From Cyanobium sp. E1_MAG_00006 (GTDB lineage Bacteria; Cyanobacteriota; Cyanobacteriia; PCC-6307; Cyanobiaceae): a stretch of DNA of 44,544 nucleotides. Shown piece after piece: positions 1 to 44,544 of this stretch. A program made the translations under genes and the position numbers. Every line of letters starts with the position of its first letter. Position 1 is the stretch's first letter. The notes under the pieces are model-generated. The model was given only the letters and a program-made list of their open reading frames with translations, was not told the DNA's origin and searched no databases. The DNA is taken from assembly GCA_027488975.1 (NCBI GenBank), contig JAIYAQ010000033.1, forward strand, positions 1 to 44,544. Direction: 5' to 3'.

Positions 1-2
1 AA

Positions 3-80
3 CCGGAGGTGGTCTGGATCAATCAGCCGCCAGATGAGCTCAACGAGCTACGGCAGCTACCGTTGATGCAAGAAGCCTGA
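3..80 (+). CDS. 3' end of an unidentified protein (partial)
   Basis: A frame open from the window edge gives 25 codons ending in TGA, with the readable tail VWINQPPDELNELRQLP. The composition is protein-like and the two other forward frames are less convincing. The gene starts outside the window, so neither family nor function can be given. It is treated as a possible truncated gene only. Confidence 0.3.
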   Translation, partial: PEVVWINQPPDELNELRQLPLMQEA

Positions 81-369
81 ACGGCAGCCCAGGAGTGACA
101 CCTTTCCTGAAAGTCACCGGCCCAGCGCTTCTGCACGACCTGAGCCAGCGTTGTGCGCCCCTTGACCACGGGTGAACCCCTGGGCCATCCGAGCCGTCGA
201 GATAGGGAAGCAACCCGCTGGCGCGAGGAGGTGATCATCCTTTGCTTCTCGCCTGCGAGAGCCACAGGACATTCCAGGGGATTCCCGGCGCCATACCGCC
301 AGTGGAATCAGCCTCAGAGGCTTGGAACAAGGAGTAGTCGTCTCTCATGCAGTCTCAGCTGCCAGTGCC
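81..369. other. Non-coding spacer, nothing recognised
   Basis: No frame on either strand has a convincing start, composition or ribosome binding site, and I see no strong hairpin followed by a T-tract. The 80-codon minus frame here is basic and serine-rich and looks like chance. Confidence 0.4.
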
Positions 370-546
370 ATGAACAATCGAAACGTTGCACAGCCACCAA
401 TCCAGGACGATGGTCTTGGTCGTGTTCTTGGAGCCTGTGCTGTTGTGGGCGTAGGCCTTGTAGTTGCATCACTGGTACCCGCAGCATCGCCGGTCATCTT
501 GGGGCGATGTGCCTTTGAAGCCGGGCGGATGATGGGAAGACGCTGA
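370..546 (+). CDS. Small putative membrane protein (58 aa)
   Basis: Starting at the ATG at 370, the product has a polar N-terminus (MNNRNVAQPPIQDD), then a glycine- and valine-rich hydrophobic stretch of about 25 residues (residues 18-42) and a basic end (GRMMGRR), which suggests one membrane helix with a positive C-terminal side. The frame is open upstream to 322, but only a non-ATG start is available there. No family is recognised. It resembles in style the small Gly-rich membrane protein at 5338-5562 of the CHAT cluster, so it may be an associated orphan. No clear Shine-Dalgarno sequence precedes it. Confidence 0.4.
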   Translation: MNNRNVAQPPIQDDGLGRVLGACAVVGVGLVVASLVPAASPVILGRCAFEAGRMMGRR

Positions 547-576
547 AAGGAATACACCTTCCACGATGAGGCGTTG

Positions 577-831
577 ATGATGGGTGCGAACTTGAAACCT
601 GCAAGCCACTGCCACGAACCACAGCTACCTGCGTTCCTGCAGCACAGGTCTGTACCAGTGGCTCAGCTTCAGATGGAGTCAGTCTGTTTCCGGTCACTAC
701 TCAGCGATCTTTGCGGTGAATTGGGGTTTGATCGGCAACAGGCGGCATTGACCTGGCTGCTGGAGCAACTTGAGACAAGCCATGATCTGCGCCGTCTGAT
801 TCATCTGCTTCTCCCGGAAGGTGAGGTGTGA
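577..831 (+). CDS. Hypothetical protein (84 aa)
   Basis: The ATG at 577 is chosen because a GAGG sequence lies five bases upstream; a TTG at 574 and another ATG at 580 are also possible. The product has a polar N-terminal third with several His and Cys residues and a helical C-terminal half rich in Leu and Glu (for example LTWLLEQLETSHDLRRL). No transmembrane segment or known domain is seen. Its stop codon ends exactly one base before the stop of the convergent TPR-CHAT gene, leaving no room for a terminator between them. Function is unknown. Confidence 0.45.
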   Translation: MMGANLKPASHCHEPQLPAFLQHRSVPVAQLQMESVCFRSLLSDLCGELGFDRQQAALTWLLEQLETSHDLRRLIHLLLPEGEV

Positions 832-3800
832 TTACAGCCCTTTAATTGGCCGCCAATCACCGACAAGTTGCCAAGAGGCCCAGTAATAGGGTTCTTTCCA
901 GTTGGCGCCGCTCGGGCTTTGGACCCGGCCTGTCCGGAACTCCTCCTGTACTGCTGCGACAGCATCGCTGCGGCCATGCCCGGCTTTTAGCCTTTGGTAG
1001 AAGCGTTGCATGAATTCAGCGGTTGATTGGTCATCAACTTGCCAGAGCGAGATCAAGGCACTTTTCACTCCTGCTTCGATAAACGATCTATACAGACCAT
1101 AGACACCAAGCCCATTCGTCACAACCCCTTCTCCGGTCGAGCAACCAGAAAGCACGACAAGCTCAGACGCATTTAAGTCCAAATAAGATGCTTCGGCCGC
1201 AGTAAGGATCTCCTCGTTGTGCGATGCCGTCGATGCACTCATGGGACCCGAAAGCGCAATGCCGCTTCCAGACAAATAGTGCTCAAGCCTCCTGTAGGCA
1301 CTGACTTCTTCTCGTTTTGGGGCTAATGCGCTAGTGCCTTGGCTCGGGATCGGGTCAAAAAAAGCATGCGCGGCTATATGGAGTATCAGTGGAGATTTCG
1401 CGGCTTTTAGGTTTGCTTTAGTTGCTTTTTCTTGCGCGAATAACTTCGCCTTGATGATAGATGAGACAGCAGCCCCCTCGGCACCGGCATATGCAAGTGG
1501 TGCCCACATCCTTGATATAGCATGATTCGGCAGGGCACTGCGACCACCCTGGGCTCCAGCATTTTTTGCAACCCCTACTTTGGAATACACAGGATTGGCA
1601 AATACCACTGGCCCACTTCGCCCAGCGACGCCTTTTGATGCTGGGCTAAGCACATAATCCCTCGGCGCAGAAACTATTTTCATTCTATAGTCATCAGCCA
1701 AAGTACGATCGCCTTTGTCGGTCACGTATAGAGCGCCTAACGGCATTGAATTCATTTCCGAGTCCAACGAGATAAACACCTGAGAGCCCTTCTGAATATG
1801 CCTAAACAGAGGCAGCATGGCTTGCGCATAAACTTTATACAGCCTATGCCTTGAATCAGAAAGATTCTCGCGCAAGCTAAAGAGGGCCTCACCAATAACC
1901 GCATCAATACTCCTGGCCTCCCCTATTTCAACGAACGTACTCCCCTGAGTGTCGCTAATATATGCTCCATAATACCAGATAGGCGCCTGATTTTCCGGGA
2001 ATTCGCGCTTTAAGTATTTGACAACATGAACATATTTTGAATATTCCGGAAGGACAGAAAGAAGCTCCTTTATCTCAATAAATCTGCGGCCCTCCTTGTA
2101 AGGCGTAAGTTGATTGCGAAGCAGGTACAAATTTCTCGCCTCATCCTTTAAGTCAACGCCATGTGGCGCCCGTCCACTTGATTCGAGTGATGCTAAATCT
2201 TCAAGCCGTGAAGATATTATTCTTTGCCTCTTATCTCGCGCTGCTTTTCTCTGAGACAGCTCAATGTGATCTAGCAAGCCTCGTTCATTGATGGCCGCCC
2301 ATAAACCGGCTTCAACCGCCTTCGGATGAGAAGCACTCAAAGCGTGCAATATGTCCGAGCTATAATTTGCAACCAACCGGACTCTGTCCTTCATCACAAG
2401 CCCTGGCAAGGTGTCGTGCAAAAACTTGATAAATACAGCCGAGTGCGCTCTTCCCGCAAGAATTGCGGCCTGAAAGTCACCACCCTTTGCCTCTAGATAC
2501 GAGAGCCTTGAAAGGCTATCAATTGTTTGGATTGTCAAGGATTTATCGTATGACAGAGTCGCCAATTTCCAGTACATGTTGATAGCTTTTTTCTCGTCTA
2601 GCCGTTCTTCTACTAGTGCAAGGGTCAGCAGGGCCTTGATTGTGAGGAAGTTTTCAGGGCCCAGTTCTTTGGACGCTGAATCTAGAGCCAAAGTGATCAC
2701 ATCCTTGGCCTCTTGAATCTTACCGCTAGCCAGTAATCGTTCGCTCAAGGGGATGGAAATAAGCAAAAGAGATCCGGGGTCTTCCTTTGCTCCCTCGTCA
2801 ATAAGGCTTTTTGACAGACCCCCAAATCTATGGAATAGTTGTTGCAGCATGTTGCCGTCATTCATCTGATCTGCAAACTGGATTTGAGCACCCAGTGCAT
2901 TCAATACTTCGGCTTTACTGTTAGCTTGATATGCCTTGTCCTCAATTCCTCGCGCAATGGCAACCGCTTCCTCAAATTTTCCTCTGAGCTTAAATAAGTT
3001 AAGCTGAGACCATTGCAATTCGCGCAAATGTGTTTTATGGTATTTCGTGTAGATACGAATGGCGCCTTGCACCAGAAGCTCTGCATAACCGTTGTTTCCT
3101 AATATCATGTAGAGATTTGCGAGCCGGTTCAGCAAATCAGCGTATCTAGGGCTTTCCTTATAGCCCTTGGCACCCATAAAAAGATATCCCATCATTGAAT
3201 ATACTGCTATCGCTTTATTGTAATGCCCCAACTGCTCATACAGCTGAGCATAATCTTTATAAATACTTTCGCTTATTGGTTGGCTCTTGTTGGCGTCGGA
3301 CTCAAATAAGTTAAAGCCTTTGTCTAGATACTCCGAAGCTCTCCTAGCCTCGATGTATTTGGCTACTCTAGCCGCCTTGTAGTGTGCGCTGTAGGGAGAA
3401 GTGCCTAGAAACCTACTGTCCTCTCTTATGAGCCGCGCAACTTCGGGGGTCTCAATCCATCGAATCACCCCTTCAATCGCCACTTGTGCATCTTTATATC
3501 TTCCAATCGTCATCAAGGAATTATATTCACTCATGTTTATGGGAACACTGATGAACTTCTTTATGAATTCCTCTTCGCTCGATGCCTCAACTATCTTCTT
3601 GGCTAGGCCTAGGATTCTAAGTGACTCAAGGACATCTCCACTATCTCTAGCCTTCCTAGCTTCTTCAATTAGGGAAATAACTTTACCTGAATCTATCTTG
3701 GACTCATTGACGACTTGATGTAGAGTCGACTTATTGGTGGATCCCTTGCCGCCTGCGATATTGGAATCATCCTTGTCAACGGAATGCCTGCCTCCAGTTA

Positions 3801-4002
3801 GTATGCGATCATTTGGGTGTAGCTTTTCTCCCTGCTTACGCGGTTCATTCACGCCGATTTGACTTTGGCTGCCCTGAATAGCTGCTGCCTTTGCCATCAT
3901 TCCAAAAGCAGAATCGCTCATGCTTGTATACACCCAAGGGCTCACCACGATCAGGCGCAGAAATAATCCCTTGCCGACAAAATGCAATCGATTTCTTGGC
4001 AT
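832..4002 (-). CDS. TPR-CHAT caspase-like protease (1056 aa)
   Basis: The C-terminal ~300 residues form a CHAT domain of the caspase/separase clan. The predicted catalytic His is in LHIAAHAFF (about residue 879) and the Cys in VVLSGCSTGEG (about 954), followed by the typical GLGVYGLYRSFIEAGV and SLWQVDD segments. Residues ~160-600 read as degenerate TPR-like helical repeats (for example YAQLYEQLGHYNKAIAVY). A hydrophobic patch near residues 12-27 could be a signal or anchor; an internal ATG at 3921 would remove it. CHAT proteases are cysteine peptidases, often activated through their repeat domains; the substrate here is unknown. It is the last gene of a minus-strand cluster of small genes. 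Its DNA, mainly 1700-3950, is clearly AT-richer than its neighbours, which suggests transfer. The family call is firm; the role is not. Confidence 0.9.
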   Translation of the reverse strand: MPRNRLHFVGKGLFLRLIVVSPWVYTSMSDSAFGMMAKAAAIQGSQSQIGVNEPRKQGEKLHPNDRILTGGRHSVDKDDSNIAGGKGSTNKSTLHQVVNESKIDSGKVISLIEEARKARDSGDVLESLRILGLAKKIVEASSEEEFIKKFISVPINMSEYNSLMTIGRYKDAQVAIEGVIRWIETPEVARLIREDSRFLGTSPYSAHYKAARVAKYIEARRASEYLDKGFNLFESDANKSQPISESIYKDYAQLYEQLGHYNKAIAVYSMMGYLFMGAKGYKESPRYADLLNRLANLYMILGNNGYAELLVQGAIRIYTKYHKTHLRELQWSQLNLFKLRGKFEEAVAIARGIEDKAYQANSKAEVLNALGAQIQFADQMNDGNMLQQLFHRFGGLSKSLIDEGAKEDPGSLLLISIPLSERLLASGKIQEAKDVITLALDSASKELGPENFLTIKALLTLALVEERLDEKKAINMYWKLATLSYDKSLTIQTIDSLSRLSYLEAKGGDFQAAILAGRAHSAVFIKFLHDTLPGLVMKDRVRLVANYSSDILHALSASHPKAVEAGLWAAINERGLLDHIELSQRKAARDKRQRIISSRLEDLASLESSGRAPHGVDLKDEARNLYLLRNQLTPYKEGRRFIEIKELLSVLPEYSKYVHVVKYLKREFPENQAPIWYYGAYISDTQGSTFVEIGEARSIDAVIGEALFSLRENLSDSRHRLYKVYAQAMLPLFRHIQKGSQVFISLDSEMNSMPLGALYVTDKGDRTLADDYRMKIVSAPRDYVLSPASKGVAGRSGPVVFANPVYSKVGVAKNAGAQGGRSALPNHAISRMWAPLAYAGAEGAAVSSIIKAKLFAQEKATKANLKAAKSPLILHIAAHAFFDPIPSQGTSALAPKREEVSAYRRLEHYLSGSGIALSGPMSASTASHNEEILTAAEASYLDLNASELVVLSGCSTGEGVVTNGLGVYGLYRSFIEAGVKSALISLWQVDDQSTAEFMQRFYQRLKAGHGRSDAVAAVQEEFRTGRVQSPSGANWKEPYYWASWQLVGDWRPIKGL

Positions 4003-4106
4003 AGCCTGGCTTCGTGTCTGGCAAAATTACGTGTAATGGACCACCGGATATTCCTTGCATGCTAGCGACAGTTTGCCTAAGCCCAGGGTGAGCGTCTCTA
4101 GGCTGA

Positions 4107-4310
4107 TCACTGCATTTGATGCTGTTTTTTTCGCCAAGTTAGCAGCAAGAAGAAAGTTGAGGCCGCGGTCATTGCAAGCCATGGCAATCCAAACGGTGCC
4201 CCGCAGACTGCCATCGCAACAATGGCCGATGTCCCCATGTTACGACGTAGTGCTGCTCGTTTCAAGGATTGATCCATGGGCATAGCTTTGATTTCGGGCG
4301 AGTAGGCCAT
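4107..4310 (-). CDS. Small membrane protein (67 aa) in CHAT cluster
   Basis: The product has a basic N-terminal region (LKRAALRRN), then a hydrophobic segment of about 30 residues (GTSAIVAMAV through STFFLLL, residues ~26-57) that can form one long or two short membrane helices, and a basic tail (WRKKQHQMQ). It starts 20 bases after the stop of the 257-residue gene and ends 104 bases before the TPR-CHAT start, all on the minus strand, so co-transcription is likely. No family is recognised. A role as a membrane partner or target of the protease is only an idea from context. Confidence 0.5.
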   Translation of the reverse strand: MAYSPEIKAMPMDQSLKRAALRRNMGTSAIVAMAVCGAPFGLPWLAMTAASTFFLLLTWRKKQHQMQ

Positions 4311-4330
4311 AGTGGTTCTCGTTTAGAGGA

Positions 4331-5104
4331 TCAAAAATCGCTCTGAGCCGGTATCGGCACCTGGTAGCCAACGGATGTGCCATAGGCGTTCTGGATACGA
4401 ACTGGCCTGCTCTGAGCCAGGAACGCAGGCGCATAGGGGTCCAGCTCCAGCGCATCCAACTGGCTGATGGGCGTGACGCGATCGACGGCCACGGCGTGAG
4501 AAGCGTTCGGATAAAGTTGTCCCTGCAGCGTCTGCAGGTCTTCTCCGCCGATATGCCGTTGCAAGACCTCAAGGCTCTGAGGGTCTGCAAAGCCAGCGGC
4601 CAGATTGCCGGCATTGCCCAGTGGCACCAGGTGATCGCCGCGATGCCCTTGGTGGTGGTTGAAGACCACAGGCGTTTCCCAATCTGGATCGTGCAAGAGG
4701 ATCCTGGAGCGTGCCGGCCCAAGGCGCTGGGCCAATTCGACGGGCGAATTGTTGCCCACCAGCCAGAGGGCTTGGCAGCGCTCGAGAAACTGCCGGTCTT
4801 CATGGCTCATGGTTTCGTGGGCCAGCGAGGCGATCGCACCACCAGACATCCCGATGAATAAGTCCGTCAGCTGAAGGCCGTCTCCCATCCCGAGGCATAG
4901 CCCCAGGATGGTGCCGCCAACCCGCCAGAGCATTTGCTCTTCTTTGATGCGCTGCTGTTCGCCCATCACGATGCGCTGCAGAACCTCACGGGTCTGGAAG
5001 CTGTAGCCGTGGCGAGCAAGATGAAGCACCTCCTGCACATATGGAACCCTGGGGTTTGCCCCCGTGGGTTGCTGATGATTTAAACAGGATAATACGGCGG
5101 TCAT
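4331..5104 (-). CDS. Unrecognised 257-aa protein of CHAT cluster
   Basis: The N-terminal ~65 residues are helical and charged (EVLQRIVMGEQQRIKEEQ). Residues ~65-95 form a glycine-rich, weakly hydrophobic stretch (LGLCLGMGDG, FIGMSGGAIASL) that might touch or cross a membrane. The C-terminal half is soluble-looking, with a His-rich stretch (VVFNHHQGHRGDH) and many Pro and Gly. No catalytic motif or known fold was recognised. The gene lies 26 bases after the 59-residue ORF and 20 bases before the 67-residue membrane protein, so the set looks like one operon. GC content is normal for the window, unlike the CHAT gene. It could be an effector or substrate of the protease, but nothing in the sequence proves this. 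Confidence 0.7.
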   Translation of the reverse strand: MTAVLSCLNHQQPTGANPRVPYVQEVLHLARHGYSFQTREVLQRIVMGEQQRIKEEQMLWRVGGTILGLCLGMGDGLQLTDLFIGMSGGAIASLAHETMSHEDRQFLERCQALWLVGNNSPVELAQRLGPARSRILLHDPDWETPVVFNHHQGHRGDHLVPLGNAGNLAAGFADPQSLEVLQRHIGGEDLQTLQGQLYPNASHAVAVDRVTPISQLDALELDPYAPAFLAQSRPVRIQNAYGTSVGYQVPIPAQSDF

Positions 5105-5130
5105 GGAAGTCGTCGGTTTTGAGGAGCGAA

Positions 5131-5310
5131 TTAGAATAAAAGTGGCTTAATCAGGGGTGCCTGCAACTGTGCATCCAGTGCAGCCTGGAGTGGATCCATC
5201 CCTTGGCTGATGCTCGCCACAGTGAGCATGTCTGTCAGATCTACGCTGCAGCTGCAGTCTGTTCCCAGAGAGTCATTGGCAAGATGACTGCTGACATCAA
5301 AGAAGTCCAT
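5131..5310 (-). CDS. Small acidic peptide (59 aa) of CHAT cluster
   Basis: ATG at 5310 gives MDFFDVSSHLANDSLGTDCS and continues to TAA at 5131. The N-terminal half is acidic with a closely spaced Cys pair (DCSCS); the C-terminal half is amphipathic and ends with hydrophobic residues (IKPLLF). It sits 27 bases after the preceding gene and 26 bases before the next, a spacing that fits an operon. No Shine-Dalgarno sequence is visible, as is common in cyanobacteria. The acidic first half and short length resemble leader-peptide precursors, but no modifying enzyme or Gly-Gly processing site is seen, so this remains a hypothetical peptide. Confidence 0.45.
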   Translation of the reverse strand: MDFFDVSSHLANDSLGTDCSCSVDLTDMLTVASISQGMDPLQAALDAQLQAPLIKPLLF

Positions 5311-5337
5311 GTTGGATTGAAGGGGGTCTTTTAGGTC

Positions 5338-5562
5338 TTAGATCTCGCCTGTATATTTCCCATTTGGATCGTCCAAGTCGATTGCCCTGGCTAGCTTGTC
5401 TCCAATCAGGGCGCCTCCAATGGCGCCCAGCGGCCCGGCAACTGCAAATCCAAGAATGCATGGAGCCCAGGCTGCGACAAAGCCTTTTCCAGTCCCATAC
5501 TTGGCGGCATTGCGCTTTCTTTGGTCGGCATTGAATGCCGACGACTGATTGTTGTTTGTCAT
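5338..5562 (-). CDS. Glycine-zipper small membrane protein (74 aa)
   Basis: From the ATG at 5562 the protein begins polar and basic (MTNNNQSSAFNADQRKRNAA). It then has a hydrophobic segment of about 35 residues with regular small residues (ILGFAVAGPLGAIGGALIGD), a glycine-zipper pattern typical of helices that pack together in membranes. The tail is acidic. A GTG at 5571 overlaps the stop of the upstream gene in a GTGA arrangement and is an alternative start adding three residues; either way the two genes are coupled. Glycine-zipper proteins often oligomerise, and some form pores; that function is not shown here. Confidence 0.6.
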   Translation of the reverse strand: MTNNNQSSAFNADQRKRNAAKYGTGKGFVAAWAPCILGFAVAGPLGAIGGALIGDKLARAIDLDDPNGKYTGEI

Positions 5563-5567
5563 TTCAA

Positions 5568-5840
5568 TCACCGGCCGAAGTAGCTGCCGCTGCTGTGGCC
5601 GAAGCCGCCAGGATTGCTGATGAGCTGAGGCTGACCAAAGTTTGGTTGTTGCATGACTGGGTAGGACTGGCGATAGAGCCCACCGGATTGGGACGGTCTC
5701 ATGACAGGTCCGCTCTGGATCGGTTGACGCCAGCCGTTGCTATACCCATAGATCTGGGCTTGCGCTGGAGCAGATCCAACGGCACTTGCGGCTGTGGTGA
5801 GAGCGCCAAGCAGTGTGGCAGTCAGTTTGTGGAGGCTCAT
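5568..5840 (-). CDS. Small secreted Tyr/Gly/Gln-rich protein (90 aa)
   Basis: The start at 5840 gives a clear Sec signal peptide, MSLHKLTATLLGALTTAASA, ending near an AQA processing site at about residue 29. The mature ~60 residues are low-complexity and rich in Gly, Ser, Gln, Tyr and Pro (IYGYSNGWRQPIQSGP and GGFGHSSGSYFGR), with almost no acidic residues. The frame is open well upstream, but a longer start would bury the signal peptide. It is the first gene of the leftward CHAT cluster and its stop overlaps or abuts the next start. It is probably exported to the periplasm or cell surface. No family is recognised. Confidence 0.65.
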   Translation of the reverse strand: MSLHKLTATLLGALTTAASAVGSAPAQAQIYGYSNGWRQPIQSGPVMRPSQSGGLYRQSYPVMQQPNFGQPQLISNPGGFGHSSGSYFGR

Positions 5841-5983
5841 GGCAGGAGTGGCTGATGCCACCTGTGCGGTACGGCTCCTGCTCGTTCCGGGTGCTCTCCC
5901 CTGATTCCAGAAGCCCTGACCCCAGCCCCTTCTGCTGCGGAGAAAGCATGCGCTGACTAGTGTTTGCAGGAGTGACCGCGCTG
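5841..5983. promoter_or_regulatory. Divergent control region between two CHAT clusters
   Basis: The first genes of the leftward and rightward CHAT clusters start 143 bases apart and point away from each other, so promoters for both must lie here or inside the flanking gene starts. I see no clear -10/-35 pair or operator palindrome. An AGGAG at about 5968-5972 lies 11 bases before the chosen start of the rightward regulator gene. Confidence 0.4.
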
Positions 5984-7282
5984 ATGGGGCAGTACCAGGA
6001 GCTGCGAACCCTGAACCCGAGGGGTGGGGTAAAGGCAGTGACGCAATCCGAGGCTGCGGCTTATCTCCGTGGATCCCTTGGAGCAGAGCCTGAGCCCTCT
6101 CGGGGCAGTGATCTTGACCTCCTGCGTTCCGCTCAGGATTCATCGGATCCATTGCCTCTGCTGTGCCTGCGCTGCCGCATCAGCCACGCTCTCGAGACAT
6201 GGTTGCTGGTGACGTTCAGGGCACACCAGCGGAGCACTGGTATCGAACTGGAGGCCATGGCCAGCTATGCCCTCGACGACGAAGGCCTGCTGACCATCCG
6301 GACTGGCCCGAATGCCAAGGAGCCCTTCACTTATGCACAACTTGCATCGATGCCCAAGGGTTTGATCAGCCCGTTTTCAGCCGAGGTGTTGCGCAGCTAC
6401 GACTCGGCTCTCTGCGGTCTGCCGCATTGGGCGCGTCTCAAAATCCAGTCCCACAATGAGCTCAAGGCCTACTTCCGGCAACACGGCCTGCTTCTGATCT
6501 CGGACTGGGCACTGCTGCGCAACAGCAGTCCCACCCGGGTCCGTCAGGCTTGCGAGCAGCACCTCCGCAGTGACGACACGATCGAGACGCTGTGCGGGCT
6601 GCATAGCCGCTATGGACCGCTGTACGACGCAGCGAAGCTTGTCCACAAGCAGGCAACGGGCAAGGCTTCCGGCTGGCAACCCGATCTGCCTTTCTTGCGT
6701 GAGCTGGCACCGGATCAGGATCCTTTCGCCACCAATGAGCGCCTCAAGGCGATTGCCTCTGCCATTCGTCGGTTGATGACGGAGCAGGCCACCAAGAGCC
6801 TCGACGAAGCCGCGGAGGCTGGCTACGAACCTGCAGATCCGGCATCCCTCTCAACGGCTTCCTCTACTGATGAAGGCCCTTCATCGGCTGAGTTGACCGC
6901 ACTCATCAACGCCGCGCTGCAGCGAGCCATGGGTGCACACATGCCGGATGTGATCTCGGCAGAGGGCAGGCAACGTGATCTCCTGCGTTGCCTCTGGGCC
7001 GGCTGGGCTGAGGGGATGAGCAACCGCCCGCTGGCTGAGCGTTGTGGAACCAGTTGCGGCACCGTGAGCAAGAAGCTACGGCCCACGGAGCACGCCACCA
7101 CCATCGCCACCGCCGCAGCGCTCGAACTCAAGCGCCAGCCCGCTTTCGCAAGCTGCGGCCAGAGCATGGAGGCCGCAGAACGCCTGGTGGAAGCTCTGCG
7201 GAATCATCTGCTCGAGCCGGAACGAGAGGGTGATGTCGCCCCTCTGCGCCGGTGGATCCAGCAATACCTGAGCAACCCATGA
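5984..7282 (+). CDS. HTH regulator, sigma-region-4-like (432 aa)
   Basis: The C-terminal part contains a helix-turn-helix-like segment (LLRCLWAGWAEGMSNRPLAE followed by RCGTSCGTVSKKL), similar in layout to the sigma-70 region-4-like HTH of cyanobacterial regulators found with CHAT genes. The N-terminal ~270 residues are mostly helical and match no domain I know. ATG 5984 is chosen for its upstream AGGAG; GTG at 5960 or 5972 is possible. The stop overlaps the next start as ATGA, so expression with the DUF1822-like and CHAT-CHASE2 genes is coupled. It probably binds DNA and may control one or both CHAT clusters. Confidence 0.65.
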   Translation: MGQYQELRTLNPRGGVKAVTQSEAAAYLRGSLGAEPEPSRGSDLDLLRSAQDSSDPLPLLCLRCRISHALETWLLVTFRAHQRSTGIELEAMASYALDDEGLLTIRTGPNAKEPFTYAQLASMPKGLISPFSAEVLRSYDSALCGLPHWARLKIQSHNELKAYFRQHGLLLISDWALLRNSSPTRVRQACEQHLRSDDTIETLCGLHSRYGPLYDAAKLVHKQATGKASGWQPDLPFLRELAPDQDPFATNERLKAIASAIRRLMTEQATKSLDEAAEAGYEPADPASLSTASSTDEGPSSAELTALINAALQRAMGAHMPDVISAEGRQRDLLRCLWAGWAEGMSNRPLAERCGTSCGTVSKKLRPTEHATTIATAAALELKRQPAFASCGQSMEAAERLVEALRNHLLEPEREGDVAPLRRWIQQYLSNP

Positions 7283-8298
7283 GCAGCCCCACCCCGATCG
7301 AACCCCTGGAAGCGTTCCCCATGCCGGTGGGCGCGATCGAGCTGGATGACAGCGCCGCCGCCCTGAGTGCGCGTTCCATGGCGGTGGCTGGCCTCCAACA
7401 GGCCCTGCGCGATCGCCGGTTGCCTCTCCCCTTGGGCCCGGAAACCGCATTGGGCAATGCGCAGCGGCTGCTCAGCCTCAATCGCTTTGCCGTGCAACTG
7501 GCCACCGGTGGGGTGTTGGCCGATCAGCTGGCGATTGATGCAACCCCCTGGGACAGCGAGGCCACAGCCCCGCAACTGCTGCTCGCGGCCCTGGTGGATG
7601 AGGAGAACGCGGTGGTGGCCTTCCCCGGTGTGCTCACTGGTGCGGAATTCCTTGAGCTCGCCCGCAGCGCAGAGCGCAGCGCTCAGGCGGTGCTGCTCGA
7701 TCCCCTGGCCTTCCGCGGCGGGGTGGATCGGCTGCTCACCTTGGTGCAGCTGCTCGAGCCAGAGGCTCTGCCACACCTCAGCCTCACTCCTGCTGCACAG
7801 GCATCCGCGGGCTCTGTGGTGGCCGTGGTTGATTGGCTGCGCGGCCAACTCGATGAAGCCTTCTCCGCCCTTGGTGGCGAACTCACCCCAGTGGCAGCAG
7901 GGGCCTTCCGCAGCGGCGTTGTGGCATCCCAGGCGGCTGAGCAGGCCCTGGCGATGCTGGTGATTCCCTTTGGCCTCTCGGGTGATCAGCTCGTGAGCGG
8001 TGATGCGGCACGCCGCTGCGTGCGCAAGTTCCAGCTGGCGCTGATCCCCACCGGCCCTGATCACGCCACACATCCCACCGGCCTGGTGGTGCGCCTGAGC
8101 AGCGCTGTGCCTGGGGCACTGCTCCCCGACGGCCTGCAGCTGGAAGCCCGCCAGGGCAGTCACCGCCAAACGATCACCTCAGCGATGAGCACCGAGCTGG
8201 AGCTGGTGTTCCAGGCCAGTGATCAATTGCTGGATGTGAGCCTGCGCTACGGCGAGGCCGACCCGGTGGAGCTGCCCTCCCTGCAACTGCCCAGCTGA
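7279..8298 (+). CDS. DUF1822-like protein (339 aa)
   Basis: ATG 7279 overlaps the upstream stop (ATGA). The N-terminal part has the order seen in DUF1822 proteins: a Leu/Asn-rich helix with AVQLA, a Trp-containing strand (ATPWDSEATAP), a strand pair (LVDEENAVVAFPGV) and a repeat of helices, with a strand-rich C-terminal end (ELELVFQASDQLLDVSLRYG). DUF1822 genes are regular neighbours of sigma-like HTH and CHAT/CHASE2 genes in cyanobacteria, which supports this otherwise weak match. There is no signal peptide or membrane segment. Its function is unknown; it may be an adaptor between regulator and protease. Confidence 0.6.
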   Translation: MSSPTPIEPLEAFPMPVGAIELDDSAAALSARSMAVAGLQQALRDRRLPLPLGPETALGNAQRLLSLNRFAVQLATGGVLADQLAIDATPWDSEATAPQLLLAALVDEENAVVAFPGVLTGAEFLELARSAERSAQAVLLDPLAFRGGVDRLLTLVQLLEPEALPHLSLTPAAQASAGSVVAVVDWLRGQLDEAFSALGGELTPVAAGAFRSGVVASQAAEQALAMLVIPFGLSGDQLVSGDAARRCVRKFQLALIPTGPDHATHPTGLVVRLSSAVPGALLPDGLQLEARQGSHRQTITSAMSTELELVFQASDQLLDVSLRYGEADPVELPSLQLPS

Positions 8299-10436
8299 TG
8301 AGTGCTCTGGATCTCCAGCTGCAACAGCAGCAGAGCGGTGATGAGCTCACGGCCTTTCTGGTGTCGCCATCCGGCAACGACTCATTTCGTGTGGCCGCAC
8401 CGGCAGAGGTGATCGAGTGGCAACAGGAGTGGCGCCGCCAGTTCATCGCCCATCACGACCTTGCCACCAGGGCAGCAGTCAGCGGCGATGCCGTGCGCAC
8501 CTATGCCGCCGGTCTCGCGCAGGCCTTAGCCGATTGGCTCGCCCTGCCCGAATGTCAGCCCCTGCGCCAGGCCCTGAGCGATCACCCCGGCCTACCCCTA
8601 CGGCTCCGCCTCGACGGTGATCAGGCTTTTGCGCTCGAGCGCCTGCCCTGGGAGCTGCTCTCTCCAGAGCGCCCGCTCTGGCGGCTGGTGAGCGCGCAAC
8701 GCAGCAACAGCCAGCCTCGGCCGCAGCGCTCCAGGCGCCCCCGCTTGCTGGTGGTGGTGGGTGATGCCGAGGAACTGAGCCTGGACCAGGAGTTACAGCG
8801 GTTGGAAGAGCTGCGTCAGCGCGGCCGCCTTGATTTGCAGGTTCTGCGGGGAGCTGGCTCGAACCTTGTGGCCCTGCGCCAACAGCTGCTCGATCCCGCC
8901 GGCTGGGATGCCCTGATCTTCCTGGGCCATTCCGATCCAGACCCCAATGGCGGCGGTCGCCTGCATCTCGGCGATGGCAGTTGGGTGGCCGCCGCTGCCT
9001 TCCAGAGCGAACTGCAGAGGGCAGCCGCCCATGGCCTGGCCCTGGCGCTGTTCAACAGCTGCAGCGGCCTGGATCTGGCGAGCAGCAGTGTGGCTGCCGG
9101 GATCGACTGGGCCCTCTGCTTCCGCGAGCCCGTGCCATGCCATGCCGCATCGCGGGCCTTCTCGGCGCTGCTCACCGCTCTTGAGGCTGGAGATGATCTC
9201 TTCTTTGCCACCCGCCAAGCGCGGCAAATGCTCAGCGCAGACACAGGCACCGTGGGCACGGATCTGTTGCTGAGCCTGGTGGCGGCGCCCAAGGCCCGGC
9301 CGTTCCAGTTACCACTGCGCAAGCGCAAGCAGTTCCTGCTGCGCCTGGCCCGCTCCACCCCGGCGCAGGCCATGGCCGCCGCTGCCCTAGTGGCCCTCGG
9401 CGCTGTTGGTGACCTCGATCCCACGAATCCGATCAGCACCTACCTGCTTGATCGGCGCCTATACGTGCAGCGCCTGTGGCGCACCACCACAGGCCAACCA
9501 GGGCCGACGGTACCGGCGTTGCCGGTGGTGGTTCTCAACCAGCGCAGCGCTGCAGAGCTCAGCGCCACAGCCACCCCGGGGCGCGTGTCACGCGATCTGC
9601 TCACCAAGCTGCTGCAGCGCACCCCGCCGGCGCAGGTGCCCAAGCTCGGCCTGGATCTGGTGCTCGATGAGCCGGCTCCGTTCTCGGCGGAACTGGCGCA
9701 GGTGATCCGTGCGCAGGCAAGGCCGCTGCTTGTTGCCGGGTTCTTCGGGGAGCAGGTGGAGGCCAAGGCGGCCGGTCAAGGCTCGATGCCCTTGCCGGTG
9801 TTGCAACAGGCCGGGCTGCAGGCTCGCAACCTGGCGGTTGGAACACCCGCTCTGCCCGGCGCCTTGAAGTGGGTGCCCTTGCGGCTCTGGGCACCGCTCG
9901 ATCAGCGCAACTTCGCCGCTGCGCTCTCTTCTGCTCCGGCGCCGTTCATGCCCGCCGATGCGGTGATCGATTGGTCGATCGACTGGCGGCCGCTGCTCAG
10001 GCGCGTGGAGCTCAGCGAGCTCTCCTCCCTACGGGCACCGGCGCTGGTGGTGGGAACTGATGGCAGCCTCGATCGCGATGGTGAGGATCTCTTTGCCGCT
10101 CCAGGAGCGATGGATCCGGCCCTCACGCAGATCTGGCAAGGGGCTGAGCGCAAGGTGCCCGGGGTGTTGATCCAGGCCGTGCTGGCCCAGAGCATGAGCC
10201 TGCGCCACTCGCTCACGCCGATTTCACAGGCCCTCACCACGGCCCTGGCCGCTGGCCTGGGGGTCGTGCTTGCTGCAGCTCAGGCCGATCGAGATCGGCG
10301 CCTGTTGCTCCTCACAGCGATCATCGTGGTGGCCCTGCCACTGAGCTGGCAGCTGGCGATCAGCCAGCTCTGGCTCCTGCCCCTGGCACTTCCCCTCGCC
10401 GCCCTGCTCAGCACCGCGTTGCTGCGCCGTGATTGA
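8298..10436 (+). CDS. CHAT-CHASE2 membrane protein (712 aa)
   Basis: Residues ~80-340 form a CHAT peptidase domain with candidate His211 (ALIFLGHSDPD) and Cys255 (LALFNSCSGLDL). A hydrophobic segment near 355-375 leads into a CHASE2 sensor domain (about 380-590, with VPKLGLDLVLDE and the AQARPLLVAGFF strand), followed by about three membrane helices at 635-708. This architecture fits a membrane sensor that detects something outside the cytoplasm and controls a cytoplasmic protease domain. The start overlaps the previous stop by one base (TGATG). GC and codon use match the core genome, unlike the TPR-CHAT gene at 832-4002. The ligand and the protease target are unknown. Confidence 0.85.
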   Translation: MSALDLQLQQQQSGDELTAFLVSPSGNDSFRVAAPAEVIEWQQEWRRQFIAHHDLATRAAVSGDAVRTYAAGLAQALADWLALPECQPLRQALSDHPGLPLRLRLDGDQAFALERLPWELLSPERPLWRLVSAQRSNSQPRPQRSRRPRLLVVVGDAEELSLDQELQRLEELRQRGRLDLQVLRGAGSNLVALRQQLLDPAGWDALIFLGHSDPDPNGGGRLHLGDGSWVAAAAFQSELQRAAAHGLALALFNSCSGLDLASSSVAAGIDWALCFREPVPCHAASRAFSALLTALEAGDDLFFATRQARQMLSADTGTVGTDLLLSLVAAPKARPFQLPLRKRKQFLLRLARSTPAQAMAAAALVALGAVGDLDPTNPISTYLLDRRLYVQRLWRTTTGQPGPTVPALPVVVLNQRSAAELSATATPGRVSRDLLTKLLQRTPPAQVPKLGLDLVLDEPAPFSAELAQVIRAQARPLLVAGFFGEQVEAKAAGQGSMPLPVLQQAGLQARNLAVGTPALPGALKWVPLRLWAPLDQRNFAAALSSAPAPFMPADAVIDWSIDWRPLLRRVELSELSSLRAPALVVGTDGSLDRDGEDLFAAPGAMDPALTQIWQGAERKVPGVLIQAVLAQSMSLRHSLTPISQALTTALAAGLGVVLAAAQADRDRRLLLLTAIIVVALPLSWQLAISQLWLLPLALPLAALLSTALLRRD

Positions 10437-10455
10437 ACCGACCCCGCCCAAGCCG

Positions 10456-11118
10456 ATGCGCTTCCGCCTTCCAGCTGTACTGGCCGCCGGCCTGCTCACC
10501 TCAGCCCTACTCATGCAGAGCGCTGTGGCACAGAGCACCAGGCCCACCCTCCTGCAGCGGATTCGAGCTCTGATTGGTCTGAACAAGCCGATTGCAGCCG
10601 GCGGCAGCCGCAGTTCTGCAGCACTCGCGGTGTGCGTGATCACCCCACGCACCGAGCTCGATGCCAAGGGTCAGGCCCAGGCCTTGGTGCCGTTGCCGCG
10701 TCCCACGATCCTGGCGGCAGGACCTCTCAACGAGGTGCGCATCGAGCGCGGCGGTCAACCCGTCTGGCGTCAGCGGGCCTCCTCCACCCAGGCGATCGAG
10801 GGCCCCATCAGCTGGCCTGTTGAGCAGATCCAACCGGGAGAGCAACTCACCCTGCTGCTCCGGCCCCGAGGTGCTTCCGGCGGCGACTTCGCCCGGATCC
10901 AACTCATCGGTGCCAGCGCCACTGAAATGAGCAGACATCAAGCCCTGGTGCAACAGCTCGGGAGTGATGCCAAGGCGTGGCTGAAGGCTGTTGACAACGC
11001 CATGGATCGCAACCAGGTGCCGCTGGCCTGGGCCCTGCTGTTTGCACCGCAGGATCCCCGTTCTGAGGAACTGGATGAACTACGGCGGGAGGTTCTGCGA
11101 CGGGGGTGTGGGGAGTGA
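10456..11118 (+). CDS. Secreted DUF928-like protein (220 aa)
   Basis: From ATG 10456 the product starts with a signal peptide (MRFRLPAVLAAGLLTSALLM through SAVAQ). A GTG at 10429 overlapping the CHAT-CHASE2 stop is an alternative start that adds nine residues. The mature part has the pattern GGSR, a single Cys, then ALVPLPRPTILAAGPLNEVR and a Trp-containing strand, which resembles DUF928 proteins often found with cyanobacterial CHAT operons. The C-terminal ~60 residues are helical (LWAL-type) and end in a Cys. It is probably periplasmic and could be the outside partner of the CHASE2 domain. The family match is tentative. Confidence 0.65.
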   Translation: MRFRLPAVLAAGLLTSALLMQSAVAQSTRPTLLQRIRALIGLNKPIAAGGSRSSAALAVCVITPRTELDAKGQAQALVPLPRPTILAAGPLNEVRIERGGQPVWRQRASSTQAIEGPISWPVEQIQPGEQLTLLLRPRGASGGDFARIQLIGASATEMSRHQALVQQLGSDAKAWLKAVDNAMDRNQVPLAWALLFAPQDPRSEELDELRREVLRRGCGE

Positions 11119-11128
11119 CATTGCAACC

Positions 11129-11154
11129 AAAAACCCCCGAGCAGTGCCCGAGGG
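11129..11154 (-). terminator. Rho-independent terminator (minus strand)
   Basis: Read on the minus strand, CCCTCGGGC-ACT-GCTCGGGGG folds into a nine-pair stem with two G-U pairs, followed directly by five Ts. The T-tract lies only on the minus side, so it does not serve the rightward CHAT operon; it ends a leftward transcript for which no ordinary gene is visible. Confidence 0.6.
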
Positions 11155-11229
11155 TCATGACGTCGAGAACAAAACTGTGATGCACCGGCTTGGCCGGTTG
11201 AGAGAGAGGGTCAGAGAAGCTGCTGGCAT
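11155..11229 (-). CDS. Possible 24-codon ORF just before a terminator
   Basis: ATG at 11229 opens a frame reading MPAASLTLSLNRPSRCITVL and ending in TGA at 11155, immediately before the terminator hairpin at 11129-11154. A short GC-rich hairpin (ACCGGC/GCCGGT) lies within it. It could be a leader peptide, a tiny protein, or part of a small RNA. There is no Shine-Dalgarno sequence, and such a short frame may occur by chance. Confidence 0.25.
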   Translation of the reverse strand: MPAASLTLSLNRPSRCITVLFSTS

Positions 11230-11817
11230 TGGCGCCTGGGGCCAAGCATTCCAGGTGTGGGGCAGTGGTGTCTCCGGAGGGCACCTGTAGCGGTGCAGAT
11301 GGAGTGTCGATCAGTCAGGCGCACAGGAGAGGACGGTCCTCTTGCCCGACTGAACGACCCGCCCACGGTTGGGTGAAGACTGTTGGAGCAGGGGCCTGCA
11401 GTCAGCGGTGCTTCCGGTCAGTGCTGCGGTGGGGTATCAGCCATCGGCTGGCTCCTCCCTGGGTTGATGGACTCAGATTCGCTCCGCCAGCGGCCCCGCA
11501 CAATCGGCCATTACACGCATTGCCTTGCGCCCCGGGCGGGAGCAGCCTTGATTGTTTGCGCTGATCAGCGCCGTAGCCCAACCCTCTGAGCCCGTCTGAG
11601 CTCCAAGCCCTGGCGCACCCAGCTCAGGCTTCGCCGGCGAATGAAGCCCGGATCTGCTCACGGGCGGGGATCATGGCGAGCTCGAGGTGCGCAAGGCAGG
11701 CCGCACTGTGCAGCGCGTCATCACGTGCCATGGGTTCAGCCCCATGGCGTGGTTTCACGGATGCCAGCCACCTTCCGGCAGCCGCAGGATCAGGAGTACA
11801 TCCCGCACCCAGCAGCG
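11230..11817. other. 588-base stretch without a supported gene
   Basis: The frames in this stretch (for example plus 11229-11564 and 11383-11589) have Arg/Pro/Ser-rich, uneven compositions typical of antisense or random reading of GC-rich DNA. No tRNA, repeat array or strong plus-strand terminator is visible. It may contain the promoter of the leftward transcript ending at 11129 and the leader of the gene at 11818. Confidence 0.4.
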
Positions 11818-12252
11818 ATGGCCGATCTAGCTACGGTGAACCGACTGGACAGTCAGGGCTGGACCACCGTTCTCGCCGGTGCGCTCCTGGCGCTGATCAC
11901 CCTGTTCACCTCCTACAGCCATGTCTCACTCCCAATCGTCGGAGACGTCACGCTCCATCAGCAGACAGGAGTACCTCTCATCGCTGCCTCGCTGGCGACG
12001 CTGGTTGTCGACACTCAACTGGCATCCCGTCGTCGATCTCGAGATCAACGCAATCGAGCGCGAGCAGCAGATCAAGCTGCTGAAGAAAGAGAGCGAGCAG
12101 ATCGCGAGAGAGAACGTACAGCTCGCCGAGCTCAACGCCAAGATCGCTGCAATCTTGTCCAGCTCAGACACCAGCTCAACCCCTCCGCCGCCAACTGCAG
12201 GGCCGTCGCCAATCTGATTGCCTTGCTTGAGGACTACAGCGACGTTGCCTAA
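11818..12252 (+). CDS. Two-helix membrane protein with coiled coil (144 aa)
   Basis: ATG 11818 gives MADLATVNRLDSQGWTTVLA, a first membrane helix (VLAGALLALITLF), a loop, a second hydrophobic segment (VPLIAASLATLVV), and then a long, highly charged Arg/Glu-rich region (residues ~72-115) likely to form a coiled coil, ending LIALLEDYSDVA. An in-frame ATG at 11761 would add 19 residues. No family is recognised. A second frame over the last two thirds (11921-12217) also encodes a plausible coiled coil, so the real product of the C-terminal half is uncertain. Confidence 0.5.
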   Translation: MADLATVNRLDSQGWTTVLAGALLALITLFTSYSHVSLPIVGDVTLHQQTGVPLIAASLATLVVDTQLASRRRSRDQRNRARAADQAAEERERADRERERTARRAQRQDRCNLVQLRHQLNPSAANCRAVANLIALLEDYSDVA

Positions 12253-12270
12253 GGCGTACGCCGACGCCGC

Positions 12271-13488
12271 TCAGTAATCCACGCCGCGCTTGAGATCCAC
12301 GCCGCGCTCGGCGTAGTGCTTGTGGCACACCATCTCCGAATGCACCGAGGCCAGATCGAAGTAGGCGGGTGGGTTCTTGCAGCGGCCGGTGAGGATCACC
12401 TCCGTTTCGGAAGGTTTGCGCAGCAGGGTCTGCACGATCGGCTCCACCGGCAGCAGCTCGAGATCCACGGTGGGGTTGATCTCATCGAGGATCACGGTCT
12501 TGTAGAGGCCGCTGGAGATGGCGGCGCGGGCGATCTCCCAGGCCCGCTCAGCTTCCACATAGTCGATCGGCTGCTGCTGACCGCGCCAGACGATCGCATC
12601 ACGGCCGGAGCGAAGGTGATCCACCAGGTGGGGGTAGCTCTCACGCAGGGCGGCGATCGCCGCATCCTCGGTGTAGCCGCTGCCGCCCTTGAGCCACTGC
12701 AGGATCAGCACACGATGGCTCTTGTCCTGGCTGATGCCGCGGCCGATCGCCTGCAGGGCCTTGCCCAGGGCACTGGTGCTCTTGCCCTTCCCTTCACCGG
12801 TGTAGATCTCGATGCCATCGAGCCCAGGCGGCGCCTGCAGAGCCTCGGGATCCCCTGCCGCATCCGCCAGCTGCTGGCCCTCGAGCCGGTCCTTGCGGCG
12901 GTGGGCGCGCATCTCCGAGTGCAGGTCGGCGATCTGCACCAGCTGCCGGGGCGCGCCGCGCCCGGTGACGATCACCTCCATGCCATCGGGCTTGGCCGCC
13001 AGGGTACGGACCACCTCGTCGGTGTCGAGCAGGCCCAGATCCAGCACGGGGTTGAGCTCATCAAGCACCACCACCGAGTAGAGCTCGCTGGCGATGGCCC
13101 CCTTGGCAATGGTCCAGCCCCGCTGGGCCTCCTGCACATCCACCCGCGTCACCTGGTCGGCGGAGAAGTACTCGCCGCGGCCTGTGCGCACCTGATCGAT
13201 CAGATGGGGAAAGCCCTGCTGCAGCGCCTCGATGGCGGCGTCCTCGTCGTAGGCGCGGCCGGGCCCCTTGAGGAAGCGCAGCAGCAACACCCGGGTCTGC
13301 TTCTGCTCGCAGATGCCCAGGCCGATGGTGCGCAGCACCACGCCCAGTGCCGCCTGGCTCTTGCCCTTGCCGTCCCCGTCATACACGTGCAACTGGCCAT
13401 GGCTGCGCTCGCTGCTGCCGGCGGCGGTGCGGATGCCGATACCCCGGCCGGTGCCCCGTTGCGGCGTCTGGGTGCTGCTGGGGCTCAT
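12271..13488 (-). CDS. Two-domain corrinoid adenosyltransferase-like protein (CobO/CobA type)
   Basis: The protein (405 aa) contains two copies of the CobA/CobO ATP:corrinoid adenosyltransferase domain. Each has a P-loop (DGDGKGKS near residues 37-44 and TGEGKGKS near 230-237), a LDELNPVLDLGLL / LDEINPTVDLELL segment, a TGR motif and a DLHSEM / SVHSEM end. CobO adds the adenosyl group of ATP to cob(I)yrinic acid diamide in the cytoplasm; a single domain of ~190 residues is usual. Here both domains keep the ATP-binding loop. ATG 13488 is preferred over one at 13524, which would add only low-complexity residues. It is divergent from larE. Whether both halves are active is unknown. Confidence 0.8.
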   Translation of the reverse strand: MSPSSTQTPQRGTGRGIGIRTAAGSSERSHGQLHVYDGDGKGKSQAALGVVLRTIGLGICEQKQTRVLLLRFLKGPGRAYDEDAAIEALQQGFPHLIDQVRTGRGEYFSADQVTRVDVQEAQRGWTIAKGAIASELYSVVVLDELNPVLDLGLLDTDEVVRTLAAKPDGMEVIVTGRGAPRQLVQIADLHSEMRAHRRKDRLEGQQLADAAGDPEALQAPPGLDGIEIYTGEGKGKSTSALGKALQAIGRGISQDKSHRVLILQWLKGGSGYTEDAAIAALRESYPHLVDHLRSGRDAIVWRGQQQPIDYVEAERAWEIARAAISSGLYKTVILDEINPTVDLELLPVEPIVQTLLRKPSETEVILTGRCKNPPAYFDLASVHSEMVCHKHYAERGVDLKRGVDY

Positions 13489-13578
13489 CGGCGCGCCGTG
13501 CTGGATGGATGCTACCGGCGCCAAGCCTTGCCAGGATCACCCGCACACCGGCTTTCCGTTTCGCCGCCGGCTGGCCCG

Positions 13579-14433
13579 ATGTTCCGCCTGCTCGAGAGCC
13601 TGCCCGCCGCCCAGGAGCAGGCGCTGGATGCCCTGCGCAGCCGGCTGGCCGCTTACCCGGCCGTGGTGGTGGCCTATTCCGGCGGGGTGGACAGTGCCCT
13701 GGTGGCGGCGATCGCCGCCGAGCAGCTGGGCGAACGGGCCCTTGCCGTAACCGGTGTGTCGCCGGCGCTGGCACCACACCTGCGCGAGGAGGCCCGCCTG
13801 CAGGCGAGCTGGATGGGGATCCGCCAACAGGAGATCGCCACCGCCGAACTCAATGATCCTGCTTACAGCAGCAACCCGGCCGAGCGCTGCTACGCCTGCA
13901 AACGGGAACTGCACGGCCAGCTGGCCGCTCTGCTGGCGCAGCTGCCGCACACCGCGGCCCAGGTGCTCGATGGCGTCAACCAGGACGACCTTGCCGACCA
14001 CCGCCCCGGCATCCGCGCCGCCCGCGAGCGGGGGGTGAGCTCCCCCCTGGCGGAGCTGGGCATCGACAAACAGGCCGTGCGGCAACTCTCTCGCGCCCTC
14101 GGCTTTCCCTGGTGGGACAAACCGGCCCAGCCCTGCCTGGCCTCACGCTTCCCCTACGGCGAGCCGATCAGCGCCGCACGGCTCGAGCGAGTGGCCGCCG
14201 CCGAGGACTGGCTGCGGCAGCGGGGCTTTGCGGAGCTGCGGGTCCGCAGCCATGGCGAAGCGGCCCGGATCGAACTGCCGGCCGATCAGCTCACCAACCT
14301 GCTGAGCGACCTGCAAGACGGCGCCCTGCGAGGAGAGCTGGTGGAGGCCTTCCAGGAGCTGGGTTTCAGCGCGGTGAGCCTCGATCTGGAGGGGCTGGTG
14401 AGCGGCAAGCTCAACCGGGAGCTGGCGCGCTGA
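13579..14433 (+). CDS. larE: ATP-dependent sacrificial sulfur transferase LarE
   Basis: The 284-residue product has the PP-loop ATP-pyrophosphatase motif SGGVDS (residues 34-39) and the family segment QPCLASRFPYGEPIS. Cys186 there matches the sacrificial cysteine that LarE gives up when it adds sulfur to the pyridinium dicarboxylate precursor of the nickel-pincer nucleotide cofactor. A further CYAC pair lies at 104-107. No larA, larB or larC lies in this window, so the partner genes must be elsewhere or the protein has another sulfur-transfer role, as proposed for stand-alone LarE homologues. The start at 13579 follows from the N-terminal family pattern; the frame is open upstream only as antisense of the neighbour. 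Confidence 0.88.
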   Translation: MFRLLESLPAAQEQALDALRSRLAAYPAVVVAYSGGVDSALVAAIAAEQLGERALAVTGVSPALAPHLREEARLQASWMGIRQQEIATAELNDPAYSSNPAERCYACKRELHGQLAALLAQLPHTAAQVLDGVNQDDLADHRPGIRAARERGVSSPLAELGIDKQAVRQLSRALGFPWWDKPAQPCLASRFPYGEPISAARLERVAAAEDWLRQRGFAELRVRSHGEAARIELPADQLTNLLSDLQDGALRGELVEAFQELGFSAVSLDLEGLVSGKLNRELAR

Positions 14434-14452
14434 GAAGTCGGGGGCCTGGCAG

Positions 14453-14493
14453 AAAAAAGCCCGGCTTCCGTACAGGCCGTACAGAAACCGGGT
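14453..14493 (-). terminator. Terminator of speD (minus strand)
   Basis: An imperfect inverted repeat (CCCGG...GTAC / GTAC...CCGGG) is followed on the minus strand by six Ts. It lies 32 bases after the speD stop and just beyond the convergent larE stop. Confidence 0.75.
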
Positions 14494-14524
14494 GCTGGCG
14501 AGAGGAACGAAACCTCCCCGCGTT

Positions 14525-14911
14525 TCAGGCCGTCACCAGCTGGGGCTCGCGCTCGGCACCGGCCACGCTGGCGGGTGTTTCACGGCGAAAGCTCTTGAGC
14601 TTGTAGTGGGCGGCGGCGAGCTCCTCACTGAGCACGATGCAGGCACGCTCGGGCATGGTGTGGTCACCGCAGGTGAACACATCCACGGCGGCGTAACCCG
14701 ACTCGGGCCAGGTGTGGATGGAGATATGGGATTCGGCCAATAAAGCCAGCCCCGTCACACCCTGGGGGTCAAACCGGTGGGTGATCAGATTCAGGAGAGT
14801 GGCGCCAGCACGCTTGGCAGCGTTGGTGATGGCGGTCCTGAGAAAAGCTTCGTCGTCGAGCTTGGCGGGATCGCAGCTGTAAAGCTCGAGAATGCAGTGT
14901 TTACCCACCAT
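14525..14911 (-). CDS. speD: S-adenosylmethionine decarboxylase proenzyme SpeD
   Basis: The 128-residue product is the short prokaryotic type. The self-cleavage site is in [14 protein letters not shown], where the Ser becomes the pyruvoyl group, and the second active-site segment is [11 protein letters not shown]. It decarboxylates S-adenosylmethionine to supply aminopropyl groups for spermidine. ATG 14911 ([11 protein letters not shown]) matches the family start; an upstream in-frame ATG at 15004 would add a tail not seen in the family. The gene stands alone between convergent larE and recF, with its own terminator. Confidence 0.95.
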
Positions 14912-15030
14912 GTCGGTGGCACTGGGTGATTGGGGGCTACCGGCGAAAGTGCTTTCAGCTCCAGTCCATCCCGGGTTGGGGTGGAGGCAGGCCGCTTGGG
15001 TCATCAGAACCAGGCAATGAGCACAACACC

Positions 15031-16140
15031 TTACTGGCCAGGCCGCAGGATTCCAGCCTCAACGGTGACGAGCTGGGAATGTGTGTGCCATCCCTGGCTG
15101 AAGGCCCCCAGGTGCGTGGCGCTCACCAGGCACTGGTGCCCCTCCCCCACCGCCTCGAGCAGCAGCTGCTGACGCTCTGGATCCAGCTCCGCCAGAACGT
15201 CGTCGAGCAGCAGCAGCGGCGGCTCACCCCAGAGCTGCTGCACCAGCTCCAGCTCCGCCAGCTTCAGCGCCAGCACCAGCGTGCGCTGCTGGCCGGCGGA
15301 GCCGTAACGCCGTGCCGGCTGCTCCGCCAGCTCCAGCGCCACCTCATCGCGGTGGGGCCCCACGGTGCACTGGCCCAAGCGCAGCTCCTGCGGCCGCTGC
15401 TGAAGCAGTTGCTCCAGCAGTGCCGCCCGCCAGGGGTCCTCCGCCTCCTCACCCTCCAACAGGCTGCCCGCCTGATAACGCAGGCTCAGCTGCTCGCGGC
15501 CGCCGCTGAGGCGCTGCTGCCAGGCCGCCGCCAGCGGTTCGAGTCGCCGCAGCGCCCGCTGCCGCCGCCGATGCAGGCGCGTGCCCACCAGGGCCATCTG
15601 CTGATCGAAGGCATCCAGGAGCGCATCCAGCTGCCCCTGCCCGAGGCCGCGGCGCAGCAGCTGGGCCCGCTGGCGCAGCAGCCGCCCATAACGACTGAGC
15701 AACTCGGCATAGACCGGCTCCAGCTGCAACACCACCCGATCAAGCCATTGGCGACGCAGGGCCGGCTCGCCGCGCACCAGCTCCAGATCGAGGGCGCTGA
15801 AGCCCACGCAGCGCAGCGGGCCGATCAGCTCGTGCTGGCGCTCGAGCAGCTTGCCGTTGCGGCGGGCCTGACGACCGCCCTGACGGCGCAGCTCCAGCTC
15901 CAGGCGATCACCACCGCTGCTGTCGGCGGCGATCAGGGCCTGGCGCTGACCGTGATGGATCAGATCGCGATCGGCGCTGCAGCGATGGGAGCGCAGGCTG
16001 CCCAGCAGCTCCACCGCCTCCAGCAGGTTCGACTTGCCCTCACCGTTGCGGCCGATCACCAGCAGCCGCGGGGCCTCAAGGCACAGGTTCAGCTCGCCGT
16101 AATTACGGAACTGGCGCAGCTCCAGGCGATGCAGCCGAAT
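15031..16140 (-). CDS. recF: DNA replication and repair protein RecF
   Basis: RecF is an SMC-like ATPase that loads RecA at gaps through RecFOR. The product (~369 aa) shows the Walker A GRNGEGKS (residues ~30-37), a signature region and Walker [17 protein letters not shown] near the C-terminus. The conserved start of the family (M-x-L-x-x-L-x-L-x-x-FRNY) is present as [13 protein letters not shown], but no ATG, GTG or TTG precedes it: an in-frame TAG lies 24 bases upstream and only an ATT at 16140 (or CTG at 16134) can start the full domain. The next GTG, inside LLVIGRNG, would cut off the first strand of the ATPase fold. ATT is therefore chosen. Confidence 0.9.
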
Positions 16141-16213
16141 GGGTCCGGGGCCGTCTGACGGCTAAGGTAAGGCCCGTGAGGAGACCTGCTCCCCGCAGCG
16201 AAGCCCAGATCCT

Positions 16214-16287
16214 GGGCATGTAGCTCAGTTGGATAGAGCATCAGATTCCGGTTCTGAGGGTCGGGGGTTCGAGTCCCTCCATGCTCG
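16214..16287 (+). tRNA. tRNA-Arg (anticodon CCG)
   Basis: The 74 bases fold as a cloverleaf: acceptor GGGCATG/CATGCTC, D arm GCTCAGTTGGATAGAGC, anticodon stem TCAGA/TCTGA around loop TTCCGGT (anticodon CCG), and T arm GGGGG/CCCTC with TTCGAGT. No CCA is encoded. It lies between divergent recF and convergent GNAT. Confidence 0.95.
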
Positions 16288-16362
16288 TTGTCTGCCTACA
16301 GCAGGTCTCACTCATCGTCCGACCGGCCCCCTGCTCCTCGCTGCGGGCTGATTCGGCTCGCG

Positions 16363-16830
16363 CTAGAGCCGCAGGCCCATGGCGCGGATACCGCCAGGAT
16401 CCACCACGAAGCCCTGGTGGCGCAGGGGTTGGAGCGCCGCCGGCAGGGCGGCCACTGAGATGCTGCAGCCGGGTAGATCGCGGCGCAGCCGTGCCAGAGC
16501 GGTGTGCACCAGCACCAGCAGCAGCTGAGGCTGGCTGGGGTCGGCGGGATCGGCGGCCAGATCCCAGAGATTGGCATTGAGGGCCAGGTCGCTGGTGGCA
16601 CGCACGAAGCCCACCAGGGCACCGGCACCATCGCGCACAGTCAGCTGCCAGGCGCTGCGCTCCAGTGCCCGCTGCAGTCGCTCCAGCGGCCGTGAGGGAT
16701 CCCCGCAAAGCACCAGCAGGCGATCCAGCTCTTCCAGAGGGAGCCGTGCATCACTGGCGAGGCTGTAGCCCTCGGGCAGCGCCGGCGGCTGGGGCTGGGA
16801 GCGGAAGGGAATCAGAAGGGAATCCAGCAC
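16363..16830 (-). CDS. GNAT-family N-acetyltransferase
   Basis: The fold order of GNAT enzymes can be followed: helix and strand with WQLTVRDGAGALVGFVRATS (motifs D/C), then DPSQPQLLLVLVHTALARLR in place of the acetyl-CoA loop and helix, and a C-terminal GFVVDPGGIRAMGLRL. The canonical Q/RxxGxG/A pyrophosphate loop is weak. A GTG start at 16830, 13 bases after the ppc stop, gives 155 residues; an ATG at 16899 would overlap ppc by 56 bases. It is probably the last gene of the trpE-gshA-ppc operon. The substrate is unknown. Confidence 0.75.
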   Translation of the reverse strand: MLDSLLIPFRSQPQPPALPEGYSLASDARLPLEELDRLLVLCGDPSRPLERLQRALERSAWQLTVRDGAGALVGFVRATSDLALNANLWDLAADPADPSQPQLLLVLVHTALARLRRDLPGCSISVAALPAALQPLRHQGFVVDPGGIRAMGLRL

Positions 16831-16843
16831 CGACGGGGCCGCC

Positions 16844-19800
16844 TCAACCTGTATTGCGCATGCCGGCGGCGATGCCATTGATCGTGAGCAGGGCACCACG
16901 CAGCAACTCGCTGCGGCTGTAGGTGCGGCCGTCGTCGCTGGGGGCGGCCTCGCTCATGGGCGGCTGGCGGTTCTGATCGCGCAGGCGCCGCAGCAGAGCC
17001 ACCTGCAGGAAGCCAAGCGGAATGATCGTGCGGTTGCGCAGCTCCACCGACAACTGCAGAGCCGGATCGCCATCGAGCAGACGCTGGTGGCCCGTGATCG
17101 CCAGCACCAGATCGCGGGTGAGCACGAACTCCTCGGCGATGCCAGTGAAGATGCGCTCGAACGCCTCACGGGAATCCGGCCGGCCCAGGGAGCGCACGTA
17201 GTGGTGAGCCAGATCCAGATCCACCTTCGAGAGGGTCATCTCCACCTTGGAGATCAGCATGCGGAAGAAGGGCCAGCGCTGATAGAGCCGCTGGAACAGC
17301 TCCAGCTGGCCGGGATCGGCATCCAGTTCCTGCTGCAGAGCCGCCCCCACCCCGAACCAGCTGGGCAGCAGGAAGCGGCTCTGGGTCCAGCCGAACACCC
17401 AGGGAATGGCCCGCAGGCTGGAGAGGTCCTTGGCGCCGCTCTTGCGGCGCGCAGGACGGCTGGAGATCTGCAGCTTGCTGATCTCCTCGATCGGGGTCAC
17501 CTGCTGGAAGAAGGCCACCAGATCGGGGTTGTCGTGCACCAGGGCGCGGTAGTGGCTGCGGGAGCTGACCGCCAGACGCTCCATCAGCTCGTTCCAGCTG
17601 GGGGTGTCGTCCACATGGCTGGTGACCAGGCTGTTCTGAATCACCGCGGTGGTGACGGTTTCAAGGTTGTAGAGCGCCAGTTCCGGCAGCGAATACTTGG
17701 AGGCGAGCACCTCGCCCTGCTCGGTGATCTTGATGCGGCCGCTGAGGGTGCCGCTGGGCTGGGCCAGGATCGCCTGGTAGGCCGGGCCGCCGCCGCGGCC
17801 CACGGAGCCGCCGCGGCCGTGGAAGATGCGCAGGGCCACATCGTGGCCGGTTGCCAGCTGCTGCAGGGCGATCTGGGCCCTGTGGATCTCCCAGTTGCTG
17901 GAGAGAAAGCCGGAATCCTTGTTGCTGTCGGAATAGCCGAGCATCAGCTCCTGCAGGGGCCGGCCCGTGGGGCTGATGCTGGCGATCAGCTGGCGGTAGA
18001 AGGGCTCACGGAACAGCCGCTCCATCACCGCCGGAGCGGCCTTAAGGTCCTCGACCGTTTCAAACAGCGGCACCACCAGCAGGTCGGAGCGCTGGGCCAG
18101 CGGATCCACCAGCCCCGCCTCCTTGGCGAGCAGCAGCACCTCCAGCAGGTCCGACACCGTGTGACTCATCGAGATCACATAGGTGCGACAGATGCGGCCG
18201 CCGAACTCCTGCTGCAGACGATGCACCATGCGCAGAACATCGAAGGTCTCGGCGGTGGCGGGGCTCCAGCGCACCGCGGAGGGAATCAGGGGGCGGCGGG
18301 TCTGCAGTTCCGCCAGCAGCCACTGCACCCGCTGCTCCTCGTCCATCTCGGCGTAGGGAACCGGCAGCTGCAGGTAGCGGCTCAGCTCATCGAGGGCATC
18401 GCTGTGGCGGGTGCTCTCCTGCCGGATGTCGAGGCTGGCCAGGCAGAAGGCGAAGGCATGCACCTGGGCGATCAGGTTCTGCAGCGGCTCACAGCTCAGC
18501 CCTGTGCTCTGCAGGCTGTCGTTGATCAGCTCGAGATCGGTGCGGAATTCGGTGACCGTGGCGTAGTGCAGCTCCGGGGCCGGCGCCGGCGTCAGGCCGC
18601 CCTGGCCGAAATCCGAAGGCAGCGGGGGATGGCTGTCGCGCGGGGCCTGCCAGCCGGCGGCCGCCAGCTGCTGGTTGCGCTGCTGGGTGAGCCGCAGCCG
18701 CTCCAGCACGTAGCTGATCTTCAGCCGGTAGGGCTCAAGGCGGTAGCGGGCGGCGCGCTCCTCGTAGATCTCGGGGAAGCGCAGCCGGTCCATCTCCAGC
18801 GACTCCAGCAGCGGAGGGCTCACCTGGCTCCACTGCATCGAGATGCTGAGCTGGTCGCGCAGGTCGCCCACGGCGAGGATGTAGCGATCGAGCATCAGCT
18901 GGCGCTGATAGCAGGCGGTGCGCCAGGTGATGTCGGGTGTCACCGAGGGATTGCCATCACGGTCGGAACCCACCCAGGAGCCGAAGGTGCAGAAGGCATC
19001 ATTCGGGGGCACCACATCCGGGTAGTTGGTCGCCAGGGCACTGCGGATGCGCTGGCGCAGCTGGGGCAGGGCACCGAACAGCACCTGCTGGAAGTAGTGC
19101 AGGGCGTAGTCGACCTCATCCAGGACCGAAGGCTTGAACTGGTGCAGTTCATCGGTGCGCCACCACAGGCGGATCTCCTCCTCCAGCTGCTGGCGCAGGC
19201 TGTGGCGCTCCTCAAGCGTGAGCTGGTTGCCCTGCTGCAGCTTCTGGATCAGGGCCGCCACCCGCCGTTGCTTGTGGCGCACGGTGTGGCGCACGATCTC
19301 CGTGGGATGGGCCGTGAACACCAGCCGGATGTCCAGATCCGCCAGCAGCTGCTCGATCCGGGCCGGCGGCACGCCGAGGCTGCGCATGCGCGTGAACAGC
19401 TCACGGAAGGTGGCCGGCTCGGTCTGGCTGGCAAGCGGCGGCAGAAAGGGATCGCTCAGATCCTCGGGATGGTGGGCCCGCAGGCTGGCCAGGTAACTGT
19501 CCTCCTCGATGTGCTGCTCGAGGATGTTGACCAGCTGGAAATACAGGGAGAAGGCCCGCGCCGCGGCGATCGCCTCCGCCAGTTCCATGTCGCGGATCAG
19601 CTGCACGATGGCCGCGGTGGCAGCCTCGGAGGCCGCATCGGGCTCACCACCCTCGATGCAGGCGCTGAGCTCCTTCATCCGCAGCAGCCGTTCCGCCTGC
19701 TGGGGCGGACACTCGCTGCGCAGCACCGTCTGCCAGAGCTCCTCAACCAGCTCCAGGCGCTCGCCCAGCAGGCGGGTGACCCTGGGTTCAGCCGCGGAAA

Positions 19801-19870
19801 CGGGAGCTTCAGTAGCGGCGAGGGTGGGCCCCATGGAGGCGGGCACAGCGGTCGGGCGATCCATGATCAT
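16844..19870 (-). CDS. ppc: Phosphoenolpyruvate carboxylase
   Basis: The 1008-residue enzyme adds bicarbonate to phosphoenolpyruvate to make oxaloacetate, the main anaplerotic step in cyanobacteria. Signatures include the catalytic-His segment [13 protein letters not shown], the [16 protein letters not shown] motif, the [14 protein letters not shown] loop and the conserved C-terminal MRNTG. The start ATG 19870 overlaps the gshA stop (ATGA); an ATG at 19864 is also possible. The length is normal for a cyanobacterial enzyme with an N-terminal extension. It lies third in an operon with trpE and gshA. Confidence 0.98.
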
Positions 19871-21042
19871 CCCAAAGCACCGGGATCGTCTGTCGCAAGG
19901 CCTGCAGTCAGGCCTGCACTCAGGCTCAGCTCTCGCTGCTCCATCGCCAGGGCGCCAGTGGCGATCAGTTCGGCCACCGGGGTGCCGGAACGCTCAGCAG
20001 CCAGCCACTGCATCGCCTGGTTGCCCTCGCGGACCATGGCGCCGAGGGGCTCCAACCAGACCGCCAGACCGAGATCCCGCGCCAGGGGTGCCATGCCCTC
20101 CAGCTCGGCCGTGATCCAGTCGCGGGCGCGCAGGGTGGCGCCGCTGCGCCAGTGGGTGAGCAGGGCATCAAGGCTGCTGCGGGCGGCGGCGCGATCGTTG
20201 GTATCGGACAGCTCTGCCAGGGCTTCAGGGCTGAGCGCACTGGCCTGCAGTGGGTCGTGGGCGGTGGGATCGGCGAGCAGCTGATGCAGCCGCAGCTCCA
20301 CGAAGGCGGTCACCGCCAGCAGCTGCTGCGGATCGGCCAGCAGATCGCAGATGCGGATCTCCAGGCGATTGAGGTTGTGGGGCCGATCGTCACCATTGGG
20401 CCGCACGGAGGTCCAGAGGTGGCGCACGTTCTGCATCGTGCCGCGCTGCAACTGCTGCTCCACCCAGCTGATGTAGTGGGCGTGGCTGAGGAACAGCGGC
20501 ACCTGGGCCGGCGTGATCGGGAACTGCAACCAGCGCTGGGAGTGGGCGCCTGTGACCACACCATCGAGGAAGGGTGAGCAGGCACTCAGGGCCAGCAGCA
20601 GGGAGGCCTCGCAGCGCACCAGCCGGCAGGCCGCGAACAGGGCCTCCATATCCGTCAGGCCGAGATTGATGTGCACGCTGGCGGTGACCACCCGGGTGCC
20701 GTAGGTGGCCTCGATGTAGCCGTGATACGCATTCGTGGGATCGGAGCGCTCGAAGCGGCGGCTGTCGCCGGTGCTCAGGGTGCTGCCGGGCAGCACGGTG
20801 AGGCCGCGCTGGGCCAGCCAGGGACGCAGGCGGCGGCGAGGCTCCAACAGCAGCTCCAGCTGCTCGGCATAGCCCGCGTGCGGCGGGGTTGTGTACTCAA
20901 GGTTGCGGCAATCCGGTTCGGTCACGAACCCAGCCAGAGCTTCAGCGGCCTCAGCGGAGCAACCCACCACCGTGCCATCGGGCCGGCCGGTGTAGAGCTC
21001 AACCTCAAACCCCTTGAGCAGCAAGGGAGCGACCACACTCAT
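19867..21042 (-). CDS. gshA: Glutamate-cysteine ligase, cyanobacterial type
   Basis: It makes gamma-glutamylcysteine, the first step to glutathione. The 391-residue protein is of the short cyanobacterial family, with [12 protein letters not shown] near the start, the RNLEYTTPP segment, and the ASVHINLGL and LEIRICDL segments typical of the glutamate-cysteine ligase core. Its start overlaps the trpE stop by four bases (ATGA), and its stop overlaps the ppc start in the same way, so translation of the three genes is coupled. Confidence 0.93.
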
Positions 21043-22565
21043 GCCAGACAGGCCAGCGCCTTGAGCATGCCACGGGCCTTGTTGAGGGTTTCCTGGTACT
21101 CGGCATCGGGCCGTGAATCGGCCACCACACCGGCGCCGGCCTGAACCTGCACGCGCCAGCGTCCATCACCCGCTGGCAGCACCACCATCGTGCGGATCGT
21201 GATGGCGGTGTTGAGCGCGCCGCTCAGATCCATGGCGCCGTAGACGCCGGAGTAGGGCCCGCGGGCGTCGGGCTCGAGGGCATGGATCAGCTGCATGGCG
21301 CGGATCTTGGGGGCACCGCTGACGGTGCCGGCGGGGAAGGACGCCATCAACAGATCCCAGACATCGCGATCGGCATCCAGCAGCCCCTCCACCTCACTGA
21401 CGATGTGCATCACATGCGAGTACCGCTCGATCACCATCAGCTCGCTCACCCGCACCGTGCCCGGCTGGCAGACGCGGCCGAGGTCGTTGCGACCCAGATC
21501 CACCAGCATCACGTGCTCGGCGCGCTCCTTGGGATCCGCCAGCAGATCCGCCTCAAGGGCCTGGTCCTGCTCCTCGTTGTCACCGCGGGGGCGGGTGCCG
21601 GCGATCGGCCGCAATGAGGCCTTCACCCGGCCGCTGCCATCAGCCAGGGGCTCGGCCTTCACCATCACCTCGGGGCTGGAGCCGATCAGGTACCAGCCGC
21701 CGAAGTTGAAGAAGGCCATGTAGGGCGAGGGATTCACCATCCGCAGGCTGCGGTAGAGCTCGAAGGGCTCGCTGTGCACCTCGGTTTCCAGCCGCTGGCT
21801 GAGCACCAGCTGAAATACATCACCGGCGCGGATGTGTTCCTCCCCAGCACGCACAGACGCCTCGAATTCAGCGCGGCTGCGGTTGCTGCGGGTGGGCAGA
21901 TCGAGGCCGGCCACATCACGCCAGTTGAGCGGAGCCACCCCAGGCGGCAGCGGCTGATGCATCCGCCGCTCGAGAGCATCCAGGCGGGCGACGGCCGCGT
22001 CGTAAGCGGCCTCGGGGTCGACACCGGCCTCAGCCAGATCCACATAGGCCACGGCCGTGATCTGGCGCTTCACCTGATCGAAGGCCAGCAGGCTGTCGGC
22101 GAGCATCCAGCAGCCATCGGGTGGGCCCTGGGGATCGGTGGGATGCACCGGCACGCTGGGCTCGATCCAGCGGATCAGCTCATAGCCCCAGAAGCCGAAC
22201 AGCTGCCCCAGCGGTGGCAGGCCGGGAATGGCGGGGGAGCTGTAGGGGGTGAGGGCGGCGCGCAGCAGGCTGAAGGGATTGCCGCTCAGAGCCTGCGTGC
22301 GGCCATCCCGCCAGGCCTGCTCCGCCTGATCTCCGCGCACGGTGAGGGTCCAGAGCGGATCGCTCACCACGAAGCTCCAGCGGCCGATGCGCTCGCCTCC
22401 CTCCACGCTCTCCAGCAGCACGCCGTGCTCACTGCCGGCTCCCACCTTCAGCCAGGTGGTGAGCGGCGTTTCCAGGTCGGCCGGCCAGGTGCGCCAGATG
22501 GGGATGAAGCTGCTGCCTGCCGCGGCCTGGGCCAGAACGGTGGCGCGATCAGGGGAGGGCATCAC
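21039..22565 (-). CDS. trpE: Anthranilate synthase component I
   Basis: TrpE converts chorismate to anthranilate with ammonia from TrpG, starting tryptophan synthesis. The 508-residue protein has the tryptophan feedback motif LLES (about residue 50) and the chorismate-binding core with LVLSQRLETEVHSEPF, IAGTRPRG, VMLVDLGRNDLGRV and SFPAGTVSGAPKIRAM. No trpG or leader peptide was found nearby. It is first in the operon with gshA and ppc, downstream of the psaD terminator. Confidence 0.96.
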   Translation of the reverse strand: MMPSPDRATVLAQAAAGSSFIPIWRTWPADLETPLTTWLKVGAGSEHGVLLESVEGGERIGRWSFVVSDPLWTLTVRGDQAEQAWRDGRTQALSGNPFSLLRAALTPYSSPAIPGLPPLGQLFGFWGYELIRWIEPSVPVHPTDPQGPPDGCWMLADSLLAFDQVKRQITAVAYVDLAEAGVDPEAAYDAAVARLDALERRMHQPLPPGVAPLNWRDVAGLDLPTRSNRSRAEFEASVRAGEEHIRAGDVFQLVLSQRLETEVHSEPFELYRSLRMVNPSPYMAFFNFGGWYLIGSSPEVMVKAEPLADGSGRVKASLRPIAGTRPRGDNEEQDQALEADLLADPKERAEHVMLVDLGRNDLGRVCQPGTVRVSELMVIERYSHVMHIVSEVEGLLDADRDVWDLLMASFPAGTVSGAPKIRAMQLIHALEPDARGPYSGVYGAMDLSGALNTAITIRTMVVLPAGDGRWRVQVQAGAGVVADSRPDAEYQETLNKARGMLKALACLA

Positions 22566-22579
22566 GGCGATGGACAGGC

Positions 22580-22607
22580 AAAAAAAACGGGGCGCCCGGC
22601 CCCGCCT
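22580..22607 (-). terminator. Terminator of psaD (minus strand)
   Basis: On the minus strand a CGGGGC-CGGGC-GCCCCG hairpin is followed by eight Ts. It lies between the psaD stop and the trpE start and isolates the highly expressed psaD transcript. Confidence 0.85.
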
Positions 22608-22658
22608 TTATAGAGGTTGGCCTGATGACGGCCAGTTGCCGGCATCAGGTTGCAGCGC

Positions 22659-23093
22659 TCAGGAATCGAAGGTGTTGCGGCCGCTGAACTTGATGCTGGA
22701 GGGATTCACGTTCTGGCCGATACGGCGGGCATTGTGGCCAACCATGGCGCGACCTTCATTCACTTTCTCGGGGAAGACACCGTCCTTTGGATGCAGGAAC
22801 TCGGTGTCGCCGCCGGGGAAGATCCGGTAGATCTTGTAGTCCTCGATCCGGGGCTTGAACTTGGTGCGCAGCTGGGTGCCGAGCGCCAGGCACTGCTCCT
22901 TGCGGGCGAAGTACATGATGTTCTCGCCCTCGTTCATATGAGCGGCACCGCCGGTGGGCAGCTCAAACGCCTGAACCTTGGTGCTGGTCCAGGTGATCGC
23001 GTATTTCTCTTCGGTTTCAGCGGCGTTGAGCAGACCGCCCGTGCTGCCGATGTACTTCGGGAGTTGACCGCTCAGTTGCACGCTCGATGCCAT
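22659..23093 (-). CDS. psaD: Photosystem I reaction centre subunit II (PsaD)
   Basis: PsaD sits on the stromal/cytoplasmic side of photosystem I and forms the ferredoxin docking site. The 144-residue product shows the family segments [59 protein letters not shown] and [16 protein letters not shown]. It is a single-gene unit: a terminator follows it and 115 bases separate its start from the next gene. Confidence 0.99.
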
Positions 23094-23208
23094 GGCTGTT
23101 CCGGAGAGGAGAGTCGGCGGACCGCAGACCGTTTCGCACGGAAGCTAGCACCGTGTTTTGGGGCAGACGGCCGGCTCCGGCGGGGTCTTCACACCCGTCA
23201 ACAAACCG

Positions 23209-24594
23209 CTAACCAGGGGCCACCGGGAAGAAGACCGTGAGATCGTTTCCGGCCCGTTCGGCCAGCCGGCCCCCCAGGCTGTGGAACAGCCGCTGGGTGG
23301 CCTGACGGCTCAGCTGGAGGCTGCCGGTGCCGGGGTTCCAGCTGAGCACCGGACCCACACGCTCGCTGTCCGTGCCGTCACGCTCCGGCTCCGCGTCCGC
23401 CAGGTCGGCGCCACTGGCGCTGAAGCGCAGCTTGAGGCGGGCGCCCGCGGGCTGCAGGCTCAGGCTCACCACACTGCCGCTGGGCAGACCGCGGCTGAAG
23501 CGGTCCACCAGCCCACCAAGCACCGTTTCCAGCCGGGTGGGATCGCTGAGCACCGGCGGCAGGTCGGCGGCGATCCTGAGCTCCAGGCTGAGGCTGCGCC
23601 GCTGCAATTGCTGCTGCCAGGCGGGCTCCAGCAGGCGCAGCAGCTGGGAGAGATCGGTGCGGGCGAGGGTCTGATCGGCCGCCGGCGGCTGACGCTGCAG
23701 CTCCGCCGCCAGAAAGATCAAGCCGAAACGGTCGATCTGCTCGCTGCACTCGCCATCGATCTGCTGCAGCCGCTGGCGCACGAGCTCGGGAAGGTCGACC
23801 CGGCGCAGCAGCGAACGAATCAGGGTGCGAATCGTGGCCAGGGGAGTGCGCACCTCATGGGTGAGCGCCTCAAGCAGGGCCAGCTCGCTGCTGGGGGAAG
23901 CGGGGGAACCGCTGCGGGCCTCGGGTGGGGAGGCGCTGCGGTGCACGAGGGGCTGCAGAGTGACGCTGGGCGCCATGGCCGCCAGGCGCTCCGCAAGAAG
24001 CGGCCAGAAGCGCTGGGCCTGCTGCTCGTCGCTCTGCAGGGGGCCGAGGGCACGAAGCGCCTGGCGCAGTTGTCGACCCTGGGCCGGATCGGCCAGCTGC
24101 AGGCGCTCATCCAGCAGCGCCAGGGCCGCCGAAAGGGTGGTCGGATCGAAGCGCACCAGCAGCTGCCGCTCCTGCACCCCGCCCGCAAGGGCCAGGGCCA
24201 CCTGAACGCGAGGGGTGACCACCAGCAGCAACGGATCGGTGCCATCGGCTTCGTCCAGCGCCAGCCGCGCGAAGCCACCGGCAGCGGCACCTTCAGCAGC
24301 ACCAGCCCCCCCAGCCACACCCGGCAGGCGTGGGGCCGGAGCCGCCAGCAGATCCCCCAGGTCAGGCGGAGCCCACACCCAGCCCTGCAACTGCTGCAGG
24401 AGGGCTGGCTCGTAGAGGGCCGGCAGCGGCGCCGCCAGCCAGACGCCCTGGAGAGGGCGCTGGGGCAGCAGGAAGTCCTCCTGAATCGTGGCGAGCGCCG
24501 CCCACCACTGGCGGCGCACGCTGTCCTCATCGCCGCGGCCGGGGCTCACCCCCTGCGCCAGCCGCCGCCGCAGAGCCTCGAGGCTGGCAGCCAT
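23209..24594 (-). CDS. Histidine-kinase-like protein with degenerate ATP-binding domain
   Basis: The 461-residue protein has an uncharacterised N-terminal region (~1-215), then a kinase dimerisation region with the H-box ALTHEVRTPLATIR (His246) and a C-terminal domain in the position of HATPase_c. That domain is unusual: the N-box Asn is replaced (TVLGGLVDRFSRGLPSG), the DxGxG G1 box is not seen, and only a GTG resembling the G2 box remains (NPGTGSLQLSR). Phosphotransfer from ATP is therefore doubtful. The start overlaps the rodA stop by one base (TGATG), which ties it to the mrp-rodA operon. No membrane segment is seen, so a soluble sensor or scaffold is likely. Confidence 0.8.
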   Translation of the reverse strand: MAASLEALRRRLAQGVSPGRGDEDSVRRQWWAALATIQEDFLLPQRPLQGVWLAAPLPALYEPALLQQLQGWVWAPPDLGDLLAAPAPRLPGVAGGAGAAEGAAAGGFARLALDEADGTDPLLLVVTPRVQVALALAGGVQERQLLVRFDPTTLSAALALLDERLQLADPAQGRQLRQALRALGPLQSDEQQAQRFWPLLAERLAAMAPSVTLQPLVHRSASPPEARSGSPASPSSELALLEALTHEVRTPLATIRTLIRSLLRRVDLPELVRQRLQQIDGECSEQIDRFGLIFLAAELQRQPPAADQTLARTDLSQLLRLLEPAWQQQLQRRSLSLELRIAADLPPVLSDPTRLETVLGGLVDRFSRGLPSGSVVSLSLQPAGARLKLRFSASGADLADAEPERDGTDSERVGPVLSWNPGTGSLQLSRQATQRLFHSLGGRLAERAGNDLTVFFPVAPG

Positions 24595-25883
24595 CACCGG
24601 CGGGTGGGGGCCTGGCTTCCCCTCCGGGCCACCGAGGCACACAGGCCGAGAGCAATGAAGTTCACGAGCATGGCGGAGCGGCCGTAGCTGAGCCAGGGAA
24701 GCGGAATCCCGGTGATCGGCCCCAGGCCGATGGTCATGTTGATGTTCACCACCACCTGGAACATCACCATCGCGCCGATGCCCACCACCACCAGCGACTC
24801 CACATCGCTGCGGGCCCGGCCGGCGATCTGCAGCAGCCGCCAGATCCAGACCACAAAGCCCACCACCACGAGCATCGAGCCGATGAAACCGGTCTCCTCG
24901 CCGAGGGCACTGAAGATGAAATCGGTGTGCTGCTCGGGGATGAAGCGCAGCAGCGTGAGATGCCCCTGCAGCAGTCCCGTGCCGAACCAGCCGCCGGAAC
25001 CGATGCCCACCATGCTCTGCAGCAGGTGATAGCCACCGCCCATCGGGTCCTGATTGGGATCCAGAAACAGGGTGAGGCGAGCCCGCTGGTGAGGCTGCAG
25101 GAAATTGATCCAGAGCCACGGTGCGCCGACGGCGAAGAGCGCCTGGGCGGCCAGCACCACCGCCAGGGCGATGCGCTTCCAGGGCAGGCTCTTCCAGGCC
25201 AGCCAGCCCATGGCCGGGATCCAGCCGATCAGCAACCAGGGCAGCACGCCGGCCACGATCGAGGTGACCACCGGCGACATGAACAGCACCACCCAGGCGC
25301 CGGGCATGCCGGACCAGAACATCATCACCAGCAGCACCGCACCGAACACCAGCGAGCTGCCCAGATCCGGCTGCACGAGCACCAGCAACCAGGGCAGGGC
25401 GATGGTGGCCACCGGTCGGACCAGATCCACCGGCCGCTCCACCGGATGCCGGGAGAGCACATGGGCCAGCAGCAGGATCGCCGCCACCTTGGCGAACTCC
25501 GATGGCTGCACGTTGAAGCCGCCGATGCTGATCCAGCTCTGGGCCCCCAGGGCGCTGACGCCGATGATCCGCACCGCAATCAGGCTGGCCACCATGAGCC
25601 CGTAGATGGGCCACGGCCAGCGGGTGATCCGTTCCACCGGAACCCTGGCCAGCAGCAGGGCCACCACCATGCCGACGGCAGCGGTGATCCAGTGCTGATA
25701 CCAGTCGGCGTAATCGGCCTGGCGCTGGGTGCTGGCAATCAGGAAGCCGGCGATGAAGATCATCGCCAGGGGGATCCACCAGAGCACCTTGTCGACCCCG
25801 GCGAACCAGCCGCGGCGCCGGACCGTCCTCTTGCTGGAAAACAGGCCGGAGCGACGCCGGCCCCAGGGCGCGACCAGCGTCAT
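24594..25883 (-). CDS. rodA: Rod-shape peptidoglycan polymerase RodA (SEDS family)
   Basis: The 429-residue membrane protein has about ten hydrophobic segments and SEDS motifs: GFNVQPSEFAKVAAILLLAH, QPDLGSS, SMVGIGSGGWFGTGL, IPEQHTDFIFSALGEETGFIG and the C-terminal GIPLPWLSYGRSAML. SEDS proteins polymerise lipid II glycan chains together with a class B penicillin-binding protein during elongation. The start overlaps the mrp stop (ATGA). FtsW is the related alternative; the SEFAK and LPWLSYG context fits RodA equally or better. Confidence 0.93.
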   Translation of the reverse strand: MTLVAPWGRRRSGLFSSKRTVRRRGWFAGVDKVLWWIPLAMIFIAGFLIASTQRQADYADWYQHWITAAVGMVVALLLARVPVERITRWPWPIYGLMVASLIAVRIIGVSALGAQSWISIGGFNVQPSEFAKVAAILLLAHVLSRHPVERPVDLVRPVATIALPWLLVLVQPDLGSSLVFGAVLLVMMFWSGMPGAWVVLFMSPVVTSIVAGVLPWLLIGWIPAMGWLAWKSLPWKRIALAVVLAAQALFAVGAPWLWINFLQPHQRARLTLFLDPNQDPMGGGYHLLQSMVGIGSGGWFGTGLLQGHLTLLRFIPEQHTDFIFSALGEETGFIGSMLVVVGFVVWIWRLLQIAGRARSDVESLVVVGIGAMVMFQVVVNINMTIGLGPITGIPLPWLSYGRSAMLVNFIALGLCASVARRGSQAPTRR

Positions 25884-26995
25884 GCTGCGGCCACCAGCGG
25901 CAGCCGGGCGGCGAGATCGCGGAAGGCTGCGGCGGTGGCGGAGTGCGGCGCAGAGAGCACGGCCGGTCGGCCGCCATCTCCCCCTTCCACCACGGCCAGC
26001 TCCATCGGCAGCTGGGCCAGCAGGGGCACCGCAGCTTCCGCAGCAAGGTGAGCACCGCCACCGCGGCCGAACAGCTCATAGCGCTTCTCGGGCGCATCGG
26101 GCGGGATGAAGGCCGTCATGTTCTCCACCACGCCGAACACGGGCACCCCCAGCTGCTGGAACATCGCCAACCCCCGGCGCGCATCCTGCAGCGACACCAT
26201 CTGGGGGGTGGTGACGATGATCACGCCGGCCATCGGCACCGCCTGGGCGAGGCTGAGCTGGGCGTCGCCAGTGCCGGGCGGCAGATCCACCACCAGCACG
26301 TCGCGCTCACCCCAGGCCACCTGGTAGAGGAACTGGCGGATGATGCCGTTGAGCATCGGACCGCGCCAGATCACGGGCTGGTGGGCATCGATCAGCAGCC
26401 CCATCGACACCATGGCGATGCCGCAGCTCTCGATCGGGGTGAGCACCTGCTCGTTGCCGCTGCCGCTCACCTGCGGGGTCTGATCGGCCACCCCGAGCAT
26501 GGTGGGGGCGTTGGGGCCGTAGATGTCGGCGTCGAGCAGACCCACCTTCAGGCCACTGGCAGCCAGGGCACAGGCCAGGTTCACAGCCACGGTGCTCTTC
26601 CCGACGCCGCCCTTGCCGCTGCTCACGGCGATCACCTGCTTCACGCCGGGGATGGACTGGCGCTCCGGACCGCCGCCGCCATGGCCGGCCGCCCCAATCG
26701 GCGCTCCCTGGTTTGCAGCGGCGGCGGGGGCCGGTGGCGGGGCCAGTTCGATCTGAACGTCGTCGATGCCGCTCAGCTGCAACAGAGCACCGCGGGCCTC
26801 GCTGGCGATGCGCTCCCGCTGGACGTTGGCGTAACCGGGCAGCGCCAGGCGGAAGACCGCGCGGTTGTTCTGCAGCCGCACCTGCTGAATCCACTGCAGT
26901 TCGAGCAGACTGCGGCCGCTGCCGGCATCGGTGAGGGGCTCGAGCGCGGCGAGGGCCTGGGCAAGGGCCGCATCGGCCTGATCGGCGCTGGCCAT
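25880..26995 (-). CDS. mrp: Mrp/ApbC/NBP35 iron-sulfur carrier P-loop ATPase
   Basis: The N-terminal ~85 residues form a MIP18/DUF59-type domain and residues ~118-371 a P-loop ATPase with the deviant Walker A SGKGGVGKST (~126-135) and DADIYGPNAPTMLG. The family binds and transfers Fe-S clusters in the cytoplasm, important for photosystem I assembly. The CxxC often found after the ENM motif is absent here (VVENMTAFIPPD), as in many cyanobacterial homologues. It heads the mrp-rodA-kinase operon and is divergent from hemF. Confidence 0.93.
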   Translation of the reverse strand: MASADQADAALAQALAALEPLTDAGSGRSLLELQWIQQVRLQNNRAVFRLALPGYANVQRERIASEARGALLQLSGIDDVQIELAPPPAPAAAANQGAPIGAAGHGGGGPERQSIPGVKQVIAVSSGKGGVGKSTVAVNLACALAASGLKVGLLDADIYGPNAPTMLGVADQTPQVSGSGNEQVLTPIESCGIAMVSMGLLIDAHQPVIWRGPMLNGIIRQFLYQVAWGERDVLVVDLPPGTGDAQLSLAQAVPMAGVIIVTTPQMVSLQDARRGLAMFQQLGVPVFGVVENMTAFIPPDAPEKRYELFGRGGGAHLAAEAAVPLLAQLPMELAVVEGGDGGRPAVLSAPHSATAAAFRDLAARLPLVAAA

Positions 26996-27161
26996 CGGGG
27001 GGATCCTGGGGCCTGGATCCTAAAAGCGGGCTTCAGCACCTTCGGCAACGCCAACTCACATGCCGCAATCGTGTTGACGAACTCTCTCGAAGGCTTGTGC
27101 GCCGGCGGGTCGAGCTGAAAGGGTGAGGCGGTTTCGCAAGCCCCGGCGGGCTCTGCCACGA

Positions 27162-28277
27162 ATGCTGAAGGGCCTGCTCTCCCGTGCCAAGACCCAGCTG
27201 GGCGGGGTCCGCGACGGCAGCAGTGGATCGGCTGTGCCAGCGGCCCTGCAACTTGAGGCCCCTCCCGCAGATTCGCGCCAACGGGCCAAGGCGCTGCTGA
27301 TGGGCCTGCAGGATTCCATCTGCGCCGGCCTCGAGCAGCTCGATGGCGAGGGACGCTTTCAGGAGGAGAGCTGGGTGCGGCCGGAGGGCGGCGGCGGCCG
27401 CTCCCGGGTGCTGAAAAACGGCCGGGTGTTCGAGCAGGGCGGCGTGAACTTCTCGGAGGTGGAGGGATCGGAACTGCCGCCCTCGATCCTCAGCCAGAGG
27501 CCCGAGGCCAAGGGCCACCGCTGGTTCGCCACCGGCACCTCGATGGTGCTGCACCCCCGCAACCCCTACATCCCCACCGTTCACCTCAACTACCGCTACT
27601 TCGAGGCGGGGCCGGTGTGGTGGTTCGGCGGCGGCGCCGACCTCACCCCCTATTACCCCTTCCTCGAAGACGCCAAGCACTTCCACAGCACCCTCAAGGG
27701 CGCCTGCGACAGCGTCAATTCAGCGTTCTACGAGGTGTTCAAGCCCTGGTGCGACGAATACTTCTATCTGAAGCACCGCGATGAAACCCGCGGCGTGGGC
27801 GGCATCTTTTACGACTACCAGGATCCCCGCGGCGTGCTCTACAAGGGGCAGGACCCCAGCGGCCCCGCCGCCGCCGCCGGCCAGCGGGTGGGGGCTCAAC
27901 CCCAGAGCTGGGAGCAGCTGTTTGCCCTGGCCAGCGCCTGCGGCAACGCCTTCCTGCCGAGTTATGTGCCGATCGCCGAGAAGCGCCACGACACCCCTTA
28001 CGGCGAACGCGAGCGCCAGTTCCAGCTCTACCGCCGCGGCCGCTATGTGGAGTTCAATCTGGTGTTCGACCGCGGCACGATCTTCGGCCTGCAGACCAAC
28101 GGCCGCACCGAATCAATCCTGATGTCGCTGCCGCCTCTGGTGCGCTGGGAGTATGGCTATCAGCCGGAGGCAGGCAGCCGCGAGGCCCTGCTCACCGAGC
28201 TGTTCACCCGCCCCCAGAACTGGCTGCAGGATCCTGCCCTGGTGGCGCGCTGCCAGCCCCATCAGGCTGTCGACTGA
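27162..28277 (+). CDS. hemF: Oxygen-dependent coproporphyrinogen III oxidase
   Basis: HemF oxidatively decarboxylates coproporphyrinogen III to protoporphyrinogen IX with O2, in the shared path to heme, chlorophyll and bilins. Family segments include [59 protein letters not shown] and [23 protein letters not shown] 27162 is chosen; an upstream ATG-like start at 27123 adds only basic residues. A short insert rich in Ala lies at [16 protein letters not shown]. The 3' end overlaps a convergent gene by 74 bases. Confidence 0.97.
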
Positions 28278-29115
28278 GGCCGCCAGCCAGCGGAACTCGC
28301 TCCTCAACCGCTCCACCCAGCGTGGCCGGGATCGGGGTGGCACCGGGCTGACGGCCCACCCCGAGCTCCAGGGCTGCCACCACGCGCTCGCTGATGCTGT
28401 CGAGCGCCCGCTCGCGGGTGGCCAGGTTGCGCAGGGCAGGCTCCAGCGGGGCCTCGAGCTTGCCGATTTCCAGCAGGGTGATGCCGCGACGCGGCCCGCC
28501 CAGCCCACCACGGAACTGCATCGGGTAGCCGCCGAAGGCCAGGGCCAGGCTTTCATCGATGCGGCTGAAGGGGCGGTGCAGCGCCGGGATCACGCCCGAG
28601 CCCACCCCATCGAGGCCGTAGGCATCGAAATGAATCTCGAGGGCATAGCCACCGGCGGCGGCATGGGCCTTGCCCACGCTCCAGTTGGTGCGGGGATCAT
28701 CGCCATCAACGATGGCGCGCAGGGGTGGGTCGTAGAAGCTGATGTTGAGACCGCGTTGCCGGCCCAGATCCACCACCCGCCGGGCGACCTGCAGATTCCA
28801 GTAGAGCTCGTCGCGAATGCCGCTCTGCATCGGCTCGGCCCCCTGGCGATCCACCGCCTCACCGGCGGTGCCGGGGCCGGTGATGCCCTGGGAGTCGGCG
28901 TGGCCGGCCATCACGAGGATCGGCACATCCGCGGTCACGGCCCTGGCTCCGATCCAGTCGCGCTGGAGGCGGCTGCGGGGGCCTGTGAGCGGATCACGAC
29001 CCGTGGCCGGAGCGGGCGCCTGCGCTGCCGCTGCCATGGCCAGTGGCAAGGCCAGCAGGGCGGAGAGGGCCAGGCCGCGGACCACGGTCCTGCTGCGGCG
29101 GCATGGACTCACCAT
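28204..29115 (-). CDS. Putative secreted N-acetylmuramoyl-L-alanine amidase-like protein
   Basis: A signal peptide ([20 protein letters not shown]) is followed by a fold like zinc amidases of the Amidase_3 type: a possible metal ligand in [12 protein letters not shown], a helix [16 protein letters not shown], the second metal site EIHFDAYG and a catalytic-Glu-like segment [11 protein letters not shown]. Such enzymes cut the bond between muramic acid and the stem peptide. The C-terminal ~40 residues are low-complexity and lie over the 3' end of hemF on the opposite strand, so they may be dispensable. The family match is partial and the substrate not certain. Confidence 0.75.
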
Positions 29116-29150
29116 CGACCCCGTGCGGATCGAGCCACTCTGACGCAGGG

Positions 29151-29705
29151 TCAGATCGGCGAGCTCAGCAGGTTGCCGTCGCTGAACAGACCGAGCCGCG
29201 GCCCCATCTCCTGCTCCAAGGCGATCAACTCATCGCGGTGGGCGCGCAGGCGCAAGGCGCTGCCGGTGGCCTGGTCATGGCTGATCAACCGCAACTCCAC
29301 GGTTTCGGCACGCGCGGCGCGGCGGCTATAGATCACTCCGGCCAGCGGGCCCAGGCCCACCAGCAGGAGCGGCCACCAGGCCAGCTGGGGCAGCAGCTGG
29401 CGGATCACCAGCCCCAGGCTGCCGGCCCCTACAGCGCCGAGCAGGGAGAGCAGCAGCGCCAGGGTGCCGCTGGCCTGCACCTGGCCGCGGAAGCGCAGCA
29501 GGCGCCGTTCCGGATTGCTCTCCTCGGCGATCCAGCCGCGCTGCTGCAGCCACTCAGCGAGGGCGGGAAGCACCTCGAGGGGCGGACGCGAGGACCGCAC
29601 CTCCACCACGGTGGTGCGGTCCTTACTGGCAGCCCGCAGGAAGAACACCAGGCCGACAGCCAGGAGCAGGGTGAGCAGCAGGGTGGAGGCCAGGGCTGTG
29701 GGCAT
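29151..29705 (-). CDS. CCB-family cytochrome b6f cofactor assembly protein
   Basis: The 184-residue protein has an N-terminal helix (STLLLTLLLAVGLVFFLRAA followed by SKDRT), an RGW segment, then two more hydrophobic helices around residues 85-135 ending LAGVIYSRRAARAE, and a C-terminal HRDELIALEQE. This order matches the 'cofactor assembly of complex C subunit B' family (CCB2/CCB4-like), which helps attach heme ci to cytochrome b6. ATG 29705 is chosen because the family starts at the first helix; it lies inside the end of the upstream gene, an 83-base overlap. Confidence 0.75.
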   Translation of the reverse strand: MPTALASTLLLTLLLAVGLVFFLRAASKDRTTVVEVRSSRPPLEVLPALAEWLQQRGWIAEESNPERRLLRFRGQVQASGTLALLLSLLGAVGAGSLGLVIRQLLPQLAWWPLLLVGLGPLAGVIYSRRAARAETVELRLISHDQATGSALRLRAHRDELIALEQEMGPRLGLFSDGNLLSSPI

Positions 29706-30099
29706 GCAGCGAGCCGCCGCGCAGATGCAATTCATTCTCCTGCAGCCACTGATGCCATGGCGGCATCAGCTCCTGGGCCTCGCAACGACTCGCCTCGATC
29801 AGGTGCAGCATCCGCCGCGGGCGACCGCGACTGGGGCAGCGCTGGGCGTAGGTGCTGATGGCGCCCTGCTGATCGAGAAAGCTGAGCGCCTGCTGCAGAA
29901 CGGTTTCCGAGAGGCGCAGCTTCGGGTGCACCGAAGCGAGATCGTGCATCAGCGCTGTGGGGTAGCTGTCCGCCTCCAGCAGGCGCTCGAGGATCCAGCA
30001 CACCGCCAGCTCCAGCCCCAGGTGCTGGATGGGGGGCTGAACGAAGAAAGCCCGGATCGCCTCCAGACCGGGTTGCACAGGCAGACGGCGGGATGGCAT
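29623..30099 (-). CDS. Winged-helix (PadR-like) conserved cyanobacterial protein
   Basis: Residues ~28-100 read as a winged helix of the PadR type: LAVCWILERLLEADSYPTAL, a recognition-helix region LRLSETVLQQALSFLDQQG and a wing ending GRPRRMLHL. The C-terminal ~30 residues are His/Pro/Gly-rich and come from the part that overlaps the CCB gene. PadR proteins usually repress transcription, but many cyanobacterial homologues of this type have no assigned target. It is co-directional with and overlaps the CCB-family gene. Confidence 0.65.
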   Translation of the reverse strand: MPSRRLPVQPGLEAIRAFFVQPPIQHLGLELAVCWILERLLEADSYPTALMHDLASVHPKLRLSETVLQQALSFLDQQGAISTYAQRCPSRGRPRRMLHLIEASRCEAQELMPPWHQWLQENELHLRGGSLHAHSPGLHPAAHPAPGCRPGVLPAGCQ

Positions 30100-30210
30100 C
30101 GGACTCGACGGATGGGCGGCTCTGAAGAACTGCTAGCGCAATCTCATTTCGGTTTTCAAGAGCGAAACGCGATTACGCCATTTCTGGAGGGCGGCGCAGC
30201 ATCCGCGACG

Positions 30211-30927
30211 ATGGCGACAGCCCATCCCCCGCCGTCGCCCGCCGTGACCAGCTCCGCAAGCAGCAGCCAAGCCTCCGCTCCCGCCGCAGGCTCCAGCCCG
30301 GCACAGTTCGCCGTGCTCGATCGGGACCTCAGCCCCGAGTGGCTGGAGCTGCTGAGCCGCTCCAACGCCGTGGCCGTGGACACCGAGGCCATGGGCCTGG
30401 TGCACGGCCGCGACCGCCTCTGCCTGGTGCAGATCAGCGACGACGCCGACAACGTCTGCTGCATTCGCATCCTGCGCGGCCAGAGCGACGCGCCGCTGCT
30501 CAAGCAACTGATGGAGAACCCGGCGATCGAGAAGGTGTTCCACTTCGCCCGCTTCGATGTGGCCGCCCTGGGCGAGGGCCTGGGCATCGCCGTGAACCCG
30601 CTGTTCTGCACCAAGGTGGCCAGCCGCCTGGCCCGCACCTACACCAACCGCCACGGCCTCAAGGAGCTGGTGCAGGAGCTCTGCGGCGTGGAACTCGACA
30701 AGAGCTCCCAGAGCAGCGACTGGGGCCGGGTGGAGGAGCTGAGTGAAGCCCAGCTGGCCTACGCCGCCAACGACGTGCGCTACCTGCTGGCCGCCCGCGA
30801 CCGCCTGGTGCAGATGCTGGGGCGCGAAGAGCGGCTCGACCTGGCCCAGCGCAGCTTCGCCTGCATCCCGGTGATCGCCGAGCTGGACCGCGGCCATTAC
30901 GGCGCGATCTTCGAGCATCGCTCCTGA
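30211..30927 (+). CDS. Ribonuclease D-like 3'-5' exonuclease
   Basis: The product has the DEDD exonuclease motifs: VDTEAMGL (Exo I), HFARFDVAAL (Exo II) and YAANDVRYLLAARDRL (Exo III, DEDDy type with Tyr). It corresponds to the nuclease part of RNase D without the HRDC domains, as is usual in cyanobacteria (~210 residues after a Ser/Ala/Pro-rich N-terminus). Such enzymes trim 3' ends of tRNA and other small RNAs. ATG 30211 is the first plausible start; a GTG at 30243 would remove low-complexity sequence. Confidence 0.85.
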   Translation: MATAHPPPSPAVTSSASSSQASAPAAGSSPAQFAVLDRDLSPEWLELLSRSNAVAVDTEAMGLVHGRDRLCLVQISDDADNVCCIRILRGQSDAPLLKQLMENPAIEKVFHFARFDVAALGEGLGIAVNPLFCTKVASRLARTYTNRHGLKELVQELCGVELDKSSQSSDWGRVEELSEAQLAYAANDVRYLLAARDRLVQMLGREERLDLAQRSFACIPVIAELDRGHYGAIFEHRS

Positions 30928-30940
30928 GCGGAGGCCCGTC

Positions 30941-31198
30941 TCAGTCGTCGCCGATGTAGTTCTCCTCCTCCTTCACGGCCTCCAGGAGTACATCCAGCAG
31001 CTGCCGCGACTGCTCGCTCACACCCTGGCTCTCCAGCAGCAACCGCTGGGCGATCAGGGTGCGGCCGTCGTTGTCGCGCACGCCTTGGCGGGAGGCCACC
31101 AGATCAACCTTGCGGCGGGCGGCGGCGATGCTGATGCTGAGAGCGGTGGCCAGGCGCGCACAGGCGGTCACGTAGTCCTTGTCCTGAGGGGCGGCCAT
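30941..31198 (-). CDS. Small conserved-looking helical protein (85 aa)
   Basis: From ATG 31198 the product is MAAPQDKDYVTACARLATAL, helical and rich in Ala, Arg and Leu, with an acidic tail (KEEENYIGDD). It contains the pattern RLATALSISIAAARRKVDLVAS that looks like a helix-turn-helix-free regulatory or structural helix bundle. There is no signal peptide or metal site. It is convergent with the exonuclease gene (13 bases between stops) and lies downstream of the LpxB-like gene. The family is not recognised. Confidence 0.65.
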   Translation of the reverse strand: MAAPQDKDYVTACARLATALSISIAAARRKVDLVASRQGVRDNDGRTLIAQRLLLESQGVSEQSRQLLDVLLEAVKEEENYIGDD

Positions 31199-31264
31199 GG
31201 CGGGTCGCGGCAAGCGGCGGATCCCCATCATCCCGTTCTGGCTCAGCAGCTCCTCCCCAGCTCC

Positions 31265-32503
31265 TCAGCGGGCGGCCTGCAGCAGGCGCTCCTCCACCAG
31301 GGCGGCCAGGGCCTCGCTGCCGCCGGCGGGCCCCATGCGGCGTCGGCCGATCCGGCCCAGCGCCAGCCGCAGGGCCGGCTCCCGCAGCAGCAGCTCGAGC
31401 CGCGCGGCCAGGGCGGCCGGACTGTCGCAGACCGCCACCGCACCACCCAGCAGACGGCTCTGACGCGCAGCGAAGCCGCGCTTGAACTGCGGCCCCGGCC
31501 CCGGCAGCGAGAGGGCGGGAATACCCAGACCCACCAGCTGCTCGGTGGCGGTGCCGGCCGCCGCCAGCCCGAGCTCAGCCCAGCTGGCCCAGTCGGCGAA
31601 ACGGCCAGGCCCGATCAGCAACAGATGGGAGCCCCGGCGCCAGGCCGCTGCGGCACCGCTGCCCGGCGGGGGATCGGCTGGCCCGTAGCCCAGCTCCCGC
31701 AGCAGCGGCGCCCATTCCGCCGGCGAGGGCCGTGCACCGGTGGGAGCGAGCAGAACGAGGGGTTGCGCAGCCGCTGGGCCCGCCACGGCCTGCAGCAGGC
31801 GGCGCAGGTTGGCGAGGGCCTCGGGCATGCGGCTGCCGCCTAGTAGCAGCATGCGTCGATGGGACGCGAGCGCCTCCGGCAGCGGGCCGGCCTGCAACCC
31901 ATCCATCATCGGATTGCCCGGTGCCAGGGCCGGCACGCCATGGCGGCGCAACCCACGGGCCGTCAGGCCATCGCGCACGGCCACCAGCCGGCAGCGGCGC
32001 CGCCCCATGAGCGCCCACTCCCATGGGTCCCATTCACTGCCCTTGAGGCCGTGATAACAGGCGGCAAGGCCGGCGGAACCGGGACCGCTGGCCCAGGTGT
32101 AATCGCTCTTGGGGGTCCCGATGAAGCCGTAGGGGGCCCCACTGGCCCAGGCCAGCAGCAGCGGCAACAGATCCCCCACCGCCAGCACGGGATCACCACA
32201 GCGACCCCAGCGGCGCACCAGCCGCCACTGGCTCAGGCTGAGGCCGAGCACGCCGGCCCCCAGATCCGCCAGCAGACCGCGCAGGCTCTGGTTGCTGAAG
32301 CCACCGCTGGGCAGGGCCCGCCGCGGGCCGACACGCCGCAGCCCTCCGGCCTGCTCCGCTGCGGCGAAGGCCGAACCCTCACCCACCAGCGGCAGCACGA
32401 CGACCTCCAGCTCCGGCCGCCGCCGGCCCAGGGCATCGAGCACCCGCTGGGCGATCAGGTCCTCCCCGTGGCCGTTGCTCAGCACCAGCAGACGGCCGGG
32501 CAT
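31265..32503 (-). CDS. Lipid-A-disaccharide synthase-related glycosyltransferase
   Basis: The 412-residue protein starts LLVLSNGHGEDLIAQRVLDA, the N-terminal nucleotide-sugar glycosyltransferase pattern of the cyanobacterial LpxB-related family, and has GTPKSDYTWASG, the donor-site segment AAAGTATEQLVGLGIPALSLPG and PQFKRGFAARQSRLLGG. It belongs to the GT-B fold; its acceptor is unknown and it is distinct from true LpxB. ATG 32503 is used because upstream in-frame starts lie inside the divergent tRNA-Cys gene. It ends 66 bases before the small gene at 31198. Confidence 0.82.
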   Translation of the reverse strand: MPGRLLVLSNGHGEDLIAQRVLDALGRRRPELEVVVLPLVGEGSAFAAAEQAGGLRRVGPRRALPSGGFSNQSLRGLLADLGAGVLGLSLSQWRLVRRWGRCGDPVLAVGDLLPLLLAWASGAPYGFIGTPKSDYTWASGPGSAGLAACYHGLKGSEWDPWEWALMGRRRCRLVAVRDGLTARGLRRHGVPALAPGNPMMDGLQAGPLPEALASHRRMLLLGGSRMPEALANLRRLLQAVAGPAAAQPLVLLAPTGARPSPAEWAPLLRELGYGPADPPPGSGAAAAWRRGSHLLLIGPGRFADWASWAELGLAAAGTATEQLVGLGIPALSLPGPGPQFKRGFAARQSRLLGGAVAVCDSPAALAARLELLLREPALRLALGRIGRRRMGPAGGSEALAALVEERLLQAAR

Positions 32504-32546
32504 CCCGTGACTGATACGATCCGTTCCTGGGAGTTTGCTCCCGAAC

Positions 32547-32617
32547 GGCGGCATGGCCAAGTGGTAAGGCAGAGGATTGCAAATCCTTTACCCCCAGTTC
32601 GAATCTGGGTGCCGCCT
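32547..32617 (+). tRNA. tRNA-Cys (anticodon GCA)
   Basis: The 71 bases fold into a cloverleaf: acceptor GGCGGCA/TGCCGCC, D arm GGCCAAGTGGTAAGGC, anticodon stem GAGGA/TCCTT around loop TTGCAAA (anticodon GCA), and T arm CCAG/CTGG with TTCGAAT. No CCA is encoded. An accessory-looking stretch begins just downstream. Confidence 0.95.
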
Positions 32618-32904
32618 CTTTTGTGACAGGGTCGCCAGGCGCTTGAGAGCCGGCGCTGCGCAACATCTTGTGTCGATGAACGTAGCATTGGCAACTCTCA
32701 CGCGAGGCAAATCTCGCCGCCAAGCGCATCAGTGCGGCTGGCAAGCGAACAGCGCGTTGGAGCAGCCGATCCCACCCAGCGGCGGAACCTGCCCAGCTGG
32801 GCAACGCCTGGTGGCTCTGAAGGTCAGGGCCTGGAGATCCCAACGCATGGGCCTTCGGGATCACCAGGCAATTCCCATAAGGTACGCACAACCTCGCGTC
32901 CCAC
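32618..32904. other. Spacer after tRNA-Cys, nothing recognised
   Basis: No supported gene, and no clear repeat of the tRNA 3' end that would mark an integration site within view. A promoter for the small exported genes that follow must be here or close by, but no clear box is visible. Confidence 0.4.
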
Positions 32905-33120
32905 ATGAAGCGACTGCTCTTTCTCGCTCTTGCCTCCGCCTGTCTTCCCTCTGTCGCCTGCGCTCAAACGAACAACTCCGGGGCGGTTCCTGCGATGTAT
33001 GCCACCAAGGCAGAAGCAGAAAAGGCAGCGCCCAAATTCAACTGCACAGGGGCACATCAGATGGGCGACAAATGGATGCCCTGCTCTAAGCACGGCGATG
33101 CCAAGACCCATGCCCACTGA
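32905..33120 (+). CDS. Small exported DUF3721-type protein (71 aa)
   Basis: A signal peptide (MKRLLFLALASACLPSVACA) is followed by a short mature part with the DUF3721 pattern: AMYATKAEAEKAAPKFNCTG, then AHQMGDKWMPCSKH. The two Cys and several His residues could bind a metal such as copper or zinc, but this has not been shown for the family. ATG 32905 is the natural start. The end overlaps the start of the next gene by 11 bases, so the two are probably translated together. Confidence 0.75.
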   Translation: MKRLLFLALASACLPSVACAQTNNSGAVPAMYATKAEAEKAAPKFNCTGAHQMGDKWMPCSKHGDAKTHAH

Positions 33121-33547
33121 GCAACCTCAAGCTTGCGGCAGCAAACCCAAGGCAGTCGCCATCGGCATTGCACCGCTGGGAATCGTCTCCATCGGCATCG
33201 TCCCCATGGGCGTGGTGAGCATTGGCGTGGTGCCGATGGGAGTGATCAGCATCGGGGCAGTCGGCATGGGCGTGATCAACGCCTGCGTGGTGGGGATGGG
33301 AATCCTGGTGGCGGGCGTCAATGTGATGGGCGTGTGGTGGGTCGGAATGGACGGCATGGGTCCGAAACGCCTGGGAGCAGCCAATGCGATCCACTCCAGC
33401 CACCACCACGCGCACCAGTCGGCCCAGCCGCAGAACCTCTACGCCTACCCGAGCAAACAGGTGGCCCTGCAGAAGGCCAAAGCGTTGGGCTGCCATGGCG
33501 TCCATGCCATGGGATCGCTCTGGATGCCCTGCGAGCAACACCCATAG
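33110..33547 (+). CDS. Period-5 glycine-repeat protein with DUF3721-like tail (145 aa)
   Basis: After a short N-terminus (MPTEQPQACGSKPKAVA), residues ~18-85 form about 13 consecutive five-residue units beginning with Gly (GIAPL, GIVSI, GIVPM, GVVSI, GVVPM, GVISI and so on; one unit has Cys in place of Gly). The C-terminus repeats the motif of the upstream gene: LYAYPSKQVALQKAKALGCH, then GVHAMGSLWMPCEQH. The repeat part is very hydrophobic and could be a membrane-inserted or tightly wound beta-helix-like structure; this is inference. ATG 33110 overlaps the DUF3721 gene by 11 bases. Together they look like a two-gene, possibly metal-binding unit. Confidence 0.65.
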   Translation: MPTEQPQACGSKPKAVAIGIAPLGIVSIGIVPMGVVSIGVVPMGVISIGAVGMGVINACVVGMGILVAGVNVMGVWWVGMDGMGPKRLGAANAIHSSHHHAHQSAQPQNLYAYPSKQVALQKAKALGCHGVHAMGSLWMPCEQHP

Positions 33548-33555
33548 TGGGGATG

Positions 33556-33676
33556 ACGGGCCCACTGCCCTTGCCAGTGGCCAAACGAGGAAAGTGCGGT
33601 GAGGGAGTCCCCAAGGCCGCCGCTGTCCCGCAACTGTGATGGGGTTCGCCCCTCAGTCAGAACACTCGCCGTCACC
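33556..33676 (+). promoter_or_regulatory. Cobalamin (B12) riboswitch
   Basis: The sequence carries the conserved core of the AdoCbl/cobalamin riboswitch class: AAACGAGGAA-type start, CGGTGAGGGAGTCC, then GCCGCTGTCCCGCAACTGTG (the B12 box region) and a closing CAGTCAGAACACTCGCCGTC. A P1 helix can pair GACGG (33556) with CCGTC (~33673). It lies about 40 bases before the HupE gene, so cobalamin most likely shuts this gene off at translation initiation or by early termination. Confidence 0.88.
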
Positions 33677-33712
33677 AGTCCCATTCGTGCTCGGCGAGGA
33701 CCGAGCCATCCC

Positions 33713-34324
33713 ATGAAACGCTTCCAATCCCCCCTGATTGCCCTGACCGCTGGATCCGCCGTGGTTCTGGGCACCCATCCCGCCTTGGCTCACGGCACTG
33801 CCACTGGTGGCGCCCTGGGCGGCCTGACCCATCCGCTGCTGGGCCTGGATCACCTGGTCATGCTGCTAGCGGTGGGCACCGCGGCCTCCTTCATCTCATC
33901 CCAACTGCTGCTGTGGGCACTGGGAGGCGCCGTTCTTGGTGCTGTCGTGGGGTTCACGGGTTTCTCGATTGCCTCTGCTGAGGTACTTGCGGCACTGGCC
34001 ATCTCAGCGGTGGGCGCTGTGATCCTGCTGGCGAGCAGGATCGCCAAGACCAGCCAACCCAACACCCTCACCACCCTCAGCGGTGCCGTAGTGGCGGCAG
34101 GGATCTCCATTCACGCCATGCTGCATGGGCTGGAGGCACCCAAAGACAGCACCAGCCTCCTTTGGTGGACCGGTGCGTTGGCGAGTTCCGCCCTGGTGTG
34201 TGGCGGCACCGTTCTGCTGCTGAAGAAACTGCCGCTCACCTGGACCAAGGCCGCGGCGATTGCCTTTCTAGCGATTGGTGGATTGCTTGCCGTTGGCTCT
34301 GCGGGTCTGCTGGCCGGTGCCTGA
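33713..34324 (+). CDS. hupE: HupE/UreJ-family metal permease, probably cobalt
   Basis: The 203-residue protein has a signal-like N-terminus ending ALAHG, the HupE motif GGLTHPLLGLDHLVMLLAVG, about six membrane helices and the second His motif SIHAMLHGLEAP. HupE/UreJ proteins are secondary permeases for nickel or cobalt. The cobalamin riboswitch directly upstream argues for cobalt import in support of (pseudo)cobalamin synthesis. ATG 33713 is preferred over upstream starts that would fall within the riboswitch. Confidence 0.88.
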   Translation: MKRFQSPLIALTAGSAVVLGTHPALAHGTATGGALGGLTHPLLGLDHLVMLLAVGTAASFISSQLLLWALGGAVLGAVVGFTGFSIASAEVLAALAISAVGAVILLASRIAKTSQPNTLTTLSGAVVAAGISIHAMLHGLEAPKDSTSLLWWTGALASSALVCGGTVLLLKKLPLTWTKAAAIAFLAIGGLLAVGSAGLLAGA

Positions 34325-34342
34325 CCGTGCTCCGTTGAGCCA

Positions 34343-34666
34343 GTGAGCCATCAGCTTCTGCCGGCCAGGGATCCACGCAAGTCGCTGTGCATGGGCGGGA
34401 TCTTTGCCGTCAGCACCGTGCTTCCAGGCAAGATCCAGCATCTCGGCAACCACCTGGAGACCATCAGGAGATTCGGAACCGAGGAGGCACTGGCGCACGC
34501 GCTCCAAGTGCTGGGCTGCTTCCTGGTGCTTTCCGTACTGATCTGGGCGAGCAGAACAGAAGCGCGGCAACGTCATCCCTTGCTTGCCTATCCGCCCAGC
34601 AGCCGGGACACCGTGATCGTTCATGCCGCTGGTCTTGTGGTTGGCGTGGTGATGATGCTGATCTGA
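34343..34666 (+). CDS. Putative two-helix membrane protein downstream of hupE (107 aa)
   Basis: GTG 34343 lies 18 bases after the hupE stop; an ATG at 34391 is an alternative. The product has a hydrophobic helix (LGCFLVLSVLIWAS) and a C-terminal helix (IVHAAGLVVGVVMMLI), with G/C-rich third positions typical of real genes here. The opposite strand also has a long open frame with a His cluster, but its composition is less even. Co-transcription under the B12 riboswitch is likely if real. Function is unknown. Confidence 0.5.
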   Translation: MSHQLLPARDPRKSLCMGGIFAVSTVLPGKIQHLGNHLETIRRFGTEEALAHALQVLGCFLVLSVLIWASRTEARQRHPLLAYPPSSRDTVIVHAAGLVVGVVMMLI

Positions 34667-34865
34667 GTCCTGCCAGAGGGCGGTGAAGACCTTGCGCACC
34701 TCCTCAAGGGACTCAGCGAAGCCCAACCGACGCCTTGGGGGCTGCACACAGCACAGCGACACCAAGGGGCATTCCCACTGACCAGCCTCGCGAGGCATCC
34801 ACTCACTGCGCAACGGACGACCTACCGAAAGGCGCAAACGCCAGAAGCCCACCGCGATCTGGTGT

Positions 34866-34871
34866 TACAAT
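34866..34871 (+). promoter_or_regulatory. Possible -10 element of the 34894 gene
   Basis: TACAAT lies 22 bases before ATG 34894 in a locally AT-rich patch. No good -35 element is found at the usual distance, so the leader would be very short. This is a weak call. Confidence 0.3.
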
Positions 34872-34893
34872 CAGTTACATCTGGAATAACGTG

Positions 34894-35193
34894 ATGTTTC
34901 TGAGCTTCTTCGGTTTTCTGTTTGCAGCCCTTTCGTTTGTTCAGGTACCCCAGTGGGACAACGACTGGACCAAATGCTCCGTGTTCGTTCCGGATACAGC
35001 CTGTCACTGGTATGTGGTGAATCCCGACAACACATTCGGCAAGGGATTCAGCTGGATCACGGCCCCTGAATACGATGTCGCCGCTCTACGGGATATCGCG
35101 GCACAGCACGACATCACGGTGCAACAGGGCTATCAGACGACGGTGGACCTGATGAATGCCGGCACAGGCATCCGCTACGGCGACGACTACTGA
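34894..35193 (+). CDS. Small conserved-looking membrane-anchored protein (99 aa)
   Basis: ATG 34894 gives an N-terminal helix (MFLSFFGFLFAALSFVQVP) and a soluble part with two Cys (KCSVFVPDTACHWYVVN), a segment PDNTFGKGFSWITAPEYDVA and an acidic tail. The helix may be an uncleaved anchor or signal peptide. The surrounding DNA is AT-richer than the core. No family was recognised; the tidy N-terminus and composition make a real gene likely. A plus-strand terminator follows at 35286. Confidence 0.65.
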   Translation: MFLSFFGFLFAALSFVQVPQWDNDWTKCSVFVPDTACHWYVVNPDNTFGKGFSWITAPEYDVAALRDIAAQHDITVQQGYQTTVDLMNAGTGIRYGDDY

Positions 35194-35285
35194 GCCCGGT
35201 TCGCTCCACCGCGGTCGGACTGACGTGGACCGCCCCGAGAGCCACGCCGATGTCACGGAACTTCATATGGTGGCGTCGGTCATCG

Positions 35286-35314
35286 AGCGGTCCTGGAAGG
35301 GTCCGCTTTTTTTT
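35286..35314 (+). terminator. Rho-independent terminator (plus strand)
   Basis: AGCGG...CCGCT forms a stem around TCCTGGAAGGGT, with inner GG/CC pairs, followed by eight Ts. It is about 93 bases after the 34894 gene stop and just before the convergent small membrane gene. Confidence 0.65.
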
Positions 35315-35338
35315 GGCTGGTCCGCAGCGGCGGCCGGG

Positions 35339-35572
35339 CTACGCCCTCACCGCACGCCACAGCCACCAGGCCAGCACCACCAACACCACCCAGGGCAGCA
35401 GAGACCGGAACACAAGCAGCACGAACAGCACAACCGCCGCCGAAACAGCTGTGCGTCGGACCATCGCCTTCGACTGATCGGTCATGAAGCGCCAGCGGGG
35501 GAGCAGAGGCATCACGGTGAAGGCAGCGATGGGCGGAGCGTAGAGAACATCGGCGGCAGACTTCCAGGGCAT
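35339..35572 (-). CDS. Small membrane protein (77 aa)
   Basis: The C-terminal 35 residues contain a strong hydrophobic stretch (VVLFVLLVFRSLLPWVVLVV) ending with basic residues (WRAVRA). The N-terminal part (VLYAPPIAAFTVMPLLPRW) is also partly hydrophobic; an internal ATG at 35485 would give a 48-residue protein with only the C-terminal helices. No family is recognised. It is divergent from the lipoprotein gene at 35659. Confidence 0.45.
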   Translation of the reverse strand: MPWKSAADVLYAPPIAAFTVMPLLPRWRFMTDQSKAMVRRTAVSAAVVLFVLLVFRSLLPWVVLVVLAWWLWRAVRA

Positions 35573-35658
35573 CGAATCCGATGAACGTTCCAGTGCGGCT
35601 GCCGCCAGTGCTGCAACGTCTCTGGATGCCGCAGGACATGGCGCTGGGCACTGGAGCC

Positions 35659-35832
35659 ATGACTATCTCGAAGCCGATGGCGGCCTGGATTGCGCTGCTG
35701 CTTGGGCTGGCTCTGGTGGGATGCGGCCACAGAATCGTGCGGGTCCGCTGGACCGAGCGCACCAACAAGGAATCCGGAGTTCCCGACATCGGGATCCAGG
35801 CGGACTGGGTCGCGATCACCGAGCGGCGCTGA
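35659..35832 (+). CDS. Small putative lipoprotein (57 aa)
   Basis: From ATG 35659 the product has a short signal peptide with a lipobox-like end (ALLLGLALVGCG), giving a mature lipid-modified Cys at about residue 22, then ~35 residues (HRIVRVRWTERTNKESGVPD) with no known motif. An ATG at 35677 is possible. Its stop lies seven bases before the stop of the convergent gene at 35840. Confidence 0.5.
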   Translation: MTISKPMAAWIALLLGLALVGCGHRIVRVRWTERTNKESGVPDIGIQADWVAITERR

Positions 35833-35839
35833 AGCCTGC

Positions 35840-36352
35840 TCAACGCAACCTGGCCTCCGCCAGCCAGCTCTCACCGCTGAGGGCACGGGCCTCACAGCGC
35901 ACAAGGGTCGGATCAAGGCGGCACGTTCCGCTCACAGGCCAGGCGCTGGGCAGGCTGCTGGCCACGCCACGGCCGTCGAACAGGGTCTCGCTGACGGTGC
36001 TGAGACTCAGTTCCATTGGCTTGACCAGGCTGCAGCTGGCCTGGCGGCACGCCATCGGCTCGCCGGCCGCGCTGAGGATGCCCACGAAGGTGAGCAGGCT
36101 GGCTCCCCCTGGGCTGGCGCCACGGGCAGCCCAACTCACCCGAAACACACCGTCGCCACGCTGATCCACCAGCACCGCGCCGCACTCAGCCGCCGCCAGG
36201 CCCGCGAGGTTGCGCCGGCACTCGAGCGGTTTGGGCTGCCAACGGCCCAGGACGTCACTGCGGCCCTGCACCGGAGCTGCCGCCGCCTCTCCTGCAGCAG
36301 CCTGGGGGAGAGCCAGCACCAACAGCGCACAGACGGTGGCGCGAACCGACAC
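35840..36352 (-). CDS. Exported hypothetical protein (170 aa)
   Basis: A signal peptide (MSVRATVCALLVLALPQAAA) precedes a mature part with five or more Cys residues spread through it (LECRRNLAGLAAAEC, MACRQASCSLV, GTCRLDPTLVRCEARAL), suggesting disulfide bonds outside the cytoplasm. It shows alternating short strands and has no catalytic motif I recognise. It is convergent with the lipoprotein gene and co-directional with the small Cys-motif gene upstream of it. Confidence 0.65.
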   Translation of the reverse strand: MSVRATVCALLVLALPQAAAGEAAAAPVQGRSDVLGRWQPKPLECRRNLAGLAAAECGAVLVDQRGDGVFRVSWAARGASPGGASLLTFVGILSAAGEPMACRQASCSLVKPMELSLSTVSETLFDGRGVASSLPSAWPVSGTCRLDPTLVRCEARALSGESWLAEARLR

Positions 36353-36416
36353 GACAGCATCGCTGCGAAGAGTTCGTCATTCTGCGCTGCTCGGCGCAGC
36401 TCAGACCCCAGCGGCC

Positions 36417-36599
36417 TCAGTAGCCCGAATCCGCCACGCACATGCCGATGCACGCCAGGCCGTTGCTGGCGGTTCGGCCGCAATGACCGCAGAGCACGGG
36501 CTCCGGAGCAGGCGCCACTGCTGCGCTGGCGGGGATGGGCGCGGCTGCCGCATGGTCTGTCACCAGCTGGCTTGATGCCGTGGGCGACGGAGAATTCAA
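36417..36599 (-). CDS. Small Cys-motif protein (60 aa)
   Basis: The C-terminal 27 residues carry LCGHCGRTASNGLACIGMCV ending in ADSGY; the four Cys (CxxC...CxxxC) look like a small zinc ribbon, a pattern I associate with short conserved proteins of picocyanobacteria. The N-terminal half is Ala/Pro/Ser-rich. The first start is TTG 36599, just after an in-frame stop; a GTG 12 codons later is an alternative. It is divergent from the aldo/keto reductase gene, 28 bases apart. Confidence 0.6.
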   Translation of the reverse strand: MNSPSPTASSQLVTDHAAAAPIPASAAVAPAPEPVLCGHCGRTASNGLACIGMCVADSGY

Positions 36600-36627
36600 C
36601 GCAGTTCAGCCCCGGTACCCAACCATC

Positions 36628-37608
36628 ATGGCAAGTGCGGCTGGCGAACCTGGCATCGGCGTCGGCACCTGGGCCTGGGGCAACCAGTTCCTCTGGGGCT
36701 ACGACCCGGCCCGGGATGACGACAGGCTCGCCGCCACCTTCCGGCGCTGCCTTGAACGGGGCCTGCTGTTCTTCGACACGGCCGACTCCTACGGCACCGG
36801 ACGCTTCAACGGCCGCAGCGAGTCGCTGCTCGGCCGATTTGCCCGCGACGCCAGCCCTCAGGAGCGGGACTGCCTCACCATCGCCACCAAGCTCGCCCCC
36901 TTCCCCTGGCGTCTGGGGCGGCAGGGGTACACCCGCGCCTTCACGGCCTCCCAGGCCAGGCTTCAGGGGCAGATGAAGCGGGTGCAGCTGCACTGGAGCA
37001 CCGCCCGCTACGCCCCCTGGCAGGAGGGTCCGCTGCTGGATGGACTGGCGGATCTGGTCCTGGGCGGTGAGGTCCAGAGCCTGGGGGTCTCGAACATGGG
37101 GCCCCAGCGCCTACGCCGGGTGCATGCGCAACTGCAGGCGCGTGGCGTGCCTCTGGCCAGCCTGCAGGTTCAGCTGTCGCTGCTCGCACCGGAGGCGGTG
37201 CAAGCCGGGGGAGTGGCTGCGGTGTGCCAGGAACTCGGCGTGGACCTGATCGCCTACAGCCCCCTGGCCCTGGGGCTGCTGAGCCGGCGCAGCGATGATC
37301 CCCACCCCCTGCCGGCGGGGCCACGCGGCGCTCTCTTCCGCCGGCTGGAGCCAAAGCTTCAGCCCCTGCGGCAGGTGATGGCAGAACTGGCTGCCGGCAG
37401 GCCGGGAGGCCTGGCCGCCGTGGCGCTGAATTGGTGCCGCGCCCACGGGGCGATGCCGATCCCCGGGTTACGACGGCCCGCTCAGGTGGACCAGGCGGCC
37501 GAAGCACTCAGCTGGAATCTGACTGGGGAGGAGCGGCAACAACTGGACGCGCTGGTGCTGGCTCAAGGAGCGGCACGCATGCCCGCCAACCCGTTTCAGA
37601 GCGCCTGA
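36628..37608 (+). CDS. Aldo/keto reductase
   Basis: The 326-residue protein follows the NADPH-dependent AKR barrel: GIGVGTWAWG at the start, the catalytic Asp and Tyr in FFDTADSYGTG, Lys in IATKLAPF, His in RVQLHWST, then SLGVSNMGP, AYSPLALGLLS and the C-terminal PIPGLRRPAQVDQAAEAL. It reduces aldehydes or ketones; the physiological substrate is not known. ATG 36628 fits the family start. Its stop overlaps the convergent gene by 13 bases. Confidence 0.92.
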   Translation: MASAAGEPGIGVGTWAWGNQFLWGYDPARDDDRLAATFRRCLERGLLFFDTADSYGTGRFNGRSESLLGRFARDASPQERDCLTIATKLAPFPWRLGRQGYTRAFTASQARLQGQMKRVQLHWSTARYAPWQEGPLLDGLADLVLGGEVQSLGVSNMGPQRLRRVHAQLQARGVPLASLQVQLSLLAPEAVQAGGVAAVCQELGVDLIAYSPLALGLLSRRSDDPHPLPAGPRGALFRRLEPKLQPLRQVMAELAAGRPGGLAAVALNWCRAHGAMPIPGLRRPAQVDQAAEALSWNLTGEERQQLDALVLAQGAARMPANPFQSA

Positions 37609-38330
37609 GGCTCCGCCAGACCACCCATGGCTGGCGAGGGATCAGGAGTGAGCACAACAGGCAGCCGCTCGCGCGCCGCCTCGGCGGCCTCCTGGGCCGG
37701 CTCGCCATGGCGCACCAGGGCCACCACCCGCGGGCGCGAGGGCTGGGGCTGCACCTCCGGCTCCGCCTCGCCGTCGTCGCAGGCGGAGAGAGCTTCCTGA
37801 AGCAGGGAATCAAACGTGGCCCCAGGCAGGCGATGGCGGGCGATCTCCAGGAAGGCACGCGCCAGGGATTCACCGGCGGCCGCCTTCAGGGCCGGATTGG
37901 AGCGGCGCTGCTCCTGCTCTTCCTCAACGGCGCGGATGAAGCGCTCAGTCACATCGCGCTTGGTGGCGGCCCGGATGCGGGTCTCCTGCTCCAGGGGGCT
38001 GAGCTGCAGCTGCTGCTCCAGCTCCTCAAGCCGCCGAGTGAGGCTGTCGAGCACCTCGCGGGCCTCCTTGCCCACATGGGACAGCTGGCCATCGGAGAGG
38101 CGCGGCAGATCGGCCACGAACACCTTGCCGTGGTCGCGCAGGGTCAGGTAGGTCGGGCGGATGCTGCCACGAGCGGGATAGGCATCGCGCGGACGCTGCG
38201 GGCGGTTGGGGGGCACCGGTCCGGCGGAACTGCGGCGACGGGTGATGCGGGTCGGGCTGACGAAAGCCGGACCAGTGCCAGCGGTGACGGAGCCGAACGC
38301 AGCGGAGCCAGGGGAAGGGGTAGCGGACAT
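37596..38330 (-). CDS. Conserved-type coiled-coil protein (244 aa)
   Basis: ATG 38330 gives a basic, Pro/Ser-rich N-terminus (~60 residues), a central segment PARGSIRPTYLTLRDHGKVF followed by ADLPRLSDGQLSHVGKEARE, then a strongly predicted coiled coil with LTRRLEELEQQLQLSPLEQE. A helical domain follows and ends in a low-complexity tail. There is no signal peptide or enzyme motif. A GC-rich palindrome (38377-38395) lies in its leader. The family is not recognised, but the composition is clearly coding. Confidence 0.7.
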   Translation of the reverse strand: MSATPSPGSAAFGSVTAGTGPAFVSPTRITRRRSSAGPVPPNRPQRPRDAYPARGSIRPTYLTLRDHGKVFVADLPRLSDGQLSHVGKEAREVLDSLTRRLEELEQQLQLSPLEQETRIRAATKRDVTERFIRAVEEEQEQRRSNPALKAAAGESLARAFLEIARHRLPGATFDSLLQEALSACDDGEAEPEVQPQPSRPRVVALVRHGEPAQEAAEAARERLPVVLTPDPSPAMGGLAEPQAL

Positions 38331-38519
38331 ACAGATCCGGAATTTATGAATGACGGGAGCTATGGAATCAATCGATCGGCCACATCTGGTGGCCGTCTCT
38401 GGCACGGGCGTGGCGGAAGCCGCCGCGCTGAGCGTTAGCGCGAACCCTAAGCAGCCTTGACCCTGGAGACCGGGGATCAGCCGCAAGCTGATGCAATCTG
38501 GCAGCTGGGCGGAAGCGGC

Positions 38520-39557
38520 TCAGTACGGCAATCCCGCCAGTGGTTCACCGCCCTCGGAATCCCCCGCCTCCACGGAGCCCAGCAGCCAGGCCCGGTGGCC
38601 CGCTGCAGCGCAGACCGCCAGCGCCGGAGCGACAGCCGCCTCTGGCAGCACCAGACAGAAGCCAACGCCGAGATTGAACGTGTTCCACATGTCCGCCTCG
38701 GGCACCTCACCGTGCTCCTGCAGCCAGCGGAACAGGGCCGGACGCTCCCAGCTGCCGGGATCGATGCGGCCGTGAACCCCGGCCGGCAGGGTGCGCGGCA
38801 GATTCTCCGGCAGGCCACCACCGGTGATGTGCGCCATGCCGTGCAGCTCCACACCGTTCTGAAGCAGCGACTGCACAAGGGCGCCATATAACAGTGTCGG
38901 TTGCAGCACCGCCTCCAGCAGGGGCAGCCCGCCGGACTCCAGCGGAGTGTCCGCCGTCACGGCATGGCTCTCGAGGATGCGGCGCACCAGGCTGAAGCCA
39001 TTGCTGTGGACGCCACTGCTGGCCACCGCCACGATTCGATCGCCGGGCCGGACACGACGGCCATCGATCAGCTCGTCCTCCTCCACCACCGCCACGCAGA
39101 AACCGGCCAGGTCGTAGCGACCGGGGCCATAGAAGCCCGGCATCTCGGCGGTTTCCCCCCCCAGCAGGGCGCAGCCGCTCTGGCGGCAGCCATCGGCAAT
39201 GCCCTCCACCACCTCGGCCATGGCCTCCGGCGTCAGCTTGCCGGTGGCGATGTAGTCGAGAAAGAACAGGGGCTGGGCACCGCTGGTGACCACATCGTTC
39301 ACACACATGGCCACCAGGTCGATGCCGACACCGTGGTGGCGGCCATGGGCCTGCGCCAGCTCCAGCTTGGTGCCCACCCCATCGGTGCCCGACACCAGCA
39401 GCGGCTTGCGCAGACCTGCCGGCAGGCGGCAGAGACCGCCGAAGCCCCCCAGACCTCCCACCACCTCCGGCCGACGGGTGGACTCAACACTGGAGCGGAT
39501 GCGCTCAACGAAGGCCCTGCCGGCCACGACGTCCACGCCGGCTGTGCGGTAATCCAT
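38520..39557 (-). CDS. purM: Phosphoribosylformylglycinamidine cyclo-ligase
   Basis: PurM closes the imidazole ring of AIR using ATP in purine synthesis. The 345-residue protein has [82 protein letters not shown] and [19 protein letters not shown] 39557 ([10 protein letters not shown]) matches the family start; an upstream extension to 39662 would be low-complexity. The gene is monocistronic. Confidence 0.97.
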
Positions 39558-39972
39558 CGACTCCGTCCTGCGGATCCTCCGATCCTGCCCCGGCGCCGCG
39601 CACACCCAGGCCCGGGCCGGCACCCCAGGCGCCCCATTCGTGGACGAAAGCACAATCGGCACACACTTTGATCAGCGTGACTTATTGAGCCGATGACGCC
39701 TGCTGATGGGAGCGCCCCTTCGGCGCGAGGGGAAAGCGCAGCCCTGGCCTTGAGTCCCGCAATCTGATCGCGAATGCTGATCATTCAAAGGCCTGCAGTT
39801 TGTGTTCAGAACTACTGAGAACAACCGGTAGCTTTGCCGCGTCGTCAATTCCCGTTAGGAACTCCACCGGCAGTTCACTCCAGTCTCTCTTCGATTCTTG
39901 GGGCGTTTTCACTGCTAGCGAGCCACCTCTTTTCAGTGGCTGCCGCGTTTTTCGTGGCGAGTTTCGCTTGTT
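39558..39972. promoter_or_regulatory. 415-base intergenic region with rlpA leader
   Basis: No convincing gene. It must hold the promoters of purM (minus) and rlpA (plus). On the plus strand AGCCAC (39921-39926) pairs with GTGGCT (39936-39941), followed after GCCGCG by TTTTT (39948-39952), 20 bases before the rlpA start; this could be an attenuator or the end of a small RNA. Short open frames in this stretch look like chance. Confidence 0.4.
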
Positions 39973-40491
39973 ATGCGTGGTTTCGTCCTCCTGAGCGGCT
40001 CCGCCCTCCTACTTTCCGGTAGCACCGGCCTGTCCCCGGCTTTCGCCACCACAGGCCGCGTCGCCCCCACCGGCACTTCAGTTCCCACCGAGCTGGCCAT
40101 CCGTGAGATGACCGTGCCCGCTGCGGAATCGGCCGAGCCCCTCAAGCCCGTCACGCCGACGCCCCCGATCGCCACACCCTCCAGCAAGCCGCGGATTCGC
40201 TCCGTTAGCAGCGGACAGGCCAGCTGGTACGGCCCTGGTTTTTACGGCAACCGCACCGCCAATGGTGAGGTTTTCCGGCGCGGCACCCTCACCGCCGCCC
40301 ACCGCACCCTGCCGTTCGGCACAAAGGTCCGGGTGACCAATCTCTGGAACGGCCGCTCCACGGTGGTGCGCATCAACGATCGCGGCCCCTTCCACGGCAA
40401 CCGGGTGATCGACCTGGCCCACGGAGCCGCCCACGAGCTGGGTGTTGTGGCCAGCGGTGTCGCCAGCGTGAAGCTGGAAGTTCTGCAGTGA
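39973..40491 (+). CDS. rlpA: RlpA-family septal ring lytic transglycosylase-like protein
   Basis: The 172-residue protein has a signal peptide (VLLSGSALLLSGSTGLSPAF) and a C-terminal double-psi beta-barrel: GQASWYGPGFYGNRTANGE, LTAAHRTLPFGTKVRVTNL, VVRINDRGPFHGNRVIDLA. The Asp of INDRGPF and the His of AAHRTLP match active-site residues of RlpA. RlpA cuts naked glycan strands at division sites. There is no SPOR domain. A strong terminator follows at 40541. Confidence 0.88.
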   Translation: MRGFVLLSGSALLLSGSTGLSPAFATTGRVAPTGTSVPTELAIREMTVPAAESAEPLKPVTPTPPIATPSSKPRIRSVSSGQASWYGPGFYGNRTANGEVFRRGTLTAAHRTLPFGTKVRVTNLWNGRSTVVRINDRGPFHGNRVIDLAHGAAHELGVVASGVASVKLEVLQ

Positions 40492-40540
40492 TGGGTTTGC
40501 GCAGGCCTCCAGCCTGCGCTGCCTTTGGCATCAGCCTGAA

Positions 40541-40570
40541 AGCCCACCGGCTCTGTCGGTGGGCTTTTTG
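40541..40570 (+). terminator. Terminator of rlpA (plus strand)
   Basis: AGCCCACCG and CGGTGGGCT form a perfect nine-base-pair stem around GCTCTGT, followed by TTTT. It lies 49 bases after the rlpA stop and before the panC-cmk start. Confidence 0.9.
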
Positions 40571-40633
40571 CTGGCCTGGAAGCGAGCTGGCCACGCCTGC
40601 GTAGGGTCAGCCAGCACCGCCAGGGCCGATGCC

Positions 40634-42181
40634 GTGCAACTGCTTCGAAGCCGCGCCGACCTGCAGCAATGGCGACGCCAGGCGGCTCTGCTGCACTTCG
40701 TGCCCACGATGGGGGCACTGCACCGCGGCCACCAGAGCCTGATCGAGAGAGGCGTCGAGCCCGTGGCCGGGACCCGCCCACAGGTGCTGGTGAGCGTGTT
40801 CGTGAACCCGCTGCAGTTCGGTCCGGATGAAGACTTCGCCCGGTATCCCCGCACGCTGGAGCAGGACGCTGAACTGGCCGCTGCCGCAGGCGCCGCCGCG
40901 CTGTTCGCACCAGCGCTGGCGGAGCTGTACCCGCTAGGCGAGGCTGAACTCACGCGCCTGCAGCCTCCGGACTCGCTGCAGGAGGTGCTCTGCGGACGCC
41001 ACCGTCCGGGGCACTTCAACGGCGTGGCCACGGTGGTGCTGCGACTGCTGGGGCTGATCCGCCCCGATCGTCTGCTGCTGGGCGAAAAGGACTGGCAGCA
41101 ACTCGTGATCCTGCGCCGCGTGATCGCAGATCTGGGACTGCCCCTGGAGGTGGTGGGCTGCCCCACCTGCCGTGAGGACGACGGGCTGGCCCTCAGCTCC
41201 CGCAACCGCTACCTCAGTGCGGCGGAACGGCAGAGCGCCGCCGCCCTGCCGCGGGCGCTGCGCAACGCCCACGCGCGTGCAAACCCCGGCCAGGATCTGG
41301 CCGCCGCCACGGCGGCTGTTCGCGCTGAGCTGGAGGCCGCCGGCCTGGTGGTGGACTATGTGGAGGCGGTCGAGCCCCACAGCCTGCGTCCCCGCAGCCA
41401 ACTGCAGGGGCTCACCCTGCTGGCGGCCGCCGTCCACTGCGGCCCCAGCCGCCTGATCGATCACCTGTTTCTGATGAGCCGCCAGCCGATCGTTGCCATC
41501 GATGGCCCCGCCGGAGCGGGCAAAAGCACCGTGACCCGCGCCTTTGCCGAACGGCTGGGGCTGATCTATCTCGATACCGGCGCCATGTACCGCGCCGTGA
41601 CCTGGCTGGTGCAGAACCGCGGCGTCGATCCGGCCGATGCCGCCGCCGTGGCGCCACTGCTGGAGGGGCTCGATCTACAGCTCAGCACCGCCGCCGCCGG
41701 CAGCCAGCGGGTGCGCGTCAACGGCGATGACGTCACCGAGGCGATCCGCTCACCGGAGGTGACGGCTCAGGTGTCGCTGGTGGCGGCGCATGGCTGCGTG
41801 CGCGAGGCCCTCACCCGCCACCAGCAGGCCATGGGCGAGCGGGGCGGGCTGGTGGCCGAAGGGCGCGACATCGGCACCGCCGTGTTCCCGGACGCCGAAC
41901 TGAAGGTGTTCCTCACCGCCACCGTGGCCGAGCGGGCGCGGCGGCGGGCCCTGGATCTGCAGCAGCGGGGTTTCAGCGTGCCACCGCTGATGGAACTGGA
42001 GGCGCAGATCGCCGAGCGCGACCACCTGGATTCCAGCCGGGAGGTGGCACCCCTCACCCAAGCGCACGATGCCGAGGAGCTGATCACCGATGGCCTGAGC
42101 ATCGAGGCCGTGATCGAACGACTGGTGACTCTCTTCCGAACGCGGGTGCCGCAGGAAGCCTGGCCGGATCCGGCACGCTGA
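40634..42181 (+). CDS. panC/cmk: Bifunctional pantoate-beta-alanine ligase / cytidylate kinase
   Basis: Residues ~1-280 are PanC (FVPTMGALHRGHQSL, VFVNPLQFGPDEDFARYP, REDDGLALSSRNRYLS), which joins pantoate and beta-alanine for coenzyme A. Residues ~281-515 are Cmk (PIVAIDGPAGAGKSTVTRAF, YLDTGAMYRAVTW, LVAEGRDIGTAVFPDAELKV), which phosphorylates CMP and dCMP. The fusion is characteristic of cyanobacteria. GTG 40634 is chosen because the product then starts VQLLRSRADLQQWRRQ, as PanC usually does, and earlier starts fall in the rlpA terminator. Confidence 0.96.
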   Translation: MQLLRSRADLQQWRRQAALLHFVPTMGALHRGHQSLIERGVEPVAGTRPQVLVSVFVNPLQFGPDEDFARYPRTLEQDAELAAAAGAAALFAPALAELYPLGEAELTRLQPPDSLQEVLCGRHRPGHFNGVATVVLRLLGLIRPDRLLLGEKDWQQLVILRRVIADLGLPLEVVGCPTCREDDGLALSSRNRYLSAAERQSAAALPRALRNAHARANPGQDLAAATAAVRAELEAAGLVVDYVEAVEPHSLRPRSQLQGLTLLAAAVHCGPSRLIDHLFLMSRQPIVAIDGPAGAGKSTVTRAFAERLGLIYLDTGAMYRAVTWLVQNRGVDPADAAAVAPLLEGLDLQLSTAAAGSQRVRVNGDDVTEAIRSPEVTAQVSLVAAHGCVREALTRHQQAMGERGGLVAEGRDIGTAVFPDAELKVFLTATVAERARRRALDLQQRGFSVPPLMELEAQIAERDHLDSSREVAPLTQAHDAEELITDGLSIEAVIERLVTLFRTRVPQEAWPDPAR

Positions 42182-42191
42182 CAGGCAGCCC

Positions 42192-42677
42192 TCAGCCGAG
42201 CCGCAGGGTGTCCAGCAGTCCGCCGCAGGCATCCTCAAGCAGGTCGAGAACGTCCTCGAAGCCCTGATCGCCGCCGTAGTAAGGATCCGGTACCTCCCTG
42301 GCCCGCAGCCGCTGGCAATGGCTGGTCATCGGCTCGATCACAGCCAGCTGCTGCGCAGGCACCGCCAGCTCTCGGGCCAGAGCCCGCACGCTGGCCAGGT
42401 TGTCGTCATCCATGGTGAGGATGCGATCGAATGCCACCAGATCGTGGCGATCGAGCTGGCGGGCGCGGCTGAGCAGTGTGATGCCGCGACGCTCGGCGGC
42501 GGCGCGCATGCGCCGATCGGCCGGGCGGCCCACATGCCAACCGCCGGTACCGGCGCTGTCGACCACGAAACGATCCTCCAGGCCCTCGCGGGCCAGCAGG
42601 TGCAGAAACACACCCTCCGCCGCCGGCGAACGGCAGATGTTGCCGAGACAGACAAACAGCAGCCGCTGCTCAGCCAT
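42192..42677 (-). CDS. Low-molecular-weight protein tyrosine phosphatase
   Basis: The P-loop LLFVCLGNICRSPAAEG carries the catalytic CxxxxxR, and the general acid Asp lies in REVPDPYYGGDQGFEDV, both typical of the LMW-PTP/arsenate reductase fold. The 161-residue length is standard. Its ATG overlaps the cpcF stop by eight bases, so it belongs to the phycocyanin lyase operon. Whether it acts on phycobilisome components or another target is unknown. The CLGNICRS form fits a phosphatase more than an arsenate reductase. Confidence 0.92.
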   Translation of the reverse strand: MAEQRLLFVCLGNICRSPAAEGVFLHLLAREGLEDRFVVDSAGTGGWHVGRPADRRMRAAAERRGITLLSRARQLDRHDLVAFDRILTMDDDNLASVRALARELAVPAQQLAVIEPMTSHCQRLRAREVPDPYYGGDQGFEDVLDLLEDACGGLLDTLRLG

Positions 42678-43389
42678 CGCTGGCCTCCGTGGCCGCCACG
42701 CACCGCAAACGCTGCACGGCCAACCGGGCGCGCAGCTGCACCACCGGGGCCTCCTCGGCGGGGTCATCACCGAGCGCCTGCAGGGCCACCCGCAGGCGCG
42801 CCTGGCTTTCGGGCCGCGCCGTGAAGGCGGGAGCCAGTGCTTCGAGCCCCACCACCACCGCGTAGCGCACCACCCACTCGCCGTCGCGACAGCCATCCAG
42901 CAGCGCCTCCAGACAGCGCTCGGCCACCAGCAGGCGCTCGGCCTCAGGCAGACCCTCCAGCTGGATCTGACCCAGGCCGCGGGCCGCCGCGCGGCGCACG
43001 CTCGGGCCGATGTCCTTGCCGAGGGCATCCTCGAGCACCTCCAGCCCGCGCACATCACCGATGCCGGCGAGGGCCCGAACGGCCCAGGCACGGGCGCCGT
43101 AGTTGTAGCCGTCGATGTTGGTAAGGATCGTGCCCACAGCGGGAACACCGATGGCGATCAGGCCATCCACCGCCGCCACCGCAGCACCGGGGTTATTGAA
43201 GCCGAGCACCTCCACCAGGCAGGCGGCGGCGGCGGGATGGGCAGCAGCGGCCAGGGCCTGGGTGGCCCGCAGCAAGCCCAGGGCGCTGTCCGCGCGCTCA
43301 ACGGCCTCCACCAGCAGCGCCACAGCGGCGTCACTGTGCTCACCTCTGGCCATGGGGCTCTGATCTGGACTGGGGAAGACGGCAGACAT
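42670..43389 (-). CDS. cpcF: Phycocyanobilin:phycocyanin alpha lyase subunit CpcF
   Basis: The 239-residue HEAT-repeat protein shows the CpcF pattern [60 protein letters not shown] and later repeats with WVVRYAVVVGLEAL. With CpcE it attaches phycocyanobilin to Cys84 of CpcA. It starts six bases after the cpcE stop; ATG 43389 is used, with an internal ATG 12 codons later as an alternative. Confidence 0.93.
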   Translation of the reverse strand: MSAVFPSPDQSPMARGEHSDAAVALLVEAVERADSALGLLRATQALAAAAHPAAAACLVEVLGFNNPGAAVAAVDGLIAIGVPAVGTILTNIDGYNYGARAWAVRALAGIGDVRGLEVLEDALGKDIGPSVRRAAARGLGQIQLEGLPEAERLLVAERCLEALLDGCRDGEWVVRYAVVVGLEALAPAFTARPESQARLRVALQALGDDPAEEAPVVQLRARLAVQRLRCVAATEASDG

Positions 43390-43394
43390 GGTGA

Positions 43395-44282
43395 TCAGAG
43401 CAGCGCGTCCATAGCGGCCAGCACCGCCTCGGTGGCGGCATCGCCGCTGGCTGGGGACTGGGACGGGAACGGGGACTGGGACGGCACTCCGTTCTCCACC
43501 AGGCCGCGCAGGGCGATCAACTTGAGGCTGTTCTCCGCCAGGGTGGCGGCGATCGGCTCGAGGGCCGGCCGCCAGCCGGCTGCCCCCAGATCCATCAGGG
43601 CAGCGCGGCGCACCTGCAGTTGCTGGTGTTGCAGCAGCTCCACCAGCTGCTCACCCCAGCGGGGCTCACCGGTGAGCTGCAGCAGGGCACGGCAGGCGGC
43701 ACTGCGGATCAATGGCCGCTCATGGCCCACGAACGGCTGGATCACCGCCAGCACCTCCGGCTCGGCCACGCCGATCTCCCCAAGGGCCTCCAACAGGGCC
43801 TCACAGGGTTCCTGCAGACGCGGTGTGCCCGGCTGCTGCGCACCAGCCACGGCCGGGCCAGTGGCGAGGCGACGGCGCAGCGGCTCCACGGACTCGACAG
43901 CCCGCAGCTCACCGAGGGCACGCGCAGCGGCCTCGCGCAGGCCATGATCGTCGTCCGCCAGGGTGGCCAGAAGATCGGGAATGGCCGCTGCGGCCGGCGC
44001 GCCGAGCTTGCCGAGAGCACGGGCGGCGTTGCGCGCCACGGCGTTCTCCTCCACGCCGGCACCGCTATCGCGCGGGCGGCGCTGTCGCAGCGCCTCCTGC
44101 AGCAGCGGCACCGCCTCAGGGTGGCGGCTGCGGTTGCGCCCCAGCCACCAGGCGGCGTAGTACTGCGCGGAAGGGTCGTCGCTCAGGCGCAGACGGCGCA
44201 GGGCTTCCTCTTCCGTGATCGGTTCACCGCTGCCGCCCATCGCCTGCTGACTGCCGTTGCCCGCTGGGCTCGATGCTGCCAT
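43395..44282 (-). CDS. cpcE: Phycocyanobilin:phycocyanin alpha lyase subunit CpcE
   Basis: The 295-residue protein has CpcE-type HEAT repeats, starting EPITEEEALRRLRLSDDPSA and including the AQYYAAWWLGRNRSRHPEAV segment, then LGKLGAPAAAAIPDLLATLA and GWRPALEPIAATLAENSLKL followed by IALRGL, which is typical of CpcE. A short Ser/Pro insert follows. ATG 44282 avoids an extension running into the two terminators upstream. It lies downstream of cpcA and is probably expressed at a low level by read-through. Confidence 0.94.
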   Translation of the reverse strand: MAASSPAGNGSQQAMGGSGEPITEEEALRRLRLSDDPSAQYYAAWWLGRNRSRHPEAVPLLQEALRQRRPRDSGAGVEENAVARNAARALGKLGAPAAAAIPDLLATLADDDHGLREAAARALGELRAVESVEPLRRRLATGPAVAGAQQPGTPRLQEPCEALLEALGEIGVAEPEVLAVIQPFVGHERPLIRSAACRALLQLTGEPRWGEQLVELLQHQQLQVRRAALMDLGAAGWRPALEPIAATLAENSLKLIALRGLVENGVPSQSPFPSQSPASGDAATEAVLAAMDALL

Positions 44283-44318
44283 CACCCCGACCCCGGCGGG
44301 CCACGCTGGCGTCGCCGT

Positions 44319-44345
44319 GCAACAAAAAAGCCCCCTTGCGGGGGC
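44319..44345 (-). terminator. Second of two tandem identical terminators between cpcA and cpcE
   Basis: On the minus strand GCCCCC-GCAA-GGGGGC is followed by six Ts. The 27-base unit is identical to the one at 44348-44374. As it is downstream in transcription, it would catch polymerase that passes the first. Confidence 0.9.
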
Positions 44346-44347
44346 GG

Positions 44348-44374
44348 GCAACAAAAAAGCCCCCTTGCGGGGGC
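44348..44374 (-). terminator. First of two tandem identical terminators between cpcA and cpcE
   Basis: The same hairpin with six Ts lies 52 bases after the cpcA stop. Partial read-through would explain a high cpcA to low cpcE/cpcF expression ratio. Confidence 0.9.
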
Positions 44375-44426
44375 TGGTGAACATCAGGCCGGGAATCTCG
44401 CGATTCCAGCCTCTCGGGCTGAAAGC

Positions 44427-44544
44427 TCAGACCAGAGCGGCGATGGCGTAGTCGATGTAGTTGTTGGCGATCACGCCGGCGTCGCCGGAGATGCCGTGGT
44501 TGGCCTTGATGTAGTTCAGGGCTTCCACATACCAGGAGGGGGAG
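44427..44544 (-). CDS. cpcA: Phycocyanin alpha subunit, C-terminal end (partial)
   Basis: The last 38 codons read [20 protein letters not shown] and end [12 protein letters not shown], which matches the C-terminus of phycocyanin alpha subunits (…NSYIDYAINALS). The bilin Cys lies upstream, outside the window, so R-phycocyanin (rpcA) cannot be excluded by this part alone. The lyase genes cpcE and cpcF directly after it support phycocyanin. The gene starts beyond the window end. Confidence 0.93.

What the first reader, a model, noticed from the sequence alone, without database searches (positions are those of the whole stretch)
32905..33547. DUF3721-type motif found twice, once fused to a 13-fold five-residue glycine repeat
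The first gene is a simple exported DUF3721 protein. The second overlaps it by 11 bases, begins with a near-perfect Gly-x-x-x-hydrophobic array of about 13 units and ends in the same GxHxMGxxWMPC-x-x-H motif. A strict period of five is typical of beta-helical solenoids, but the hydrophobic content suggests a membrane setting. I know of no described protein with this design.
Basis: partly seen in the sequence, partly recalled or inferred. Interest (0 to 1): 0.62.

Follow-up and report, generated by a model that had tools for sequence, protein, structure and literature searches.

The report
Metal-linked glycine-repeat protein pair, cyanobacteria
Two overlapping genes in a picocyanobacterium encode small proteins that probably handle trace metals; one carries a strictly five-residue glycine repeat whose relatives in other cyanobacteria sit behind the same control site as a gene switched on when copper runs out.

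Summary
Gene A (32905-33120) encodes 71 residues with an apparent signal peptide and DUF3721. Gene B (33110-33547, 11-base overlap) encodes 145 residues: Gly at 13 of 14 phased positions (0 of 20,000 shuffles), a His-rich linker and a second DUF3721. The design is common: 57 of 58 listed own-family genomes match, and the array alone occurs in other cyanobacteria.

The array family corresponds to Slr0601 of Synechocystis, a protein of unknown function reported to be in the copper-responsive PetRP regulon. A dyad found by an exhaustive scan, GACN5GTC, precedes 33 of 49 array genes outside the family, and petJ in the same orientation; petE carries it reversed. Of array genomes tested, 27 of 28 with petR have it, 0 of 5 without.

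The 11 picocyanobacterial genomes tested lack petR, and the box is at chance level. Their A-B pairs instead often sit beside metal regulators, porins and metal permeases.

Best reading: a metal-capture and transfer module (metal unsettled; copper favoured for the array) with a Met/His ladder every ten residues. Metal binding is inferred, not shown. AlphaFold gave only low-confidence all-beta, period-ten models, so fold and membrane setting stay open.

The parts
32905..33120 (+). Gene A: 71-aa protein with DUF3721
32905..32964 (+). Probable Sec signal peptide of A (MKRLLFLALASACLPSVACA)
   Evidence: judged by eye; no predictor run
32998..33093 (+). DUF3721 domain of A (C-x-G-x-H-x-M-G-x-x-W-M-P-C-x-x-H)
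   Evidence: 69.5 bits
33110..33547 (+). Gene B: 145-aa array + His-rich linker + DUF3721
   Evidence: same start and 11-base overlap in L015 and L016
33110..33120 (+). 11-base overlap of A and B
   Evidence: an A-type frame ends within 120 bp of the B start in 65 of 79 loci
33155..33361 (+). Gly array, residues 16-84; Met at 33, 43, 53, 63, 73, 83
33392..33415 (+). His-rich linker (HSSHHHAH)
33446..33544 (+). DUF3721 domain of B
   Evidence: 59.4 bits; predicted helix + hairpin, pLDDT about 80
33540..33687 (+). Cobalamin riboswitch just after B
   Evidence: 38.5 bits (gathering score 31.5)
33713..34324 (+). HupE/UreJ-type permease downstream of the riboswitch
   Evidence: 47.8 bits (cut-off 23)

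Best explanation
A and B form a transition-metal capture and transfer module. A is exported and binds metal through the Cys-His-Met-Met-Cys-His set of DUF3721. B carries the same domain, tethered by a His-rich linker to a hydrophobic beta-type array with Met (His in relatives) every ten residues. Metal caught by A is handed to B and on to, or along, the membrane and a partner permease. The array is the older part: elsewhere in Cyanobacteria it stands alone, mostly with a His-rich tail, is placed behind the PetR-type box and, by analogy with petJ, should be made when copper is short. In picocyanobacteria the array was fused to DUF3721 and rewired to other control. Shown: gene structure, conservation, box, neighbours. 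Inferred: metal binding, hand-over, membrane contact, order of events, and the metal itself (copper for the array family; copper, zinc, nickel or cobalt for the picocyanobacterial pair).
For: Ligand residues C128, H132, M134, M139, C141, H144 are invariant in 81 of 81 aligned B proteins. Three or more His follow the array in 22 of 28 sequences of A2 and 71 of 81 of A1, where two of the His belong to DUF3721. GACN5GTC precedes 33 of 49 array genes outside the family (17 of 22 genera, 8 of 11 families); control windows mean 0.67, other spacings at most 3. It also stands before the petJ-like-array operon in 6 of 6 f25 loci, before 8 of 16 cytochrome c6-type loci (same orientation) and 6 of 11 plastocyanin-type loci (reverse). 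Of genomes with petR status and a readable promoter, 27 of 28 with a PF03965 gene have the box and 0 of 5 without (Fisher 2.5e-5, not phylogeny-corrected). A petR-like gene and a protease gene directly follow the array in 4 loci; cytochrome c6-like genes are adjacent in f25 and f12. slr0601-slr0602 are stated to be PetRP-regulated. Pico sequences, of 82: MerR within 1.5 kb of B in 17, porin in 22, Fur-family gene in 10, ZnuB in 10; a HupE frame matches from 10-19 bp after B in 6.
Against: No metal binding was measured. Neighbours in picocyanobacteria point to several metals at once. The window pair has no such box and its genome no PF03965 gene. PF03965 genes also exist in 18 of 24 array-lacking genomes, so the array is not needed for the switch. 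G215 has a petR-like gene beside the array but no box; G446 has array, box and petR-like gene but no plastocyanin hit. The box was not found at several petE/petJ-type genes of petR-bearing genomes, for example both in G116. MerR activators of the CueR/ZntR type usually answer to excess, not shortage (recalled). In WH8102 the Zur regulon is eight genes; I did not check that WH8102 carries B. In 10 Prochlorococcus loci a Zur-box-like palindrome stands between znuC and znuA but was not seen before gene A. AlphaFold confidence is low.
Confidence: 0.5

Rival explanations
1. Sequestration under metal excess: A soaks up surplus metal in the periplasm and B stores or buffers it at the membrane; the MerR regulator switches them on at high metal.
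For: A MerR-family gene of metal-sensor type (best NCBIfam hits CadR/PbrR, ZntR, CueR, all below cut-off) lies about 400 bp before B, on the other strand, in 17 of 82 sequences. His-rich, Cys-containing small exported proteins suit buffering.
Against: Partner genes include uptake-type permeases (HupE, ZnuB) and porins. The array family elsewhere carries the petJ-type, low-copper orientation of the box.
Confidence: 0.22
2. Photosynthetic-switch factor: the array does not move metal but adjusts thylakoid complexes or assembly when plastocyanin is replaced by cytochrome c6.
For: slr0601-slr0602 are stated to be in the PetRP regulon and Slr0602 was reported to contact photosynthetic proteins (commentary). 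The box is shared with petJ-type genes.
Against: His-rich tails, the Met/His ladder and the DUF3721 ligand set. f14 genomes keep the array although plastocyanin was found in neither of the two tested and a petR-like gene in none of the four tested.
Confidence: 0.18
3. Purely structural hydrophobic filament or scaffold without a metal role.
For: Extreme regularity, GRAVY 1.81, strand-rich low-confidence models.
Against: Recurring metal-gene surroundings and regulation.
Confidence: 0.07

Closest known systems
Slr0601 (Synechocystis sp. PCC 6803), PetRP regulon, function unknown
   Same: Same array profile (G076 relative E 3e-20). In G076, and by the printed translations in G093, the gene lies between an NTR/DDOR-type gene (slr0600) and dnaE, with a small partner gene next to it.
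   Different: These relatives end in a short His/Met-rich tail and lack DUF3721; the window gene lacks the box. The Slr0601 sequence itself was not fetched by name.
DUF3721 (PF12518)
   Same: Both proteins pass the cut-off.
   Different: Pfam calls it a protein of unknown function; one copy here is fused to the array.
GLTT repeat (PF01744)
   Same: Five-residue Gly period, 39.7 bits over a cut-off of 21; array-only relatives reach 90 bits.
   Different: No GLTT residues here; the finer period is ten.
Pentapeptide-repeat proteins (PF00805, PF01469)
   Same: Period of five.
   Different: No PF00805 match in B or in 8 array-only proteins; PF01469 at most 18 bits against 26.4.

Membership tests
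DUF3721 (PF12518) | Score above Pfam gathering cut-off | tested here: met
   69.1 and 57.2 bits against 27
Slr0601-type array family | Shared array profile with conserved Gly and Met/His spacing | tested here: met
Slr0601-type array family | PetR-type control (box upstream, petR-like gene in genome) | tested here: not met
   No box before the window pair; no PF03965 gene in the genome. It is a relative with different control.
GLTT repeat (PF01744) | Score above Pfam gathering cut-off | tested here: met
   39.7 bits against 21
Pentapeptide-repeat (Rfr-fold) proteins | Pfam pentapeptide-repeat score above cut-off | tested here: not met
   No PF00805 match; PF01469 sub-threshold, in relatives only
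Pentapeptide-repeat (Rfr-fold) proteins | Right-handed quadrilateral beta-helix | tested here: inconclusive
   Models too weak; no match with Z of 5 or more
Glycine-zipper membrane proteins | GxxxG spacing of four | tested here: not met
   Main spacing is five
Metal-binding proteins | Measured metal binding | not testable with these tools
   Only conserved ligands and context

The most novel reading that the evidence does not exclude
The array is a new kind of beta-solenoid whose one edge is a ladder of Met/His residues, one per ten-residue step, forming a Cu(I)-type metal conduit in or along a cyanobacterial membrane. It is loaded by an exported DUF3721 chaperone in picocyanobacteria and by a His tail elsewhere, and serves as the missing metal-acquisition arm of the plastocyanin/cytochrome c6 switch.
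Probability: 0.1. Interest if true: 0.88.

Novelty: new variant of a known kind. Interest (0 to 1): 0.64.

Why it matters
Picocyanobacteria are among the most abundant phototrophs (recalled), and nearly all genomes sampled here match this design, including streamlined Prochlorococcus. How cyanobacteria win copper and other metals is only partly known. The box at the array genes predicts, across 17 genera, a further component of the plastocyanin/cytochrome c6 response beyond the two carriers, and gives a direct test of what Slr0601 does.

Tried and rejected
Zinc as the only metal: rejected. A Zur-box-like palindrome (recognised by resemblance, recalled) seen between znuC and znuA in 10 Prochlorococcus loci was not seen before gene A there, by reading the printed sequences, one of them short. 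My neighbour cluster 3 proved to mix a SynZur-like protein with another Fur-family protein, so its count of 24 loci is not used.

Phage or plasmid origin: no match in phages at E 0.01; viral contigs gave 7 pattern hits and no relative. Plasmids were not searched.

Recent DNA tandem repeat: synonymous codons vary between units.

BlaI-type TACA-N2-TGTA dyads before array genes: 0 of 69 loci and again. The exhaustive dyad scan found GACA-N3-TGTC instead.

CTAG repeats as a genome-wide regulon: in three genomes 5, 7 and 10 matches against 17, 20 and 9 for the backwards control.

Solved structures: no relative by sequence (best E 0.044 and 4.8).

Circularity: the copper-gene queries were chosen because I had seen them beside arrays. 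The petR count and the dyad scan do not have that flaw.

Papers: DUF3721 in 0 papers; array motif strings in 0; slr0601/slr0602 in 3. The Garcia-Canas 2021 paper was not held. That its operator is GACN5GTC, that slr0603 is dnaE-N, and that 1zde is the Synechocystis intein are recalled.

Full report
OBSERVATION. Gene A (32905-33120) encodes 71 residues with an apparent Sec signal peptide (by eye) and a DUF3721 domain. Gene B (33110-33547) overlaps it by 11 bases and encodes 145 residues: a short polar start, a nearly uncharged array, a His-rich linker and a second DUF3721. Gly occupies 13 of 14 same-phase positions from residue 19 to 84; shuffling the same segment reached 13 in 0 of 20,000 trials. 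The unit is really ten residues. The residue before Gly alternates Ile-type with Met-type, giving Met33, 43, 53, 63, 73 and 83. In array-only relatives the same alternating slot mostly holds His, Met, Thr or Arg. Synonymous codons differ between units, so this is not a recent DNA duplication.

DISTRIBUTION. The window's genome has three A-B pairs. A scan of genome contigs reported 338 related stretches and kept the best 80 loci, nearly all labelled as cyanobacteria, mostly Synechococcus, Cyanobium or Prochlorococcus. Of 79 of these loci (L028, without a usable start, dropped), 65 have a frame with the A-type motif ending within 120 bp of B. In 386 cyanobacterial genomes the array-DUF3721 profile matched 93: 57 of the 58 listed from the window's own family (the matches shown for G274 and G342 are partial), 34 from the same class and 2 from elsewhere in the phylum. 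DUF3721 itself was found in 36 genomes, every own-family genome listed, and in none of the other 256 sampled. Outside the family the matches that I read are array-only proteins, mostly ending in a His-rich tail; the two most distant were not read.

LINK TO COPPER. In G076 the array gene lies between an NTR/DDOR-type flavoprotein gene and dnaE that ends in an intein half, and has a small partner gene behind it; the printed translations of G093 show the same order. The intein part matches 1zde over 129 residues at 235.9 bits; that 1zde is from Synechocystis is recalled. Two papers name slr0600 as the NTR/DDOR gene (passages); slr0603 as dnaE is recalled. So the array gene is taken as the slr0601 counterpart. 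One paper states that petE, petJ and slr0601-slr0602 are regulated by PetRP, and that Slr0601, of unknown function, fell together with cytochrome c6 at high pH (passages). A commentary says that the PetRP regulon has four proteins, two unknown (first of two parts read).

I then scanned all four-letter dyads with gaps of 0-10 upstream of array genes. GACA-N3-TGTC stood out: 28 of 69 loci (genomes partly counted twice) against 0.6 expected. After removing repeats, GACN5GTC lay within 300 bp of 33 of 49 array genes, in 32 of them at 65-87 bp, in 17 of 22 genera and 8 of 11 families. Control windows averaged 0.67 (maximum 4 in 500 draws) and other spacings gave at most 3. Two of 51 loci had no usable start and were dropped. 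The form GACN5GTC-TTT also precedes 8 of 16 cytochrome c6-type loci (4 of the 16 are from genomes without a petR-like gene and have none; one start could not be read). Plastocyanin-type loci carry GACN5GTC-AAA instead, in 6 of 11; some of the other starts may be chosen too far upstream. In the f25 genus, where a cytochrome c6-like gene and the array form one operon, the box stands before the cytochrome gene in 6 of 6 loci. PetR represses petE and activates petJ, so the orientation predicts petJ-like, low-copper expression. A petR-like gene (PF03965) was present in 29 of 34 array-bearing genomes outside the family and in 0 of 11 within it. Of 28 such genomes whose promoter could be read, 27 have the box (24 directly, 3 before the cytochrome gene) and G215 does not; of 5 without, none has it (Fisher 2.5e-5, not corrected for kinship). 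In four loci a petR-like gene and a protease gene follow the array directly. In the two tested, the protease passes the M48 cut-off but not that of M56. Against this, 18 of 24 array-lacking genomes also have PF03965, so the array is optional.

PICOCYANOBACTERIA. Here the box is at chance level (6 of 75 loci within 650 bp of B, none in the window). Of 82 sequences examined, some of them short, a MerR-type gene lies about 400 bp before B in 17; a porin within 1.5 kb in 22; a Fur-family gene directly after B in 10, all in records labelled Synechococcus or Prochlorococcus but for L061 (labelled gammaproteobacterium); ZnuB in 10, all Prochlorococcus; an ArsP-type permease in 4. A HupE frame matches from 10-19 bp after B in 6, one of them in the window's own genome. 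In the window a cobalamin riboswitch and HupE follow B. Pfam supports Fur, MerR, ABC-3, ZnuA, CobW, OprB and ArsP names for the representatives. The MerR resembles CadR, ZntR and CueR about equally, all below cut-off, so the metal cannot be read from it. In WH8102 the Zur regulon is eight genes (passages).

STRUCTURE. AlphaFold with 81 sequences gave pLDDT about 45 over the array and about 80 over DUF3721, which is a helix followed by a hairpin carrying ligand residues. The array alone with 77 sequences gave strands at 16-21, 25-30, 35-41, 45-52, 56-61 and 65-69, pLDDT 50 overall. Both runs give beta strands, spaced about ten residues over residues 16-50, and no helix in the array, but neither is reliable. 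No solved relative was found.

MECHANISM. Shown: gene order, invariance of Cys128, His132, Met134, Met139, Cys141 and His144 in 81 of 81 aligned B proteins, the box, and the neighbours. Inferred: DUF3721 binds a soft or borderline metal; A carries it outside the cytoplasm; B receives it on the same domain and passes it by the His linker and the Met ladder towards a permease or the membrane. Copper is favoured for the array family by regulation; for the picocyanobacterial pair copper, zinc, nickel and cobalt all remain possible. The main rival is sequestration under excess, suggested by the MerR neighbour.

VERDICT. A real, deeply conserved, uncharacterised protein pair. Its parts have database names, but no function for them was found in the searches made. 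The new result is the tie of the array, across many cyanobacterial genera, to the control site of the plastocyanin/cytochrome c6 genes, and its fusion to DUF3721 with different control in picocyanobacteria.

Noticed in passing
L064, L067, L068, L069, L076, L077, L078, L081, L083, L084, L087, L089, L094, about 260-570 bp before gene B: In Prochlorococcus, CTAG words 9-10 bp apart (up to three) stand shortly before gene A and, in several loci, just before the divergent porin gene; not a Zur-like box; regulator unknown.
   Followed up: partly
window 33540-33687: Cobalamin riboswitch between gene B and a HupE-type permease, its match starting inside the last codons of B.
   Followed up: no
L069:1144-1350, L088:6642-6893, L144:5064-5285, L145:5014-5268: Further picocyanobacterial array-only proteins of 69-85 residues with Arg in the first ladder slot and no His tail.
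   Followed up: partly
G326 (L162, L163): One genome with two array genes, one beside a cytochrome c6-like gene and one in front of petR- and protease-like genes.
   Followed up: partly
G058 (L148), G083 (L140), family f14: Array kept although neither plastocyanin (PF00127) nor a petR-like gene was found; a P-type ATPase (with an HMA domain in L140) lies about 3 kb away.
   Followed up: partly
L209: Porin-like gene divergent from gene A in a Prochlorococcus-type genome has a His-rich stretch after its signal-like start (GGGDHRGHHDHNDSH).
   Followed up: no
L017, L018, L021, L030, L038, L045: Pairs lie near permease genes that look like TauE and SBF types (named by eye) and an ArsR-type regulator with a weak BigR match; possible sulfur or arsenic island.
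   Followed up: no
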